A stretch of 64,000 nt of DNA from an uncultured Clostridia bacterium (GTDB lineage Bacteria > Bacillota > Clostridia > Christensenellales > Borkfalkiaceae). Of this stretch, positions 1 through 64,000 are shown piece by piece. The stretch spans positions 28,327 through 92,326 of the forward strand of contig CALVRO010000004.1 in NCBI GenBank assembly GCA_944358655.1, written 5' to 3'. Each line of letters opens with the position of its first letter. Position 1 is the stretch's first letter. The notes below the pieces were generated by a model that saw only the letters and a list, made by a program, of their open reading frames with translations, made no database searches and was not told the origin of the DNA. The position numbers and the translations under genes are program-made.

Positions 1-178
1 ACTTGCAAGACGGCAGCGCGGACACCGTGAGGACATACGCGCCCCCGCCCTCGAACCTTAAAAGCGCCCTGTTGCCCTCGCACACTGTGCGGCAGTTAAA
101 ATAGTCTGCCATGGCGAGAGCTATCTCCTGCATGAGTTCGGCCTCGCCCGTTGTAAGATTTGGTATAGTTTGGCTCAT
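1..178 (-). CDS. Unknown protein, N-terminal 59 residues only
   Basis: An open frame runs from an ATG at 178 off the left edge of the window. The start is supported by a good Shine-Dalgarno (AAAGGAG) 8-10 bases upstream and by a promoter at 238-266. The visible part begins MSQTIPNLTTGEAELMQEIA and continues with a helical stretch and then a Gly-rich beta-like segment (FEGGGAYVLTVSAL). I do not recognise a family. It diverges from the double-HTH regulators on the other strand and shares their intergenic control region, so it is a plausible regulatory target of them (inference). The 3' part lies outside the window. Confidence 0.6.
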   Translation of the reverse strand, partial: MSQTIPNLTTGEAELMQEIALAMADYFNCRTVCEGNRALLRFEGGGAYVLTVSALPSCK

Positions 179-237
179 AACTAAAATACTCCTTTAAAAA
201 TAATTTAATAAGCCCCGCGCGGAACTTTTCTACGTAT

Positions 238-282
238 ATTATACCATTCCAACTTTCCCAAATCAACAAAAACAGGAAAGTT
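238..282 (-). promoter_or_regulatory. Promoter of the left-edge gene with overlapping inverted repeat (operator candidate)
   Basis: Read on the minus strand: -35 TTGATT (266-261), 17-bp spacer, -10 TATAAT (243-238). An inverted repeat AACTTTCC (251-258) / GGAAAGTT (275-282) lies in the spacer and just upstream of the -35. It also covers the region from which the divergent Xre genes must be transcribed, so it is a natural autoregulatory operator for them. Binding is inferred, not shown. Confidence 0.6.
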
Positions 283-336
283 TGACCGATAATATATGTG
301 CGAAAAGACACTGCTTTTGTAGAAAGAGGGGCGAAT

Positions 337-765
337 ATGTCGAAACTAAGCGAGAACCTTAAATTTCTGATGAGCGAAGAGGATATAAAGCCTCCCGCTC
401 TGGCAAAGGCGACGGGGATCGACGCGTCTACCATACGCAAACTTCTGCGCGGCGAAGGGCTGCCGTACTCCGACACGCTTATAAAACTTGCCGACCACTT
501 CAACTGTCAGACCGACTACCTTTTAGGTCTGACCGACACGCCTACGACACAGCAATTTAAAAGCGCTCCGCCCTTTTGCCAACAGCTCGGAGTAATACTC
601 AAGCATTTTAACATTACAAAATATCGTCTGGAAAAGCAGACCGGGCTATCCGAAAAGACGGTCAACCGCTGGCACAACGGCAAAACAACGCCGACGGCGG
701 ACAGCCTGATACGCATGGCTCAATTTTTTGATTGTTCGGTGGACTTTCTGCTCGGAAGAGTATAA
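337..765 (+). CDS. Double-HTH Xre-family transcriptional regulator (1)
   Basis: A 142-residue protein made of two helix-turn-helix (HTH_3/Cro-CI) units in tandem, residues about 4-60 and 78-138. Each ends in the motif FxCxxDxLLG (FNCQTDYLLG, FDCSVDFLLG) that commonly closes such domains. The Met at 337 is chosen over the upstream Met at 298 because a purine-rich Shine-Dalgarno (AGAGGGG) precedes it and the upstream stretch does not resemble the family. A paralogue of the same architecture follows 38 bp downstream. A protein with two covalently linked HTH units could bind a dyad as a monomer. It probably acts on the shared intergenic inverted repeat (inference). Confidence 0.85.
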   Translation: MSKLSENLKFLMSEEDIKPPALAKATGIDASTIRKLLRGEGLPYSDTLIKLADHFNCQTDYLLGLTDTPTTQQFKSAPPFCQQLGVILKHFNITKYRLEKQTGLSEKTVNRWHNGKTTPTADSLIRMAQFFDCSVDFLLGRV

Positions 766-803
766 TAAAAACGCTCCAAAGTGCATAATACGGGGGCCGA
801 TTT

Positions 804-1244
804 ATGATAAACTTGTCGAAAACGGCGGAGAACATCAGGGAACTGATGGACGAACACGAACTTACGCAGGCGCAGCTTGCCTGCAAACTCGGAACGGGGC
901 GAAGCAAACTTTCGGACATGCTCAACGCAAGGACGGCGCCCGCATACCCGACCATGCTCGCGCTGGCCGAATATTTCAACTGCTCGGCCGATTTTATTTT
1001 GGGGCTGAGCGAATACCCCGGCGAGGACGGGCAATACCGACCCGCCGCGCCCTTTGAAAACAGACTGCGTACAATGTTTGAGGAGAGCGGAAAGAGCCAA
1101 TATTCCCTTGTAAAGCAGACGGGCATATCGTGGAGCGTTCTCCACGGCTGGCTGACGGGCCGCACCCGTCCTTCGGCGGCAAACCTTATAAAGTTGGCTC
1201 AATTCTTTGATTGTTCGGTGGACTTTCTGCTCGGAAGAGTATAA
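804..1244 (+). CDS. Double-HTH Xre-family transcriptional regulator (2)
   Basis: This 146-residue paralogue of the preceding gene also has two Xre HTH units (about residues 4-65 and 82-143). The first ends FNCSADFILG, and the C-terminus AQFFDCSVDFLLGRV is identical to that of its neighbour. The last ~54 bp of the two genes (717-770 and 1196-1249) differ at one base, while the rest of the genes has diverged clearly. That points to gene conversion or selection on the 3' end. The two genes probably form one transcript. Function as a regulator is secure from the fold; the target and signal are unknown. Confidence 0.85.
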   Translation: MINLSKTAENIRELMDEHELTQAQLACKLGTGRSKLSDMLNARTAPAYPTMLALAEYFNCSADFILGLSEYPGEDGQYRPAAPFENRLRTMFEESGKSQYSLVKQTGISWSVLHGWLTGRTRPSAANLIKLAQFFDCSVDFLLGRV

Positions 1245-1245
1245 T

Positions 1246-1288
1246 AAAAAAAGCGCGTTGCCTGCGGCATATGCCGCGGGCAACGCGC
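1246..1288 (-). terminator. Terminator of the ferredoxin/rubredoxin operon
   Basis: Near-perfect hairpin at 1253-1288 (GCGCGTTGC...GCAACGCGC arms). On the minus strand it is followed by seven T (A run at 1246-1252). It lies between convergent genes and may also slow transcription from the plus side, but the T tract serves the minus strand. Confidence 0.85.
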
Positions 1289-1300
1289 ACAATAGGCAGT

Positions 1301-1789
1301 TTAATCGTTTACGGGCAGCATGGCCATCAGCCGACCTGCTATTTCGGCGGCCCTTTCGTCGCCGCTTAAAGCAATGTCCTTTAAAAGGGCGTGCACTGCC
1401 GAACTTTGGGGCAGCATATAGCCGCCCTCGCGCAGGGCGTCCTCGGCGGACAATCTGCAGGAGAGCGCCACGCATTTATAAAATTGCGATAAAGCCCCCT
1501 CCGACCGCGCCGCAAGCGTGCGCGCGGCGTTTTCGGCCTGCACCTTGCCCTTGGCAAGTTCGCCCATGGCCGCGGCAACGCCGTCGGTCTTGGGCTGCTG
1601 AGGAGGCATGCGGACGGGCACGAGGCTTATTGCCGCGCTCGGACAGGCCTGCGCGCAGGCCCCGCAGCCTATGCATTTTTGCCTGTCTATAACGCTGTTT
1701 TCGGTGTCGGCCGCGCCCGTGGGGCAGACGTACAGGCAGAGGCAGTCCTTGGTACAGAGGCGCAGATTGCGCACGGCGAAAGTTTTCAT
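1301..1789 (-). CDS. 2[4Fe-4S] ferredoxin with C-terminal helical extension
   Basis: The N-terminal ~55 residues are a dicluster ferredoxin. The second cluster motif is canonical ([13 protein letters not shown]39-C42-C45-C49). The first is spaced C12-x3-C16-x-C18-x3-C22-P ([12 protein letters not shown]) instead of C-x2-C-x2-C-x3-C. A ~100-residue helical tail of unknown role follows. Its ATG overlaps the stop of the upstream rubredoxin-like gene by 4 bp (ATGA), so the two are translationally coupled and probably pass electrons between them. An oxygen- or peroxide-defence role would fit a clostridial anaerobe but is inference. Confidence 0.85.
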
Positions 1790-2427
1790 TGCACCTGCCC
1801 TCCCGCCACGAATTTAAAAGAGGGAACCTTGCACACGGGGCAGATCTCGGGCGGCTCGTCGCCGACAAATATGAAGCCGCAGATGGTGCACACCCATATC
1901 TTTGCGTCGCGCAGGGCGGCCTCGCCGCCGTTCTGATAGCGCGAGATGAGCGATTTGAGCACAAAATTAACCCGTTCGCCCCATACTATGGCGCGTTGAG
2001 CGCCCCTGTCGCTCGCAGCCTCCGCCTCGGCCTTGGCCGCGGCGAACTGTCCGTCGCAGGCGTCCTTAATAAGTTTTACAAGCTCGCCGTCGCTCCCCTC
2101 GGCGGGCGGAACGAGGGACGAATAGTGCTCGGCCAACCGCGCAAACAGGGCGTGCTCCTCGTCCATGTACTGCTTTTCGCAGCCGCGCGCAAGGTTGGAG
2201 CATATGGCCGCAAGTTCGGCGGCAGAGAGCGCCCTCTCCCCCTCCACGTCCTCCGTCGCCGCGCCGACGGCGGGCGCCGCGCGCCCGGCCTCGGGCTCTT
2301 GGGCTGCGAAGGCCGACTTGGGCATCCCGCATATGGGGCACACCCAGCTTTCGGGCAGGTCGGCCCAGGGGACTCCCTCCTTTGCATCGTCGTAAACATA
2401 CCCGCAAACGGGGCAGACATACTTCAT
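1786..2427 (-). CDS. Rubrerythrin-like protein with rubredoxin domains at both ends
   Basis: Residues 1-40 form a rubredoxin with both CxxCG knuckles (CPVCGY, CPICGM). After an Ala/Pro-rich linker comes a ~110-residue helical domain like the four-helix core of rubrerythrins ([14 protein letters not shown]). The C-terminus is a second rubredoxin-type iron site (CTICG...CPVC). I do not see the full set of diiron Glu/His ligands, so peroxidase activity is uncertain. The start has a strong Shine-Dalgarno (AAGGAGG). It is the first gene of a two-gene operon with the ferredoxin. Likely role: iron-sulfur/rubredoxin electron transfer in oxidative-stress defence. Confidence 0.8.
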
Positions 2428-2527
2428 GTTTTTTCCTCCTTACTGCGGGGCGGGCCCGCTCGCCTATATTATAAGGGCAAAGGGGAGCGTTGTCAATATG
2501 CGCGCAAAAAATCGAGCGGAAATTTTT

Positions 2528-3184
2528 TCAGTAGTCGCGCCGCTCGTCGGCGGCGCAGCCCCGTCGGCGGGTGGTGACGACGCGGAAGTTGTTGCGCGGC
2601 GTAAGCGAAAATACCGTTTCGGGGCGGGGCGAAGTGAGCAAAGACCCCGTAATATCCGCGAAATACGCGCAGTTGCCCGCACACATAACGGCAGGGATGC
2701 CGTAGAGGTAGGCATAGACGCGCAGCAGCGTGGCCTGCATGGGCGAGGGCTCCTCCGAGAGAAAGGCCAGAAGGTCGCAGCCGAGCAGCGAGAGGCTGCC
2801 GATATTTTCGGGGAAGAGCATGTCGTTTTCGATGCACACCCCCACGCGGTAGCCGCCGAGGCGGTAGTGGCCGAGCGTGGCGCCGCTCTTGTAATTTTCG
2901 CCGCCGACGACGTGGAGCATGTCGGAGATGCCCGCCAGCCTGCCGCCCTCGGCCACGGCGGCCGACTTGCGCCTTAGCCCCCTGCTGTCCGTGCGACAGC
3001 CGCACACCGCCGCGCGGGCGGGGCCCGAGGTCAGCCTTGCGAGCACGCCGAGCTTGTCGCTCCTGCCGGCGAGCTCGCTTGAATAGTCGACGTCGCCCAG
3101 CCACCCGAAGCCGAGCAGGGCCACGTCGCAGGGCGGGAGCTCCGCCCTCCCCGCCACGGGGCGGGTGAGCACACAAATCTTCAT
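2528..3184 (-). CDS. Nitrilase-superfamily-like protein, probably catalytically inactive
   Basis: 218 residues with the order and spacing of a carbon-nitrogen hydrolase. GYRVGVCIENDMLFPE aligns with the nitrilase nucleophile segment GxxICYDxxFPE, but the Cys position is occupied by Glu and a Cys lies two residues earlier. The N-terminal FPE-type catalytic Glu segment is also altered (ALLGFGWLGDVDY). A Lys in GENYKSG sits where the catalytic Lys would be. I chose Met 3184 (MKICVLTRP); Met 3193 is possible and neither has a strong Shine-Dalgarno. It diverges from the M1 peptidase across 68 bp. The fold assignment is moderate; loss of normal catalysis is inferred from the motif. Confidence 0.6.
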   Translation of the reverse strand: MKICVLTRPVAGRAELPPCDVALLGFGWLGDVDYSSELAGRSDKLGVLARLTSGPARAAVCGCRTDSRGLRRKSAAVAEGGRLAGISDMLHVVGGENYKSGATLGHYRLGGYRVGVCIENDMLFPENIGSLSLLGCDLLAFLSEEPSPMQATLLRVYAYLYGIPAVMCAGNCAYFADITGSLLTSPRPETVFSLTPRNNFRVVTTRRRGCAADERRDY

Positions 3185-3252
3185 ACATACCATACTATTT
3201 TCTCGGCCGCAAAAATGTTCTAACGGGCGGGGCGGGGGAATATTTTAAGAGT

Positions 3253-4698
3253 ATGAAGAAATTTATATGCCTTATTACGGCGGCGGCCGCGGCCGCCGCG
3301 GCGCTGCCTGCGGCCGCCTGCGCGCCCGACGAGGAGAGCGAGCGCACGACCTACACGATAGACGCGGCATATGACGGGGGCAACACCCTGAGCGGGCGGT
3401 GCACGGTGGACTATTTCAACTCGACAAACGACGAGATAACCGCCCTTAAATTCAACCTGTGGGGCAACGCCTTCCGCGAGGGCGCGGCCTGCTCTCCCGT
3501 GCCCGGGGAGTACGCCGCAAAGGCCTACCACAACGGCAAAGCAAGCTACGGCGGCATGGAGGCGACGTGCGCCGAAGGGGGCGAGGCGAGCTTAGGCGGC
3601 GACGATGAGAACATACTTGAAATTGCGCTTGAAACGCCCATATACCCCGACCAACGCGCGAGCGTGGCCATAGACTTCACGCTGACTCTCGCCGACGTGA
3701 ACGCCCGGACGGGCGTGGCCGAGGGGTGCGTCAATTTGGGCAACTTCTACCCCGTGCTGTGCGCCCGCGGGCGGGAGGGCTGGGCGGAGCACGCCTATTG
3801 CGCGACGGGCGATCCCTTCGTATCCGAGACGGCCGACTACAAAGTCACCATATCCATGCCCGAGAGCTACACCGCCGCGGCGAGCGGGGAGCTTGTGAGC
3901 GAGAGCGTGGCCGACGGGCAAAAGGTGTGTACATATGCCCTTGACAACGCGCGCGACTTCGCGCTCGTGCTGTCCGAGGAGTTCCAGGTGACGCGCACGG
4001 AGGCAGACGGCGTGCCCGTGCTGTACTACCACTGCGGCTACCAACGCGCCGACGAGATATCGGCGGCCGCCTCCGCCGCGCTGAGCTACTTTTCGGAGGC
4101 CTTCGGCGACTACCCCTACCCCGTCTACTCGGTGGTGCAGACGGGGCTGTTTCAGGGCGGCATGGAGTACCCGGGGCTTTCGATGATCTCCGACGAGGCG
4201 ACGGGCACCGAGGCCGTGCAGGCCGCAGTGCACGAAACGGCGCACCAATGGTGGTACGCCGCCGTCGGCAGCGACCAATACAACGAGAGCTGGCAGGACG
4301 AGGGGCTGGCCGAGTACTCCGCCCTGCTGTTCTTTGAAAATCACCCCGAATACGGCCTCACCAAGGCGGGACTGGAGGACGGCGCCACAAAGAGCTACAG
4401 GGCGTACTTTTCGGTGTACAGTCAGCTGTTCGAGGGGGCGGACACATCCATGTCGCGCCCGCTCGACAAGTTTGCGGGCACATACGAGTATGTAAATATC
4501 GCCTACAACAAGGGACTGCTGCTCTTTTCGGCCGTGCACGAGGCGTGCGGGGAGCATTTTTTGAGAGCGCTCGGCGACTACTTTTCGGCATACGCCTATA
4601 AGATAGCCCCGCCCGAGGGACTAATCGCCGCCTTCTGCCGCTACGCCGACTGCGAGGGGATATTTAAAAGCTTTCTGGAGGGGAACGTTATAATCTGA
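3253..4698 (+). CDS. Lipoprotein M1-family zinc metallopeptidase
   Basis: 481 residues. An N-terminal lipoprotein signal ends in PAAAC (Cys23), so the enzyme should be anchored outside the cell. The beta-rich N-terminal domain is typical of M1 enzymes. The exopeptidase motif is seen as GGMEYP (GxMEN class). The zinc site is H327-E328-x2-H331 with the third ligand E350 in WQDEGLAEYS, the normal 18-residue spacing. A downstream Tyr-rich helical part completes the catalytic domain, and the long C-terminal superhelix of large aminopeptidases is missing. It would cleave peptides at the surface. It has its own terminator at 4719-4762. Confidence 0.9.
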   Translation: MKKFICLITAAAAAAAALPAAACAPDEESERTTYTIDAAYDGGNTLSGRCTVDYFNSTNDEITALKFNLWGNAFREGAACSPVPGEYAAKAYHNGKASYGGMEATCAEGGEASLGGDDENILEIALETPIYPDQRASVAIDFTLTLADVNARTGVAEGCVNLGNFYPVLCARGREGWAEHAYCATGDPFVSETADYKVTISMPESYTAAASGELVSESVADGQKVCTYALDNARDFALVLSEEFQVTRTEADGVPVLYYHCGYQRADEISAAASAALSYFSEAFGDYPYPVYSVVQTGLFQGGMEYPGLSMISDEATGTEAVQAAVHETAHQWWYAAVGSDQYNESWQDEGLAEYSALLFFENHPEYGLTKAGLEDGATKSYRAYFSVYSQLFEGADTSMSRPLDKFAGTYEYVNIAYNKGLLLFSAVHEACGEHFLRALGDYFSAYAYKIAPPEGLIAAFCRYADCEGIFKSFLEGNVII

Positions 4699-4718
4699 TC
4701 AAACCACGTTGCGTTTGT

Positions 4719-4762
4719 GCGGCCGCCGAAAATTATTTTTCGGCGGCCGCAAAACATTTTTT
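4719..4762 (+). terminator. Terminator of the M1 peptidase gene
   Basis: GCGGCCGCCGAAAA / TTTTTCGGCGGCCGC hairpin at 4719-4750, followed within a few bases by six T (4757-4762). Confidence 0.8.
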
Positions 4763-4814
4763 CTGTGGCCGCCGCTTTTTACAATTTTGCCAAGGGGATA
4801 ACGCAAACTTTTTG

Positions 4815-4843
4815 TTGCCAAACGCGGAAGAATGAAGTATAAT
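4815..4843 (+). promoter_or_regulatory. Sigma-A promoter of corA
   Basis: -35 TTGCCA (4815-4820), 17-bp spacer, perfect -10 TATAAT (4838-4843). Predicted start is near 4848-4850, giving a ~180-nt untranslated leader before corA. Confidence 0.85.
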
Positions 4844-4846
4844 ATA

Positions 4847-5014
4847 GGTGTTGAAGGCCGACGCGCCGCTACGCAGCCGCCGCGCAGACCTTTGAACACA
4901 CCACGGAGCTATAAGATGGACGCTAACCCAAGTTTAAAGCAGGATAACCGCCGCTGACCCGACGACGCCGCATTTTCCGCCGCGCGCCGGGTGTTCCCGC
5001 GCGCAATATTTTTT
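4847..5014 (+). promoter_or_regulatory. Structured corA leader ending in an intrinsic terminator; candidate metal-sensing riboswitch
   Basis: The ~165-nt leader between the promoter and corA ends in a terminator. It has a 9-bp GC stem with a bulged C and TGTT loop at 4982-5004, then six T at 5009-5014, only 18 bases before the start codon. AACACACC (4895-4902) can pair either with GGTGTT at the 5' end (4847-4852) or with GGGTGTT inside the terminator (4989-4995). Those mutually exclusive pairings are what an attenuator needs. Position before a Mg2+/Co2+ channel suggests an M-box (ykoK) type sensor. I could not line up the conserved M-box core by eye, so the class is open. Confidence 0.55.
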
Positions 5015-5031
5015 ATTCGGAGAATTGCAGC

Positions 5032-6030
5032 ATGATAAAGTATTTTATTTCGGAGGGCGCAGGGCCGCTGACCCGCGCGGAGCAGTTTAAAGAGCTGTGC
5101 TGGGTGGACATGATAAACCCCACCGACGACGAAGTGGACGACGTTGCCTCGGCGACGGGCGTCTCCGAGGACATGATCAAGGCCGCCCTCGACGAGGAGG
5201 AGCCCGCCCGCACGGAGTTTGACGACGGCAACAGCATGTTCGTTGTCGACTGCCCTATAATCGAGGAGAGCGAGAGCGGCGACGCCTACTCCACCCTGCC
5301 GCTCGGCATAATATACAACAAGCGGTGCATAATAACCGTCTGCCTGAAGGGCAACCCCGTTTTAAAGGACTTTATTACGGGGCGCATAAGCGTTGCGTGC
5401 GACAAGCCCGTGGCGTTCATTTTAAACTTTATGTACGGCAACGCCAAAAGGTTTTTGTACTGCCTTAAGCAGATAGACCGCAAGGCGCACCGCGTGCAGG
5501 CCGAGCTGGGCAGAACGCTGAAAAACGAGGAGATACTGCAGCTTTTAGAGCTTGAAAATTCGCTGGTCTACTTTTCCACGTCGCTCAACGCCAACAACAA
5601 GGTGCACGAAAAGCTTTCCAAGGTGGAGGCCGTGACCACCCGCGAGGACTACGGCGACCTGTACGAGGACATGGTGATAGAGAACAGTCAGGCCGTGGAG
5701 ATGTGCAAGATATACAAGGACATACTCTCCGTTTCGATGGACGCATACGGCTCCGTGATCTCCAACAACGCCAACGACACCATGAAGAAGCTGACCGTAA
5801 TAACCATTCTTCTGGCCATACCCACTATGATAGCGGGATTTTGGGGCATGAACATGCCCGTGCCGTGGCAGGGCAGCGCCGACAACACCACCACGCTGTG
5901 GTTCTGGCTGGTGATAGGCCTGACCTTTGTGCTGACTGCCGCCGTGGCCTTTATACTCGTTAAGACCATGAAGTTCCGCCCGCCCGCAAAGCCCCGCCGC
6001 ACGAGGCGCGGAAGGCGCAAGAGAGACTGA
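5032..6030 (+). CDS. corA: CorA-family Mg2+/Co2+ channel
   Basis: 332 residues. A long cytosolic N-terminal domain with the helical stalk is followed by two transmembrane helices (about 254-271 and 290-311). The GMN signature is at 272-274 (FWGMNMPVP), which forms the selectivity loop at the outer pore mouth in this pentameric family. A basic tail (RRTRRGRRKRD) ends the protein on the cytosolic side. The start follows a weak Shine-Dalgarno (CGGAGAA). Expression is likely controlled by the leader terminator just upstream. Mg2+ is the usual ion; Co2+ or Ni2+ cannot be excluded from sequence. Confidence 0.92.
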   Translation: MIKYFISEGAGPLTRAEQFKELCWVDMINPTDDEVDDVASATGVSEDMIKAALDEEEPARTEFDDGNSMFVVDCPIIEESESGDAYSTLPLGIIYNKRCIITVCLKGNPVLKDFITGRISVACDKPVAFILNFMYGNAKRFLYCLKQIDRKAHRVQAELGRTLKNEEILQLLELENSLVYFSTSLNANNKVHEKLSKVEAVTTREDYGDLYEDMVIENSQAVEMCKIYKDILSVSMDAYGSVISNNANDTMKKLTVITILLAIPTMIAGFWGMNMPVPWQGSADNTTTLWFWLVIGLTFVLTAAVAFILVKTMKFRPPAKPRRTRRGRRKRD

Positions 6031-6056
6031 CATTTTATTTTTCGGGAGGTAGCACA

Positions 6057-6254
6057 ATGCCCATTCTGCAATACAAGTGCCCCAAGTGCGGCAAACAATT
6101 TGAAGAGTTGGTAAACAAATTCGACGACGAAGTGCTCTGCCCCGACTGCAAGACAGCGGCCGAGCGCAGCTATTCGGGCGAGATGTGGTCGGCAACAGGC
6201 CGACCCGCCAAAAAATGTAGCGGACACTGCAGCACCTGCAGCGGCTGCAAATAA
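6057..6254 (+). CDS. FmdB-type zinc-ribbon protein
   Basis: 65 residues. The N-terminal zinc ribbon has CPKCGKQFEELV and CPDC knuckles, typical of the FmdB/CxxC regulatory-protein family, whose function is still poorly known. A Cys/His-rich tail (CSGHCSTCSGC) adds more metal ligands. A strong Shine-Dalgarno (GGGAGGT) precedes the ATG, 26 bp after corA, and a terminator follows. Co-transcription with corA suggests a link to metal status (inference). Confidence 0.85.
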   Translation: MPILQYKCPKCGKQFEELVNKFDDEVLCPDCKTAAERSYSGEMWSATGRPAKKCSGHCSTCSGCK

Positions 6255-6271
6255 TTACTTTTCGAGTCAAC

Positions 6272-6315
6272 GCGGCCCGCGCGCCTTTTAAAAAGGCGCG
6301 CGGGCCGCTTTTTTT
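6272..6315 (+). terminator. Terminator of corA-fmdB
   Basis: Long perfect hairpin 6272-6308 (GCGGCCCGCGCGCC...GGCGCGCGGGCCGC) followed by seven T (6309-6315). Confidence 0.95.
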
Positions 6316-6384
6316 GAGAAAAGGTGTATATGTCGGCGCGGCGAGGGCAATATACAAACAGAGCTTTAAAAAAGGAGGCAGAGC

Positions 6385-6804
6385 ATGCGGGCGTTGAAGA
6401 TAGCCGCCATAATAGTCTGCGCCGCGGCGGTATGCGCCGCCGTGACGGCGCTGCCCCGCCGCACGGCCTTTGAGAGCGGCGGAAGCTATACCTTTTATAT
6501 AGGCTCTTCCTCCTCGAACTGCCGCATACTGACGGTGGGAGGCAACGCCGACCTCATCTTCCCCGCCCTGCGCGGCGTGTGCGGCGAGGCGACGACCTTT
6601 TCCTCCCTCGACATACCTTCCTTTCTCGCCTCGGTGGAGGGCGAGGTGCTGTTCGAGGAGCGGCTTTCGGACAGCTTTAATTACTACTGCTCGGCCGACC
6701 TGCCATACTCGGTGGAGCTGTACGGGCGGGAGGTCAATTTGCACATATGCGTCAGGGAGAGCGGCGTGACGGTGGCCTCGCCCATCATCTTCGGCGGGTA
6801 CTGA
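6385..6804 (+). CDS. Small secreted protein of unknown function
   Basis: 139 residues. Residues 1-22 form a signal peptide or membrane anchor (IAAIIVCAAAVCAAVTAL). The rest is an alpha/beta exported domain containing YTFYIGSSSSNCRIL, an acidic helix region, and a conserved-looking end, VNLHICVRESGVTVASPIIFGGY read in two parts. It may belong with YwmB-like secreted proteins of Firmicutes, but I cannot confirm this. The start has an AAAAGGAGG Shine-Dalgarno. It sits ahead of an M23 peptidase, so a cell-wall role is possible. Confidence 0.65.
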   Translation: MRALKIAAIIVCAAAVCAAVTALPRRTAFESGGSYTFYIGSSSSNCRILTVGGNADLIFPALRGVCGEATTFSSLDIPSFLASVEGEVLFEERLSDSFNYYCSADLPYSVELYGREVNLHICVRESGVTVASPIIFGGY

Positions 6805-6906
6805 AAAAAATTTATTTTAACCGCGTATAAAGGGCGGGAAGCGGGGCAATAACAAAACTACCGCCGCGAGGCGCGGCGAAAAAAGCTACATAAAAGGAGA
6901 CATATC

Positions 6907-7545
6907 ATGCAGGAAAAGAAAAAGAAGATCATCACCTATGCACTGACGCTCGGGGCGTGTCTGCTGCTCATCGCGGCGGTGACCGTCACCGTCATATTCG
7001 CGCTCAAGAGCGACGACAACTTTGAGCTGGACGCCGGCGACGACGTTATAGACTCGGGCGACGATGACGGCGCCGACGACAACACGGACGGCGACGATGA
7101 CGACGGGGACGACGAGGACGTGTCCTCGGCCTATCAGTTCATTGCGCCCGTGGCCGAAGTGGACGTGACGTGCGACTACACCTTCGCCTATAACAAGACG
7201 CTGGACTGCTACGAGTTCCACACCGGTCTGGACATGGCCGCCGAGGCGGGCACCGAGGTGATGGCGTGCGTAGACGGCACGGTGGAGAGCATTACGGTGG
7301 GCGACATACTCGACGGCACCAAGATAGTGCTTTCGCACGCCGACGGCGTTAAGACAAGCTACTATTTTATTGACGCGGCCGAGGGCCTCGAGGTGGGCGA
7401 CAGCGTAAAGCGCGGCGACGTGATAGGCACGGTGGCCGAGCCTTCGGGCAGCGAGTACAAGGACGGCGCGCACCTGCACTTTGAAGTGACAAAGAACGGC
7501 GAGATAGCCGACCCCAACGACTACCTCGACATATCCGAAAAGTGA
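6907..7545 (+). CDS. Membrane-anchored M23 (LytM-type) peptidase
   Basis: 212 residues. One N-terminal transmembrane helix (10-33) is followed by an extremely acidic Asp/Gly linker (36-72) and a peptidase_M23 domain. Zinc ligands H105 and D109 (HTGLD) and H191 in HLHFE are present, with H189 as the usual catalytic His. The layout resembles SpoIIQ and other membrane-bound LytM proteins that cut or bind peptidoglycan cross-bridges outside the membrane. All catalytic residues are kept, so it is probably active. Shine-Dalgarno AAAGGAGA precedes the start. Confidence 0.88.
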   Translation: MQEKKKKIITYALTLGACLLLIAAVTVTVIFALKSDDNFELDAGDDVIDSGDDDGADDNTDGDDDDGDDEDVSSAYQFIAPVAEVDVTCDYTFAYNKTLDCYEFHTGLDMAAEAGTEVMACVDGTVESITVGDILDGTKIVLSHADGVKTSYYFIDAAEGLEVGDSVKRGDVIGTVAEPSGSEYKDGAHLHFEVTKNGEIADPNDYLDISEK

Positions 7546-7579
7546 TCCCCCCATCCGCCCGCCGAGGCGGGCGGAGAGG

Positions 7580-7627
7580 GCGCGGGGGCGGGCGGCTTTC
7601 AGCCGCCCGCCCCCGCGCCATATTTTT
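7580..7627 (+). terminator. Terminator of the M23 peptidase gene
   Basis: Very GC-rich perfect hairpin 7580-7618 with a short TTTCA loop, followed by ATATTTTT. Confidence 0.9.
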
Positions 7628-7669
7628 GCGGTAAGAGCGCGTTGGGCGGGGCATATCCCCGTCCGAACT

Positions 7670-7704
7670 AAAAAAAGCCGCGGCGCATACACATGCGCCG
7701 CGGC
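7670..7704 (-). terminator. Terminator of the DUF2188 gene
   Basis: Perfect GCCGCGGCGCAT...ATGCGCCGCGGC hairpin (7677-7704), followed by six T on the minus strand (A run 7671-7676). Confidence 0.92.
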
Positions 7705-7713
7705 GTAAATTTT

Positions 7714-8259
7714 TTACTTCTTCTTGTGATAGGTGAGGCGGCGGAAGGTGCCGTCCTCCTTGTGGATGACTATTTTGGCCTCCTGATTTTCGGCCAGCTT
7801 TTTGGCGAAGTCGATGGCCTCGTACTGCGTGTTGAAAAGCTTTATGGCCTTGGCGCCGCCGGCTATCTTTACCTGCCACTTGTTCTCCGACTTGCGCTTG
7901 GAGATGTGATAGGTCTTGTTGTTGGCGGGCACGGGCTTTTTGTCCTCGCGGGCGGGGGATACGGCGCTCTGCGCCCTGCTCTCCGTGCGCACTTCGGCGG
8001 CGGGAGCTTCGTAGGAGGGCTCCTCCTCTTCGGCCTCGTCGACGGCGTCCTCGTCGTCGGCGGCTATCTCCTCGTCCTCGTCGGGCTCTTCGGCCACGGC
8101 GGGGGCCGCCTCGGCGCTCTCTTCCCGGGCGGGCGAAGCCGCCTTCTTTTTGTTGGCGACGGCTATGGCGGCGATTATGGCCACGATAACTACGACGGCA
8201 ACGACTGCGATCACTATCCACACCCAGACGGGCAGGCCTTCGGCTGCAAGCAAATTCAT
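7714..8259 (-). CDS. DUF2188 membrane-anchored protein
   Basis: 181 residues from the ATG at 8259, chosen because GAGGTG precedes it at proper spacing and a consensus promoter lies 40 bp upstream. The longer frame would run through that promoter. One transmembrane helix (about 10-34) is followed by a long acidic Ala/Glu linker and a C-terminal DUF2188 domain (TYHISKRKSENKWQVK...TQYEAIDFAKKLA...IHKEDGTFR). DUF2188 is a small domain of unknown function seen on stress- or phage-related proteins. Monocistronic. Confidence 0.85.
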   Translation of the reverse strand: MNLLAAEGLPVWVWIVIAVVAVVVIVAIIAAIAVANKKKAASPAREESAEAAPAVAEEPDEDEEIAADDEDAVDEAEEEEPSYEAPAAEVRTESRAQSAVSPAREDKKPVPANNKTYHISKRKSENKWQVKIAGGAKAIKLFNTQYEAIDFAKKLAENQEAKIVIHKEDGTFRRLTYHKKK

Positions 8260-8298
8260 ATTACACCTCGGATATGTTACGATTATTTTTATACTATA

Positions 8299-8327
8299 AT
8301 TATAATTGCAAATATGCGCGTTGTCAA
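8299..8327 (-). promoter_or_regulatory. Perfect-consensus sigma-A promoter of the DUF2188 gene
   Basis: -35 TTGACA (8327-8322), 17-bp spacer, -10 TATAAT (8304-8299), all consensus. The predicted leader is about 33 nt. Confidence 0.92.
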
Positions 8328-8367
8328 GGGAATTTTTGATTTTGAGCGCGAAAGAGGGGCCGAAAGA

Positions 8368-8402
8368 GGGGCCGCCGCGCCGTTTTGCGGCGCGGCGGCC
8401 CC
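8368..8402 (-). terminator. Terminator of dgt
   Basis: Perfect 15-bp GC hairpin with a CAAAA loop on the transcript, just past the stop codon. The downstream T tract is interrupted (TCTTT), so it is weaker than the others. Confidence 0.65.
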
Positions 8403-8413
8403 TAAAAAACGCC

Positions 8414-9640
8414 TCAGTATGCCAATAGCTCGGCATGCACCTTTACGGCGAACTTGTCGGTCATGCACGACAGAAAGTCGACGACGGCCGAGGCGTACAT
8501 GCTCTTATCGGCGAGGTCGCCGTATATCTTTGCGTTTTTGCAGCGCGCGGCGAGCTCTTCAAACTGCGCGGGCAGCGCCGAGGGGTGCGAGCGCTTGGCC
8601 AGCCACTCGGCAAAGGACGAGCACAGCAGCGGCCTCTCCTTTGCCGCCTTAACTACGTTATCCACGGCATATCCGGGGGTGTACAGCGCCATTAAGTAGT
8701 TGAACAGGCTGCCGAGCACGAGGCGGGCGTAGTCCTGATAGGCGTTGAAGCGGGGGCTGGAATAGATATTTTTATAGTTGAAGGCCTTGACGGCGTTGAG
8801 CTTTTTTAAAGCCTCCTCCGACAGGCACACTCCCCTCTCGGGCGAGCTGTTGGCGCAGATATCCGAGATGAGGTCGTGGATGATGACCGTGGTGTTGAGC
8901 GCGCCCGAAGGCCTCGTCATGTCCTCCAGCTCCTCTATCTGCCCGCGGGTCAGAAAGCCGAGCGCGAGCGCGTCCTCGATATCCCTGCCGATATAGGCTA
9001 TTTTATCGGAGATCTTTACCACGCACCCCTCCCATGTGGCGGGCGCATACTTGCCCGGGCGGTCGAAGAGGGCGAGGTCGATGAGCTCCTCCCTCGGCCG
9101 AAGGCCGTTTTCGTCCACCTCGCCGCAGTGCGACACAATGCCGTCGCGCACGGCGTAGGTGAGGTTGAGGTTGCAGAAGTTGCGGTTGTTGTCCTCGAGC
9201 AGCTCGAGCTCGTCGACGAGGCGCAGGCCGTTGCGCTCGTGCCAGAATTTTTGGCCGCCGACCGAGCGCGAGAGGTCGGAGAGCACGCTCTCGCCGAAGT
9301 GTCCGAAGGGCGCATGGCCGAGGTCGTGGCCGAAGGATATGGCGCGGGTCAGCTCATCGTTGAGCCCCATGAACTTGGCGATGGTGTTGGCCACCGACTC
9401 GACGTGGGCAACGTGCTCGAGGCGGGTGCAGACGTGGTCGTTGTCGACGTTGTAGAACACCTGCGTCTTGTGCTTGAGCCGCCTGAAGGCCGTGCTGTGC
9501 AGTATGCGCGTGTAGTCGCGCGCAAAGGGCGAGCGTATCTCGTCCGTGCGCGAGTATAGGTGAGCGGGACGGACGGTGAGTTCCTCCCACCGCGCGTTTT
9601 GCGGCAGGGCGGCCACCTTTGAAAATTGCAGGGCTTTCAT
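8414..9640 (-). CDS. dgt: dGTP triphosphohydrolase-like HD enzyme
   Basis: 408 residues. The conserved N-terminal segment RILHSTAFRRLKHKTQVF opens the family. The HD metal site is seen as R73-L-E-H76, then H105-D106 in FGHDLGHAPFGHFGE. Such enzymes remove triphosphate from dNTPs and help hold nucleotide pools in balance; substrate preference is unknown here. The promoter places the predicted transcription start on or next to the ATG and there is no Shine-Dalgarno, so the mRNA may be leaderless. A GTG at codon 9 is the only early alternative and also lacks a ribosome site. Confidence 0.92.
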   Translation of the reverse strand: MKALQFSKVAALPQNARWEELTVRPAHLYSRTDEIRSPFARDYTRILHSTAFRRLKHKTQVFYNVDNDHVCTRLEHVAHVESVANTIAKFMGLNDELTRAISFGHDLGHAPFGHFGESVLSDLSRSVGGQKFWHERNGLRLVDELELLEDNNRNFCNLNLTYAVRDGIVSHCGEVDENGLRPREELIDLALFDRPGKYAPATWEGCVVKISDKIAYIGRDIEDALALGFLTRGQIEELEDMTRPSGALNTTVIIHDLISDICANSSPERGVCLSEEALKKLNAVKAFNYKNIYSSPRFNAYQDYARLVLGSLFNYLMALYTPGYAVDNVVKAAKERPLLCSSFAEWLAKRSHPSALPAQFEELAARCKNAKIYGDLADKSMYASAVVDFLSCMTDKFAVKVHAELLAY

Positions 9641-9646
9641 ACCACC

Positions 9647-9675
9647 ATTATACCACGCCCCCGCCCCGTTGTAAA
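9647..9675 (-). promoter_or_regulatory. Sigma-A promoter of dgt, abutting the start codon
   Basis: -35 TTTACA (9675-9670), 17-bp spacer, -10 TATAAT (9652-9647). Only six bases separate the -10 from the dgt ATG (9640). Confidence 0.8.
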
Positions 9676-9752
9676 GGGCGGAGAGGAAATTTGCGGCGGC
9701 GCGGCGTTTTCATTCCGCAGGCAGGACATATCACGGAAAGGCCGAGGAGAGT

Positions 9753-9844
9753 CGATATGTTGCCATACGACAACCCGATATGCCCCGTTCGGGGCCCGAT
9801 ATGGCCGCGCAAGCGCGGCCTCGATATGCGGCGCTTGGCGCCGC
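9753..9844. repeat. Array of four CGATATG heptamers, each followed by a different hairpin
   Basis: CGATATG occurs at 9753, 9776, 9797 and 9822 (spacing 23, 21, 25). Each copy is followed by its own palindrome: GTTG/CAAC (9759-9774), CCCCG-TT-CGGGG (9783-9794), GGCCGCGC-AA-GCGCGGCC (9803-9820) and GCGGCGC-TTG-GCGCCGC (9828-9844). The heptamer is constant while the stems share no sequence. It lies in the ~530-bp gene-free stretch between dgt and the end of the atp operon. Function unknown. Confidence 0.85.
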
Positions 9845-9868
9845 GTTGAAGTAGGAGTTTTTAAAATA

Positions 9869-10098
9869 CCCCCTCAGTCGACAACGGAGCACTCCTCTCA
9901 GTTAGAGCATGCCATTTCGAGCGCAGCCGAGAAATCTCCCTCGGGTAAAGCCTGTCATTTCGACTAAGGCGGGGGCGCATTGCGCGTCCGCCGCACGGAG
10001 AAATCCCCCCAGAACCGCTTCAGATACGATATTTCCCTATTATAGCCTCCCCGTCGCTATGGGGAGGTGCCCGCGCGGCGAACGCGCGGGCGGAGAGG
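9869..10098 (+). repeat. Composite dispersed repeat, copy A
   Basis: Modules in order: CCCCCTCAGTCG (9869-9880); two CATTTCGA...GAGAAATC modules (about 9912-9941 and 9955-10007); CTTCAGATAC (10018 on); hairpin 1 CCTCCCC-loop-GGGGAGG (10046-10067); hairpin 2 GCCCGCGCG/CGCGCGGGC (10069-10091); GGAGAGG (10092-10098). The same order recurs at 13.5 kb (inverted) and 19.6 kb, and partly at 63.9 kb. No gene is seen in it. Confidence 0.8.
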
Positions 10099-10102
10099 GC
10101 GT

Positions 10103-10131
10103 AAAAAAGGAGGGCAAATATCGCCCTCCTT
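10103..10131 (-). terminator. Terminator of the ATP synthase operon
   Basis: AAGGAGGGC / GCCCTCCTT perfect 9-bp stem (10107-10131), followed on the minus strand by six T (A run 10103-10108). Confidence 0.9.
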
Positions 10132-10173
10132 CAACGCGCTACGCGCGCATAAATATCCTTTAAAAGCTCGCCG

Positions 10174-10587
10174 CTATCTGCCCGCGCCCTTGCGGCGCAC
10201 CTTTAGCTTTGTTACGGCGCGCGCCAGCTGGGCCTGCATGGAGCGGTACTCCTGCCTGCTCATCTTTTGCAGCAGCGCCTCGCGCGCGGCGGCCTCCTCC
10301 TCCCTCGCCCTGTCGGCGTCTATCTCCTCGGGGCGAAGCACATAGTCGACGAGGATGAGGACGTCGTTGTCCTCCACCTTCATTATGCCGCCCGCAACGG
10401 CGACGGTGAGGTGGTCGACGCCGGGCGCCGTAAAAGTCAGTTCGCCCGGGACTATGGCCGTTATAAGATTGGCGTGGCCCGCCAGAACGCCGTATTGTCC
10501 GTCGACGGCGGGCACAATGACGCTGTAGCAGTCGCCTTCATAGAAGACCCTGTCGGCGCCGATCAGATGGAATTGAAAGGGTGCCAT
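10174..10587 (-). CDS. atpC: F1 ATP synthase subunit epsilon
   Basis: 137 residues. The N-terminal beta-sandwich (PFQFHLIGADRVFYEGDC...GQYGVLAGHANLI) matches epsilon subunits. It is followed by the two-helix C-terminal hairpin (DADRAREEEAAAREALLQK). Epsilon sits on the rotor with gamma and couples or inhibits hydrolysis. It is the last gene of the operon, 109 bp after atpD, with an operon terminator downstream. Full family length. Confidence 0.95.
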   Translation of the reverse strand: MAPFQFHLIGADRVFYEGDCYSVIVPAVDGQYGVLAGHANLITAIVPGELTFTAPGVDHLTVAVAGGIMKVEDNDVLILVDYVLRPEEIDADRAREEEAAAREALLQKMSRQEYRSMQAQLARAVTKLKVRRKGAGR

Positions 10588-10601
10588 ATGTTTTCCTCTG
10601 C

Positions 10602-10623
10602 CGCGCGGCCGAAAGGCCGCGCG
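10602..10623 (-). other. Stable hairpin between atpD and atpC
   Basis: 9-bp GC stem (CGCGCGGCC/GGCCGCGCG class) with a four-base loop, no T tract. It could be an mRNA processing or stability element separating the beta and epsilon cistrons; that is inference. Confidence 0.5.
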
Positions 10624-10696
10624 CCGAAAAGTCGGTCAAAAGGCCGTTGCCCCGCACATATCATGCGGCCAACGCCCCCAAAGGGGCTGAAGCGGA

Positions 10697-12978
<2,282 letters not shown>

Positions 12979-13137
12979 ACAAAAACTTATCGCTCAAGTC
13001 GTACTCGCCGCACGCGGCTCCGTGCGACTTGCAGCGAGGTAATTTGTCGGGCGGCGCTTAACGGCAGAAATCAATTCCGCCTACGCCGCCTCGGCGTTGA
13101 TTATTTGATTATTTTTTTGTTAACGCAAATTGGGGCC

Positions 13138-13167
13138 TTTCACCCGAAAGCGCGGTTTCGGGTGAAA
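13138..13167. other. Perfect hairpin in the atpA-atpG gap
   Basis: TTTCACCCGAAA / TTTCGGGTGAAA 12-bp stem around GCGCGG, without a T tract on the transcribed strand. The rest of 12979-13190 holds no gene I can support. Confidence 0.6.
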
Positions 13168-13190
13168 ACGTTAATTATTTATACTTTGAC

Positions 13191-13403
13191 CTCGCGCAAA
13201 ACCGTGGCTTTTGCGCGAAAGAGGAGGGATAACCGAGCATAGTTGCAAGTTGAATTTATTCGACTTGCCTTAAGTGAGGTTTATCCTTAAATAATTCTTT
13301 TCCACAGCCTCGCGCAAAACTGTAGTATTTGCGCGATAGAGGAGGGGTAACCGAGCGACGTTGCAAGTTGAATTTATTCGACTTGCTTTAAGTGAGGTTT
13401 ATC
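13191..13403. repeat. Two direct repeats of ~96 bp, period 118 bp
   Basis: Copies start at 13191 and 13309. Each holds a hairpin of CGCGCAAAA/TTTTGCGCG type (13193-13217, 13311-13335), a GAGGAGGG spacer and a second hairpin GCAAGT...ACTTGC. The first hairpin recurs in reverse orientation at the extreme right end of the window (63970-64000). Confidence 0.8.
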
Positions 13404-13439
13404 ACGACGAGCCGAGGCATCTCTACCTGAGTTCCGTTG

Positions 13440-13665
13440 TGTTCGGCCAATGAGATCCTTCGCTATCGCTCAGGATGACAATGGGGAATGAATAATAGAA
13501 TTATCGACCTCTCCGTCTGCACACTCTCGTGTGCAGACACCTCTCCATACGAAGGAGAGGCTATATTGCGGTAAAAGTGTATCTGAAGCGTAGCCCGGGA
13601 GATTTCTCCGTTCCGCTCGTTACACTCGCTACAGTCGAAATGACATGCTCTACCCGAGGGAAGGG
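13440..13665 (-). repeat. Composite dispersed repeat, copy C (inverted)
   Basis: Read on the minus strand it has the module order of copy A: CTCGGGTAGAG, GTCATTTCGACT, GAGAAATCTCCC, CTTCAGATAC, hairpin 1 (13541-13561) and hairpin 2 TCTGCACAC/GTGTGCAGA (13517-13538). It adjoins GAGATCCTTCGC...CAGGATGACAATG (13450-13481), which recurs at 63811. Confidence 0.8.
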
Positions 13666-13679
13666 GCTGCGCGCACCCC

Positions 13680-13760
13680 ACCCTCCCCTTGTCATGCCGA
13701 GCAGCGCGCCGAAAGGGTTGGATGCAATGTAAGCATGTGCGCGCGTTGTCGAGGCATCTC
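13680..13760. repeat. GTCATGCCGAGCAGCGCGCC dispersed repeat, copy 1
   Basis: About 80 bp from CCCTTGTCATGCCGAGCAGC to GAGGCATCTC. A second copy is at 63706-63780 with the same ends and interior differences. It ends just before the atpA stop region. Confidence 0.8.
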
Positions 13761-13778
13761 AAAGTATCAGCGACGGAA

Positions 13779-15740
13779 TCACTTCCCGCGGCGGGAGACG
13801 TAGTCCTTTGCGGCGTCGATTATGGCCGTGCGCAGCTCGGGCGTGAGCGCCTTGCCGGACTTGACCTCGGCGACTATTTCGGGGTGGGCGTCGTCGAAGA
13901 AGTCCAGAAGTCCGCCCCTGAGCGCGGGGATATCGTCGGGCGAAACGCCCGCGAGGGCATGACCCGTGGCCGCGACGAGCAGTATTACCTGCCTGTATTC
14001 GGGCAGGGGGCTGTACTGCGGCTGGCGCAGCAGCATCATAAGCGTGCGACCGTAGTCGAGCGTCTTTTGCGTGTTCTCGTCGAGGTCGGAGGAGAACTGC
14101 ATGAACACCTCCATCTCCCTGTACTGAGCGAGCGACAGCCTGACCGTGCCCGCGGCCGTCTTCATGGCCTTGGTCTGGGCGTCGCCGCCCACGCGCGAGA
14201 CGGATATGCCGACGTTTACGGCGGGGCGCTGGCCCGAATAGAACAAATCGCCCGAAAGGAAGATCTGGCCGTCGGTGATCGAAATGATATTGGTGGGGAT
14301 ATATGCCGAAATGTCGCCCGCCTGCGTTTCAACTACGGGCAGAGCCGTCATCGAGCCGCCGCCGCGCTCGTCGGAGAGGTGTGCGGCACGCTCCAAAAGG
14401 CGGGAGTGCAGATAGAACACGTCGCCGGGGTAGGCTTCGCGGCCGGGCGAGCGGCCGAGGAGCAGGCTGAGAGCCCTGTAGGCCACGGCGTGCTTGGAAA
14501 GGTCGTCGTAGATGATGAGCACGTCCCTGCCCGAATTCATGAAGTATTCGCCTATGGCGCAGCCCGAATAGGGCGCAATATACTGCAGCGAAGCCGGTTC
14601 GCCCGCCGTGGACGACACTACTATCGTGTAGTCCATCGCCCCCCTCTTTTTGAGGTTTTCAACGAGGTGAGCTACCGAGCTGGCCTTCTGGCCTATTGCA
14701 ACGTATATGCAGACGACGTTCTGGCCCTTTTGGTTCAGAATGGTGTCGATGGCGAGCGCCGTCTTGCCCGTCTGGCGGTCGCCTATTATCAGCTCGCGCT
14801 GGCCGCGGCCGATGGGGAACATGCTGTCGATGGACAATATACCCGTGCGTAAGGGGGTGTTGACGGGCTGGCGGTCGATTATGGAGGGGGCAGGATTTTC
14901 AATGGGCATGTAGGCCTGAGCCGCTATGGCTCCGCCGCCGTCGACGGGCGAGCCGAGGGCGTCCACCACCCTGCCTATCATGCCTTCGCCGACGGGCACG
15001 CCCGCCGTTTTACCCGTGCGGTAGACGGCCGACCCGGCCTCTACCTCCCTGTCGCTGCCGAAGAGCACGCAGCCCACGCCCTCGGGCGAGAGCTCCTGCA
15101 CCATGCCCTTGAGGCCGCACTCGAACACCACCGTTTCGCCGTATTCGGCCATGTCGAGCCCGCTTATCTTGGCTATGCCGTCGCCGACGGACAGCACCCT
15201 GCCCGCCTCCCTTGCGGCGGCGGACATCGACCAGCCCTCGATGGTGTTTTTAAGGCTGTCGACCGCCTCCCTCAGGAGGGTGGTGACGCCCTTGGTGCTC
15301 GAGCCTATGTCCTGCTTGAACTGCCTGATGCGGCTGACGGCCGACCAGTCGTAGACGTTGTCGCCGTACTCGAGGCGGAAGCCGCCGACTATTGCTGGAT
15401 CCTTTATCACCTCTATGCGGGGGCGGGAGCCGTATGTGCGCTGCAAAAAGTCGCCTATGCCCTTGAGCTGGCGCTCGTCGGGCGGGGTGACGCAGTAAAG
15501 TTTTGCCGAGGAGGCGTCGAGTTGGTTCTGCGCGGCCTTGAATTTGCCTATCCAGTTTTTGGCCGACCAGTCGTAGATGCTGCCGCCGTATTCGAGGCGG
15601 AAGCCGCCCACAACGGAGGGATCGTTTATTATCTCTATCTGAGGGCGCGAGCCGAAGGTGCGCTCCAGAAAGTCGCCCAAGCCCTTGAGCTGGCGCTCGT
15701 CGGGCGGGGTGACGCAGTAAAGTTTTGCCTTATCATTCAT
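13779..15740 (-). CDS. atpA: F1 ATP synthase subunit alpha fused to two tandem delta C-terminal domains
   Basis: 653 residues from the ATG at 15740 (Shine-Dalgarno AAGGG, 8-base spacing; a GTG at 15749 is less good). Residues ~5-70 and ~79-144 are two copies, offset 74 residues, of the delta/OSCP C-terminal domain (KLYCVTPPDERQLKG..., NDPSVVGGFRLEYG, YDWSA). A complete alpha subunit follows: N-terminal helix from ~151, Walker A GDRQTGKT ending at 327, arginine-finger segment SVSRVGGDAQTKAMK. The upstream 150 residues replace a separate atpH, absent between atpF and atpA. The delta N-terminal domain, which normally grips alpha, is missing. It overlaps atpF by 8 bp. The domain reading is confident; the consequences are inference. 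Confidence 0.93.
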   Translation of the reverse strand: MNDKAKLYCVTPPDERQLKGLGDFLERTFGSRPQIEIINDPSVVGGFRLEYGGSIYDWSAKNWIGKFKAAQNQLDASSAKLYCVTPPDERQLKGIGDFLQRTYGSRPRIEVIKDPAIVGGFRLEYGDNVYDWSAVSRIRQFKQDIGSSTKGVTTLLREAVDSLKNTIEGWSMSAAAREAGRVLSVGDGIAKISGLDMAEYGETVVFECGLKGMVQELSPEGVGCVLFGSDREVEAGSAVYRTGKTAGVPVGEGMIGRVVDALGSPVDGGGAIAAQAYMPIENPAPSIIDRQPVNTPLRTGILSIDSMFPIGRGQRELIIGDRQTGKTALAIDTILNQKGQNVVCIYVAIGQKASSVAHLVENLKKRGAMDYTIVVSSTAGEPASLQYIAPYSGCAIGEYFMNSGRDVLIIYDDLSKHAVAYRALSLLLGRSPGREAYPGDVFYLHSRLLERAAHLSDERGGGSMTALPVVETQAGDISAYIPTNIISITDGQIFLSGDLFYSGQRPAVNVGISVSRVGGDAQTKAMKTAAGTVRLSLAQYREMEVFMQFSSDLDENTQKTLDYGRTLMMLLRQPQYSPLPEYRQVILLVAATGHALAGVSPDDIPALRGGLLDFFDDAHPEIVAEVKSGKALTPELRTAIIDAAKDYVSRRGK

Positions 15741-16425
15741 TGCCGTCACCCTTGTCGTCGCCGTTTACCTGACTTAAGAACTGGTCGTAGACGGCGCTGT
15801 CGCTCGTCTTGCCCTGTGCCATTATGGCCGATGCGGCGGCCTCGCCGAGTATGTCGGCCACCTGTCTGCGGCCCATGCCTTGGGCGGACGAAGCCGCTCC
15901 GCCGACAACGGAGGCCTGCCTTTCGGGCGCGAGGGGCGCCTCGTCCTTGGCGAGGGCGAGATATTTGTCGTACAGGGCGCCGTCGGTGGCGGCGTTGCTT
16001 TCGGAGGCGAGCAGCTTTTCGGCCGAACGGACGACCATGACGCTTATCTCGTCGCCTGCGCCCGCTATGTAGCGTTCGCGCTCGGCCTCGGCACGCTTGC
16101 GGCCCTCCTCCACTATCCTCCTGGCCTCGGTTTGGGCCTCGGCTATCATGCGGCTCTTTTTGGCCTCGGTGGCGGCCACTGCCTGCCTTTCGCGCTCGGC
16201 CATCTCGCCGTCGAGGGCGGAGATCTTGAGCTGTCTCTCCTTTTCGAGGGCCTCGGTCTCGGCCACCTTTTGGGCGTGCTCGGCCGCGGCCTTCTTATAG
16301 CCCTCCTCGCGCTCGGTCATGAACTTCTTTACTGGTTTGAACAGCAGAAAGCTCAGTCCCGCCGCTAAAATTATGAAGTTGAACAGATGCAGCAGTATCT
16401 GCTGCCAATCGATGTTAAGGGGCAT
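15733..16425 (-). CDS. atpF: F0 ATP synthase subunit b with extended C-terminus
   Basis: 230 residues against the usual ~160-170. One N-terminal transmembrane helix (10-30) is followed by the long charged coiled coil (TEREEGYKKAAAEHAQ...) that forms the peripheral stalk. The normal end is around residue 160. A further ~70 residues follow and contain a second version of the end motif: TDGALYDKYL (147-156) and SDSAVYDQFL (208-217). The C-terminal tail of b is the part that binds delta, so this extension may match the doubled delta domains on alpha (inference). Confidence 0.92.
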   Translation of the reverse strand: MPLNIDWQQILLHLFNFIILAAGLSFLLFKPVKKFMTEREEGYKKAAAEHAQKVAETEALEKERQLKISALDGEMAERERQAVAATEAKKSRMIAEAQTEARRIVEEGRKRAEAERERYIAGAGDEISVMVVRSAEKLLASESNAATDGALYDKYLALAKDEAPLAPERQASVVGGAASSAQGMGRRQVADILGEAAASAIMAQGKTSDSAVYDQFLSQVNGDDKGDGNE

Positions 16426-16506
16426 AATAATTCCTCTGATCTGCGCGCGGGTCGCGAAGGGCTGCGCGCGCCGTTTGCCGTGCTTTGAGCAAAAGCGGGC
16501 GGGATA

Positions 16507-16884
16507 TTATACAACGAACATTATGAGTATGGCCACGATGAGCGCGTAGATGACGACCGTTTCGATAAACACGAGGCCGAGCATGAGCGTGCTCCTTATC
16601 TTGCCGTCGGCTTCGGGCTGACGGGCTATGCCGTCCATGGCCTTGGCTATCGCCATGCCCATGGCTATTGCGCCGCCGAGCGCGCCGAGACCTATGGCTA
16701 TGGCCGCGCCTACGGACGTCAGCGAGGGAGCGGCTGCGGCCGCCTCCTCTGCGGCGACTGCCGCGTCGGTGGTTTCGGCCAGCACGACGCCGCTGCCGGA
16801 CATGCACAGCATTAAGGCTGCAAGGGCCGCTACTGCAAGGGCTGCTACTGCAAACAGGATTGCGTTGCTTTTAGTGATCTTCAT
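16507..16884 (-). CDS. atpE: F0 ATP synthase subunit c with signal-like N-terminal extension
   Basis: 125 residues, about 45 longer than usual. Residues 1-50 hold a hydrophobic stretch (9-27) and an Ala/Glu-rich segment, resembling a cleavable signal peptide. The c hairpin follows, with the polar loop ARQPEA (R88-Q-P-E) and the ion-binding E108 in VFIETVVIYAL. The Gln that marks Na+-binding c-rings on helix 1 is a Met here and the following Ser is Thr, so H+ is the likelier ion. Start preceded by GGAGGAATG-type Shine-Dalgarno. Confidence 0.93.
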   Translation of the reverse strand: MKITKSNAILFAVAALAVAALAALMLCMSGSGVVLAETTDAAVAAEEAAAAAPSLTSVGAAIAIGLGALGGAIAMGMAIAKAMDGIARQPEADGKIRSTLMLGLVFIETVVIYALIVAILIMFVV

Positions 16885-16963
16885 AACATTCCTCCGAAGA
16901 TTTTTTGTATGTTTAAAACTTTAAATTTTTTTACCGTAAAAACATATATGGCGGCCTTTTGCC

Positions 16964-17818
16964 CTATGCCGCGGCCTTTTTGGCCCTGAGCTTTCGGGGC
17001 TTGGGCGCGGGGCGCTCGGTGACCTCGCCGAAGTATGTGGCCGTGAGCATGGTGAGAACGTAGGTCTGTATTATGGCGTGGAGCAGCGTGAAGAGCACGC
17101 CGACGACGACGGGCACCGCCACGCTGAGGAATATGGCGTAGTAGACGAGCTCGGTGACGAGCAGGCCGGACAGCAGCGCGCCGAACAGACGGAAGCTCAT
17201 GGATATTGGCAGCGAGAATTCCTTCAAGGCCCTGCCCAGCCCCCTGACGCCGTTGGTGGCTATGCCGCCGCCGAGGATGATGAAGTAGGACAGAAAGCCC
17301 ATGGCTATGGCCGCGTTTATGTCCGAAAGGGGCGCGGGCATGCTCACGGAGTGGCCTGCGACGTCGACGAGCTGAACGCCTATCAGTTCGAACAGCGTGC
17401 CGACGAAGATATAGCAGCCCGCGGCAAAGATATAACAGCCCAGAAAGCCGTTGCTGTGGGGGCTGCTGGTCTTGGCCATGTTGTTGAAGAAGCCCACGGC
17501 CTGCTCGAGCACCATCTGGAATTTGCCGGGCACCTCCCTGAAGCGGGGGACGGCGAAGATGCGCACGCACGCCGCAAAGACGAGGAGCACCGCCGTGACT
17601 ATGTAAGCCGAAATGAGCGCGGGGTTGACCTCTATCAGCCCGAAGAGCGAGAACTTCTTCTCCTCGTGCAGAACGGCGTCGGTCAGTTCCTCCGAGAGGG
17701 CGCCCTTGTCGGGCGAGCCTATGGCTATGGCGCCCGCAAGCAGCGCCGCCAGAACGGCGACGAGCACGGCCGCTATCAGCCAAAGTTTTTTGTTGACGCC
17801 TTTTTTAACCGTCTTCAT
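16964..17818 (-). CDS. atpB: F0 ATP synthase subunit a
   Basis: 284 residues from the ATG at 17818, chosen for the AAAGGAGGTC Shine-Dalgarno; the longer frame is upstream noise. Several membrane helices are evident. The essential Arg lies in ISMSFRLFGALLSG, with Ala where many have Asn, and the last helix is HAIIQTYVLTMLTATYFGE. A basic tail (RPAPKPRKLRAKKAAA) ends the protein. It provides the half channels for ion flow. First conventional gene of the operon; no atpI is seen. Confidence 0.95.
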   Translation of the reverse strand: MKTVKKGVNKKLWLIAAVLVAVLAALLAGAIAIGSPDKGALSEELTDAVLHEEKKFSLFGLIEVNPALISAYIVTAVLLVFAACVRIFAVPRFREVPGKFQMVLEQAVGFFNNMAKTSSPHSNGFLGCYIFAAGCYIFVGTLFELIGVQLVDVAGHSVSMPAPLSDINAAIAMGFLSYFIILGGGIATNGVRGLGRALKEFSLPISMSFRLFGALLSGLLVTELVYYAIFLSVAVPVVVGVLFTLLHAIIQTYVLTMLTATYFGEVTERPAPKPRKLRAKKAAA

Positions 17819-17979
17819 GCTCTGATAAGACCTCCTTTGTCGGGCCCGCAGACGACAAAAAACGCCGCGGGCGCGCTTGAAGCGGCCTGCGGCGCAAGCA
17901 TAACTGTCTGCATTTCGCACGGGACTAAGCCCGGACGGCGAAAATTTTCCGCACCGGTCGCTTTCATCCCTCTCATCAT
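17815..17979 (-). CDS. Possible 54-codon leader ORF overlapping atpB
   Basis: An ATG-ATG at 17979 lies about eight bases after the -10 of the atp promoter, and the frame ends in TGA overlapping the atpB ATG (ATGA). The peptide starts MMRGMKATGAENF and ends VCGPDKGGLIRA; it is not hydrophobic and resembles no known family. There is no Shine-Dalgarno, so it would be leaderless. It could be a translated coupling peptide or chance. Confidence 0.25.
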   Translation of the reverse strand: MMRGMKATGAENFRRPGLVPCEMQTVMLAPQAASSAPAAFFVVCGPDKGGLIRA

Positions 17980-17986
17980 TACACTA

Positions 17987-18015
17987 ATTTTAATACTTTT
18001 TTTAAGCGCTGTCAA
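17987..18015 (-). promoter_or_regulatory. Sigma-A promoter of the ATP synthase operon
   Basis: -35 TTGACA (18015-18010), 17-bp spacer, -10 TAAAAT (17992-17987). The predicted leader to atpB is ~160 nt. Confidence 0.85.
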
Positions 18016-18075
18016 CTCTATGACGGCCCTTTTGCAACGGCCCTCCCACAAAAAACATAAAATTGACAACGGCTG

Positions 18076-18098
18076 CGCGCCGACAGACGGGCGGCGCG
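18076..18098 (-). terminator. Possible terminator of asnS
   Basis: CGCGCCG/CGGCGCG stem 12 bases past the asnS stop. The T-rich stretch (TTTTATGTTTTTTG) is displaced by more than ten bases, so it is weak. Confidence 0.35.
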
Positions 18099-18109
18099 GC
18101 AAAGACCGC

Positions 18110-19492
18110 TTACCTCAGCTCGTCCTTGGCGCGGGGGAAGATCTGCGTGTCGCGTATGTTGCCCATGCCCGTAACGTACATGAGTATCCTCTCCAGCCCG
18201 AGGCCGAAGCCGCTGTGGGGAACAGAGCCGAACTTTCTTAAGTCCATGTAGTTGGCGTAGTCCGAAAGCTTCATGCCGCGGTCGGTTATGGCCTTCAGCA
18301 GCTTGTTGTAGTCGGCCTCGCGCTCGCTGCAGCCTATTATTTCGCCCACGCCGGGCACGAGCAGGTCGGTGGCGGCCACCGTCTTGCCGTCGGGGTTGAG
18401 CTTCATGTAGAAGGACTTGATGTCCTTGGGATAGTTGACTACGAACACGGGGCGGTTGTACACCTCGTCGGTGAGATATCTCTCGTGCTCGGTCTGCAGG
18501 TCGCACCCCCACTCGACGGGGTAGACGAACTGCCTGCCGCTCTTTTTGAGTATGTCCACGGCCTCGGTGTAGTCCACGCGGGCGAACTCGTCGTCGACGA
18601 CCTTTTGGAGCTTGGCCGTGAGGCCGGGCTCGTAGAAGCGCTCGAGGAGGGCGAGCTCGTCGGGGCACTCGTCGAGGACGGCCTTGATGATATACTTGAT
18701 GAACTCGGTGGCTATCTCAATGATGTCGTCTATCTCGGCGAAGGCTACTTCGGGCTCTATCTGCCAGAACTCGGCGGCGTGGCGGGTGGTGTTGGAGTTT
18801 TCGGCGCGGAAGGTGGGGCCGAAGGTGTATATCTTGCCGAAGGCCGTGGCCATGACTTCGCCCTCGAGCTGGCCCGAGACGGTCAGCCCCGCCTTGCGGC
18901 CGAAGAAGTCGGCGGCGTAGTATTCCTCGGCGCTCTTGTATTCGGGGGCGTAGCCGAGGGTGGTGACCTGGAATATCTTGCCCGCGCCCTCGCAGTCGCT
19001 GCCCGTGATTATGGGCGTGTGGACGTAGAGATAGTCGCGCTCCTGAAAGTAGCGGTGGATGGCCGCCGATATCTTGCTGCGCACCCTGAACACGGCGTTG
19101 AAGGTGTTTGTGCGGACGCGCAGATGGGGGAGCGTGCGCAGATAGTCCAACGAGGTCTTGGCCTTCTGTATGGGATAGTCGAGGGGGCAGTCGCCGAGCA
19201 GGGTGACCTTTGCGGCGTTGATCTCCACGGTCTGATTTTTGTTGAAGGACCTGACGGCCTCGCCCTCTATCCTCACCGAGGAGCCGAGGCGGGAGGCGCC
19301 GTCCTCGAGGGCGGGCACTTCGGCCTTGTTTATTACTATCTGAAGGTGATTGAGCGTAGTGCCGTCGTTGAGGGCCATGAAGGCCATGTTTTTGCTGTCG
19401 CGGAAGGAGCGTATCCAGCCGCATACCACCACCTGTTTGCCGAAGTACTCTTCGGGCGCGCCAAGTATGCGCTTGATGTCGGTGTGCTTCAT
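18110..19492 (-). CDS. asnS: Asparaginyl-tRNA synthetase
   Basis: 460 residues, full length. The N-terminal OB-fold anticodon-binding domain starts VVVCGWIRSFRDSKNMAFM. The class II catalytic core follows, with motif 2 (FGPTFRAENSNTTRHAAEFW) and motif 3 (GFGLGLERILMYVTGMGNIR). The AEFWQIEPE segment fits AsnRS rather than AspRS, and the T-box specifier AAC upstream agrees. Shine-Dalgarno AAGAGGT precedes the ATG. Charges tRNA-Asn in the cytosol. Confidence 0.97.
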   Translation of the reverse strand: MKHTDIKRILGAPEEYFGKQVVVCGWIRSFRDSKNMAFMALNDGTTLNHLQIVINKAEVPALEDGASRLGSSVRIEGEAVRSFNKNQTVEINAAKVTLLGDCPLDYPIQKAKTSLDYLRTLPHLRVRTNTFNAVFRVRSKISAAIHRYFQERDYLYVHTPIITGSDCEGAGKIFQVTTLGYAPEYKSAEEYYAADFFGRKAGLTVSGQLEGEVMATAFGKIYTFGPTFRAENSNTTRHAAEFWQIEPEVAFAEIDDIIEIATEFIKYIIKAVLDECPDELALLERFYEPGLTAKLQKVVDDEFARVDYTEAVDILKKSGRQFVYPVEWGCDLQTEHERYLTDEVYNRPVFVVNYPKDIKSFYMKLNPDGKTVAATDLLVPGVGEIIGCSEREADYNKLLKAITDRGMKLSDYANYMDLRKFGSVPHSGFGLGLERILMYVTGMGNIRDTQIFPRAKDELR

Positions 19493-19539
19493 TTTGTTAC
19501 CTCTTGATTATATTTTCCGCCGAAGGGCGGGTAAAATGC

Positions 19540-19755
19540 GCTTTTTCTGCCGCACGGAGCGCGGCGGGCGGAACGGAGGGATCCCCCCCCTCCGGGTACC
19601 GCTTCAGATACAACATATCCCTATTATAGCCTCTCCTTCGTATGGAGAGGTGGCCGCATGCGGGAGCATGCGGACGGAGAGGTCGAAAAGAGGAAACGCC
19701 CCCTCAGTCGGCAACAAGTTGCCGACAGCTCCCCATAACGACGGGGAGCCATGGC
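19540..19755 (+). repeat. Composite dispersed repeat, copy B, inside the asnS leader
   Basis: CTTCAGATAC (19602 on), hairpin 1 CCTCTCC-TTCGTAT-GGAGAGG (19630-19650), hairpin 2 CCGCATGC-GGGA-GCATGCGG (19654-19673), CGGAGAGG, then CCCCCTCAGTCG (19699-19710) and a GTTGCCGAC-type dyad. It lies between the T-box terminator and the asnS ATG, so it is part of the asnS mRNA. Confidence 0.8.
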
Positions 19756-19770
19756 GCCGATAAAGTACAG

Positions 19771-20026
19771 AAAAAGCCCGTCCCATGCAAAGACATAGGA
19801 CGGGCCGGAATTGCCCGCGGTACCACCTAAATTACTGCAAAGCAGTCACTTTGAGAGCAGATCAACGTACTGCCAAACGGCCGCCCTACTGCCCGCCGGA
19901 CGAGGTTGGGGCGACTTGCTCCCGAGGGTTCTTCGCACACGGCGCCGACGCGGAACTTACACCGCCTTCCGCTCGCTGAAGCCGCCTTCCGTGGTTACTC
20001 GCTCGTTCATCGCAAATCTGATTGTG
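19771..20026 (-). promoter_or_regulatory. T-box riboswitch (Asn) controlling asnS
   Basis: On the minus strand: stem I with the distal CAGCGAG...GGTGTAAG signature, a specifier loop GAAG-AAC-CC with AAC (Asn codon) at 19930-19928, and the T-box AGGTGGTACCGCGGG (19828-19814). The terminator GGCCCGTCC...GGACGGGC plus TTTTT follows (19806-19771). Uncharged tRNA-Asn should pair with AAC and the UGGU bulge and favour antitermination. Confidence 0.93.
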
Positions 20027-20031
20027 CCTTT

Positions 20032-20060
20032 ATTATAGCCCATCGGCAGGCGTTTGGCAA
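20032..20060 (-). promoter_or_regulatory. Sigma-A promoter of the T-box/asnS transcript
   Basis: -35 TTGCCA (20060-20055), 17-bp spacer, -10 TATAAT (20037-20032). Confidence 0.85.
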
Positions 20061-20120
20061 GCGTTTTTAAAGGGGCGGCGCAAAATTGCCTCCGCCCCGC
20101 CCGCGTTAAACGCGGGCGGG

Positions 20121-20354
20121 GCGGCACACCGCAGACGGCGGCCCGCAGCCATTTGGCTGCGGGCCGCCGTGAAAACTGCCGTATATGGGGCGCCTGAGCG
20201 GGGACGGCCTCGATCATCCTCCGCCCAGCTTATACATGCGGCACACCGCAGACGGCGGCCCGCAGCTTCTTTGCTGCGGGCCGCCGTAAAAACTGCTGTA
20301 CACGGGGCGCTTGAGCGGGGACGGACTCGATCATCCTCCGCCCAGCTTATACAT
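20121..20354. repeat. 117-bp tandem duplication covering the end of the small membrane-protein gene
   Basis: Units 20121-20237 and 20238-20354. Each holds a strong palindrome (CGGCGGCCCGCAGC.../...GCTGCGGGCCGCCG) and the last eight codons of the adjacent gene. They differ at a handful of positions, including the palindrome loop (CATTTG or TTCTTT). The T tract precedes rather than follows the palindrome on the transcribed strand, so it is not a normal terminator. A further GC hairpin is at ~20094-20120. Confidence 0.85.
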
Positions 20355-20573
20355 GATGAAGAAGAGCACGCAGAGCACTATTATGCCTATGCACAGCGGG
20401 ATGAGCATCATCTTGACGGCCGAAAAATAGGTTTTGGCCTTGTCCTTGAAGGTGGACGGAGGCGCGTCCGTCCTCTTGCGCCGCTGCGGTATGTTGGACA
20501 TGTCGGCTATGGTGCTGTTGTCGTCGTAGTAGACTACCTTTTGCTTGTTCTTCTTTTTCTTCTTTTTGGACAT
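20331..20573 (-). CDS. Small single-span membrane protein at the end of the opp operon
   Basis: 80 residues from the ATG at 20573. It has a poly-Lys N-terminus (MSKKKKKKNKQK), a polar middle and one C-terminal transmembrane helix (LIPLCIGIIVLCVLFFIMYKL). The start overlaps the oppF stop by one base (TGATG) and has GGAGGA upstream, so it is translated with the transporter. No known family; a transporter-associated role is inferred from position only. Its 3' end has been duplicated downstream. Confidence 0.75.
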   Translation of the reverse strand: MSKKKKKKNKQKVVYYDDNSTIADMSNIPQRRKRTDAPPSTFKDKAKTYFSAVKMMLIPLCIGIIVLCVLFFIMYKLGGG

Positions 20574-21691
20574 CAGTCCTCCTGAGGGTAGAGATGGCAG
20601 GCCACAAAGTGGTCGGGCTCGTACTCCCTGTATGCGGGGGCGATATGCTTGCACACCTCCATGGCCCTGGGGCAGCGCGTGTGGAACTTGCAGCCCATGG
20701 GCGGATTGGCGGGCGAGGGAATGTCGCCCGAGAGTATTATGCGGTCGACCTTTTCATCGGGATTGGGATTGGGCACGGCCGAGAACAGCGCCTCGGTGTA
20801 GGGGTGCATGGGATTGTCGAATATCTTGCGCTTGTCGCCGTACTCGACCATCGAACCGAGGTACATTACGCCTATCTTGTCGGAGATATACTTTACCACC
20901 GACAGGTCGTGCGAGATGAAGAGGTATGTAAGCCCCCTCTCCCTCTGCAATCTCTTTAAAAGGTTGATTATCTGCGCCTGAATGGATACGTCGAGCGCCG
21001 AGACGGGCTCGTCGCAGACGACGAAGGAGGGATTGACGACGAGTGCGCGCGCTATGCATATGCGCTGGCGCTGACCACCCGAGAACTCGTGGGGGTAGCG
21101 CTCGTAGTAGTAGTCGCGCAGGCCGCACTTGTCCATGACCGAGAGGACGTAGTCCTTTATCTCGCTCTTGGGAACTATGTTGTGCACCTTTACGGCCTCG
21201 GCGAGGATGCCGCCCACCGTGCTCCTCGGGGGGAGCGAGGAATAGGGATCCTGAAAGACTATCTGCATCTTGGTGCGCAGAGGCCTCATCTGGGCGGGCT
21301 TATAGCCGGCTATATCCGTGCCCTCGAAGAACACCTGCCCCGACGTGGGCTGATAGAGCTTGAGTATGGTGCGGCCCATGGTGGTCTTGCCGCAGCCCGA
21401 CTCGCCGACTATGCCCAGCGTTTCGCCCGGCTTTATCTTGAACGACACGTCGTCGACGGCCTTCAAAGAGCTTATCGGTTTGCCTGCAAGGTTCTTTTTC
21501 AAGGTGAAATATTTTTTTAAGTGCCTGACTTCGAGAATGGCCTCGCTGTCGGGCGGGAGGGCCATGTCCTCCGCCGACTTCTCGTCGCGGGCGGCCTGTT
21601 CCAGCTCCCTCTCCTTTTCGTCGTCAAAGGAGGCGAACTCGTCCGCGCCCGCCGCGGCGGGGGTCTCCATCAAATTTTCTTTCTCTTCCAT
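20573..21691 (-). CDS. oppF: Oligopeptide/dipeptide ABC transporter ATPase (OppF type)
   Basis: 372 residues. After a ~50-residue acidic leader comes an ABC domain: Walker A GESGCGKTT, Q-loop VFQDPYSSLPP, signature FSGGQRQRICIARAL, Walker B VVCDEPVSALD, switch His in ISHDLSVV. The oligopeptide C-terminal extension has the Cys-rich segment CKFHTRCPRAMEVC that in this subfamily can hold an iron-sulfur cluster. It powers peptide uptake with the OppD partner, two bases upstream. Confidence 0.93.
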   Translation of the reverse strand: MEEKENLMETPAAAGADEFASFDDEKERELEQAARDEKSAEDMALPPDSEAILEVRHLKKYFTLKKNLAGKPISSLKAVDDVSFKIKPGETLGIVGESGCGKTTMGRTILKLYQPTSGQVFFEGTDIAGYKPAQMRPLRTKMQIVFQDPYSSLPPRSTVGGILAEAVKVHNIVPKSEIKDYVLSVMDKCGLRDYYYERYPHEFSGGQRQRICIARALVVNPSFVVCDEPVSALDVSIQAQIINLLKRLQRERGLTYLFISHDLSVVKYISDKIGVMYLGSMVEYGDKRKIFDNPMHPYTEALFSAVPNPNPDEKVDRIILSGDIPSPANPPMGCKFHTRCPRAMEVCKHIAPAYREYEPDHFVACHLYPQED

Positions 21692-21693
21692 GA

Positions 21694-23061
21694 TCAGTCG
21701 TTATGCTCTCCCTCTCTGTCGTACAGGTGGCAGGCCACGAAGTGGGTGGGGCTGACCTGCACCATGCGGGGATATTCGCCCGAACACCCGGCTATGCACT
21801 GCGAGCACCTCTCCTTGAAGTAGCAGTGGTCGGGCATATTTATGGGGTTGGGCACATTGCCGGGAATGTTGAAAAGCTTGTCCGACGACGAAGTCATCGT
21901 GGGCTTGGACTTCTGCAGGCCCTGCGTGTAGGGGTGGCAGGGGTGGTGGAAAATTTCCGAAGCCGTGCCGCGCTCGATTATCTTGCCCGCATACATTACC
22001 ACGACGTAGTCGGCCATTTCGGCGATGACGCCGAGGTCGTGCGTGATGAGCAGTATGGAGCCGTTTATCTTGCGCTTGAGCTCGTTGAACAGGCTGAGTA
22101 TCTGCGCCTGAATGGTGACGTCGAGCGCCGTTGTGGGCTCGTCGGCTATTATGAGGCGGGGTTCGCACGCGAGGGCCATGGCTATCATGACGCGCTGGCG
22201 CATACCGCCCGAAAGCTCGTGCGGGTAGGAGGCGTACACCCTCTCGGGCATGGCTATGCCCACGAGGTTGAGCATCTCTATCGAGCGCTTTTTGGCGAAC
22301 TCCTTAGTGGCGTCGGGAACGTGGATGAGGGTGACCTCGTCGAGCTGGTTGCCTATCGTGAATACGGGGTTCAAAGAGGTCATGGGCTCCTGAAAGACCA
22401 TGGACATCTGCCTGCCGCGGAGACGGTACATCTCCTTCATGGGCATCTTGGCTATGTCGAATACCCTCTCCTCCTTTTCGTAGACGCCCATGCCGTTTTC
22501 GTCCCTGACCTGCTTGGGCACGAGGGCCTGACGGCCGTGCTCGTCAATTATGGGGTTGCCGCGCTTGTCGAAGCCGGGCTCTAAAACTACGTTGCCCTTC
22601 TCGTCGCGCTCGTACACGGGGATGAGTTTACCCTTTTCGTCGCGCTTGTAGTCGATGGCTCTGAAGCGTATGGAGCCGCTGACTATCTGGCCCGAGGGGC
22701 CCTGAAGAAGGCGCATAACCGACATGGAGGTGACCGACTTGCCGCAGCCCGACTCGCCGACTACGCCGACGGTGGAATTTACGGGCACTTCGAAGCTGAC
22801 GCCGTTTACCGCCTTTACCACGCCCTGATCGGTGAAGAAAAAGGAGTGGAGATCTTCTATTTCGAGGATGTTGCCCTCGTTCTTCATCTCGGCGGTGTAC
22901 TCGGATATCGGCAGACGGCGGCGCTTGGCCCTTTCCAGCCTGCGCATCTCCTTATTGTTGGCGCGCGCTATGGCACGGGCCTCGCTGCCCGTGAGATAGT
23001 GCTTTTTTGCGGCGAGCTTGGCGGCGTCGCCGCGTTTTGAGAATATGTTGGATAACTTCAT
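21694..23061 (-). CDS. oppD: Oligopeptide/dipeptide ABC transporter ATPase (OppD type) with insertion
   Basis: 455 residues, ~100 longer than usual. Walker [11 protein letters not shown]-loop [11 protein letters not shown], signature [15 protein letters not shown], Walker [12 protein letters not shown] and switch ITHDLGVI are intact. Between Walker A and the Q-loop lies an insertion of ~65 charged residues with recurring DEKGK/DEKGN/DKRGN/DEHGR/DENGM motifs, like short beta-hairpin repeats. The basic N-terminal 60 residues are also extra. The C-terminal Cys cluster ([14 protein letters not shown]) is present. Couples ATP hydrolysis to peptide import. Confidence 0.92.
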
Positions 23062-23063
23062 GC

Positions 23064-24179
23064 CTATCGCCTCTGTTTAGGGTCGAGCGCGTCGCGCAGA
23101 CCGTCTCCGATGAAGTTGAAGCCGAGGACGGCTATGACTATGCACACGCCCGAAGGCACCCACACGAAGGGGTAGTACTGCAATACTTCGTTTCGTTTTG
23201 ATATGATCTCAACCATGGTACCCCACGAAGCGTAGGGCACGGGAACGCCCAGGCCGAGGTAGGAGAGCGTGCTCTCGTACAGTATCATGCTGCCGAGCGA
23301 CAAGGTCATGGTGACGAGTATCTGGGGCAGAACGTTGGGGATGAGGTGCTTGAAGATGCGCCTCGGCGCCGAATAGCCCATGGCCTCGGCGGCCACCATG
23401 TATTCCTGCTCCCTTAAATAGAGTATCTGCCCGCGCACCAATCGCGCCATGCCCGTCCACGACCACAGCGAGATGAGCGTCATCAGCAGATAGATCGTGT
23501 ACTGACTGTCTATATAACCCTCGTCGACGTAGCCGTTGAGCACGGTACTAAGTATGAGCATGAGTGGCAGCGTGGGGAAACACATAAGTACGTCGCAAAG
23601 GCGCATTATTATGTTGTCGACGGCGCCGCCGTAGAAGCCGGCTATGCCGCCCAGCACTATGCCGATGAACGACGTTAAAAATACCGCAAGGAAGCTCAAT
23701 GTGATGGACAGCCTGCCGCCGTACATAAGGCGGGTGAAAATGTCCATGCCCTGCTCGTCGGTGCCGAGGATGTGCACTCTGCCGTCGGAGGAGTTGCGGT
23801 CGTCGAGGGGATAGGCAAACGAATTGACCGAATCGAAGGTTTCCACCACCTGAACGAAGGCCGAATCGCCCTCACCGACGGTGTAAGCAGAATAGGTATA
23901 TTTACCCGTACGGTCGACTTCGATCTCGCTCCACTCGCCGTAGACGACGGGGCCGAGCCAGCTGAAGAGCACGAGCGCCACAAGCATTATTATGCCCGCG
24001 ATGGACAGTTTGGAGCGGAAAAAACGCCGCAGCACCATGCGCGTGGGCGACATGAGCTTTAAGTTTTTATCGAGGGGGCTTTCGCCGTCCTCTATCTCTA
24101 TCTCCTCGATCTCGTTTGCGAGAGCGGGATCTTCGAGGGCCTTGAGTTCGGCCTCCTCTTTGATTGTTCTTTCGTCCAT
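23064..24179 (-). CDS. oppC: Oligopeptide ABC transporter permease (OppC type)
   Basis: 371 residues. A cytosolic acidic N-terminus, the first transmembrane helix and a large external loop (~80 residues, YTYSAYTVGEGDSAFVQVVETF region) come first. The five-helix BPD_transp_1 domain follows, with the coupling segment EAMGYSAPRRIFKHLIPNV. The loop before LGTDEQGMDIFTRLMYG is typical for OppC/DppC. It pairs with OppB ten bases upstream to form the channel. Confidence 0.93.
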   Translation of the reverse strand: MDERTIKEEAELKALEDPALANEIEEIEIEDGESPLDKNLKLMSPTRMVLRRFFRSKLSIAGIIMLVALVLFSWLGPVVYGEWSEIEVDRTGKYTYSAYTVGEGDSAFVQVVETFDSVNSFAYPLDDRNSSDGRVHILGTDEQGMDIFTRLMYGGRLSITLSFLAVFLTSFIGIVLGGIAGFYGGAVDNIIMRLCDVLMCFPTLPLMLILSTVLNGYVDEGYIDSQYTIYLLMTLISLWSWTGMARLVRGQILYLREQEYMVAAEAMGYSAPRRIFKHLIPNVLPQILVTMTLSLGSMILYESTLSYLGLGVPVPYASWGTMVEIISKRNEVLQYYPFVWVPSGVCIVIAVLGFNFIGDGLRDALDPKQRR

Positions 24180-24189
24180 ACCGCCCTCC

Positions 24190-25188
24190 TTATGCGAGCT
24201 TGACGCGGGGATCTACCACCGCGTACATGAGGTCTGCCATCAGCACGCCCAGCACCGAAAGCACGGCGAGGAACATGTTGTACGTCATTATGACGGGTAT
24301 ATCTCCCTCCTGCATGGCCGTTAGGGCGTAGTTGCCTATGCCCGTCAGGCTGAACACCTGCTCGGTTATCATGGCGCCCGAGAAGAGGGACGGAATGAGG
24401 CCTGCAAGGCTGGTGACGAGGGGTATCATGGTGTTGCGGAAGGCGTGCTTGTAGATGACTATGCTCTCCTTGAGGCCCTTGGCGCGCGCCGTGCGGATAT
24501 AGTCGGAGTTGAGCACCTCGAGCATGTTCGTCCTCGTCATTCTCATTCGCGAGCCTATGGAGAGTATGCACACGGTGAGTATGGGCAGGAACATATGCCT
24601 CAAGTAGTCGACGATGGCCGCCCAGCCCGTGTATGTCATGCCCGCGTCGGTCATGCCCGAAACGGGGAACCAGCCGAGCTTGTTGGCAAAGATATCCTTT
24701 AACACCTGCCCGAAGAAGAACGAGGGCAGCGAAATGCCTATAAGCACGAATATGGTTACAACATAGTCGCGGATGGAATACTGGTGGGTGGCGGCGGTGA
24801 TGCCGAGGGGAATGGCGACGAGAAATTCGAATATCATGGAGACAAACGCCACAAAGAAGGACGTGGCTATTCTGTCCGGCTTGAATATCTCGCCGAGCAC
24901 GGGGCTCTTATCTATGAAGCTGGTGCCGAAATCCCCCTGAAAGAGGTTGCCCAGCCACTGGAAGTAGCCCTTTACCCATCCGCCGAAGGTGTCGTCGCCC
25001 AGGCCGTAGGCCTCGTACAGCGCTTTGCGCAGTTCGTCCCCTACCGTTGCGCCGCCCTGCGCCATCTGAGCTATGAGGGTATCGACATAGTTGGTGGGCA
25101 TGCAGCGCAGCAGTATGTAGAGGATGGCGGACACTCCCAAAAGGAGAAGGAAGGCGATTATCAGTCGCTTTATTATATATTTGACCAT
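24190..25188 (-). CDS. oppB: Oligopeptide ABC transporter permease (OppB type)
   Basis: 332 residues. The N-terminal TM helix (RLIIAFLLLLGVSAILYILL) and the large external domain are normal for OppB/DppB. The permease core has the coupling motif ARAKGLKESIVIYKHAFRN. No unusual feature. It is 26 bp downstream of the binding-protein gene in one operon. Confidence 0.94.
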   Translation of the reverse strand: MVKYIIKRLIIAFLLLLGVSAILYILLRCMPTNYVDTLIAQMAQGGATVGDELRKALYEAYGLGDDTFGGWVKGYFQWLGNLFQGDFGTSFIDKSPVLGEIFKPDRIATSFFVAFVSMIFEFLVAIPLGITAATHQYSIRDYVVTIFVLIGISLPSFFFGQVLKDIFANKLGWFPVSGMTDAGMTYTGWAAIVDYLRHMFLPILTVCILSIGSRMRMTRTNMLEVLNSDYIRTARAKGLKESIVIYKHAFRNTMIPLVTSLAGLIPSLFSGAMITEQVFSLTGIGNYALTAMQEGDIPVIMTYNMFLAVLSVLGVLMADLMYAVVDPRVKLA

Positions 25189-25214
25189 AGGGTATTACCT
25201 TGCGGTCGGCGGGC

Positions 25215-27830
25215 TCAAGCTATGAGCTCAAGCTCCCAGACCTTTTCGAGAGGTGACGAGTAGGGGTTGACCGCCGTGGTGAAGCCGGTGACCGTTTTGG
25301 GGTTGTAGGCATACAGTTCCTGCCTCTGATAGATGGGGCGCTCGACGGCGAGCTCGCTGACGAGTTCCATAGCGTCCTCGTAGAGTGCCCTTCTCGTCGT
25401 CTGGTCGGTTATCTCCCTGGCGTCGTCGATGATGCCGCTCAGTTGACGGATAATACCATACTCCGTGCTGTAGAGGGTGGTGTTTTCCTTTATCTCGCGG
25501 TAGCCCCACGCATATGTGGAGGAGGCCGTCGAGTTCATGTGGTAGACCTGATACATGTCGGGGTCGATGGTGGAGCCCCATGCCGCCGCCCACACTTCGA
25601 GCGAGCCGGTGGCCAGCTTGGTGAGCGCCTGCGAGTCGGCCCTTAAAGTAACCTTCCAGCCCAGACCGTTCAGAAGTTCTGCCGCGTTGATGAATACTGC
25701 ATAGCAGGGATGCTCGGTTATCGAGGCGCCGGCTACGGTGAAGGTTATCTCCAGCTCGGAATCGCCCGCCTTTACGCCAGCCGCGTTCATGTACTTCTGA
25801 ATGGTAGTCTTTGCGGCGGCGTCGGTAGTGTACCTCATGTAATCTTCGGGATTGGCCTTTTCGCTGCGCGTGATATCGTCGTTAGTCCAGCTTGAGAAGG
25901 GATACGCCCAGCTCGTCTTGGACATGGGCCAGTTGATGGTTATGCAGGTGCCCGTCTGATAGAAGCTTGTGGCGAGCGCCGGATTGAGAGCGGCCATTAT
26001 GGCCCTGCGCACGTTGATGTTGGGCACTTTGCCGGCGTTGATGCCTATGTAGCCGTAGCCGAGCTGCCACGAGGACATCGTAGCGGCGGTGCCTTCCTTC
26101 TCCATTGCAGTCAGCCTGTCGGCGTTTACCTTGGTGAATTGGGGAACGGCGTAGTCGAGCTCGCCGCTGGCAAGCTTATCGATGGCGTCCGACGAGCTGG
26201 TTATCTGCATGCGCAGCTTTTCGGTTTTGACTTCGAACATGAAGTTTTTGTTGGCCTTGTAGTAAACTACGTTGTTCGACCAGAAGCCGTTGGCTTCGGG
26301 GTTGTCCGAATTGTTGACGTCGGTGGCCATGTAGGGGCCCGCGCCGACGGGGATATTTACGTTGTCAAAGGACTGGATGACGTTGGCCTGGAAGTCGGAA
26401 TCGCCGAACGTGACGCCGAAGTTGTCGTTGGCAATGTCCACCTCGTCGCCGTTGCCGTAGATATGCACGGGCGCGACGGTGAAGCCGAAGTTGTAGATGG
26501 CCTTGGGGTCTACGCCGTTGATGGTTATCTGCAGTACGTCGTACTCGTCTGCGTTCTTGGGCGTGCCGTCCTCGTTGTGATCATGGGCGACCGCATAGGT
26601 GGTGCCCTCTATGGTTACTTCGGAGGTGTCGGTATCGTGGCCGAGAGATTTTACGCCCGAAATGCTCGGCACGTTGAGTTCGCCCTCGGTGACGTTCTGA
26701 TAGAGCAATACCGTGGTGGCGTCGGCGGCAAACCTTGTAAGCGTGGTGCCGGCCGTGCCGTAGACGGTGAGCAGCTGGTCGAAGCTGGCCAGCATCCTGT
26801 CCTCGTGGATGCGGGTCTGCGCCTCCTCTACCGTCTTATACTGGGAAGCAAGCGACTCGTTGTCGAAGCTCAATATCTTTTCAAGATTGTCCTGGCCCAA
26901 TATCTGCTCATATTTGGGGGTGATATATCCTTCATAGAGCAGGAACCTGAACACTTCGTTCTTATCGCCCTCTATTCTGGAGGCCCACTCCTTATAGGGT
27001 GCGGTGGTGGTGTCGTAGGACTCGTTGGCGGCTATGCGGTCGGCCTCGAGCTCCTCCTTGTAGGTTTCGCTGACGTAATCGTAGTCGGCCTTTATCTGCT
27101 TGCGCCAGTCGTCTATAGTCATCTTTTCCTGCTCGGCGTCGGTGGCTACGGCGTCCCTGTAGCCCGAGGAGATGTTTTCAACGCTCGTTATCTCGGTGTC
27201 GACATAATCGTCGAAATCCTCTTTGGTGACGTAGTACGAACTTTCGTTGAGTCCGCCGCCGGCCATGTAGAATATCCTTATGAGCTCCTGCCTGCGGGCG
27301 CGGGCAAGGGCGTTGGCGCGGGTGGAGATGCTCTCGGCCTGGCTGTCGCCGCTGCCCCTTATCTGCGTTCTGTAGTCCGAAAGGCCCTGGATATCAATGG
27401 AGTACATGGTGGACGAGCCCGTGTAGACGGGGTCGAGATACTCGTAGATATTGAACATTACGTCGTTCATCGTGAGGGGCACGCCGTCAGAGAACTTGAG
27501 GCCGTTTTTGATGACGAAGGTGTACACCGTCTGGCTGCCCTGTTCGTCGACGTCGAAGTCGAGGGCGACGGTGGCCTTGTCCTCGCCCGCCTCGGGCTGC
27601 CCTTGGCTGTCGGTGGAGAGCATGCCTATCTGCGTGAGGCCTACAACGTCCATATCCGTGCCCGAAGTGGCATAGAAGGGATTGAACAGACCGCTGAGGT
27701 CCTCGGTCATGATGACTATGCTGTCCTTTTTGGACGCGCCGTCCGCACAGGCGGCGAGGGGCAAGATGCTCACCCCCATTGCTCCGCACACCGTGAGGGC
27801 GATAGCGCGTATGAGCTTGCTACTTTTCAT
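25215..27830 (-). CDS. oppA: Oligopeptide ABC transporter substrate-binding lipoprotein, enlarged
   Basis: 871 residues, far longer than the usual ~550. Lipobox LPLAACAD (Cys28) anchors it outside. The SBP_bac_5 fold is seen at the N-terminus (FNPFYATSGTDMDVV...FSDGVPLTMNDVMFN) and C-terminus (INWPMSKTSWAYPF...DPDMYQVYH). Between them, roughly residues 150-400, is a charged helical insertion (ARARRQELIRIFY..., IDDWRKQIKADYDYV...) that could alter ligand size or partner contacts. It overlaps the upstream lipoprotein gene by 4 bp. Binds peptides for the OppBCDF importer. Confidence 0.9.
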   Translation of the reverse strand: MKSSKLIRAIALTVCGAMGVSILPLAACADGASKKDSIVIMTEDLSGLFNPFYATSGTDMDVVGLTQIGMLSTDSQGQPEAGEDKATVALDFDVDEQGSQTVYTFVIKNGLKFSDGVPLTMNDVMFNIYEYLDPVYTGSSTMYSIDIQGLSDYRTQIRGSGDSQAESISTRANALARARRQELIRIFYMAGGGLNESSYYVTKEDFDDYVDTEITSVENISSGYRDAVATDAEQEKMTIDDWRKQIKADYDYVSETYKEELEADRIAANESYDTTTAPYKEWASRIEGDKNEVFRFLLYEGYITPKYEQILGQDNLEKILSFDNESLASQYKTVEEAQTRIHEDRMLASFDQLLTVYGTAGTTLTRFAADATTVLLYQNVTEGELNVPSISGVKSLGHDTDTSEVTIEGTTYAVAHDHNEDGTPKNADEYDVLQITINGVDPKAIYNFGFTVAPVHIYGNGDEVDIANDNFGVTFGDSDFQANVIQSFDNVNIPVGAGPYMATDVNNSDNPEANGFWSNNVVYYKANKNFMFEVKTEKLRMQITSSSDAIDKLASGELDYAVPQFTKVNADRLTAMEKEGTAATMSSWQLGYGYIGINAGKVPNINVRRAIMAALNPALATSFYQTGTCITINWPMSKTSWAYPFSSWTNDDITRSEKANPEDYMRYTTDAAAKTTIQKYMNAAGVKAGDSELEITFTVAGASITEHPCYAVFINAAELLNGLGWKVTLRADSQALTKLATGSLEVWAAAWGSTIDPDMYQVYHMNSTASSTYAWGYREIKENTTLYSTEYGIIRQLSGIIDDAREITDQTTRRALYEDAMELVSELAVERPIYQRQELYAYNPKTVTGFTTAVNPYSSPLEKVWELELIA

Positions 27831-29437
27831 TTTGTTTCCTCCGGATGATTGATTATATACTCCTCTTGCTCCAACGAAGATTGAAGCGTTACAAACTTTG
27901 CCGTGACGTTGCCGTCGTCGTCGATATATACGGCGGGGCCGCCCGTCTCCTCGTCGATCTCGAAGGGATAGTCGTATTTGCCTTCGTAGTTTTCAACTCC
28001 GTAGACCATCAATGTTACGGCGTCGGCGGTGATGCCCGAAAGGTCGCCGTTGGCCACAAGGTTTATCTTATAGCCGTCGTCGTTCATGGGCGGAGTGATA
28101 TTGCCTATCCTGAACGCGGCTTCGGCAATGGTTATGCCCGAAACCTGCGCGCCCTCGGCTATCTGTCCCGAGAACAGGCCGAAGCGGGAATCGGTGACGC
28201 CGTAGCCGGTGTTTGCAAGATCGAAAGTTACGTTGACAAAGTCGATATCGGCTATCTCGGCGCCTGCGGCAACTTCGCCGAACAGGCCGCCCCTGGAGCC
28301 GCCCGCTCCGTAGACGATGCTTACGTTGCTTATGGTTATGCGCTCGCCCCCGGCGGGGACAAATCTGCCCGTGAACGTGTTGTTGCTGAGTGCCGCAGGC
28401 CACGTTACGGCCTCTTCGGTGCCCGACTTGAAGTCGAGATCGCCGAGTATTTCGTAATAGCCCGAGCTGTCGCCGTTGGCGGCGAGCTGTTCGGCGTTCT
28501 CTATCCTGTAGCGCGTGCCCTCGTCGAAGTCGACGTAGATATTCTGCACCCTGTTCTGCGCGGTGCCCGTGTCCTCGTTGAGCGCGCCCTCGTGAGCGAA
28601 AGTGCCCTCTATGGGCCGGGTGCGATCCTCGTCGGCGTATGCCGCCGCAAAGGTGTAGCCCGAGCGCGAGGGGAATACGAAGCCCGTGCTCATATCCGAG
28701 TAGATATAGTTGTAATTCATGGCGCCGCCCTGCCAGTCGGGCACGGCTATCTCGTTGAAATCGAGGTACCCTTCCGCCCCGGGCTGGCTTTCGGCGATGA
28801 AGTAGTCGAAACTGGTCGTGCCGTAGAGCACCCATTCGTCGCCGTCGGCATAGTAGTAGTCAAACTCGAAGTAGGGCACCCAGCAGGCGTACAGAGTGAG
28901 CTCTACGCGGCCCTCTTCGGGGTTGTAGACCACTCTGTCCTCTTCGAAGTCCCACCTGTCCGAATAGGTATAGGCGGGGAAACCTTCAACGCTTGTGCCG
29001 CTTTCGTCCAGATAATAATAGCCGCCGTCGCCGTCGCTTTCAAGCACATGGCCGTAGCCGTCGACGGGCTTGCCGTCCTTTAAGACGGGCTCCCTGCTCT
29101 TGTACCAGCCGTACAGCGAATAGTTCTGCATCGTAAGCGAAATATTGTCGCTCTCGCTGGCGCCCGAAGGGCGGCTCGGGTCGAGCGGGTCGAGGAGCTT
29201 GACCTCTATGTTGCCGTCGGCGTCGGGGGTGTAGCCGCCGTTATCGACGTCGTACATGTCGATTATCGCCGTCCCCTCCTTGGCAAGGAATGTGCCGCCG
29301 TTGGGGTCCCACCTTACGACAACTTCGCTGTTCTGGTAGTTACTGTCGTAAACAGTCTGCGGCGCGCAGGCCGCGGCGCCGGCGCACAGCGCGCCGAGGC
29401 CGAGCATGCACAACACAATTTTTAGCTTTTTTAACAT
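27827..29437 (-). CDS. Surface lipoprotein with InlB-like and GLUG-like regions
   Basis: 536 residues. Lipobox AGAAAC (Cys24). The N-terminal half resembles stretched InlB/Listeria-Bacteroides repeats (VVVRWDPNGGTF..., SLYGWYKS, LTLYACWVPYFEF). The C-terminal half has a beta-helix-like part with a GLUG-type unit (GGLFGEVAAGAEIADIDFVN). It is translationally coupled to the oligopeptide-binding protein, which suggests a joint role, perhaps presenting or binding substrate at the surface. No enzyme motif was seen. Confidence 0.8.
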   Translation of the reverse strand: MLKKLKIVLCMLGLGALCAGAAACAPQTVYDSNYQNSEVVVRWDPNGGTFLAKEGTAIIDMYDVDNGGYTPDADGNIEVKLLDPLDPSRPSGASESDNISLTMQNYSLYGWYKSREPVLKDGKPVDGYGHVLESDGDGGYYYLDESGTSVEGFPAYTYSDRWDFEEDRVVYNPEEGRVELTLYACWVPYFEFDYYYADGDEWVLYGTTSFDYFIAESQPGAEGYLDFNEIAVPDWQGGAMNYNYIYSDMSTGFVFPSRSGYTFAAAYADEDRTRPIEGTFAHEGALNEDTGTAQNRVQNIYVDFDEGTRYRIENAEQLAANGDSSGYYEILGDLDFKSGTEEAVTWPAALSNNTFTGRFVPAGGERITISNVSIVYGAGGSRGGLFGEVAAGAEIADIDFVNVTFDLANTGYGVTDSRFGLFSGQIAEGAQVSGITIAEAAFRIGNITPPMNDDGYKINLVANGDLSGITADAVTLMVYGVENYEGKYDYPFEIDEETGGPAVYIDDDGNVTAKFVTLQSSLEQEEYIINHPEETK

Positions 29438-29452
29438 ATCCGTTCTTCTTTT

Positions 29453-32400
29453 TTAAGCGTTGCGCTTGTTATTTTTTTTGAGCAGCACCACATAGACCAC
29501 AAGGCCTATAACCACGAGCAGCAGCGCTCCCGCTATAATGAGCCCGACCATATTGTCGGCGAAGAAGTTGCCTTCCTCGGGCTGAGGGGGCTCTTCGGGC
29601 TGAGGGGGATCGATGGTTCCGCCGCCCTCCTGGTTCTTGTAGTACTCTATCATCGACTCGGCGCTCTCAAGCAGGTCGATATTGGTGACGAGCGACTGCT
29701 GTTCGAGCGAAGTGATGGCGTCGTAAGCGGCGCGCACGGCGGCGACTTCCGCCTCGTCCTCGAGCGTTATCGCCGAGGTTTCGGGCAGCGCGGCTATCAT
29801 TGCAATTACCCGCAGCGTGGTCTCGTCGGCGGCAAGCGCGCCAAGGGCCTTTACTCCGAAGTACTGCGAGAAGATGAACGTGTCGTAGCCCTGACCGTTG
29901 GAGGGCATTACCATTACTATGGGCGCGTCGATATGGCCGATATGGTCGACAAAGTTGGCGCCGAAGTAGAAGTTGGTGTAGTTGGAGGTGACGTTCCACA
30001 TGTAGAAGTCGACAATGCCGAGGCCCTCTGCCGACGTGCCGCCGCTGAGCGCGACGTAGCCGGTGTAGGGAAGGTTGGTGTAGAGAAGGTAATCTTCGTC
30101 GTACCTCTCCTCGAGCACGGGGGCTTCGTAGCTTGTGAATATGACCGTTCCCAGCTGTCCGCAGCCGTAGAAGGCCTTGTCGCCTATGGCCCTGACGGTG
30201 GAAGCGATGGTCACGCTCTTTAAGGGCGCGCCCTCGAAGGCGTTGGCGGTTATCCTTACGGTGCCCTCCTCCACCGTGTAGTCGGTGGCGGGGTTGGCGG
30301 CGGGATAGCTGATGAGTTCGAGCCCGTTGGGGGTGCTTGCATACAGCACGCCGCCTATTACCTGCACGCTGTCGCTTACGGCGTAATCGCCGTTGAGCGC
30401 CGTGCCGAAGGTCTGGCCGTTGAAGGTCTGCTCCTCCTCCCTTGCAAAGGTCTGCACGGGGCAGCCCGCGAAGGGATTTTCGCCGAGCGATACGAGGCTG
30501 CCGGCGACGGTGACCGTGCCGCCCTCCTCAGTCCTTTCGGCGACAAGCACTACCTCCTCTACGGGCGACCATGCGAAGGCGAAGTCGCCTGCGGCCGTAA
30601 CGCCCGAGAGATCTATAGCTTTCAGAGCGCTGTACGCAAAGGCGTATGCGCCGACGGAATATACCGACGAGAGGTTTTTGACCTCGGAAAGAGCCGAGCA
30701 GCCGTAGAAGGCGCCCTCGCCTATTGCGGCGCCGACCGACTGCGCGTCGGCCGCCTTGAGCGTTACGCTGCCCAGCGCAGTGCCCGCAAAGGCGTACGCG
30801 CCCACCTCGGCCACGGCCGACAGATCGGCCGACCTGAGGGGAGTGCCCGCAAAGGCGTATTGTCCCACGGTGGCTATGTTGGCGGGAAGGTTGAGCTCGC
30901 CAAGGGCCGTCTCGGCGAACGCGTAAGCGGGAACATAGCTTACGTTGGCACCCAGAGTCATCGAAGTGAGGTTGCCGTTGTAGGCGAACATTCCCTCGCC
31001 GAGCGAAGTTGCCGAAGTGAGGTCTGCCGAAGCGACCTTAGGGGTGTATGTCCTGTAGATATCCTCTCCCGCGGCGGCCGTGCCGTCCTCGCCGACGATT
31101 ATCTCGAAGGCCTGCTGGATAACGTAGCCGCTTGCGGTGTTGGCCGTGGAGGAATAGTATATGTCCGCCAGCCTCGAGCCGGAGAAGGCGTAAGCGCCCA
31201 CGCCGACGGCCTTGGAGAGGTCGATATTTTCAAGCGCGATATCGTCGTAGAAGGCGTAAGCGCCTATTTCGGCGCCGCTGCCGAGCGCGACCGAGGTCAG
31301 TTTTGCGTTGCCCGCAAAGGCATACGCGCCCATCTGCACGCCGTCGCCTATCGTAAGCGAGGTCAGCGACGAGGTGATGTTGCCCTCGAAATCGTACTTG
31401 AGGTAGGTCATCGTGCCGCCCGCGGACGAATAAGTATAGGACTTATAATATGTATTGATGTAGGCGGCGAACACTTCGGGGCTCTCCTCGACGATGTCGG
31501 GGTTGGCCTCGTAGCTGTATATGCCGACGGGGCAGTAGAAGGCGCCCTCGCCGAGCACAACGTTGTCGCCGACGACGACCGTTTTAAGGGCTTTGCAGTA
31601 TGCAAAGGCGTATGCGCCGACGGCGGTGCCGTCCTCCACTTCCACCGACGTGAGAGCCGTTTCGGCAAAGGCGTAGCTGCCTATCGAGCCGACGTTGGAG
31701 AGATCGAAGTATTCGAGGGCCGTGCCCGCGAAGGCATAGTCGCCTATGGTTATCTTTTGTCCGTCGCCGCCGTCGGACAGCTGCACCTCGTAGAGGCTGG
31801 TGCAGTCGGCAAAGGCGTAGGCCTCTACCGTGACGGCCTTGGGAGCGACGACGCGGAATATTATGCCGTTGCCCGCGAACGCGCCCGCCGTGATGACGGT
31901 GGCGTCGGGAAGGGTGAGCGTGTTGCCGCTCTGTCCCCTGTAGTTGGGAGCGACGAGCACTACCGTGCCGCCGTCCGCGCTGTAGATGACGGCGCCATTC
32001 TCACCCGTCTTTAATGCGGTGTTGCCCGCGTCGACCTTGAAGGACGACACGGCGGTATCCGCAAAGGCGTACTCGCCGATGACGGCGACGTCGCGGCCTA
32101 TGGTGACGGTTGAAAGACCGGTGCAGCCCGCAAAGGCGTACGAGGGAATGACTGCGGCGTTGATATTTATGGTGCGCAGACGGGGGCAGTCGGCGAACAC
32201 ATAGGAGCCGAGCTTGAGCCTTGCCGCGCGGTAGTCGACGGACGAGAGGGCGGCGTTGTTCATGAACGCTCCCTCGCCGAGCGACTGGCAGGTGGCGGGA
32301 AGCTCGACAAAGGTGAGCTTGCCGTCGGCAAAGGCGTGGTTGCCTATTGCCGCCACCCTGTCTAAGGTCACGGAAGTGAGCGCCGTGCCGCGGAAGGCGT

Positions 32401-35400
32401 CGCTGTTTATGAACTGTATGTTGTCCTCGTCCGAGAAGGATATTTTGCTGAGCTTGCTGCAGCCCACAAAGGCGCCCATGCCTATCCTGTTGACCGTGGA
32501 GGGGAACACCACCTCTTCGAGCGCGGTGAGCCCCGCGAAGGCGTATTCCTCTATGTCGGTGACGCCCTCGGGAATGACTATCTTGGTTATGGTGTCCTCG
32601 CCGAGATATCCCTGCTTGAGGTGGTAGGGATCCTCGTCGTCGATGACGTCGCCCGCCTCAAGATCCTTTTCCACATATTCATATCCCGAGAAGGCGTAGG
32701 CGTATATGGTGGTTATGCCCCTATCGTCGGGGATGACGACTTCGCCGCCCAGACCCTTGTAGGACATGAGATATATGCTGTTTGTGGTGAAGGGATCCTT
32801 TACGGTGATATCGACCATGGCGGTGCTTATGGTCTCTTTTCCGTCGACGACGGCTATGAGCGTGATGGTTGCCGCGCCCTCGCCGACGGCCGTGACGACG
32901 CCGGTATCTTCATCGACGGTGGCCACGCGCACGTCGCTCGACTCAAATTTGCCCGTAGCGTCCGCCGAGTAGGCGTCGAGGGTATATTTGAGGGTGACGC
33001 TCTCCGAAGGGAACATGGAGAGGGTGTAGTTGCCGCCGAAGTCGTAGTCGCCGCCTGTCAGGCCTATCTCCCTCTCGTCGGAGGAGATGCTGTAGTAAGC
33101 CTTGTTTACGGTGTAGCCCGTCAGGGCAAACTTCTCCACGTCGGGCCTGTCGTAGTACATGTCGTCGCCTATGACGACCTCGATGGAGTCCTGCACCTTA
33201 GTGCCGTCGGCAGCCGTACCCGTGGCGGTTATCACCGCGCTCTGGCCCGTGGTGCCGTTGGCTATTATTGTCTGATTGACCACGTCGACGACCGAGGGAT
33301 CGCTGGACGTGAAATCTATCATCTTGACCCAGCTGTCCAAAGGATACCATTCGAGGACGACGTCCTCGGTCTGTATGCCCGATCCCGCCTGAACTTCGTT
33401 TATCTTATACGTTTGGTTGGGCGCGATGGTTATGGTGTCCTTTGCAAACGCAAGACCGAGTATCTCGTCGGGCAGCTCTATCTCGTAGTAGGCCGAATTC
33501 ATGGCGTAGTCGTAGACAATGGCGATGAACTTGTTGTTGCCGTACTCATATTCGACCTGACCGTCGGGGCCCTGAATGAGGCCGTCGGAGTTCTTTATCT
33601 GCTCAATGTAGTCGGTGAGCTCTATGGTGACCACCGAGGTGGAGTTGAACGAGGAATATATGGGAGTGAGATACTTGCCGAAGGTGCTCAAAGTAAAGCC
33701 CTCGGTCATCTCGCCGTTTTCGTCCTCGAACTCGCCCCACGTTATCTGCCCGGGCTGTACGGCCATGGCGTAGTGGTTGTCGTAAACGCTGAGGTCGGCG
33801 TAGTATTTAGTCTCCTTGGTAGTCCTGTCGTACTCCGTGCGGAAGGCGACGTCCGTGAGGGCGGGGGCCTCGAAGTCGACGTAGAGCGGGAACTCGAACA
33901 CGTTCCTCACGTTGTTCTGCTCGCCGTAGTCGCCGTAGTCTATGTACGCCTCCACCGTCACGGTGTAGCGGGTGTTGTTCTTGAGCTCGTGCTCTATCGA
34001 GCTGAACTCCACCTCTATGGGCGAATAGTATATGCTGCCGCCCGAAGAATAGGATTTGCGCTGGTTGTAGTTGGTGCGCGAGAACACGACTTCGCCCGTC
34101 GAATCCTCTACGATGCTTATATCCACCTGCTTGGCGTTCCTGAGCATGCCCGCCCACACGGAGGATATGCTGTTTACCGTCGAGCTTTCGCCGGTAAGCT
34201 GGTTGGATATGGATATCTTGTCCTTGTCCGCCGCTATCTGCGTGGACGAGGGATCCTGCTGGAAGTAGTAGCCGCCGAGCGTGACTATGTAGTCGCTGTA
34301 CAGGCCGCCTATTACCCTTGTGGCGTAGGCGTCGGCCATCAGCTTGTCCTCGGGGTCGATGCCGTCGTCTATCTCGTCGGCGTTGGTGTCGTAGTACTCC
34401 TCGTCGAATACGGGAGCCTCCGTCCAGTCGCCGTAGAAGGCCAGAAGGGGCACGCTCATGTCTACCTCGGTGCCCGACACGGGCTCTAAGGTGATGAAGC
34501 CTTCAACATACATGCCGTACTTGAAGGAGTCGTTGAGGTACTGCTTGTCCTCTTCGGACAGCGTCACCTTTACGCTGACCGTGGCCGAGCTGTGGCCGCT
34601 TACGGTGACCGTACTGCCGCTCTGCGTGCCGCCCGTGACGCCCGTCACCTCGGTGGCGGCGTCGAGAAGGTAGCCCTCCATCGATACGGTGGTGTCGCCG
34701 TGGCTTGTGTAGATTATGTCCTTGCCGTCCGTGCTGACGCCCTCGGTCTGGATGATGCTGCCTATATCGTAGGATACGGCAGAGCCCGTAATGTTGTTTA
34801 TGGTGAAGGACATCTCGTAGACGCCCTCTCTGTCCTTGTCGTCGCCGAGCTCTATCTTGGCCTTGTCCATGGGCTCGCCGCTGTCGCGCTCGTAGGTGGT
34901 TATGTACCCCGCCGAGTTTATGGCCTTGCTCATGTTGACGAGGCCGGCGCCCTGCTTTCTGACGGCGAAGGGCAGGCCGTTCTTGTTGTTGAGTATGTCG
35001 GCCGTGGACATCATCAGCTGATTGACTATGGCCGTGACCTTTACGGGATCGCCGCCATGGCCGAATGCCTCGGTGGCCTTGACGTAGTCGCGCACTATGG
35101 CCGTGGCGCCCGCCTGGTTGGGGGCGGCCATCGAGGTGCCGGACAGCCTGTCATAGCTCTGGCCGGGCACGGCGGAATATATCTCGCCGCCGTGGGAGGT
35201 TATCTCGGGCTTGATCCTGAGGTCGGAGGTGGGGCCCCACGACGAGAAGTCGGACATGAAGGGGCCTGCGAGCTGATCGCGGCTGACGAGCAGCTTGCCC
35301 GTCTCGTTCTCGGCCAGCTTTTCGCCGTCGGCCTGGGAGATCGAGCAGACCGCGCCCGATCCCTCGCCTATCGACATGGAGATGGTGCCCGAAACGTTGT

Positions 35401-36976
35401 TGTAGATTATGATGCCGGCCGCGCCCTTCTGCTCTATGGCGACTTTGACCTTGTCCTCGAAGGAGGTGTCGCCCCTCTTTACGAGCACTATCTTGCCCTC
35501 GTAATACTCTCTGGGCTGGCTGTAGTCGGAAACTCGGCCGACGCCGGGTATCTTTACATACTCGAATTCATACGAGTCGGGATTGCCGACGGCTGCGAGC
35601 ACGTCGCTGACGAAATCCCTTGTGGTGGCATCCGAAGCGGAGGCCTCGTTGAAGTATATCAGCTCATCTCCGTAGAGAAGGTAGGGCGTCTTTACGCCGT
35701 CGACCGAGGCGACGGAGAGCGCCGCGTCGTATGTCGAGGGCGAACCTACCGTACCCGAATCGGGGTTGGAGGTCAGGCCGTTGCTGCCGTTCTTTTCGGA
35801 GGAGAATGTGGCGTTGTAGTCGTTGGAAGCGGCGGCTATGAGCGAGACGCCCGCCTCCTTTATGCTGTCGTATATGCCGTTGACGCGCTCGTCGTCGACC
35901 TCCCTCGAGAAGCCGCACGAAGTGCCGAGCGACATGTTTATTATGTCTACGCCGAGGGTGACGCAGTCCTCGAGCGCGGCGAGCAGCCACGAAGTTTTGG
36001 CGCCCGCGCTCTCGTCGGAGAACACCTTCATTATGGCCAGCTGCGCGTTGGGCGCAACGCCCGTTATTTCGTTATCCTTGCCGGCAATTATGCCCGCAAC
36101 GTGCGTGCCGTGGTCGGAATCGATGGGGAACACGTCGCTGTCCTTGTCGGCATAGTCGTATGCGTAGGGTACTTTGCTGCTGACATACACGTCCTCGCCG
36201 GTGAGGCCGGCGGTGAACTGGGCCGCCGTGGTGCCCTTTACCATCTCCGAAACGTTGGAGAGGGTGAACCTCGCGTTGTCCGTTTTGAAGTTGGCGACGT
36301 CGAAGGCGGTATGCGTGTAGTCGAGGCCGGTATCGAGCACGGCCACAACAACTCCGTCGCCCTGATAGGGCAGGCCGGTGCTGTTGAAGATGCCCGACTC
36401 GTACACGTCGACTTCGTTGGTGACGGGCTCGGTGATGGCGGGCTCGTACACCTCGCCAACTATTACGGCCGCCTCGCCGCCGACTGCGGCGTTGACCTTT
36501 TCGAAGTCCTTGGCCTTTACGGTTATTTCAAAGCCGCTTAAAATGGTGTCGTAGGCCTCGCCCGCCTCGTAGTCTATGCCTGCGGCGTCGAGCTTGCCCT
36601 TGAGTTCTACCGTCTTTCTCGCCGCCTCACGAGAGATGCGACCCGCCTCCACCGAGGCGGCGTATTGGCTGAGCTCCATGTCGGGCTTGGCGTCGTTATA
36701 GCTCGAGAGGACGGTGGGCATGTCTATGCTGACGATGAGCGAGATGTAGTCGCCGTCGGCCACGGTGTCGGGCAGGCGGGTGACCACGTCGTCGTCGAAG
36801 AACTCGTTGACGTTGGAGTGTATGTCGTCGTTGATCTTTTTGACGGAGCCGCTCTCCGCCCCGGCGGAGAGACCGCCGAGGGGCTGAGAATATACCGAGA
36901 GAACTGCTCCCGCGGTGAGGCACGCGGCGCTGAACACGGCCAGCGCGCCCGCCGCTGCTTTTTTGAATTTTATCAT
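29453..36976 (-). CDS. Giant cell-surface subtilase (S8) with PA domain, LRR_5 repeats and C-terminal anchor
   Basis: 2507 residues. Signal peptide 1-40, then an I9-like propeptide region. The S8 catalytic domain has D215 (VAVLDTGLDYTHTAF), H289 (SDHGTHVAG), oxyanion N385 and S615 (SGTSMAAPNQAG). A PA insert spans ~480-570, as in lactocepin and C5a-peptidase types. Fn3-like and other beta domains follow, with a Big_2-like domain near 1340-1385. BspA-type LRR_5 repeats run about 1405-2290. The C-terminus has a Pro/Glu spacer, one transmembrane helix and KKNNKRNA; no LPxTG is seen. All catalytic residues are intact. It should cut extracellular proteins into peptides for the downstream importer (inference). 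Confidence 0.93.
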   Translation of the reverse strand: MIKFKKAAAGALAVFSAACLTAGAVLSVYSQPLGGLSAGAESGSVKKINDDIHSNVNEFFDDDVVTRLPDTVADGDYISLIVSIDMPTVLSSYNDAKPDMELSQYAASVEAGRISREAARKTVELKGKLDAAGIDYEAGEAYDTILSGFEITVKAKDFEKVNAAVGGEAAVIVGEVYEPAITEPVTNEVDVYESGIFNSTGLPYQGDGVVVAVLDTGLDYTHTAFDVANFKTDNARFTLSNVSEMVKGTTAAQFTAGLTGEDVYVSSKVPYAYDYADKDSDVFPIDSDHGTHVAGIIAGKDNEITGVAPNAQLAIMKVFSDESAGAKTSWLLAALEDCVTLGVDIINMSLGTSCGFSREVDDERVNGIYDSIKEAGVSLIAAASNDYNATFSSEKNGSNGLTSNPDSGTVGSPSTYDAALSVASVDGVKTPYLLYGDELIYFNEASASDATTRDFVSDVLAAVGNPDSYEFEYVKIPGVGRVSDYSQPREYYEGKIVLVKRGDTSFEDKVKVAIEQKGAAGIIIYNNVSGTISMSIGEGSGAVCSISQADGEKLAENETGKLLVSRDQLAGPFMSDFSSWGPTSDLRIKPEITSHGGEIYSAVPGQSYDRLSGTSMAAPNQAGATAIVRDYVKATEAFGHGGDPVKVTAIVNQLMMSTADILNNKNGLPFAVRKQGAGLVNMSKAINSAGYITTYERDSGEPMDKAKIELGDDKDREGVYEMSFTINNITGSAVSYDIGSIIQTEGVSTDGKDIIYTSHGDTTVSMEGYLLDAATEVTGVTGGTQSGSTVTVSGHSSATVSVKVTLSEEDKQYLNDSFKYGMYVEGFITLEPVSGTEVDMSVPLLAFYGDWTEAPVFDEEYYDTNADEIDDGIDPEDKLMADAYATRVIGGLYSDYIVTLGGYYFQQDPSSTQIAADKDKISISNQLTGESSTVNSISSVWAGMLRNAKQVDISIVEDSTGEVVFSRTNYNQRKSYSSGGSIYYSPIEVEFSSIEHELKNNTRYTVTVEAYIDYGDYGEQNNVRNVFEFPLYVDFEAPALTDVAFRTEYDRTTKETKYYADLSVYDNHYAMAVQPGQITWGEFEDENGEMTEGFTLSTFGKYLTPIYSSFNSTSVVTIELTDYIEQIKNSDGLIQGPDGQVEYEYGNNKFIAIVYDYAMNSAYYEIELPDEILGLAFAKDTITIAPNQTYKINEVQAGSGIQTEDVVLEWYPLDSWVKMIDFTSSDPSVVDVVNQTIIANGTTGQSAVITATGTAADGTKVQDSIEVVIGDDMYYDRPDVEKFALTGYTVNKAYYSISSDEREIGLTGGDYDFGGNYTLSMFPSESVTLKYTLDAYSADATGKFESSDVRVATVDEDTGVVTAVGEGAATITLIAVVDGKETISTAMVDITVKDPFTTNSIYLMSYKGLGGEVVIPDDRGITTIYAYAFSGYEYVEKDLEAGDVIDDEDPYHLKQGYLGEDTITKIVIPEGVTDIEEYAFAGLTALEEVVFPSTVNRIGMGAFVGCSKLSKISFSDEDNIQFINSDAFRGTALTSVTLDRVAAIGNHAFADGKLTFVELPATCQSLGEGAFMNNAALSSVDYRAARLKLGSYVFADCPRLRTININAAVIPSYAFAGCTGLSTVTIGRDVAVIGEYAFADTAVSSFKVDAGNTALKTGENGAVIYSADGGTVVLVAPNYRGQSGNTLTLPDATVITAGAFAGNGIIFRVVAPKAVTVEAYAFADCTSLYEVQLSDGGDGQKITIGDYAFAGTALEYFDLSNVGSIGSYAFAETALTSVEVEDGTAVGAYAFAYCKALKTVVVGDNVVLGEGAFYCPVGIYSYEANPDIVEESPEVFAAYINTYYKSYTYSSAGGTMTYLKYDFEGNITSSLTSLTIGDGVQMGAYAFAGNAKLTSVALGSGAEIGAYAFYDDIALENIDLSKAVGVGAYAFSGSRLADIYYSSTANTASGYVIQQAFEIIVGEDGTAAAGEDIYRTYTPKVASADLTSATSLGEGMFAYNGNLTSMTLGANVSYVPAYAFAETALGELNLPANIATVGQYAFAGTPLRSADLSAVAEVGAYAFAGTALGSVTLKAADAQSVGAAIGEGAFYGCSALSEVKNLSSVYSVGAYAFAYSALKAIDLSGVTAAGDFAFAWSPVEEVVLVAERTEEGGTVTVAGSLVSLGENPFAGCPVQTFAREEEQTFNGQTFGTALNGDYAVSDSVQVIGGVLYASTPNGLELISYPAANPATDYTVEEGTVRITANAFEGAPLKSVTIASTVRAIGDKAFYGCGQLGTVIFTSYEAPVLEERYDEDYLLYTNLPYTGYVALSGGTSAEGLGIVDFYMWNVTSNYTNFYFGANFVDHIGHIDAPIVMVMPSNGQGYDTFIFSQYFGVKALGALAADETTLRVIAMIAALPETSAITLEDEAEVAAVRAAYDAITSLEQQSLVTNIDLLESAESMIEYYKNQEGGGTIDPPQPEEPPQPEEGNFFADNMVGLIIAGALLLVVIGLVVYVVLLKKNNKRNA

Positions 36977-37020
36977 TGTATGTACCCTGAAACTTTACTG
37001 CCTGTCTAGAAGGGGGAGCC

Positions 37021-40000
37021 TTACTCCGCCTCTTCCTCCTGCTGCTCGGTTATTACGGCGCTGCCGTCCTTTACGGCGACGGTGAACACCTTGCCCGAGA
37101 CGGTCACCGTGTAGGTTGAAGTAGCCTCGTCGTAGGTGCTGTCGAGCGCGCCGTATGTGGCGCCGCCGACGCTTATGAGCATGACCTTTCCGCCGCTGAC
37201 GTCGACGTATCCGCTGCCGTCGGCCGTGTTGTAGGTGGTGACCTCCACCTCGGTGACGGTGACGCCAGTATAGACGGGGATGACTACCTCCCCGGAGGCC
37301 GCCGTTCCGCCCGCAAGCTCTATCTTATAGTATCTGGTGGAGAGCACTTTGCCGTTCTTATAGGTCTGCTCCCCGTCCTCGCCGAGCACGGGCTGGCCGT
37401 TGCCGTCGGTGACGGCAATCTTTTCGTACTCCCTTGCTATGACGTACAGGTCTTCGCCGATATACCTTATGCTGTCGGCTTCGACTTTCTTGTCGTCCGC
37501 CGTGGTGAGGCGTATATCGAATATGGCGCCGAGCTGACCGCCCTCGCTGCCGACGACGCGGCCTATTTCGACCTCTATGCCGTCCTCCGTTGTGAGCTGC
37601 TCCCAGCGCACTATCGCGCCGAGGTTGTAGGCGTAAGTTCCGAGATATCCTCCGCCTATCGTAAAGTAGATGGAGTAGGCGTACCCGTCGGGGCCCTCGA
37701 AGTCGGCGCGCAGATAGCCCGTAAGCTCGTCGGTGACGTAGGTTATGCCCTCGACCGAGATGAGAGTGCCGTCGAGGAAGTACGCGCCCGTCGACTGACC
37801 GAAGGAGGCGTTGAGCACGGGATCGCCCGCTTCGCCGTCCTCGTTGTAGACGGTGGTCATGTCTATCGAGCCGTAGGTGTTTTCGGGAGCCTGCATGCCG
37901 AACATGCTGTACAGATAGTACATCATCTGATATGTCGCCGAGGTGGTGTTGTTTATGAGCGACATATTGAGTATTTCGTAGGAGCTGACAGCGCCGACCT
38001 CGAGACCGGCATACTCGAGCGTGATATCCATGCGGAAGTATGCGCCGCCCGAAGTGCTGAGCTTGAGGTAGGTGTCGTAGCCGCCCTCGCCGTCGGCCTC
38101 CCTGACGACCGTGCCGCGCAGGGACTGCGAGAGCCCGCTGAGCGATACGGAGGCCGTTGCGGTAAACTCGGTGCCGCCCGAAGGCACGAACACGAGATCT
38201 TTGAGTTTGGCCTCGACGGGATCCTGTCCCGAGCCCGTGTTGACGAGCACGGGATATTTGTCGGCGGTGGCCTCCTTCCTTTCGAAGGTCAGGCTGTAGC
38301 CGTCGTTCATGTAGTAGGTCTTGCCCTCGTACTCCTTGGTGTTGCCGAAGGTGCCGAAGTCGGAGGCGACAAAACCGTACTCGTTGGCTTTGACGTTGTC
38401 GGGCTCCTGAGTGTAGATGGTGACGTTGTTGTTGGCGCCGACCTCGTAGTAGCAGCGGGTGTCGCCGTTGAAGATGGCGAAGCCGTACTCGGTGAACTGC
38501 AGCGACTCGAGCTCCATGGTGTAGTAGCTCCTCGCCCTCAGCGACACGGGGGTTATGGTGCCCGCGGCCGTATCGTATTCGTACAGAGAGGCGTCCGTGC
38601 CCGCGGTATTTACATAGTATAAGAGGTCGTCGGTGATTATCGTGTAGGAACCGTACTCGGCGCTGCCGTACTCATCGTAGCGCCTTACGTTTCCGTAGGC
38701 GTCGAGGATGAGGATAGACCAGTCGGTGGGGTCAATATAAGTGGCGATTATGTCCTCGTAGCCGACGACGAACACCCTGAGACCGCTGCCGCTGCCGAGA
38801 TTGTACACGCCCAGCGTGCCCTCGAGCGTCTTGGCCGCGCCGCCCTGAGTGTAGGACAGCGTATATACGCCCTCGTCGTCGCTGACATAGCTGCCGTTTT
38901 CGTCGATATAGTTGCGCTCGGTCTCGCCCTCGTCGTTGTTCTCCGCAGTGAACACCTTGAGTCCGCCGTAGCCGTCGAGCTCGAAGTAGAGGTTCTGAGC
39001 GTACTGGTTGTCGAGCAGCACATAGTTGCCGTACTCGGCGCCCCTGACCTTGAAGTCGGTATAGCTGCCGCCCTCGGAGATGAGGTCGAAGTAGATATAT
39101 CCGTTTTCGGTGTAGAGCGTGAGCGCGCCGTCGGCCACCGAATAGAGGCCCTCGTAGCTGTTGCCGTCGGCGTCGGTGTAAACGGCCGTCGCGCCGAAGC
39201 CGTCTATCTGCAGCCTGCCGTAGTCGCCCGAGGAGACGTACATGCCTGCAGGGAGGCTATCGTTGTATATCTCGAAGTAGACGGTCGTGCCGTTGGTGAG
39301 AAGGATAAACTTGAAGGTCTTGCCGTCTGCGGAGAAGTTATATATGTCGTAGCCGGCAGAAGTCTGCTCGCCGCTGTCGGCAAACGTGCCCGCATATTCC
39401 TGCCCGTCGGCGGTATATACCGCGCCCTTGAGGCCGTCGAAAGCCAGAGTTTCCTCTTCGTCTATCATGCCGTCGAAGGTGACGCGCGACGCCGAATAGG
39501 GCATTTGGTCGAGCAGGGTGAAGGTATTGTCTGCCTCGTTGAGGCGGACATAGTAGTATGTGGTGGTGCCGCTGAACTGATCGGTTATGCCTATCGCCAG
39601 CACTGCGCCGTCCTCGGCCGAGGACGAAATTACGCCCGTCTGAGCCGCATTGCCGTCTATCTCTATCGTGGCGAAGCTTGCCGTTATGCTCAGCGTATCC
39701 TCGCCCGATGTGTACACGCGCGAATAGTTGATGGCCGAGCCGTCCTCAATTTCGGCGGTGTACCAGTAGTTGACGTTGTATGAAGCCGTCGAGGACGACA
39801 CGACGCCCGTGCCGAACACAACGCTCTTTACCGTTCTGAGGTCGGGCTCGTCCTCTCCGACGTCGATATCGGCGTCGGCGTCGACGGTGACCGCGTTGTA
39901 GCTGTAGCGGCCGCTGTTCTCGTCAAACGTGTATGTACCCGAAGATACCTTTACATATTTGCCCGTGCCCTCGTTATATCCGTACGCCGACGCGCTGCCC

Positions 40001-42123
40001 GAAGCGCTGTCGTTGAGGACGAGCAGGGGCGCGGGTCTGCGGGCCTCGTCGGGAGTCCAATATGTATATTCGATATATCCCGCAGGCCTGCTCTCGAGAG
40101 TGTAGTTGTAAACCGTCTCTTCCTTGCCGTCCTCACCGACGCTGCCCGAAGTTATGACCTCGTCGACGATGAAGGCATACTCTGCGCCCTCGGAATAGAA
40201 ATAAACTATCTCGCCGCCGAATACGGAGCCCGCAACGAGGGTATAGTAGCCCTCGGCCGCCTGTCCGTTCGCGGGAGTATATGTGGCGTTGAAGAGGCCG
40301 TCGGTGGTCAGCGTGGAGCCGTCCTCGGCGGTATATGTGCGGTCGTGATCCTCGTCATACACCACATAGAAGCGGGTGCCGTTGACGTTGACGAACTTTG
40401 CGGTGAACTGCACGGTGCTGCCGCTTATTACGCGGAAGCCGCCCATGTCCTCGTCCATCACATAGCTGTATGTTGTGGTCGTATCCGAGCCCGTTCCGTA
40501 TTCCACGTTGCCGAAGCCGTCGAATTCTACAGAGAAGTAGCCCCTGTAATAGACGACGTCGCCTTCGTCGTTTACGGCCGCCCTGAGGACCTGACCTATT
40601 TCGGCCTCCTCCTCATTGCGTACCATAAAGCCGTTACTGGTCTCGCCGGTGCTCGTATTGGTGAGGATGACCAGACGAATGGTCATAGTTTCGCCGGTGA
40701 GATCGCCGTCGGTGAAGGTTACAACGTAATCGCCGTCCTCATTTATCTCGTAAGTACCCTTAGAATCGTTATAATTTCCCGCTTCATCTATCGTGCGGTA
40801 GACGATCCCGACATAATCGGTAAAGTCGAAGAGCAGCCTTATCTTTTCATTGACGCCTCCGCCCACCGAATAATAGACAGCCGAGTAGTTGCCGCTCTGT
40901 TCATTGACATATATGAATGTCCTGTTAACGAGGTCGAGCACGCCGTTGAGTTGGAATGTCTCGTCCCACTCCTCCGAGAAGAATGCAAAAGTCTGCGTCT
41001 TGTTGTTGTACCTGCCTATAAAGTATCTGTCGCCCCTGCAGAGATAGATATCTTCGCCGGCCTCGTCGAACAGATATATATAGTCGCCGCAGGAATATCC
41101 GGCTGTCAGATCGACAGCCTCATATCCCTTTTCCCAAACGCCGTAGAGAGTGCAGTTCCTGTCGGGATAGAAGAGCTGCTCCTCCTCTGCCCCGCCGTCG
41201 GAATTATATACTATGGAATCGATATATCCCGTGCCGTAAACGGCCTCGCCGTCGGGAGTTTCCGCCCAGCCCGTGAGGAAATATCCCTCATAGGTATAGT
41301 TATGGGGCAGCTTTACGCCCACGCCGTAAACGGCGTCCTCGGTGACAATTTCCGCCGACTCCCCGCCGGGATAGTTGGCGTCGAACGCCACGGTGTACGT
41401 CTCCCTGTCGAGGTAGACCTTGAGCACGTTTGCGGAGGCATTTTCGGTGAGCGTGAGTTCAAGCACCTCGCCCTCGTGGCTGACCTGAGTATAGCCCTCC
41501 ACGTCGACGTCGGCAACAACTTTTGCGCCGACATAGTCGCTGCCCGAGATGACCTCGTCGCTCTTGGTATATCCGTCGAGATCCTCGTCCTGCAGCCATA
41601 CCTCAATGGTATAACCATACTTATACTGCGCCGTGAGGGTAACGGCCTCGGTCATCTCGTCGTTATGGCCGAGCTCGTTGTCGCCCACGAACCATGCGCC
41701 GAATTCGGCGGAACCGTTCTTTACGGGAACATAGTCGGACATGAAGTCGTAAATGACCGAACCGACCTCGCAATAGAGGGTGTTGCCGTCCACTCCTGAC
41801 AGAGTGCCTCCGTTGAGGTCGAGAGTGATGACGCCCAGCTTCTCCCATGCGGCGTAGAAGGTCTTGTTGCCGTCGGCAGTCACGCTGCCATCGACGGGCT
41901 CGCCGGAGAGATCCTCGCTGAGATACCAACCGAGGAATTTATAGCCCTCCTTTTGGGGAGTGGGCAGCTCGTCGTACGACTTGCCCTCCTCGAGCACGAC
42001 GGCGTCGATGGCGTTGCCGCCGTCGGTGTCGAAGCTGAACGTATAGGTCTTGGGGCCGCACGCGGCGAAGAAGCTCGCAGCGCCGCACAGCACCAAGGAT
42101 AGAGCGAGCAGGAATTTTTTCAT
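37021..42123 (-). CDS. 1700-residue repetitive surface lipoprotein
   Basis: Lipobox SFFAAC (Cys22). The N-terminus has InlB-type repeats (EGYKFLGWYLSED, YAAWEKLGVITLDLNGG) to about residue 330. The remainder is a long series of beta-rich units with recurring [LV]DG[FY]G..V.Y followed by G.Y.......L.....G (for example FDGFGNVEYG, IDGFGATAVY, LDGYGGLKVF). There is no C-terminal sorting signal; anchoring is through the lipid. It has its own promoter inside a hairpin just upstream (42175-42224). No enzymatic motif was seen. Probably a binding or structural surface protein. Confidence 0.85.
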   Translation of the reverse strand: MKKFLLALSLVLCGAASFFAACGPKTYTFSFDTDGGNAIDAVVLEEGKSYDELPTPQKEGYKFLGWYLSEDLSGEPVDGSVTADGNKTFYAAWEKLGVITLDLNGGTLSGVDGNTLYCEVGSVIYDFMSDYVPVKNGSAEFGAWFVGDNELGHNDEMTEAVTLTAQYKYGYTIEVWLQDEDLDGYTKSDEVISGSDYVGAKVVADVDVEGYTQVSHEGEVLELTLTENASANVLKVYLDRETYTVAFDANYPGGESAEIVTEDAVYGVGVKLPHNYTYEGYFLTGWAETPDGEAVYGTGYIDSIVYNSDGGAEEEQLFYPDRNCTLYGVWEKGYEAVDLTAGYSCGDYIYLFDEAGEDIYLCRGDRYFIGRYNNKTQTFAFFSEEWDETFQLNGVLDLVNRTFIYVNEQSGNYSAVYYSVGGGVNEKIRLLFDFTDYVGIVYRTIDEAGNYNDSKGTYEINEDGDYVVTFTDGDLTGETMTIRLVILTNTSTGETSNGFMVRNEEEAEIGQVLRAAVNDEGDVVYYRGYFSVEFDGFGNVEYGTGSDTTTTYSYVMDEDMGGFRVISGSTVQFTAKFVNVNGTRFYVVYDEDHDRTYTAEDGSTLTTDGLFNATYTPANGQAAEGYYTLVAGSVFGGEIVYFYSEGAEYAFIVDEVITSGSVGEDGKEETVYNYTLESRPAGYIEYTYWTPDEARRPAPLLVLNDSASGSASAYGYNEGTGKYVKVSSGTYTFDENSGRYSYNAVTVDADADIDVGEDEPDLRTVKSVVFGTGVVSSSTASYNVNYWYTAEIEDGSAINYSRVYTSGEDTLSITASFATIEIDGNAAQTGVISSSAEDGAVLAIGITDQFSGTTTYYYVRLNEADNTFTLLDQMPYSASRVTFDGMIDEEETLAFDGLKGAVYTADGQEYAGTFADSGEQTSAGYDIYNFSADGKTFKFILLTNGTTVYFEIYNDSLPAGMYVSSGDYGRLQIDGFGATAVYTDADGNSYEGLYSVADGALTLYTENGYIYFDLISEGGSYTDFKVRGAEYGNYVLLDNQYAQNLYFELDGYGGLKVFTAENNDEGETERNYIDENGSYVSDDEGVYTLSYTQGGAAKTLEGTLGVYNLGSGSGLRVFVVGYEDIIATYIDPTDWSILILDAYGNVRRYDEYGSAEYGSYTIITDDLLYYVNTAGTDASLYEYDTAAGTITPVSLRARSYYTMELESLQFTEYGFAIFNGDTRCYYEVGANNNVTIYTQEPDNVKANEYGFVASDFGTFGNTKEYEGKTYYMNDGYSLTFERKEATADKYPVLVNTGSGQDPVEAKLKDLVFVPSGGTEFTATASVSLSGLSQSLRGTVVREADGEGGYDTYLKLSTSGGAYFRMDITLEYAGLEVGAVSSYEILNMSLINNTTSATYQMMYYLYSMFGMQAPENTYGSIDMTTVYNEDGEAGDPVLNASFGQSTGAYFLDGTLISVEGITYVTDELTGYLRADFEGPDGYAYSIYFTIGGGYLGTYAYNLGAIVRWEQLTTEDGIEVEIGRVVGSEGGQLGAIFDIRLTTADDKKVEADSIRYIGEDLYVIAREYEKIAVTDGNGQPVLGEDGEQTYKNGKVLSTRYYKIELAGGTAASGEVVIPVYTGVTVTEVEVTTYNTADGSGYVDVSGGKVMLISVGGATYGALDSTYDEATSTYTVTVSGKVFTVAVKDGSAVITEQQEEEAE

Positions 42124-42174
42124 CGAAAAATATTCTCCTTATCCGTTGCTTTACTGTAGTAAATCACAATAAAT

Positions 42175-42224
42175 ATTGTATCACTTACACCGCCGCGCTG
42201 TCAAATGATTGACATGCGCGGCGG
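42175..42224 (-). promoter_or_regulatory. Promoter embedded in a 15-bp hairpin upstream of the 1700-aa lipoprotein gene
   Basis: Minus strand -35 TTGACA (42204-42199), 18-bp spacer, -10 TACAAT (42180-42175). The -35 forms part of a hairpin: CCGCCGCGC/GCGCGGCGG outer stem (42190-42198 with 42216-42224) and TGTCAA/TTGACA inner stem around ATGA (42199-42214), one bulged base. The hairpin lies 12 bp past the stop of the preceding gene and has no T tract. Confidence 0.75.
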
Positions 42225-42235
42225 CACATATTTCG

Positions 42236-45148
42236 TTAATTGAGGGCGTTCTGTTTCCATATCGCATATATGGTAGTATTGCTTGGCAATTGAGCTATCT
42301 CCTCTGCGGAGATCTCGCCCTCGGACGCGCCCTCTGCGGTAGACCAACCGGCAAATTCGTACCCTTCGCGGACGGGATCGCCCGTTGCTCCCATAGCAAA
42401 CGCGTCAAAATTATCGCCGCCGCTTTGGACCGACACAACATATTTACCGTCAGCAGAGAGCACAGTGCCCCACGCCACGGGCAACCGCGAAGAGTTCCAA
42501 TTTGAATCCCAACCGGCTGCGGGGCCCTCGGCCTGAGCATATATTATCGCCGAACTGCACATGAAGAAGGCATGTTTACCAATGACCTGAACGCTGTCGG
42601 GGAGAATTACGCTGCCGAGATAGGTACATCCGCGGAATGCAAAATCACCTATCTCCGCAAGGTTTGCGGGCAATACAAGCGAAGTTATGTTTATCAGACG
42701 CGCAAAGGCATAGTCGCCTATCGAAACAAGACTTTCGGGAAGGGATACGGAGGTCACGCTGCGGCATCCGTAAAAGGCATAGTCGCCCACCGCCGTTATA
42801 CCCTCTCCGAGCTGTATGCTCCGAAGCTCGAAACAATCAAAGAAAGTGAAGTCCTCTATCCTTTCAACGCCGGCCCCGAGAGAGAGCTCCGTAAGGCCGC
42901 TGCAGCTGCGGAAGGCGCTGTCGCCTATCGACACAACGCTGTCGGGGACGGACAATGATTTGAGCGCATCGCAATTGTAGAACGCATACCTGCCAATATC
43001 GGTAAGCACGTCGCCCATTTCGAGCTCCGCGAGGTTTATGCAGTTATAGAATGCAAACGGCCCGACGGAGGTCACGCCGTCGTTAAAGTTTCCGCCGAAA
43101 TCAAGACTTGTGATACCTGTGCACCCATAAAAAGCAGAGCGTCCGATGACGGAAATATTGTTTAGGGAAGTCAGACTCAGCTCCTTGCAGCCATAGAATG
43201 CAAAATCGGGCAACGACTCTACCCTGTTATTAAAGGTGACGCTCTTTAGTGCTTCGCAGCCATAAAAAGCCGCCTCACCGATATTGAGGACGTTATCGAA
43301 GTTGGTTATTTCGGCAAGCATCACATTGCCGTAGAAGGCGTAATCGGCAATACCGCGCACCCCTTCCTTGAGCTGAACGTTCGATTTCGCGACCATCATA
43401 AGCTCGGAAAGCGCAGCCATAGCATTGAGGAAGTCGCCTTCGGCGCTATAGTACATATAGGCTACGCCATAGTCGAACCCTTCGTATCCTACCGCCCAAT
43501 CGCCGGCATAAATCACACCGGACGCGTCCGCCGTGCCGTAGAGCTGCGTTCCGTAAAACGCCATCATTCCGAGATGCTCCACCGAGGCAGGCACCAGATC
43601 TTCGGCGTTTTGCGCATTGTTTTCAAGCTTTTCGCACTCATAAAACGCGTAATCGCCTATAGACCTGAGGTTTTCGCAGTCCATTAAATTCACGCGGGTA
43701 AGATTTTCGCACTTGAAGAAGGCCCTGTTGCCTATTGTTTCAAGCGAATTGCCAAGGGAGGAAGAAAGCGTAAATGCAGATATGCCGCTGTATGTAAACG
43801 CATTGCCTCCGAGATATTTCAATGTAGAGGGAACGACAAATCTGTTTAAATTCTCACAGTTGGCAAATACGGCATCAGCCATTCCGATTATCTTTCTGTC
43901 CTCGAGCGTACTGTCGCCGTTTGTGCCGCCCACGTCTACAATATCGCTCATTTTTGCGGAAACAGTCTCTACCAGCCAATCATCGACAAAAACATAAGTC
44001 TCGCCGTTTTCAGACGCGTCGTTATAATACCCGGAGAACACGAAAGCATACTGCCCTATACCGGTAAGGCCTTCCGGCAACGTAACATCGCGCAGTTCGG
44101 AACAGCCGTAAAAGGCGTTGGAACCGATTTGCGTCATTTCCGCGGGGAGCTCGATCTCCTTGAGCGCAGTACAGTTTATAAATGCCTGTTCGCCCAATGT
44201 TGTAAGCTTTCCGCCCTCCGCAAAATTTACGGTCTCAAGCGCCTCGTCCTCCATAAATGCCTGTTTGCCCATATCCTCGAGGCCGGCGCCCAAAGTCACC
44301 TCGGTCAGCTCATCCATATCCCTGAAGCTACCGTCCCCCAATGTCTGAACGCTGTCGGGCACTACTATAGATTTAATGGCGGTATTGACAAACGCAGCCT
44401 CTCCGATATGGGTTATGCTTTCGCCAAGATCTATTTCTTCAAGCGAACGGCAGTTGTTAAACGCATAGTCGGGAATACTTTTCAGCTCTGCGGGAAGGGA
44501 AATATCCGTAAGTTTGGTACAGTTCTGAAATACAGAAACGCCAAGTTCCGTCCCGACGCCGCCGATCGTCACGGATTCCAATCCGGTACAGCTGAAAAAG
44601 GCATTGTCGCATATCTTTGTAACGGTATCGGTGATCTCAATATTTTTGGCGCTATTGCTGCCGCGAAAGGCCTTTTCGGCGACCTGCGTTACAGGTTTAC
44701 CCCTGTAAATACCGCCCAATACGACATCCCCCGAGGAAATGCCGTAGCTGTAGACTTCGTACTCGGTATCATTGTTTATAAGCCTGTACAGGCATCCGTT
44801 TTCGGCCTCGCGCTCGAAAGGATAACTGACCCATTCCGATTCGCCATAGGAAGTACCATCGGCCGTAGCACGGAGATACACGTCGTAATCCCCTTCGGCA
44901 AGACCCTCGAGCGAATATGTCGTCCTGCGTATTCCGTCATCTTCGGCGACGACCTCGTTGGAATTCGCCTTGGTTATGCGCACCTCGTAGCCGCGCGCAA
45001 AGTCGACCGCAGCCCACGACAACACCAGAGAATCGGCGTTGAGAGAGAGGCCTTTCGGCGATTCCAACCTCTGCCCGCCGCATCCGGATACCATAACCAA
45101 CGACGCCAAAGCCGCCGCTGCCGTTATTGTTGCTACTATCTTTTTCAT
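42236..45148 (-). CDS. BspA-type LRR_5 surface lipoprotein (970 aa)
   Basis: Lipobox VMVSGC (Cys23). An Fn3-like domain (LSLNADSLVLSWAAV...YEVRI) lies near residues 30-115. About 30 LRR_5 units of 22-24 residues follow (pattern IGDYAFYGC..L.S..LP.SV..I), to ~880. The end is an InlB-like unit (EGYEFAGWSTAEGAS...TTIYAIWKQ). BspA-type LRRs bind host or extracellular proteins in several bacteria; the ligand here is unknown. It follows the double-VWA gene by 42 bp in the same run. Confidence 0.88.
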   Translation of the reverse strand: MKKIVATITAAAALASLVMVSGCGGQRLESPKGLSLNADSLVLSWAAVDFARGYEVRITKANSNEVVAEDDGIRRTTYSLEGLAEGDYDVYLRATADGTSYGESEWVSYPFEREAENGCLYRLINNDTEYEVYSYGISSGDVVLGGIYRGKPVTQVAEKAFRGSNSAKNIEITDTVTKICDNAFFSCTGLESVTIGGVGTELGVSVFQNCTKLTDISLPAELKSIPDYAFNNCRSLEEIDLGESITHIGEAAFVNTAIKSIVVPDSVQTLGDGSFRDMDELTEVTLGAGLEDMGKQAFMEDEALETVNFAEGGKLTTLGEQAFINCTALKEIELPAEMTQIGSNAFYGCSELRDVTLPEGLTGIGQYAFVFSGYYNDASENGETYVFVDDWLVETVSAKMSDIVDVGGTNGDSTLEDRKIIGMADAVFANCENLNRFVVPSTLKYLGGNAFTYSGISAFTLSSSLGNSLETIGNRAFFKCENLTRVNLMDCENLRSIGDYAFYECEKLENNAQNAEDLVPASVEHLGMMAFYGTQLYGTADASGVIYAGDWAVGYEGFDYGVAYMYYSAEGDFLNAMAALSELMMVAKSNVQLKEGVRGIADYAFYGNVMLAEITNFDNVLNIGEAAFYGCEALKSVTFNNRVESLPDFAFYGCKELSLTSLNNISVIGRSAFYGCTGITSLDFGGNFNDGVTSVGPFAFYNCINLAELEMGDVLTDIGRYAFYNCDALKSLSVPDSVVSIGDSAFRSCSGLTELSLGAGVERIEDFTFFDCFELRSIQLGEGITAVGDYAFYGCRSVTSVSLPESLVSIGDYAFARLINITSLVLPANLAEIGDFAFRGCTYLGSVILPDSVQVIGKHAFFMCSSAIIYAQAEGPAAGWDSNWNSSRLPVAWGTVLSADGKYVVSVQSGGDNFDAFAMGATGDPVREGYEFAGWSTAEGASEGEISAEEIAQLPSNTTIYAIWKQNALN

Positions 45149-45190
45149 CTTTATTCCTTTAGACTTCTAAATGCGCCCGTTAACCATCGG

Positions 45191-48058
45191 TCACTTGCGT
45201 ACGTCGTCCTCTTCGGATCGCGTTTGGCTTTTAGCCATCTTTCTCTCCCTGATTATCTCATGCGGCCACTTGAACTTGAACTTTCTTACGGCCACATCCA
45301 GAAGGAAGAGGATGATAGCTGTGATAAGCAATACCAATCTGGGATCGTACGTCATATCTATAGCGGTAACGAAATCAATAAATATGGCGCTCGGATCGTC
45401 GAGAAAAATAACCTGTCCGTTGCCGTCGACCGCCAAAATCTCCATCAGTTCGTCGGGCTCGACGTCGGCCTCGTACGCAGGGTCGTATTCCAGAGAGTAC
45501 GAGAACGATATATACTTTTCATAGGACGAAACGACCGTACCGTCCTCATTGCACACGTCCAACTCGAGCAGATATACGCCCTGTTCCTTTATTACAAACG
45601 TGCATCGGCTGTACTTGTTTGACTCGCCGAGAAATTCGGTAACATATATGCCCTCTAAAGCCGTTTGCCCTTCGGGCAAGCCATTCAACGAAACAGACCG
45701 CCCGTCCGTCGACGTGATAGTGCCCTTGACGGTCTGCCCCTCTTCGAGGTCGGCAAATACGCTTAAATTATTGATATAGTTACCCGTACTTATGCTTACG
45801 TCAAAATCCGGTATGCCGATATCGGATATCGGCATTATGCTTTTAAGCATATTGAGGATAAATGTTCGTCCGTTGGCGCTGCCGAACACCTCCGACGACC
45901 ACTCGCCCGCGCCGAGATCGCTCATATACGACCCGACTCTGCCGGCGCCGAAGTTCCACTGAGCGTAGATGGGCACATCGTATTCGCCCGAAAGGACGAG
46001 GTAACTCTCATCTCTTACCCTTCCGCCGTAAAAACCGCCGACATACATGTCGACTACATTGGTTTCGACTTCCGTAGTCCCGCCTTCGTCATCCGTCTGC
46101 TCTTCCTTGACAAAAGTTATATCTTTCAACAGGTTCGAGGTCTTATCATTTGCCACGGGTCTGAACTTTTCATCGTTTATCGCGGTTATCTCATCGGAAC
46201 TGAGATCGCTTTGTATCTCGTTTGTAAGATCGGCGCCGCTGTAAACGCAATATGTCCTGCTGCCGTATTCCTCGCCGCCGGCGGCATCGCACATTCTCTG
46301 CATCTGCTGATCTACTTTGCCGCCGTCCTCAACATTGATGCCGACAAACGACAGTGACAGGCCTATATTCTCATGCGCGTTTCTTATATAGCTTAGATAC
46401 TCATCTTCCTGATCTTCTTGAACTATACCGTCGGAAATGATGATAATATGCCTGCGCGCCACATTTTCTACCGCCGACAACGCGTCTATGGCCCTTCTTA
46501 TTGAATTGGTATAGACTGTTCCTCCGCCGTAATCGGTGAGTCCGGCAATGGCGCGCCTTATCTCGGCGTCGCGCGTACGGCTCGTCATCGGAAGGACCAA
46601 TGTGTAATTGTCGTCGAGCGTCATTAAGCCTACATAATCTCTGTAATCGAGAGCGTCGAGGCAAGCGTACGCACCGCTCCTCGCCGCGTCCAGCATCGTG
46701 CCGTCATTCAATTCGCCGCTCATCGAGCCCGAAGTATCGACCAAAAGCATTACGGCTATCGGCGGCGTATAATTTATTACCTCAACAGGCAACATTGTCT
46801 GCAGCGTAGTGGAAAACATGTCCGTCCTGTTATAGGCATGAGCTTCTCCGTCCTTATCGTCGCCGCCAACGGTCAGAAGTCCTCCGCCGTAGTCGTAGAC
46901 ATATGAATATAGGAGATCCATAAAGCCGTCGGGCATATCATATTGATTGATATTATTCAATATGACCTCGTCATACGCGCACAATTCGGATATGTTCTGC
47001 GGGATTTCCGCCCCGTCATCGCCAAAATCAAGCCTGTTGACGGTATATCCTTCGGATTTGAGAAGTTCGATAAGATCGGTGGACTGTTCGGTGTTACCCG
47101 TGATGGTAGTATCCTCTACCAGCAAAACGTCGTTGAATGTGTCGAGGTAGTAATATGAACAGAATACGTCGTTTTCTTCGAGTTCGTCGTTTACACTCTC
47201 GATATCGAACAACAACTCATGCAACCCGGTATCCGCAAAAGTGTACTGCAACTCGAAAGTTCTTGTACCCTCCACCAGCTCTATCTGCTGCGATGCGGCC
47301 TCTTCCGCATCGTTGTCGTACACTCTGAGAACGGCGGAACAGGGCACGGCGCTGTTAACCGTGTATTTTATGGTTATCTCTTCACCGACGTCGAAATGAT
47401 AATCGGGGTATTCTACCGAAATCACCTGAGCGTCGCTTTCAGGAAAGGACGAACCGATATGAACGGTGTCTACCCTTATGCCGCGCGCCGCAATACCTTT
47501 AATGACATCGCGCGCCTCCTCGTCCGTCTCCTTTGCGTCGGTGATGAGCACGATTTTCGCCGTGGCGGGATTTTCAAATTTTTCTGCGGAAAAGGTCAGT
47601 GCCGCAGCTATATCCGTGCCCGTAACGTCGGGCAGATCGGCATTTAAATACTTATTGTATATTTCATCTACCTCGTAGGTAAGGGGAACGGAGTATATCT
47701 GATCGAAGCCAAAGGAAACTACGCCGATCCTGAATCCGTCGTACCTGCCCACGGCCAACGCGTCCGACAGAAAGGCGTCTCTCTCGGCCGAGCTGTCCTC
47801 ATCCTCGGAGTTCGACACATCGACCAAAAAGATAACTTCGTTGGAGTCGTTGGGGATCTGATAATCAAAATGCATTCCCGAAAGCACGGCAACGCACAAC
47901 ACGCCGGTTATACAATGCAGAACAAGGGAAATTATCCTGTTGCGGTTGCGCCTGAACCTTTTATTTACTCTGAAATGAAGGATGAGCGCAATGCCGACTA
48001 TGGGGATAATGAGCAGCAAAAGCAGCGGATATGTAAATTGTATGGAAAAATTTAACAT
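45191..48058 (-). CDS. Membrane protein with two VWA domains and a GATase1-like domain
   Basis: 955 residues. Two N-terminal TM helices (10-28, 41-61) come first. VWA 1 has MIDAS D80-V-S-N-S84 with TGTD and VLITDAKE. A GATase1-like Rossmann region follows (LVEDTTITGNTEQS...YGGGLLTVGGDD). VWA 2 has D441-T-S-G-S with GGGTVYTN and IIISDGI. A beta-sandwich and a C-terminal TM helix (LLITAIILFLLDVAV) complete it. This layout is known in membrane proteins of MoxR-linked operons. The MIDAS motifs are intact, so metal-dependent ligand binding is likely. Start has GGAGGAT Shine-Dalgarno. Confidence 0.88.
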   Translation of the reverse strand: MLNFSIQFTYPLLLLLIIPIVGIALILHFRVNKRFRRNRNRIISLVLHCITGVLCVAVLSGMHFDYQIPNDSNEVIFLVDVSNSEDEDSSAERDAFLSDALAVGRYDGFRIGVVSFGFDQIYSVPLTYEVDEIYNKYLNADLPDVTGTDIAAALTFSAEKFENPATAKIVLITDAKETDEEARDVIKGIAARGIRVDTVHIGSSFPESDAQVISVEYPDYHFDVGEEITIKYTVNSAVPCSAVLRVYDNDAEEAASQQIELVEGTRTFELQYTFADTGLHELLFDIESVNDELEENDVFCSYYYLDTFNDVLLVEDTTITGNTEQSTDLIELLKSEGYTVNRLDFGDDGAEIPQNISELCAYDEVILNNINQYDMPDGFMDLLYSYVYDYGGGLLTVGGDDKDGEAHAYNRTDMFSTTLQTMLPVEVINYTPPIAVMLLVDTSGSMSGELNDGTMLDAARSGAYACLDALDYRDYVGLMTLDDNYTLVLPMTSRTRDAEIRRAIAGLTDYGGGTVYTNSIRRAIDALSAVENVARRHIIIISDGIVQEDQEDEYLSYIRNAHENIGLSLSFVGINVEDGGKVDQQMQRMCDAAGGEEYGSRTYCVYSGADLTNEIQSDLSSDEITAINDEKFRPVANDKTSNLLKDITFVKEEQTDDEGGTTEVETNVVDMYVGGFYGGRVRDESYLVLSGEYDVPIYAQWNFGAGRVGSYMSDLGAGEWSSEVFGSANGRTFILNMLKSIMPISDIGIPDFDVSISTGNYINNLSVFADLEEGQTVKGTITSTDGRSVSLNGLPEGQTALEGIYVTEFLGESNKYSRCTFVIKEQGVYLLELDVCNEDGTVVSSYEKYISFSYSLEYDPAYEADVEPDELMEILAVDGNGQVIFLDDPSAIFIDFVTAIDMTYDPRLVLLITAIILFLLDVAVRKFKFKWPHEIIRERKMAKSQTRSEEDDVRK

Positions 48059-48073
48059 TTTTATCCTCCGCTA

Positions 48074-50086
48074 TCAGACATTTGCCCTATACTGCAGCAA
48101 CCACTCGATAAACAGCAAAGCGACGAACGCCGACGCAATATACAGTATCAGATCATCGTAATACTCGTACTCCTGCTGTTGCAGCAGGGGATTAAAGAAG
48201 GAGTCCGCCACGCGCGCTATATTGCTTTCCGCCGACGGGATCTTGACAAATATCTTTTCGACCACCGTTTCACCGAAGTCGGTGACTTGAGTAAGCGTAT
48301 ATGTGCCGGGCAGATCGAGTTCGAGTTCGGCAGGAAACTGATTGAAGGTAGTGCCCATTTCGTCCAAGCCTCCGCCCGTAACGGTCAGAGAGGAGCCGCG
48401 CGATCTGAGAGATACGCTTTCGTATACGGAAAACGCATTACCCGAAACCGTGGCCGGCATAAAATACTCCATGATATTATAAAACAACAAAGAGAAGTCC
48501 TTAAATCGAATAGTAATATTGGAATAGTGAACGCTGAACATTACCGCTATAACCTTCGATGCGCCTTCATTCTTTACAAGCATAAGAGGATCGCCGCCGG
48601 CACTCAGTACCGTATCATAGCTTCCATCATAAGACAGCAGGCTGCGATAGAGCGAGACCGTGATATTTGCAGGAACGATATTCTTTAATAAAGCATGTTC
48701 AGGCTGTTCTGCCTGAAGGGGAAGCCCCTGTCCTCCGTCCCCCGAGCCGATATAATTTTCATAATTGCCCGCTTTTAAACCCGAATCCGAGGGAAACTCG
48801 TTCTCGGCGTCCCATAAAATCACCACACCGTCCTCGGGCATGACGGACGGCATTATATGTTCATAGATATATACGTCATACCCGGAAACGGGCATATTAG
48901 CAGTATCCGAACTTGAATTGTATTCGTGAAGCACAATATCCCATGCGCCAATATCATTATAGTAATTGGTAAGAGCGGCTATTATGGCAGGGAAAAAGGT
49001 ATTAGGTTGATTGCTGACATACATTACGTCAACAACGGGTCTTTGTCCGCCGAAAATAGAAAAACTATTATCGAGCATGAACGCGTCCTGCCCGTCAATA
49101 GACAGCAGTATCTCGCTGAACGCATAAAAGCGGGTCGAACTGTCTATCTGAATGATATTGATATTGTCAACGTCCTCAAAAGCGTCATCCTCTTCGCTGC
49201 CGCTTCTGAATATTATCGTAGTTGTCTGATCTCTGAAACACCTTATGTTTGACGCAGTAAGCTTGATATCCGAAGTGACTCCGTTGCCGCCGGAAGAATA
49301 TGCGCCGTTTACGTTTGCCGTCAAAGTTACAAGGTCATCCATCCCCCCATAATATCCCACTTCAACATAAATGGAATACCAGCCGTCCTCAAGTACTGCG
49401 TATGCATCGAGAATACCTGCGTTATACTCCCCCTCCTCTTTCACGTCGACACATTCCACGCCATCCGGAATATAGCTGTATTCTGTGTCGGTATATAAAT
49501 ATATCTCGGCATTGGGATTATCGGGAACGATCTCCTCACATTTTGCCATTGCGGCGTCGATATCCGCCGTGCCGTAGGAACAGCTGTCAGTTTCGAGCAG
49601 TTCTTCAAGTTTTTCATTCAGGATCTCCCGCCTTTCGGAGGTGATCCTCTGTTCAAGCACCTCGGGCGCGTCGCCGGCAACTATCACAGTCACATACCCG
49701 CTCGCCGCAAACGTTTCGGCCGCCAGATCCATTGCCCCGTAAACGGCACGCTCGAAGCGCGTTTCGTCGTCTATTCCCGCGCGCATACTTGCGGACGAAT
49801 CTATGACGGCGATGACTTCGGGCTCGCTGACTATCGCGCGAGTGACAAGGGCAGGCTGCGCTATGGCGAGGCCGCAGGCCGCAAGAAAGAGTATCTGACA
49901 TAAAATGAGCAGCAAATTGCGTAACTTGCTGATCGGCACTCTCTTTCTCTTCAATTTTAAGCTGAGCTTCCACACATATGTGCTGGAAATGTATTTCTGC
50001 TGATAGTTGGGCCTGATTATGTATATCAGCAACAGCACCGCCACCGAAAGCAGCGCCAACAGGCCGAGGGGTAAGAGTAACGTCAT
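48074..50086 (-). CDS. BatA-like VWA membrane protein
   Basis: 670 residues from the ATG at 50086, which overlaps the DUF58 stop by 4 bp (ATGA). The longer frame lies inside the DUF58 gene and is rejected. The N-terminus has two TM helices with the BatA pattern (LYIIRPNYQQ-type turn, then LLLILCQILFLAACGLAIAQP). A VWA domain with D96-S-S-A-S100 is followed by a long beta-rich external part and a final TM helix (LYIASAFVALLFIEWLL). BatA proteins work with MoxR and DUF58 partners in envelope processes; the exact role is unknown. Confidence 0.87.
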   Translation of the reverse strand: MTLLLPLGLLALLSVAVLLLIYIIRPNYQQKYISSTYVWKLSLKLKRKRVPISKLRNLLLILCQILFLAACGLAIAQPALVTRAIVSEPEVIAVIDSSASMRAGIDDETRFERAVYGAMDLAAETFAASGYVTVIVAGDAPEVLEQRITSERREILNEKLEELLETDSCSYGTADIDAAMAKCEEIVPDNPNAEIYLYTDTEYSYIPDGVECVDVKEEGEYNAGILDAYAVLEDGWYSIYVEVGYYGGMDDLVTLTANVNGAYSSGGNGVTSDIKLTASNIRCFRDQTTTIIFRSGSEEDDAFEDVDNINIIQIDSSTRFYAFSEILLSIDGQDAFMLDNSFSIFGGQRPVVDVMYVSNQPNTFFPAIIAALTNYYNDIGAWDIVLHEYNSSSDTANMPVSGYDVYIYEHIMPSVMPEDGVVILWDAENEFPSDSGLKAGNYENYIGSGDGGQGLPLQAEQPEHALLKNIVPANITVSLYRSLLSYDGSYDTVLSAGGDPLMLVKNEGASKVIAVMFSVHYSNITIRFKDFSLLFYNIMEYFMPATVSGNAFSVYESVSLRSRGSSLTVTGGGLDEMGTTFNQFPAELELDLPGTYTLTQVTDFGETVVEKIFVKIPSAESNIARVADSFFNPLLQQQEYEYYDDLILYIASAFVALLFIEWLLQYRANV

Positions 50087-50982
50087 GACAATATACCTGT
50101 TCTGAAAAACTCTCCGAAAAGCACCTTTTCTATAGCGGCCTGCGTAGATACCGATATGAAGTCCACGCCCCGCCTCGTACAATAATCCTTTATGCCGCTT
50201 ATGAGGCCGCCGAGCGCCTCCTCATACGCCTTCAACATGCTCGATGTTATCTTTATCTTCATGTTTCTCGGGTCGGAAATGTCCCCCGCCTCTGCGTCGA
50301 TGAGGTGCACTCTGCCGTCGTAGGAGGGGTCTATCTCGTCGGGCGCCAGCACCTGAATGAGCATTATCTGCCTCTTTTTATACAGCAGATAGTCCACCGC
50401 CTTCTTCCAGTCGCTGTCCGTGAAGAAGTCGGAGATGATGACCGTCAGCCCGTTCTTGGTGCCCGTGTCCGCGCAGTTGGCGATGCACGCCTCTATGTCC
50501 GTATCGCCATCGAACACGGCCTCGCCCAAACTGCCTATCGCCCTGAAGAAGGCCGTTTTGCCGACTATGGTACCGAAGGGATTTTCGGCGCGGTCGCCCC
50601 TCATCAGATTGAAGGTGACCTTGTCCATGTTGTGAACGGCCAAAAAGCCGATGGCGGCGGCTGCCGCCACGGCGTACTCTCCCTTTGCGGGATTTTGCTT
50701 ACCCATCGAGCCCGAGCAGTCCAGAAAGATCTGCACCTGCATCTGCCTTTCGTCGGTAAACAGTTTTAAGAAATGTTTTTCGAATCGGCTGTATAGGTTC
50801 CAGTCTATGCGGCGGATATCGTCGCCGAGCTGGTATTCCCTGTAGTCGGCAAACTCTACCGTCTGGCCATACGTCGTAACGAGGTGCTTGCCGCCGAAGT
50901 AACCGGTGAGGTTGGACTTCAGGTTAAAGGCAAGCGCCTCGAGCCGACTGAAAAACTTGTCGTTTAAGTAAGTTCCTTTCAT
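50083..50982 (-). CDS. DUF58 protein (VWA-like, MoxR partner)
   Basis: 299 residues. DUF58 signature REYQLGDDIRRIDWNLYSR is at 48-66 and a VWA-type MIDAS D88-C-S-G-S92 follows (IFLDCSGSMG). DUF58 proteins are almost always next to moxR, as here, and are thought to be substrates or adaptors of MoxR ATPases. The ribosome site before the annotated ATG is weak. Soluble; no TM helix was seen. Confidence 0.92.
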   Translation of the reverse strand: MKGTYLNDKFFSRLEALAFNLKSNLTGYFGGKHLVTTYGQTVEFADYREYQLGDDIRRIDWNLYSRFEKHFLKLFTDERQMQVQIFLDCSGSMGKQNPAKGEYAVAAAAAIGFLAVHNMDKVTFNLMRGDRAENPFGTIVGKTAFFRAIGSLGEAVFDGDTDIEACIANCADTGTKNGLTVIISDFFTDSDWKKAVDYLLYKKRQIMLIQVLAPDEIDPSYDGRVHLIDAEAGDISDPRNMKIKITSSMLKAYEEALGGLISGIKDYCTRRGVDFISVSTQAAIEKVLFGEFFRTGILS

Positions 50983-51009
50983 GTAAAATCAACCGAGGGA
51001 TCGGGCCGA

Positions 51010-52008
51010 TCAGTCCTTGCCCTGATACTTCTTTCTGACCTCTTCCACCACCTGAGCGATGATGTCGTCGGGGGTGACGCGGTCGGCCACGGCCTCGAAA
51101 TTGAGCTTTATCCTGTGACGGAGTACGGGGAAGGCGAGCTCGTTGATGTCGGCATATGCCACGTTGAGCCTGCCCTTAATGAGGGCCATTACCTTGGCCG
51201 CCGAAATGAGCGACTGGCCCGCGCGGGGGCTGGCGCCCATCCTTATGTACTTCTTGGCCGCCTCCGACGCGCACTCGCCGTCGGGATGGGTTGCCGAGAT
51301 GAGGATCATGGCGTACTTGAGCACCTCGCTTGCAACGGGGATATGGTTGGCCGTTTCGCGCATCTGAAGGAGGGTCTCCTTGTCGCAGGCGCACTCGGCC
51401 ACCTCGGCCATGGTCTTTTGGGTCATGTCGACTATCTGAACGAGTTCGTCTATGCCGGGATTGGGCACGTTGACCTTGAACATGAAGCGGTCCATCTGAG
51501 CTTCGGGCAGGGGATATGTGCCGTCCTGCTCGATGGGGTTCTGGGTAGCGAGCACGAAGAAGGGCTCTTCGAGGGGACGGGAAACACCCATTACGGTTAC
51601 GGTATGTTCCTGCATGGCCTCGAGCAGCGCCGACTGAGTTTTGGGAGTGGCGCGGTTGATCTCGTCCGCGAGGACGATATTGCTGAAAATGGGGCCGGGC
51701 TGGAACCTGAATTCCGAGTTGCCTTTTTCGTTTTTGACTATGATATTGGTGCCGGTGACGTCCGCGGGCATGAGGTCGGGCGTAAACTGGATACGCGAGA
51801 AGGGCAGGTTGAATACTCTGCCGAGCGACCTGACGAGGCGGGTCTTGCCGACGCCGGGCACGCCCTCGAGGAGGACGTTGCCGCCCGCGATCATGGCGAT
51901 GACCGCGTCCTGAACGACCTCGTGCTGACCAATGACGTCCCTTGCTATCTGATCAAAAATATTGTTGCACTGTTTGCAAAATTGCTCGATACTGCTTTCA
52001 GTAACCAT
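51010..52008 (-). CDS. moxR: MoxR-family AAA+ ATPase
   Basis: 332 residues. Walker A GVPGVGKT at 49-56, Walker B NIVLADEINRA, sensor 1 and arginine segment FVLATQNPIEQDGTYPLPEAQMDRFMF, sensor 2 GASPRAGQSLI. MoxR ATPases act as chaperones that mature or remodel protein complexes with VWA partners. All key motifs are intact. Second gene of the run after the DUF4175-like protein. Confidence 0.95.
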   Translation of the reverse strand: MVTESSIEQFCKQCNNIFDQIARDVIGQHEVVQDAVIAMIAGGNVLLEGVPGVGKTRLVRSLGRVFNLPFSRIQFTPDLMPADVTGTNIIVKNEKGNSEFRFQPGPIFSNIVLADEINRATPKTQSALLEAMQEHTVTVMGVSRPLEEPFFVLATQNPIEQDGTYPLPEAQMDRFMFKVNVPNPGIDELVQIVDMTQKTMAEVAECACDKETLLQMRETANHIPVASEVLKYAMILISATHPDGECASEAAKKYIRMGASPRAGQSLISAAKVMALIKGRLNVAYADINELAFPVLRHRIKLNFEAVADRVTPDDIIAQVVEEVRKKYQGKD

Positions 52009-52045
52009 AATAGATATTTTTTCCTCTCGTTTTGGTTTTGTCTTT

Positions 52046-53161
52046 TTAACGTTTGATTATATCCATGTAATCTTCGATGATGCCGATAACCCCGTCGGAG
52101 ATCCCGGTATCGCCGCTTATCTCGTCCTGGGCCGCGCCATAGGCGTCGTCGTACATATCGCCGTAGTAGATCTTGCCGTCGATGACCTGATTTTCGGGAT
52201 TGCTCGTGCCGCCGGAGCCTTCGCCGGGATCTTGCTCCTTATCGCCGGGAGCGTCCCCGTCTTCGTCGCCCTCCTCGCCATCGCCGCCGGGCTTACCGGG
52301 ATCGCCGCCCGGGCCGCTTCCGCCATCACCGATCGGGACGGGCAATTTACCCGACCCATCCTGCTCTGCCTCGATGCCGTCTTCTTCGACAAGGATAAAC
52401 ACGGCAGTAAGCGTTCTGTCGCAATCCACGCCCTTATCGGCACGATAGGCGGAATCGACGCCGTCCGACCAACCGGCAAACATCCATTCGCCCTCTTCGT
52501 CCGTTACGGGAACGGCGCGAACAGCGCCGGCTGTCGTACCCTCGGTTACCTGCTGCGACAATATGAGCTCGCCATTCTCATCAAAATCAAGGCCCTGAAT
52601 GGTACCGGAGCCTTCGATTTTATAGGTAATGGTATAAACATCGGGCGGAACTTCTTCACCTGCAAGCAGCTCGGCGCCGCTGGGAATTATGCCGTTCGCG
52701 CTGAGCGCGGAGACGGTAGTGGTGCCCGCGCCTATAACAAAGGCCGCCGACAGTCCGACAACCAAAGCGGCTGAAGCAACCGCAAACGAAATCTTTTTCC
52801 CCTTCGAGCCTCTGAGGGCAGATACTGCCTCGGCGCGCTGAGCGCTTATAATAACGTCCTCGCTGCCGCGGAACTCAAGCATGGTGACCATTCTTTCGTC
52901 GAGGCCGAGTTCTCTGTCGACCCTTCTCGCGACCGATTTTTCGGTGGGACGGAACAAGACAAAATACAGCACGGGGGCGGTAACGACGGCAACGCCGGCG
53001 AAAATGACGGCCAACAGCCATACCATATCGAATCCCACCATCCAGAAAACAACGGCCGAAACCGCCACGCAGCAGAGCGCGGCGAGCACAGCATAGAGGA
53101 AAGATCTTATCCATCCTTCGAGCACAAGCTGTGCGCGGTACTTGTTCATAAGTTCATGCAT
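52046..53161 (-). CDS. DUF4175-like membrane protein with external InlB-like unit
   Basis: 371 residues. TM helices are near 21-40, 46-69 and 124-144. The cytosolic segment after TM2 (RRVDRELGLDERMVTMLE) resembles DUF4175 proteins found in MoxR operons. Past TM3 comes an InlB/Listeria-Bacteroides-type unit (residues ~175-258, FAGWSDGVDSAYRADKG), then a Gly/Asp/Pro-rich linker (268-325) and a short acidic tail. First gene of the operon, with strong Shine-Dalgarno AAAGGAGG. The name is a family resemblance; function unknown. Confidence 0.75.
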   Translation of the reverse strand: MHELMNKYRAQLVLEGWIRSFLYAVLAALCCVAVSAVVFWMVGFDMVWLLAVIFAGVAVVTAPVLYFVLFRPTEKSVARRVDRELGLDERMVTMLEFRGSEDVIISAQRAEAVSALRGSKGKKISFAVASAALVVGLSAAFVIGAGTTTVSALSANGIIPSGAELLAGEEVPPDVYTITYKIEGSGTIQGLDFDENGELILSQQVTEGTTAGAVRAVPVTDEEGEWMFAGWSDGVDSAYRADKGVDCDRTLTAVFILVEEDGIEAEQDGSGKLPVPIGDGGSGPGGDPGKPGGDGEEGDEDGDAPGDKEQDPGEGSGGTSNPENQVIDGKIYYGDMYDDAYGAAQDEISGDTGISDGVIGIIEDYMDIIKR

Positions 53162-53180
53162 AGTGTTTTCCTCCTTTATA

Positions 53181-53246
53181 TGATTATATAATCAATCTAT
53201 ATACTATTATATAATCAATTATATCACTAAATTTTCATAAAGTAAA
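53181..53246 (-). promoter_or_regulatory. Promoter of the MoxR operon with palindromic operator candidates
   Basis: -35 TTTACT (53246-53241), 17-bp spacer, -10 TATAAT (53223-53218). Downstream of the start lie a perfect 14-bp palindrome TGATTATATAATCA (53181-53194) and a partial second copy (53207-53216). That position would suit a repressor. Confidence 0.65.
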
Positions 53247-53264
53247 GCGATAAAGAGCAAAGGA

Positions 53265-53308
53265 GGGCCTTCGGCATGTAAAAACACGCCGAACGCCCCC
53301 ACTTTTTT
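53265..53308. terminator. Hairpin between the 3266-aa gene and the MoxR operon
   Basis: GGGC-CTTCGGCATGT / ACACGCCGAA-CGCCC hairpin (53265-53298). The T6 tract lies on the plus-strand side (53303-53308). On the minus strand, where the gene is, only TCCTTTGCTCTTT follows, so termination may be partial. Confidence 0.5.
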
Positions 53309-53337
53309 AGTTATACTGCTTATAAGATATACTTATC

Positions 53338-56300
53338 TTATTCGCCTTGTTCCTCCTCTTCGGGATTACCGTAAATGTCGCCGCCATACACGATATGATA
53401 CTCTATCTGTGCATTGCAGCCCGTCATCCAACCAGTCCTCCAGTCGGTGCCTGAATCGGCGGCATACATATAGATGATGACCTTCTGATCTTCGGTCCAC
53501 CCCGTGAAAGCGCTGCTAAATACGGTTATTATCCTTGCATGCAGAGTGATAGATTCCATCTGCGTGCAACCCTGGAACGCCGAAGTGATACTCGTTACAG
53601 ATTCGGGAATGGTTACACTCTTCAATCCGGAATTACCAAACATAACTATAGGAATAAGAGTTATCGCATCATTGAACAGCACAGACTCTATTGAAGAACA
53701 GTTTTCAAAACAGTTCGTTGCATCGGATATGTCGGGCATATAGCTGAGATCGACAAGACCCTGCTTCTGTTCGCTGAGTATCTTCATTTCGCCGTTTTCA
53801 TCGAGTTCATACACCCACACATTTCTGAGCGAGGTACAGCCTGAGAACATATGTGTACCCAACGATGTAAGCGTAGAAGGAATGTAGACGGTCACAAGAT
53901 CCTTGCAGTTCTCGAAAGCATATGAGAAATCGTAGTAGCCGCCGCCGACAGCAGTTGTCGGAATAACTACTTCCGTCAAACCGGTGTTCGCGAACGCTCC
54001 TGCCGACGAAGTACCCTCTATGGCGGTAAGCCCTTCGGGCAGCGTAACCTTCTTCAGGTTGGTTTGATTCATAAATGCGGCACGAGGAATCTTTTTGACG
54101 TTTTCGCCCACGACCAATTCGGTAATGGCGCCGCAATCTTTAAACAGAGGATAGCCGCTGCTGTATGTAGTAGTAACATTTATCGCATTGTAAACTACCT
54201 TAGTGAGCGCAGTGCATCCGCTGATCGTTGAGAGCGTAGTGACGTTTTCGGGTATGGTTATCGACTCGAGCGCCGTGCAGTTGTTAAACGCACTGCTGAG
54301 GCTTGTAAGAGTTGAAGGCAGAGATATCGATTTGAGGGATGTGCAGTTATCAAACGCATTATTGCCTATACTCGTAACACCTTCGGGAATGACAAGGCTT
54401 TCAAGCGACGAGCAATCCTCAAACATATAGCCGCCTATATATGTAGTTCCGACAGGAATTGTAACCTCTTTAAGCGAACTACACCCCGAGAAGATCGAAC
54501 TGGCGTAGGCTTTAAGTATAGTCTTCTCGCCCAAAACTATCGACGTGATGGACGAGCAACCTTCAAACAAAGAACTGGGCAGTTCCTTTAAGCTTTCGGG
54601 AAGAGTGACCTTGCCGTCCTCGCCGTGAATGGTTCCGTCGGCGTCGATATATTTAACCGTTGTAAGATTTGCGCAATCGGCAAATGCCGATATACCTATC
54701 TCGGTGAGGTTATAGGGAAGAACTATCGTTGTGCCCTCGTATCCCGCAAACAAGCGCGAAGTCGTAAGCAGTGTTTCCTCACTGTCTGCGGCAGGTTTGA
54801 TGACTATTTCACCATCGAAGAATGTGAAGCAGTTAGACGAAAGCTGATCGGGCGTGAGAATTATTTTTGTTATATTGCTGGTATTGAGCGCATATCCGCC
54901 GATCTTCGCACCGACAAACTGAGTAAAATCAAACTCTCCGCCAATCGATCCGGGGATATAGGTAACAACACCGCCCGCAGAAGCCAACGCACCGAGCTGA
55001 GTGAAATACGCCGTATTTCCGCTCTCAACGGTGACAGAGCCGCAATTTATAGCATTTTGGCCTATTGTTATGACAGATGCGGGAATAACGAGGCTGTCGA
55101 TACCGCAGTTGAGGAACGCCTGGTAACCTATCGTCTTGAGACCGGCAGGCAGAGTGAGTTCGGTTATCAACTTCGTGGCGAGGAATGCGCTGTCGCCTAT
55201 GCTTGTGATACCGGCGGGCAACTTAACCTTGCCGTCCTCGAGGTCATATGTCTTGTTTGTTGCGGAATATGTGCCTATTGTTGTGAGCACCTCGCAGTGC
55301 GAGAACATGCTTGCAGGTATGGAAGTAAGCTCTGCGGGAATGACGACCGACTTGAGCGCCGTACAGTAGGTAAACGTTCCGGTGTTGGTTGCCGTGGTGA
55401 GATACTCGGCCGAAGTAAGCAGATCGCAATATCCGAACACGTTGGTACCTATTGTAGTGACCGTTGCGGGAACGACCACTCTTGTAAACGCCGTTTCGTA
55501 GAATGCCTGATTACCGAGCGTAGAAACAGACGCAGGCAGCGTCAGCTCGCCCTCTTCACCATAGATATTGTTTGCCTGATCGGTATACTGCACCGTTTTG
55601 AGGTTTATGCATCCGTCGAATGCGCTCCTACCGATATTGGTGATCAAATTACCAAGCACAACTTTTTCAAGCAGCAAGCAATCGGCAAACGTGGAAGCTG
55701 TTGTTGTAGCGTTTGTGGCCGTACCTATCTTGGTGACGCTTGCGGGAAGCGTTATCTCCTTCACGGCCGTATTCTGGAAAGCATAGTTGCCCAAAGTTGT
55801 GAGCGACGAAGGCAGCGAGAATACACCCTCCTCGTTGCGCGTAGTGTTGCCGTTATTTGTTATGTCAATTATCGACAGCGACACACAGTTCTGGAAAGCG
55901 TAATTGTTGATCTCGGTGAGGCTGCTGCCGAGAACTACTCTGTGCAAGCTCTCGCAGCCGGCAAATGTATATGCAGATGCCGCGGTACCTATAGCCGTAA
56001 TGTCGGGCATTATCACCTCGGTAAGCGAAATGCAATTCCTGAACATGTAGTTACCCAACTCGGCTGCGCACCCGGTGAGATCGACATACTTAAGCTGCTC
56101 GCAGGCCGAGAACACATAGGTTCCAAACTTATCAACATTGTTTGCAATAACAACTTTTTCAAGACCTGTCTCGGAGAATGTGTAGTTACCGAAAGTAGTC
56201 AGCGACGCGGGTATGGTTGCCACGTTCTCCTCTCCGACTACAGCATCCTTTTCGCCGTAATACTGAACGGTCTTTAACGCAAGGCAGTCGCGGAACACAT

Positions 56301-59300
56301 ATGTACCGGTTTCGGTAATATATTGCGACAATACCACCTTTTTAAGGCTTGCGCAGGCGTCGAACATGTTATTGGACAACTTTGTCACGCCCTTGAGATT
56401 GAGGTAGGCCTCCTGCACCTTGGAGTTCTTGAACAGGTTTGTTCCGAGAGAGGTGAGATTTTCGCCGAGAGTGACCTTGGTTATAGCCGTCTCCTGGAAT
56501 ACGCTATTACCAAGCTTAACCACGGAAACAGGGAGCACGACCTCGTTGTCCTCACCGACAATCGTCTTGTTGGAGTTGGTGTAATACCCAACCGTTGTGA
56601 GCGCGAGGCATCCGTCGAAAGCCGTATTGCCTATTTCTTCAAGGCGCTCGCCGAGCACTATCCTTTCAAGCCCCGAATCCTGGAAAGCATTGGCGTTTAT
56701 CTTGGTTACATACCTTGCATCTATGCTCTTGAGCGAAGTGCATCCCTTGAACATACTTGAAGTTATCTGCCCGAAGGCCTGACCGAGCGTGACTTCTGCA
56801 AGTGCGGTACAGCCCGAGAAGAGAGTCGATCCGCCGCTTGAATACGTTGCATTGATCGTTGCTTTGGTCAGATTCACACAGTTATAGAACAAATTATTGC
56901 CGATCGTTGTGACAGATGAAGGAATGGTCACCTCGGTAATACCCGAATATGAGAACGCCTGTAAACCTATGGACGTTACGGTGTCGGGAATAGTTACCGC
57001 GCCGAGGTAGCTGCAGCAGGTAAACGCATAGTTGCCGATCGACTTAAGACCGAGATCCTCTTCCTTGACTTCGGGATGAGCTTCCGCATACGCCTTGATA
57101 TCCGCCTCGCTTGCAAACTGAATGGTCTGCAGGCTGCGGCAGTTTTCGAAGGCATAGGCGCCTATCTGATTGAGCGAAGCGGGAAGCACGAGCGTCTTTA
57201 TGGTATTCTGCCCGGCAAAGGCCGAGGCGGCTATTGCCGTTATACCCTCGGGTATGCGATATGTGCCGTCGCTGTTCTCGCCGAGAACATAGCCGTAAGC
57301 GCTGTAAATGGTGGTACCGTCGATATCGAGGACGAGGGGCGATCCGTTGGGGTCGAGCTTGAAGTCTGTTCCCGTAGCAGGAATTACAAGTTCGGTAATA
57401 AAGCTTGTGCCCGAAAGTACGGCAGTCAAGTTTTCGATATATGTGGCGAGCTCAAGCTTGGTAAGATCGTAGCAGCGGTTGAAAATGGTTGTGCCTAACT
57501 TGACGGTCTCCGCAGTCGATTCGGGGAACTTGAAGGAGGTTATCGCCGAATCCTCGAAGACGCGATTGCCCATCGTTGTGAGATCGCTGCGCTGAACGCC
57601 GTCCTTGTCGGCCTTAGTGAGCATCTCCACCGTTGTAAGATCGCGGCAGGAAGCAAACGCTACCAAATCGAGCGTCTGTACCGTGGCGGGAATCTTTATA
57701 GAGGTAATACCAGACCCGTAGAACGACATCTGCCCTATGCCCGTCAGGACGACGCAATTTTCAAGATTGACAGATTTAAGCGTCTTTAAACCGTTGAACA
57801 AGTAGTCCGGTACTTCGGTCAACTGACAATTTTCGGCAAACGTTACGGTAGTAAGCTTGTCGCAACCGTAGAACACTCCCCATGTGGATTGACCGGCCTC
57901 TAACGTGGTCAGCGATGAAGGGAAATATATGCTGGTGATTGTGCTTTCCGAGAAAGCGAGCACTCCTACTTTGGTAGTGCCTTCGGGAAGCACGACATCG
58001 CCTAAAGAGGTATTGACAAACGCATTATTGGATATTACAAGGCCGTTGGCGTTTTTCTGCGCAAATTTGACCTCGGTGAGGTTGACGGCGCCGACAAAGG
58101 CATACTGCCCTATATTTGTGACCGTCGAAGGGATATTGATAGATTTGATTCCTATAATATCCTCGAAGCCTTGCAGCGTTCCGCTTTTCGCATTGCCGCT
58201 ACTGAAGGCATACGCACCTATTTTTGTAAGTCTTTCGGGAAGAACTATGCTCTTGAGAGAAACGCATCCCGAGAAGGTGCCATAATATGTGGTAAAGCCT
58301 GTGCCGCTTGACATTGTGCCGTCGGCAATTTCAAGGGGCGCCGTTCCGCCGTCCTCAAACGTGACGGTTTCAAGATAGAGGCACTTATAGAAAGCCTGAA
58401 CGCCTATCTTGGTTACGGTATTGGGGATAGTTATCTCCTTGATAAGCGTTTCGGCAAACATCTTATCGGGTATTTCGGTAAGACCCTGAGGAAGCCTTAA
58501 AGATTCCAAAGCGGATTCGGCCGAGTAATCGGTCGCAAACACGGCCTTGCCGAAAGTGAACTTCTTGCCCTCTTCCAGATTGCCGAATACTATTCTGGTT
58601 ATACGGGAGCTGTTAAAGAACGCCGCGTCCCTTGTGGAAGATACAGTATCGGGCACCGTAATAACCCCGTTTTCGCCTTCATTGAGGTAGGGCGAGAATG
58701 CGAGCACGGAATAATCGCCCTCGTCGTCCTTTTCATAGAGGACGTTTTGAACGACGCCGAACTTCTTGCCTCCGTCATTCATCTTGATCTCGGCAAGATT
58801 TTCGCTGTTATAGAAGATATTTATTGCCGTGGTGTAAGCCGACATGGTAGAGATATCTTCAAACCCATCGCCGACCTCTTCCAAAGTTGTAGGCAATGTT
58901 ATTGTTTTGAGACGCGAACAATTCGCGAACGCCATATCGCCTATTGTTTTTACGCCCTCGGGCACAACAAAGGAAGTGAACCCGTCGCAGGAATAGAATG
59001 CATAGGCGCCTATACTTACAGTCCTTTCGGGCAGAGTAATGGAGGTAAGCGCGTCGTTTCCGTAGAATGCGCGGTCGCCTATCGTCAGCTCTACCTGCTG
59101 AGCCCCTGCGGGAGTTTCGGTGAAGATAATTTCCTCTATACTTGCATTTTTATAGAAAGCATTATCCTCTATAACCTTGACATTCGGCCCGATAACCACC
59201 GTTTTAAGGTTCTCAGCCGCCGCAAAAACGCCTGTACTGATCACCTCGACAGTATCCGGAACAGTATAGCTGGTTGTTTGAGGATCGTCAAAATAATAGA

Positions 59301-62300
59301 GAAGTCTCTTGCCGTCGGCGCTGAGCAGAGCGTCACTGCTGACGAAGTTATCGTTTGCGGGATCGACCTCAACGCTATTAAGATTGGAAGATCCGAAGAT
59401 AGCTATGATGTTTATTTCCTTAACATTCGGCCCTATGATAAGCGATTTTACATAACCGGTACCCACGTCGGCATCGGTAAGGAAAGCGCCGTCGGCATAA
59501 TCTATCTCTTCTCTCGAAGCGTTTACCGTGACGGTGAAGAGATGGGATGTTGCGCCGAAAGCATGCGCTTCGAGCGTGACAAGGTTGGCGGGAAGAACGA
59601 CTTCGCTAAGGCCGGTGCAGCTGTAGAAGGCATATTCGCGGATAATAAGGTCTGCGCCGTCGGCATCGTCTTCGAAAAGAAGCTTGGTAATGCCCGAACA
59701 ACCGCGGAAAGCTTCCTTGCCAATTTCCTGAACTTCGGCATGGATCTCTACGCTTGTGATGTTCTTGCACCCGTAAAACGCACTCTCGGCTATTACCCTG
59801 ACGCTGTCGGGAATAATAACGGCCGTATCGCGGTATCTGGGGCAATAGAACAGCGTCTTACCGCTATCGGTGAGTATCATGCCGTCCTCGGAAGTGTATT
59901 TGCCGCCTTCACCGGAGATATTGAGCTTTTTAAGCGTTACAACGTCCTGGAATATCGCGTCTCTTATCTCGGTTATACGCGAGGGCAGAGTGAGCTCGGT
60001 TATGGAAGCCACATGTTCGTAATTGTAAGTCGAACTCGTAGAGCCGAGAAGCTGCGCAAACGCTTCGTCGGCGATAGTAAGAGGCACTTCCTCTTTATCT
60101 TCGGGAGTCTCCTCGAAAACGACCGAAGTTATCGCGTCGCTGGCGAACGCCCTGTACCTTATCTCCTTAACGGTATAGGGGATATATATAGTGGAGACCT
60201 CGGTAGATTTAAATACGTACTGAGGAATGATCTGCACGCCTTCGGGAATGTGCACTTCACCCTTTATGCCGCGAGGAACAAACACCAACTCGACGCCAGC
60301 GTTTACATTGGAAATATCCTTTTCGCGGATAAGCAAGCCGTCGTCCGACGAGCTGTAATAGACCTCGTAGGGTCTTTCGGTCCCCATCTCATCCTTTGCG
60401 TTATAGATAACAACCGACTTAAGATTATTGCATCCATAGAACGCAGATCCCGATGAACTTGAACCCTCGCTGCTGACAACTATACTTACTATACTGTCGG
60501 GGATCTCTACGGTCTGAAGGTTGGAACAATTGGCAAAGCATCCCGCCTCAACCGTGGTTACGGGCAAATTGTTATATACGGCGGGAACGCGCATTTTCGT
60601 CATCATCCTGGAACCTGCGCCCTGGCTGACCGCATAGGCCTTTTTACCCGTTTCCGTAGGATGATTTATCTCTCTGAATGTGTATGCATCGATCCATGTG
60701 GCATAGAGAGTACTTGCCTCTGCAATATCCCACACGAACAATCCGTTGCCGTCCGGGTCGGAAACCAAAGTATCGTTACCCTGAACTCTCCAACCGTTGA
60801 AGGCCTTTTCGGCAATAGCGCTGTTCGGAACGGCAAACTCAAACTCCTCACCATATGTTACCTTGATGGTGATCGTGTTCGTGCCGTCGCTGAACGCGCC
60901 CTCTTCGGCGGGAACGACGAGTTTTACTTCGTACTGGTTAGCCGTCCATTGCGCATAGTAGGTAGTATCGCCGTCGAAAATTCCGCCGGACGTCACGGCC
61001 TGACCACCCGTGAGGGCGGTGGCCCACGTTACAAACGTGTATCCGGTGCGATCGACCTTTTCGGGAAGAGTGATGGTGTCGCCGGCGACATAGAACAGCT
61101 CTGTTTTGTTTATACCGTCGCCGTGATCGAGCGTCAGCGTCTCGGCACTGACTGTTATCTTTTCCCACGCGGTGATCTTGTCGTCCTCGTAGAAGCCGAC
61201 TTCGATAGTATTGGTTCCTGCCTTGGTGAGCGTTACGGGGCATGTAACTACATTGCCGACGTTAACTATCTCGCCGCCGTTTATCCTTACGCCGTATTCA
61301 ACAGCGCCTATGACCGAGTTCCAGCTGATCGCCCCTCCGTCATACTCCAGACCGGTAATTGCACGGGCTATGGTCTGCGCAGAGGATTTGAAGGAAGAAT
61401 TTATCGCGTCGGCGGCGACGGCCTGGACGGTGACGACGATATCGTCTAATTCCTGACCGCTGAGGTCTATCGAAGCGGAAGTTACGGTTTGTACCTTGCC
61501 GTTTATGGTGACGGTGTAGCTTATGGCGTCCTCGACCTCGTCCCAGACGATGCTGTTGCCCGAGGCGCGGATGTTGGAAGGCGTTGCAAGCCTTGTCTTG
61601 TTATAAGTTGTCTGAGCCGCCTCGGGAGAGAGCCAGCCGTGATTATAAGGCGTGACCGAAATTTCGAGCTCGCCGTAGTATTTAGAAAGATCTACGGAGT
61701 TTTCCTGATTGGCATTGACCGTGACAGAGTCCGTCGCATCGCCGCTCTTGACCGTGACCTTATAGCTTTCGGCATTTTCGACTGCCGTCCATGTAAGCTT
61801 ATCCGTGGCGCTGTCCACGCTCACCGCAGTTGTGCCGAGGGTGCGCTCGAAGGAGTACTCGGCGACAGAGTCGACGTAGCCTTCGGCCGTCGCCCTGACG
61901 GTGAACTTTATGGGGCCGCTCTCCATATTGCACTCGGAGAAGTCGTATGCGGCGCCCTCGAGAGAGATCTCGTTGGTGTTGTGAGCGGGGTTGTCGCAAT
62001 CAACGCTGATATAGTAGGCGGTGGCCCCCGCGACCTCGTTGAATGTGAGGACGGAACCCTCTACGCTGAAGAGCGAGACCCTTGCGAGGCCCTTATTCTT
62101 ATAATATGCCGTGGCCGTTTTGCCGTTGACCGTCAGCGTGACGACATAGTCGCCCGCGGCCTGAGCAGAGAAGTCGAGCGCCATGCTCGTGCCCGATTCG
62201 GCGCGGTCGTTGACAATCTTGTCGCCGTCCGGGCCGGTGACCGTCAGACGGTACTGAGCGCCCACGCCGGCAGAGCTCCAGCTTATGCCCGTGCCGTTTA

Positions 62301-63138
62301 CCGAAAGGGCGGGAACGTCGCCCTCCCATACGGCATAGAGCGTCATGTTCTCGTCTACCGTCTGTCCGTCGGCCACTTCGGCGGTGAGCTTTGTGCCGTC
62401 CTCGTAGTCGCTCGTCCACCAGCCGAGGAACTGCTTGCCGTCCTTTGCCTCAAGAACGGGGAGCATGGAGTCGAACACCTGCTTGCCCGCGGTCTTTACG
62501 TCGGCTATGGTCTGTCCTGCCGAGGCGGCGTCGAACGACAGCGTAAATTCGCCCTCCGCCCGCGCAACGTAGCGGGCATAGAGCTTGATATTACCCGTTA
62601 TGGGAGTATTTTCAAAATCAAAGGCCTTTGCGAAGGCCGCGTCGGAATACCAGCCGACGAATACCTGACCAGTCTTGGTGGGGTTGGCGGGCTTTTCAAT
62701 CGTTCTGCCGTTTATTACTTTGACTTCGCCCGTGCCCGTGCCGCCGTTGAGCTCGAACGTGACGGTGAATTCCGTCATGGGGATGAGCTCGTAGGCCACA
62801 CCGTTATATGTGAACGAAATGGAGCCATCGTCGTACGAAGCCTCGACGGTGGTGTTGTCGTCGGAGAACTTGAATGTTATAGCGCTTGCGCCGTCGTATG
62901 TATATGTACCCGTGCGCTCCTCGGCGCCGAAGGCCATGACGAACGAGCTGCCGTTTATAGTCAGCTTGTGCTCGACGCCGTTGACGTCCTGATAGTAGTC
63001 GCCGTTTCCGAGAGTGTGCGTAGTCGTTACAGGCGGTTCGGGATCGCAGCCCGTCATGGTGAGCATGGCTGCGCCGGCAGACACGGTTGTGGCCATCAGA
63101 AGTCCCATTACTACCGCTGCTTTTTTGTTGCGTTTCAT
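53338..63138 (-). CDS. Giant BspA-type LRR_5 surface lipoprotein (3266 aa)
   Basis: Lipobox TMTGC (Cys31). A small beta domain (GTYTYDGASAITFKFS) comes first, then InlB-type repeats (VGWYSDAAFAKAFDFE, LGWWTSDYEDG) to ~275. Several Fn3/Ig-like units follow to ~690 (LTWTAVENAESYKVTV, IVWDEVEDAISYTVTI), another InlB unit to ~800, and LRR_5 repeats from ~845 to ~3200. In the second half the LRRs fall into a higher-order unit marked by GEDGKVTLP-like segments. It ends in an acidic tail without a sorting signal. It has its own consensus promoter. Probably a surface binding protein; ligand unknown. Confidence 0.92.
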   Translation of the reverse strand: MKRNKKAAVVMGLLMATTVSAGAAMLTMTGCDPEPPVTTTHTLGNGDYYQDVNGVEHKLTINGSSFVMAFGAEERTGTYTYDGASAITFKFSDDNTTVEASYDDGSISFTYNGVAYELIPMTEFTVTFELNGGTGTGEVKVINGRTIEKPANPTKTGQVFVGWYSDAAFAKAFDFENTPITGNIKLYARYVARAEGEFTLSFDAASAGQTIADVKTAGKQVFDSMLPVLEAKDGKQFLGWWTSDYEDGTKLTAEVADGQTVDENMTLYAVWEGDVPALSVNGTGISWSSAGVGAQYRLTVTGPDGDKIVNDRAESGTSMALDFSAQAAGDYVVTLTVNGKTATAYYKNKGLARVSLFSVEGSVLTFNEVAGATAYYISVDCDNPAHNTNEISLEGAAYDFSECNMESGPIKFTVRATAEGYVDSVAEYSFERTLGTTAVSVDSATDKLTWTAVENAESYKVTVKSGDATDSVTVNANQENSVDLSKYYGELEISVTPYNHGWLSPEAAQTTYNKTRLATPSNIRASGNSIVWDEVEDAISYTVTINGKVQTVTSASIDLSGQELDDIVVTVQAVAADAINSSFKSSAQTIARAITGLEYDGGAISWNSVIGAVEYGVRINGGEIVNVGNVVTCPVTLTKAGTNTIEVGFYEDDKITAWEKITVSAETLTLDHGDGINKTELFYVAGDTITLPEKVDRTGYTFVTWATALTGGQAVTSGGIFDGDTTYYAQWTANQYEVKLVVPAEEGAFSDGTNTITIKVTYGEEFEFAVPNSAIAEKAFNGWRVQGNDTLVSDPDGNGLFVWDIAEASTLYATWIDAYTFREINHPTETGKKAYAVSQGAGSRMMTKMRVPAVYNNLPVTTVEAGCFANCSNLQTVEIPDSIVSIVVSSEGSSSSGSAFYGCNNLKSVVIYNAKDEMGTERPYEVYYSSSDDGLLIREKDISNVNAGVELVFVPRGIKGEVHIPEGVQIIPQYVFKSTEVSTIYIPYTVKEIRYRAFASDAITSVVFEETPEDKEEVPLTIADEAFAQLLGSTSSTYNYEHVASITELTLPSRITEIRDAIFQDVVTLKKLNISGEGGKYTSEDGMILTDSGKTLFYCPRYRDTAVIIPDSVRVIAESAFYGCKNITSVEIHAEVQEIGKEAFRGCSGITKLLFEDDADGADLIIREYAFYSCTGLSEVVLPANLVTLEAHAFGATSHLFTVTVNASREEIDYADGAFLTDADVGTGYVKSLIIGPNVKEINIIAIFGSSNLNSVEVDPANDNFVSSDALLSADGKRLLYYFDDPQTTSYTVPDTVEVISTGVFAAAENLKTVVIGPNVKVIEDNAFYKNASIEEIIFTETPAGAQQVELTIGDRAFYGNDALTSITLPERTVSIGAYAFYSCDGFTSFVVPEGVKTIGDMAFANCSRLKTITLPTTLEEVGDGFEDISTMSAYTTAINIFYNSENLAEIKMNDGGKKFGVVQNVLYEKDDEGDYSVLAFSPYLNEGENGVITVPDTVSSTRDAAFFNSSRITRIVFGNLEEGKKFTFGKAVFATDYSAESALESLRLPQGLTEIPDKMFAETLIKEITIPNTVTKIGVQAFYKCLYLETVTFEDGGTAPLEIADGTMSSGTGFTTYYGTFSGCVSLKSIVLPERLTKIGAYAFSSGNAKSGTLQGFEDIIGIKSINIPSTVTNIGQYAFVGAVNLTEVKFAQKNANGLVISNNAFVNTSLGDVVLPEGTTKVGVLAFSESTITSIYFPSSLTTLEAGQSTWGVFYGCDKLTTVTFAENCQLTEVPDYLFNGLKTLKSVNLENCVVLTGIGQMSFYGSGITSIKIPATVQTLDLVAFASCRDLTTVEMLTKADKDGVQRSDLTTMGNRVFEDSAITSFKFPESTAETVKLGTTIFNRCYDLTKLELATYIENLTAVLSGTSFITELVIPATGTDFKLDPNGSPLVLDIDGTTIYSAYGYVLGENSDGTYRIPEGITAIAASAFAGQNTIKTLVLPASLNQIGAYAFENCRSLQTIQFASEADIKAYAEAHPEVKEEDLGLKSIGNYAFTCCSYLGAVTIPDTVTSIGLQAFSYSGITEVTIPSSVTTIGNNLFYNCVNLTKATINATYSSGGSTLFSGCTALAEVTLGQAFGQITSSMFKGCTSLKSIDARYVTKINANAFQDSGLERIVLGERLEEIGNTAFDGCLALTTVGYYTNSNKTIVGEDNEVVLPVSVVKLGNSVFQETAITKVTLGENLTSLGTNLFKNSKVQEAYLNLKGVTKLSNNMFDACASLKKVVLSQYITETGTYVFRDCLALKTVQYYGEKDAVVGEENVATIPASLTTFGNYTFSETGLEKVVIANNVDKFGTYVFSACEQLKYVDLTGCAAELGNYMFRNCISLTEVIMPDITAIGTAASAYTFAGCESLHRVVLGSSLTEINNYAFQNCVSLSIIDITNNGNTTRNEEGVFSLPSSLTTLGNYAFQNTAVKEITLPASVTKIGTATNATTTASTFADCLLLEKVVLGNLITNIGRSAFDGCINLKTVQYTDQANNIYGEEGELTLPASVSTLGNQAFYETAFTRVVVPATVTTIGTNVFGYCDLLTSAEYLTTATNTGTFTYCTALKSVVIPAELTSIPASMFSHCEVLTTIGTYSATNKTYDLEDGKVKLPAGITSIGDSAFLATKLITELTLPAGLKTIGYQAFLNCGIDSLVIPASVITIGQNAINCGSVTVESGNTAYFTQLGALASAGGVVTYIPGSIGGEFDFTQFVGAKIGGYALNTSNITKIILTPDQLSSNCFTFFDGEIVIKPAADSEETLLTTSRLFAGYEGTTIVLPYNLTEIGISAFADCANLTTVKYIDADGTIHGEDGKVTLPESLKELPSSLFEGCSSITSIVLGEKTILKAYASSIFSGCSSLKEVTIPVGTTYIGGYMFEDCSSLESLVIPEGVTSIGNNAFDNCTSLKSISLPSTLTSLSSAFNNCTALESITIPENVTTLSTISGCTALTKVVYNAINVTTTYSSGYPLFKDCGAITELVVGENVKKIPRAAFMNQTNLKKVTLPEGLTAIEGTSSAGAFANTGLTEVVIPTTAVGGGYYDFSYAFENCKDLVTVYIPSTLTSLGTHMFSGCTSLRNVWVYELDENGEMKILSEQKQGLVDLSYMPDISDATNCFENCSSIESVLFNDAITLIPIVMFGNSGLKSVTIPESVTSITSAFQGCTQMESITLHARIITVFSSAFTGWTEDQKVIIYMYAADSGTDWRTGWMTGCNAQIEYHIVYGGDIYGNPEEEEQGE

Positions 63139-63259
63139 TTTTTCCCTCCGTTGAAATTATTTGCCCCGCCCGCTCCGCGGCTGGGGCCTTCATAATTATT
63201 CGAGTTTTTATACAATCGTTTACCGCTTTACCGCGATAAACTATATGTAATTATCATTT

Positions 63260-63288
63260 ATTATAGTATGCGCGCCTGAAAATGTCAA
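63260..63288 (-). promoter_or_regulatory. Perfect-consensus promoter of the 3266-aa lipoprotein gene
   Basis: -35 TTGACA (63288-63283), 17-bp spacer, -10 TATAAT (63265-63260). Leader ~115 nt with a CGGAGGG Shine-Dalgarno. Confidence 0.92.
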
Positions 63289-63473
63289 ACGTTTGGCTAC
63301 AATTTATGACATTGTCGTGATAAAAAAATGAATATACCTTCCATAATCTCACCTTATAGTTGTCACAGACTGACGTTTTTATGCATTTATGCTTCGCGAT
63401 TATGCATAAAAGTCCCTATATTGTCCCGCGCGGCGCCGTCGGACACAATATAGGGGAACTATCGTCGCCGCAT

Positions 63474-63550
63474 CGTCGCCGCAAGGCTAACCTCGCAACA
63501 AGCCAAGTAAACTTTGCTTGTTTGCTCTATAGCCTGCGGCTCCTCTTTCG
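63474..63550. repeat. Direct repeat, copy 1 (partner at 63905-63988)
   Basis: TCGTCGCCGCAAGGC, then a ~62-bp block starting CGCAACAAGCCAAGTAAAC and ending TCCTCTTTCGCGCAAA. It recurs almost exactly ~435 bp downstream. The block contains a GCAA-CAAG...CTTG-TTTGC dyad. Gene-free. Confidence 0.85.
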
Positions 63551-63702
63551 CGCAAATACTAAGCTAAAGCGCGAGGCTGCGGAATTGATACCTGCACTCC
63601 GCGCGAAACGCAAACTCACCTTTGCAAGCCGCAACTAAAGTTGCGGCACGGCTTCAAGTTCGTTTGCTTATATTTTTCGGAGGGTGCTCGCGAGGCTGCG
63701 CA

Positions 63703-63900
63703 CCCCCCTTGTCATGCCGAGCAGCGCGCCGATATAGTTGGTTGCAATATAGGCGAGAGCGCGCGTTGCCGAGGCATCTCTGCCCATGCTTTGAAGCAGC
63801 CCGACAAAGAGATCCTTCGCTGTCGCTCAGGATGACAATGAGGAATATATTATTAAAATTTTCGACCTCTCCGTCTGCATGCTCATGCGTGCGGACACCT
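63703..63900. repeat. Dispersed repeats: GTCATGCCGAGC copy 2 and two-hairpin copy D
   Basis: 63706-63780 matches 13683-13760; 63811-63840 (GAGATCCTTCGCTGTCGCTCAGGATGACAATG read in parts) matches 13450-13481; hairpin 2 of the composite element is at 63874-63895, with hairpin 1 lost or replaced. No gene is supported in 63290-64000. Confidence 0.75.
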
Positions 63901-63904
63901 CCCC

Positions 63905-64000
63905 TCGTCGCCGCAAGGCGCTTTTCGCAACAAGCCAAGTAAACTTTGCTTGTTTGCTCTATAGCCTGCGGCTCCTCTTTCGCGCAAAAGCCACGGTTTT
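63905..64000. repeat. Direct repeat, copy 2, joined to the CGCGCAAAA hairpin family
   Basis: Second copy of the block at 63474-63550, running into GCGCAAAAGCCACGGTTTT. That is the inverted form of the hairpin opening the 13191 repeat. Cut off by the window edge. Confidence 0.8.

Follow-up and report, generated by a model that had tools for sequence, protein, structure and literature searches.

Tandem delta C-terminal domains fused to the alpha subunit and a doubled docking end on subunit b in the ATP synthase of an uncultured Clostridia bacterium

The ATP synthase operon

The window (the whole 64,000-nucleotide stretch of DNA analyzed here) contains a seven-gene F-type ATP synthase operon that runs on the minus strand from 17920 to 10174 in the order a, c, b, alpha, gamma, beta, epsilon. 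The genes were assigned by profile matches, together with open reading frames for atpB, atpF, and atpA. They are atpB (a subunit; 16964..17920 from the first possible start, the true start perhaps lying downstream), atpE (c subunit, 125 amino acids; 16507..16884), atpF (b subunit, 230 amino acids; 15733..16425), atpA (alpha subunit, 653 amino acids; 13779..15740), atpG (gamma; 12088..12978), atpD (beta; 10697..12091), and atpC (epsilon; 10174..10587), all on the minus strand. Both functional residues, the Arg in subunit a and the Glu in subunit c, are in place. The stretch of subunit a at the key Arg reads FRLFGALLSG in eight of nine loci compared and AMLSG in the ninth, a Tissierellia metagenome-assembled genome (MAG) locus, L049. 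At its N terminus, subunit c (16507-16884) is extended by about 50 residues, which by eye resemble a signal sequence, and c subunits of similar length occur in many relatives with the fused type of AtpA described below.

A first-pass annotation, made from the letters of the window alone, had stated that no atpH lies between atpF and atpA, and the two genes indeed overlap by 8 nt when atpA is read from its ATG.

Two delta C-terminal domains at the start of AtpA

The N-terminal domain (NTD) of delta normally holds the N-terminal helix of alpha, and its C-terminal domain (CTD) grips the b2 stalk. The product of atpA (ATG at 15740, stop at 13779; a GTG upstream at 15749 would yield 656 amino acids) combines an alpha subunit with two N-terminal delta/OSCP CTDs, the first at residues 5-70 (15531..15728, minus strand) and the second at residues 79-144 (15309..15506, minus strand). 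They are followed by a retained N-terminal helix of alpha (modeled at residues 152-168; 15237..15287, minus strand), recognized from the alignment and the AlphaFold2 model, and by the conserved alpha core (residues 157-648; 13797..15272, minus strand), which is the stretch matched by TIGR00962 (713 bits against a cut-off of 484.45). This is the arrangement that the first-pass annotation had described, with CTD copies at residues ~5-70 and ~79-144, set 222 bp apart, ahead of a full alpha subunit, and each part of it was borne out, the two copies by the agreement of PF00213, repeat search, and predicted fold, and their spacing by both DNA repeat comparisons.

The search with PF00213 (OSCP), a check which that annotation had itself suggested, gave two matching stretches in the N-terminal part of AtpA (whole-protein E value of 3.7e-18; score of 66.6 bits, with the cut-off at 22.3), and the better one covers profile positions 101-171 of 172, i.e., the C-terminal half only. 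At the DNA level the repeats, which begin at residues 5 and 79 and thus 222 nt apart, are 83% identical over 180 nt, with a longest identical run of 48 nt; an independent repeat search returned two 193-nt copies that are 82% identical at the same spacing. An AlphaFold2 model of the AtpA N terminus (36 alignment rows; mean pLDDT of 79, pTM of 0.46) contains two E-H-E-E-E-H domains of the same fold, with 10-residue pLDDT means of 87 to 97 across both, and models residues 169-194 without confidence.

When this N terminus was compared with the PDB by Foldseek, every chain in ranks 1 to 37 came from an ATP synthase entry, the engineered fusion 9jc1 included, with only 1 of 764 matches at an E value of ≤0.001. 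TM-scores by query length were low (0.27 to 0.34 in ranks 1 to 37) because one target domain covers one of the two query domains. The sequence match to the PDB is the stronger evidence: the closest chain by phmmer is the engineered 9jc1_I (E value of 1.9e-10), with query residues 78-193, which take in the second copy, aligned to chain residues 5-120.

Both copies keep the motifs [GS]GFRLE and [YF]D[WYR][ST] in all 21 double-CTD loci compared, and the Trp of YDWS is kept in the second copy in 21/21 and in the first in 18/21. Compared with 15 single-fusion rows (AtpA with one fused CTD), the alpha N-terminal helix is longer by 7 alignment columns. The double CTD is genuine and maintained, and in our reading delta has been dissolved into alpha.

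A doubled docking end on subunit b

The main addition beyond the doubling of the CTD in alpha is found in its neighbor, AtpF. The b chains in the PDB align by phmmer to AtpF residues 9-157 at most and stop at a first docking end, ALYDKYL (residues 150-156; 15958..15978, minus strand). AtpF then continues into a C-terminal extension (residues 164-230; 15736..15936, minus strand), delimited by comparison with relatives, the AlphaFold2 model, and the PDB alignment, in which a second docking end, AVYDQFL (residues 211-217; 15775..15795, minus strand), was recognized by motif comparison and by a hidden Markov model (HMM). Two such motifs (YDxYL/YDxFL), 61 to 73 residues apart, are present in all 24 AtpF proteins compared from the window's clade, 21 of them from double-CTD and 3 from single-CTD loci; in each, b runs on for about 70 residues past the first motif and then repeats the docking end. 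In single-fusion relatives, b stops soon after a YDxFL-like motif, which has its strict form in 57 of 74 and a close variant (YEQFL, IDQFL, etc.) in 8 more, the remaining 9 being the most distant single-fusion b proteins (L012, L014, L016, L017, L020, L023, L029, L030, and L032), which are without it.

An HMM built from the C termini of 65 single-fusion b proteins, all outside the clade, scored each of the 24 clade extensions at 7.7 to 21.3 bits, and none of 2,400 shuffled extensions equaled the score of its original. The match is modest in bits and, for the majority of loci, limited to the half of the profile that bears the motif (starting near position 28 of 50). A comparison of the two ends by hhalign (probability of 96.4, E value of 1.3e-9) is flattering, since the segments were cut at the motif, and we rely on the shuffle test for the duplication. 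In the AlphaFold2 model of b (mean pLDDT of 83, lower toward the C terminus), each motif is part of a short helix that follows a turn (H145-161 and H209-222). A search of the genome returned no second b gene over the cut-off. Thus, b has duplicated its delta-docking C-terminal end across the clade, and the doubled dock on alpha and its presumed partner on b, doubled as well, are found in the same lineage.

Absence of a separate delta and conservation in the genus

Searches of the draft genome (1.85 Mb in 66 contigs, 92.6% complete) yielded no separate atpH and no PF00213 match over the cut-off other than the two CTDs of AtpA, in agreement with the first-pass statement that atpH is missing. Profile positions 1-99, the delta NTD, were not covered by any PF00213 match over the cut-off in the draft; the next-best PF00213 match covers profile positions 8-60 at 11.4 bits (E value of 0.27), below the cut-off.

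The arrangement was then sought in 93 genomes of the genus, the window's own included, of which 24 have an F-type gamma gene. Among these 24, AtpA is double in 21 (one of them, G128, counted as double from the two PF00213 matches of a single genome search), single in 2 (G015 and G057), and truncated at the end of a contig in 1 (G068, which gave no match); no other PF00213 match over the cut-off was found in any of the 24. The conservation check that the first-pass annotation had proposed therefore found the fusion in related genomes, in diverged versions that speak against an assembly error, and neither of the two findings named in that annotation as refuting the fusion turned up in the draft genome or its relatives. 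Such an error, or a broken gene, could be entertained in that the window's genome (66 contigs) and its relatives are drafts, but the recurrence of this gene layout, in diverged sequence, in locus L035 and 20 further genomes of the genus, and an open frame in a genome that has no V-type marker, leave this explanation refuted and with next to no probability.

Across the genus, a V-type marker (PF01813) was found in 47 of the 93 genomes, the F-type marker in 24, both in none, and neither in 22; the probability of this non-overlap by chance is 7e-10 if the genomes are treated as independent, which they are not. The window genome contains the F-type marker only, and the enzyme described here is apparently the sole rotary ATPase of the cell. 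The genome also holds two Rnf-Nqr matches. Rnf is a known source of the ion gradient in fermenters.

Distribution and origin of the fusion

Fusion of a CTD to alpha extends well beyond the genus. Among the best 80 loci listed by similarity to the window's AtpA, a chosen set, 71 have a single fused CTD and 9 have two (8 in the window's clade plus L049). No extra open reading frame matched a CTD HMM in the stretches around 120 fused loci, several of which come from the same genomes and in which a lone NTD would escape this HMM. In a sample of the order, a fused-CTD profile matched 36 of 297 genomes. Single fusions made up 25 of these, 5 had a full-length delta and 3 a stand-alone CTD-only gene, and the 3 doubles all belonged to the genus of the window, with types assigned by open-frame length and with a profile that favors the fused types. 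One of the order genomes, G106, has a full-length delta gene and, elsewhere, a single-type fused AtpA, and two F-type systems may coexist there. In the phylum sample the profile matched 15 of 398 genomes, 10 at full-delta length and 5 fused (the window's own genome, G162, G214, G219, and G259). In the class sample, PF00213 itself matched 224 of 393 genomes, and the best matches listed are full-length. The fused design is widespread but patchy in the Clostridia and belongs to a minority.

Nine loci of relatives (L006 to L011, L013, L015, and L019) have stand-alone CTD-only genes of 71 to 94 amino acids, which share these loci of 2.3 to 3.2 kb with atpF and atpA. A tree of alpha was built from 115 rows, leaving aside L126, 13 loci that were duplicates or too short, and 34 of the 71 loci with a single fusion. 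With 32 full-delta rows as the outgroup, the 83 other rows, all CTD-only, were set apart by a branch with SH-aLRT support of 96. The same split (support of 98/94) was recovered in a check tree of 54 rows, comprising 16 of the 32 full-delta rows and a chosen part of the others, without L166, and one near-full-length fusion fell on the CTD-only side. Stand-alone and fused rows are intermixed in the deeper sub-clade. In a simple history suggested by these trees, the delta NTD would have been lost, the remaining CTD would have been fused to alpha once or more, and the CTD and the b end would thereafter have been duplicated in this genus. A third natural type of fusion is found in L167 (G259; 1210-3201), where alpha is joined to nearly the whole of delta (PF00213 positions 26-171). 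L167 is sister to a CTD-only fusion and shows that fusion with the NTD present also exists, so fusion may have come before or after the loss of the NTD.

The doubled CTD and the doubled b end occur together in 21 of the 24 clade members compared, and in the other three (L042, L127/G015, and L128/G057) a doubled b end accompanies a single CTD. In the tree of the alpha core, L127 and L128 lie inside the double clade and L042 is sister to the window's sub-clade, which points to the loss of a CTD copy in L127 and L128. The converse combination is seen in a separate lineage, the Tissierellia locus L049 (2959-5599), which has two fused CTDs beside an ordinary b of 159 amino acids; its repeat unit takes in a copy of the alpha N-helix, and its domain has an insertion. 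The L049 CTDs are 80% identical to each other and group together in a tree of the repeats. Because of these four exceptions, the link between CTD and b-end doubling rests on essentially one clade.

In the repeat tree, which has few columns and 29 of 56 inner branches open, first and second copies cluster by sub-lineage. Approximately unbiased (AU) tests did not reject trees in which all first copies were held together (P = 0.071) or all second copies were held together with the singles (P = 0.113). The doubling may have arisen by one CTD duplication followed by gene conversion or by several duplications, as both are compatible with the tests.

Comparison with known ATP synthases

To our knowledge, ATP synthases were long held to have one peripheral stalk each. 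That rule was broken by an engineered Bacillus PS3 enzyme, delta-deltaN-alpha, in which the NTD was removed and the CTD fused to alpha; it carries up to three stalks and a-subunits, about two on average by SDS-PAGE, with 15, 51, 26, and 8% of cryo-EM particles having 0, 1, 2, and 3 stalks, respectively, and has an H+/ATP ratio of 5.8 (PMC12229609). Its authors concluded that the delta NTD restricts the enzyme to one stalk, argued that no more than three a-subunits can be accommodated around a c10 ring, and stated that a multi-stalk enzyme with stably bound stalks is still needed (Ueno et al. 2025; PMC12229609). They also named natural delta-alpha fusions (Acidaminococcus fermentans; UniProt G4Q3K6 and A0A1I2C5T3), which they predicted to be multi-stalk (PMC12229609).

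The window's AtpA is like the engineered PS3 fusion (PDB 9jc1) in lacking the delta NTD, in carrying the CTD before alpha, and in having no separate delta; it differs in being natural and in having two CTDs and a doubled b end, whereas the PS3 construct has one CTD per alpha and an ordinary b. The Acidaminococcus-type proteins, including G4Q3K6 and A0A1I2C5T3, are likewise delta-alpha fusions without the NTD, but PMC12229609 speaks of a single-CTD-like design, and the window has two. Single-fusion AtpA proteins of other Clostridia (including Faecalibacterium, Flintibacter, Neglectibacter, and Anaeromassilibacillus) have a CTD of the same family, and the nearer relatives share the b motif; their loci differ in having one CTD and no b longer than 185 amino acids from an LNID-like start. 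The delta-deltaN-alpha fusion is thus already known, and the tandem CTD with the doubled b end is new as far as the literature searched goes, which took in few subscription papers and no preprints and in which no report of either doubling was recognized.

The closest PDB sequence to AtpF is b of Chloroflexus aurantiacus (E value of 1.4e-10). Entries for that ATP synthase (9itj, etc.) hold two delta and four b chains each by chain count (12 delta chains in 6 entries and 72 b chains in 18 entries). These counts fit a natural multi-stalk enzyme, and a 2025 structure paper reportedly describes this ATP synthase with two stalks and two a-subunits. The C. aurantiacus delta is a separate protein, unlike that of the window. 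In the mycobacterial b-delta fusion, delta is likewise joined to a stator subunit, but this is b and not alpha (PMC5709465). A b-delta fusion at the window was rejected, as AtpF has no PF00213 match at E values up to 1 and scores 16.5 bits against 328 with NF009961. An N-ATPase was rejected as well (alpha, 621.2 bits against 750.5 with TIGR03324; b, 38.1 against 224.7 with TIGR03321).

A possible multi-stalk enzyme

We consider it a little better than an even chance that the window encodes a naturally stalk-multivalent ATP synthase, in which delta is dissolved into alpha and both CTDs and b ends are doubled. Every alpha would carry two covalently attached CTDs able to grip b2. By analogy with the engineered enzyme, loss of the NTD would let each alpha dock a b2 stalk directly, and, with less certainty, the enzyme may have two stalks or at most three, each paired with an a-subunit of its own. 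The extra stalks would raise the ion/ATP ratio, as they do in the engineered protein, and might allow ATP to be made at low ion-motive force. We further propose, from this locus only, that two CTDs per alpha and two ends per b would give a two-point grip, which would counter the stalk loss seen in the engineered single fusion. That the enzyme is evolution's answer to that stalk dissociation, providing a high ion/ATP ratio in a fermenter, is a more tentative suggestion, to which we assign somewhat less than an even chance.

Two points made by the first-pass annotation bear on this proposal. Its argument that covalent fusion removes the need for the delta NTD agrees with what the engineering study reports for the Bacillus PS3 enzyme (PMC12229609). 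Its count of six b-binding domains for three alphas stands insofar as there are two CTDs per alpha, but six CTDs do not imply six stalks, because the same study argues for an upper limit of three a-subunits on a c10 ring (PMC12229609). Six CTDs per F1 exceed any plausible number of stalks, and we count this against the multi-stalk reading, together with the retention of the alpha N-helix, whose usual NTD partner is absent, and the lack of an F-type gamma gene in 69 of the 93 genus genomes.

Alternatively, the enzyme may have a single stalk with a reinforced grip, the two doubled b ends of one b2 being held by the tandem CTDs of one alpha or of neighboring alphas while the other CTDs stay empty. 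The doubling would then serve mechanical strength and not extra stalks. The coincidence of doubled CTD and doubled b end in 21 of 24 clade members fits this explanation too, and assembly with one stalk is evidently easy, in that 51% of the engineered particles had one stalk and 15% had none (PMC12229609). We nevertheless regard it as unlikely, though worth serious consideration, as the searches found no delta NTD that would break the symmetry and hold the number at one, and the engineered enzyme, with its NTD removed and the CTD fused, averaged about two stalks by SDS-PAGE (PMC12229609).

It is improbable that the tandem duplication is neutral, with one CTD sufficing and the second copy and the b extension drifting without function. 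Loci with unmatched numbers of CTDs and b ends do exist (L042, L127, L128, and L049), the position of the single-copy L127 and L128 inside the double clade suggests that loss is tolerated, and the CTD copies are more variable than the alpha core (mean pairwise identities of 0.64 and 0.68 versus 0.86). Against drift stand the key motifs kept in both CTDs of all 21 double loci and the YDxYL/YDxFL motif kept at both b ends in 24/24.

Slightly less probable still is that the CTDs are removed from some of the alphas, by an internal start or by proteolysis, leaving about one delta-like unit and ordinary stoichiometry. Met172 (15225-15227), just before the alpha core, is present in 40/40 clade loci (24 distinct members), whereas of the 73 fused loci from outside the clade that could be read at this position only 2 have it (L105 and, with an unsure alignment, L032). 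In the window it is preceded, seven bases upstream, by GAGGG. The putative Shine-Dalgarno (SD) pairing at this Met amounts to -5.0 to -8.3 kcal/mol in 12 of the 24 clade members, values that the weaker of the real starts also show, but to only -0.9 to -2.7 kcal/mol in the other 12, so that the signal is not conserved; the real atpA start has -4.3 to -10.0 kcal/mol in all 24 loci scored. An internal start making short alpha chains is therefore weakly supported at best.

For the multi-stalk reading, the significance of the locus lies in its relation to the 2025 engineering study, which broke the one-stalk rule and foresaw natural cases. The window belongs to a sizeable group of Clostridia with that design, and its sub-lineage went further, with dock and presumed stalk partner both doubled. 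With it come specific genomes and proteins on which the numbers of stalks and a-subunits and the ion/ATP ratio are open to measurement, and the doubled parts suggest a route to the mechanical stability of a multi-stalk enzyme.

Other features of the locus

The gap between atpA and atpG (12979-13778) is 800 nt long, and its last 479 nt (13300-13778) belong to dispersed repeats, with 122 matches across the genome. The gap also contains two copies of a 96-nt element, with similar pieces near 63.5 to 64.0 kb of the window. A T-box leader (RF00230, 95.7 bits; 19793-20019, minus strand) lies upstream of a gene at 18110-19492 that by eye encodes an aminoacyl-tRNA synthetase, and a 117-nt tandem repeat lies at 20121-20354.
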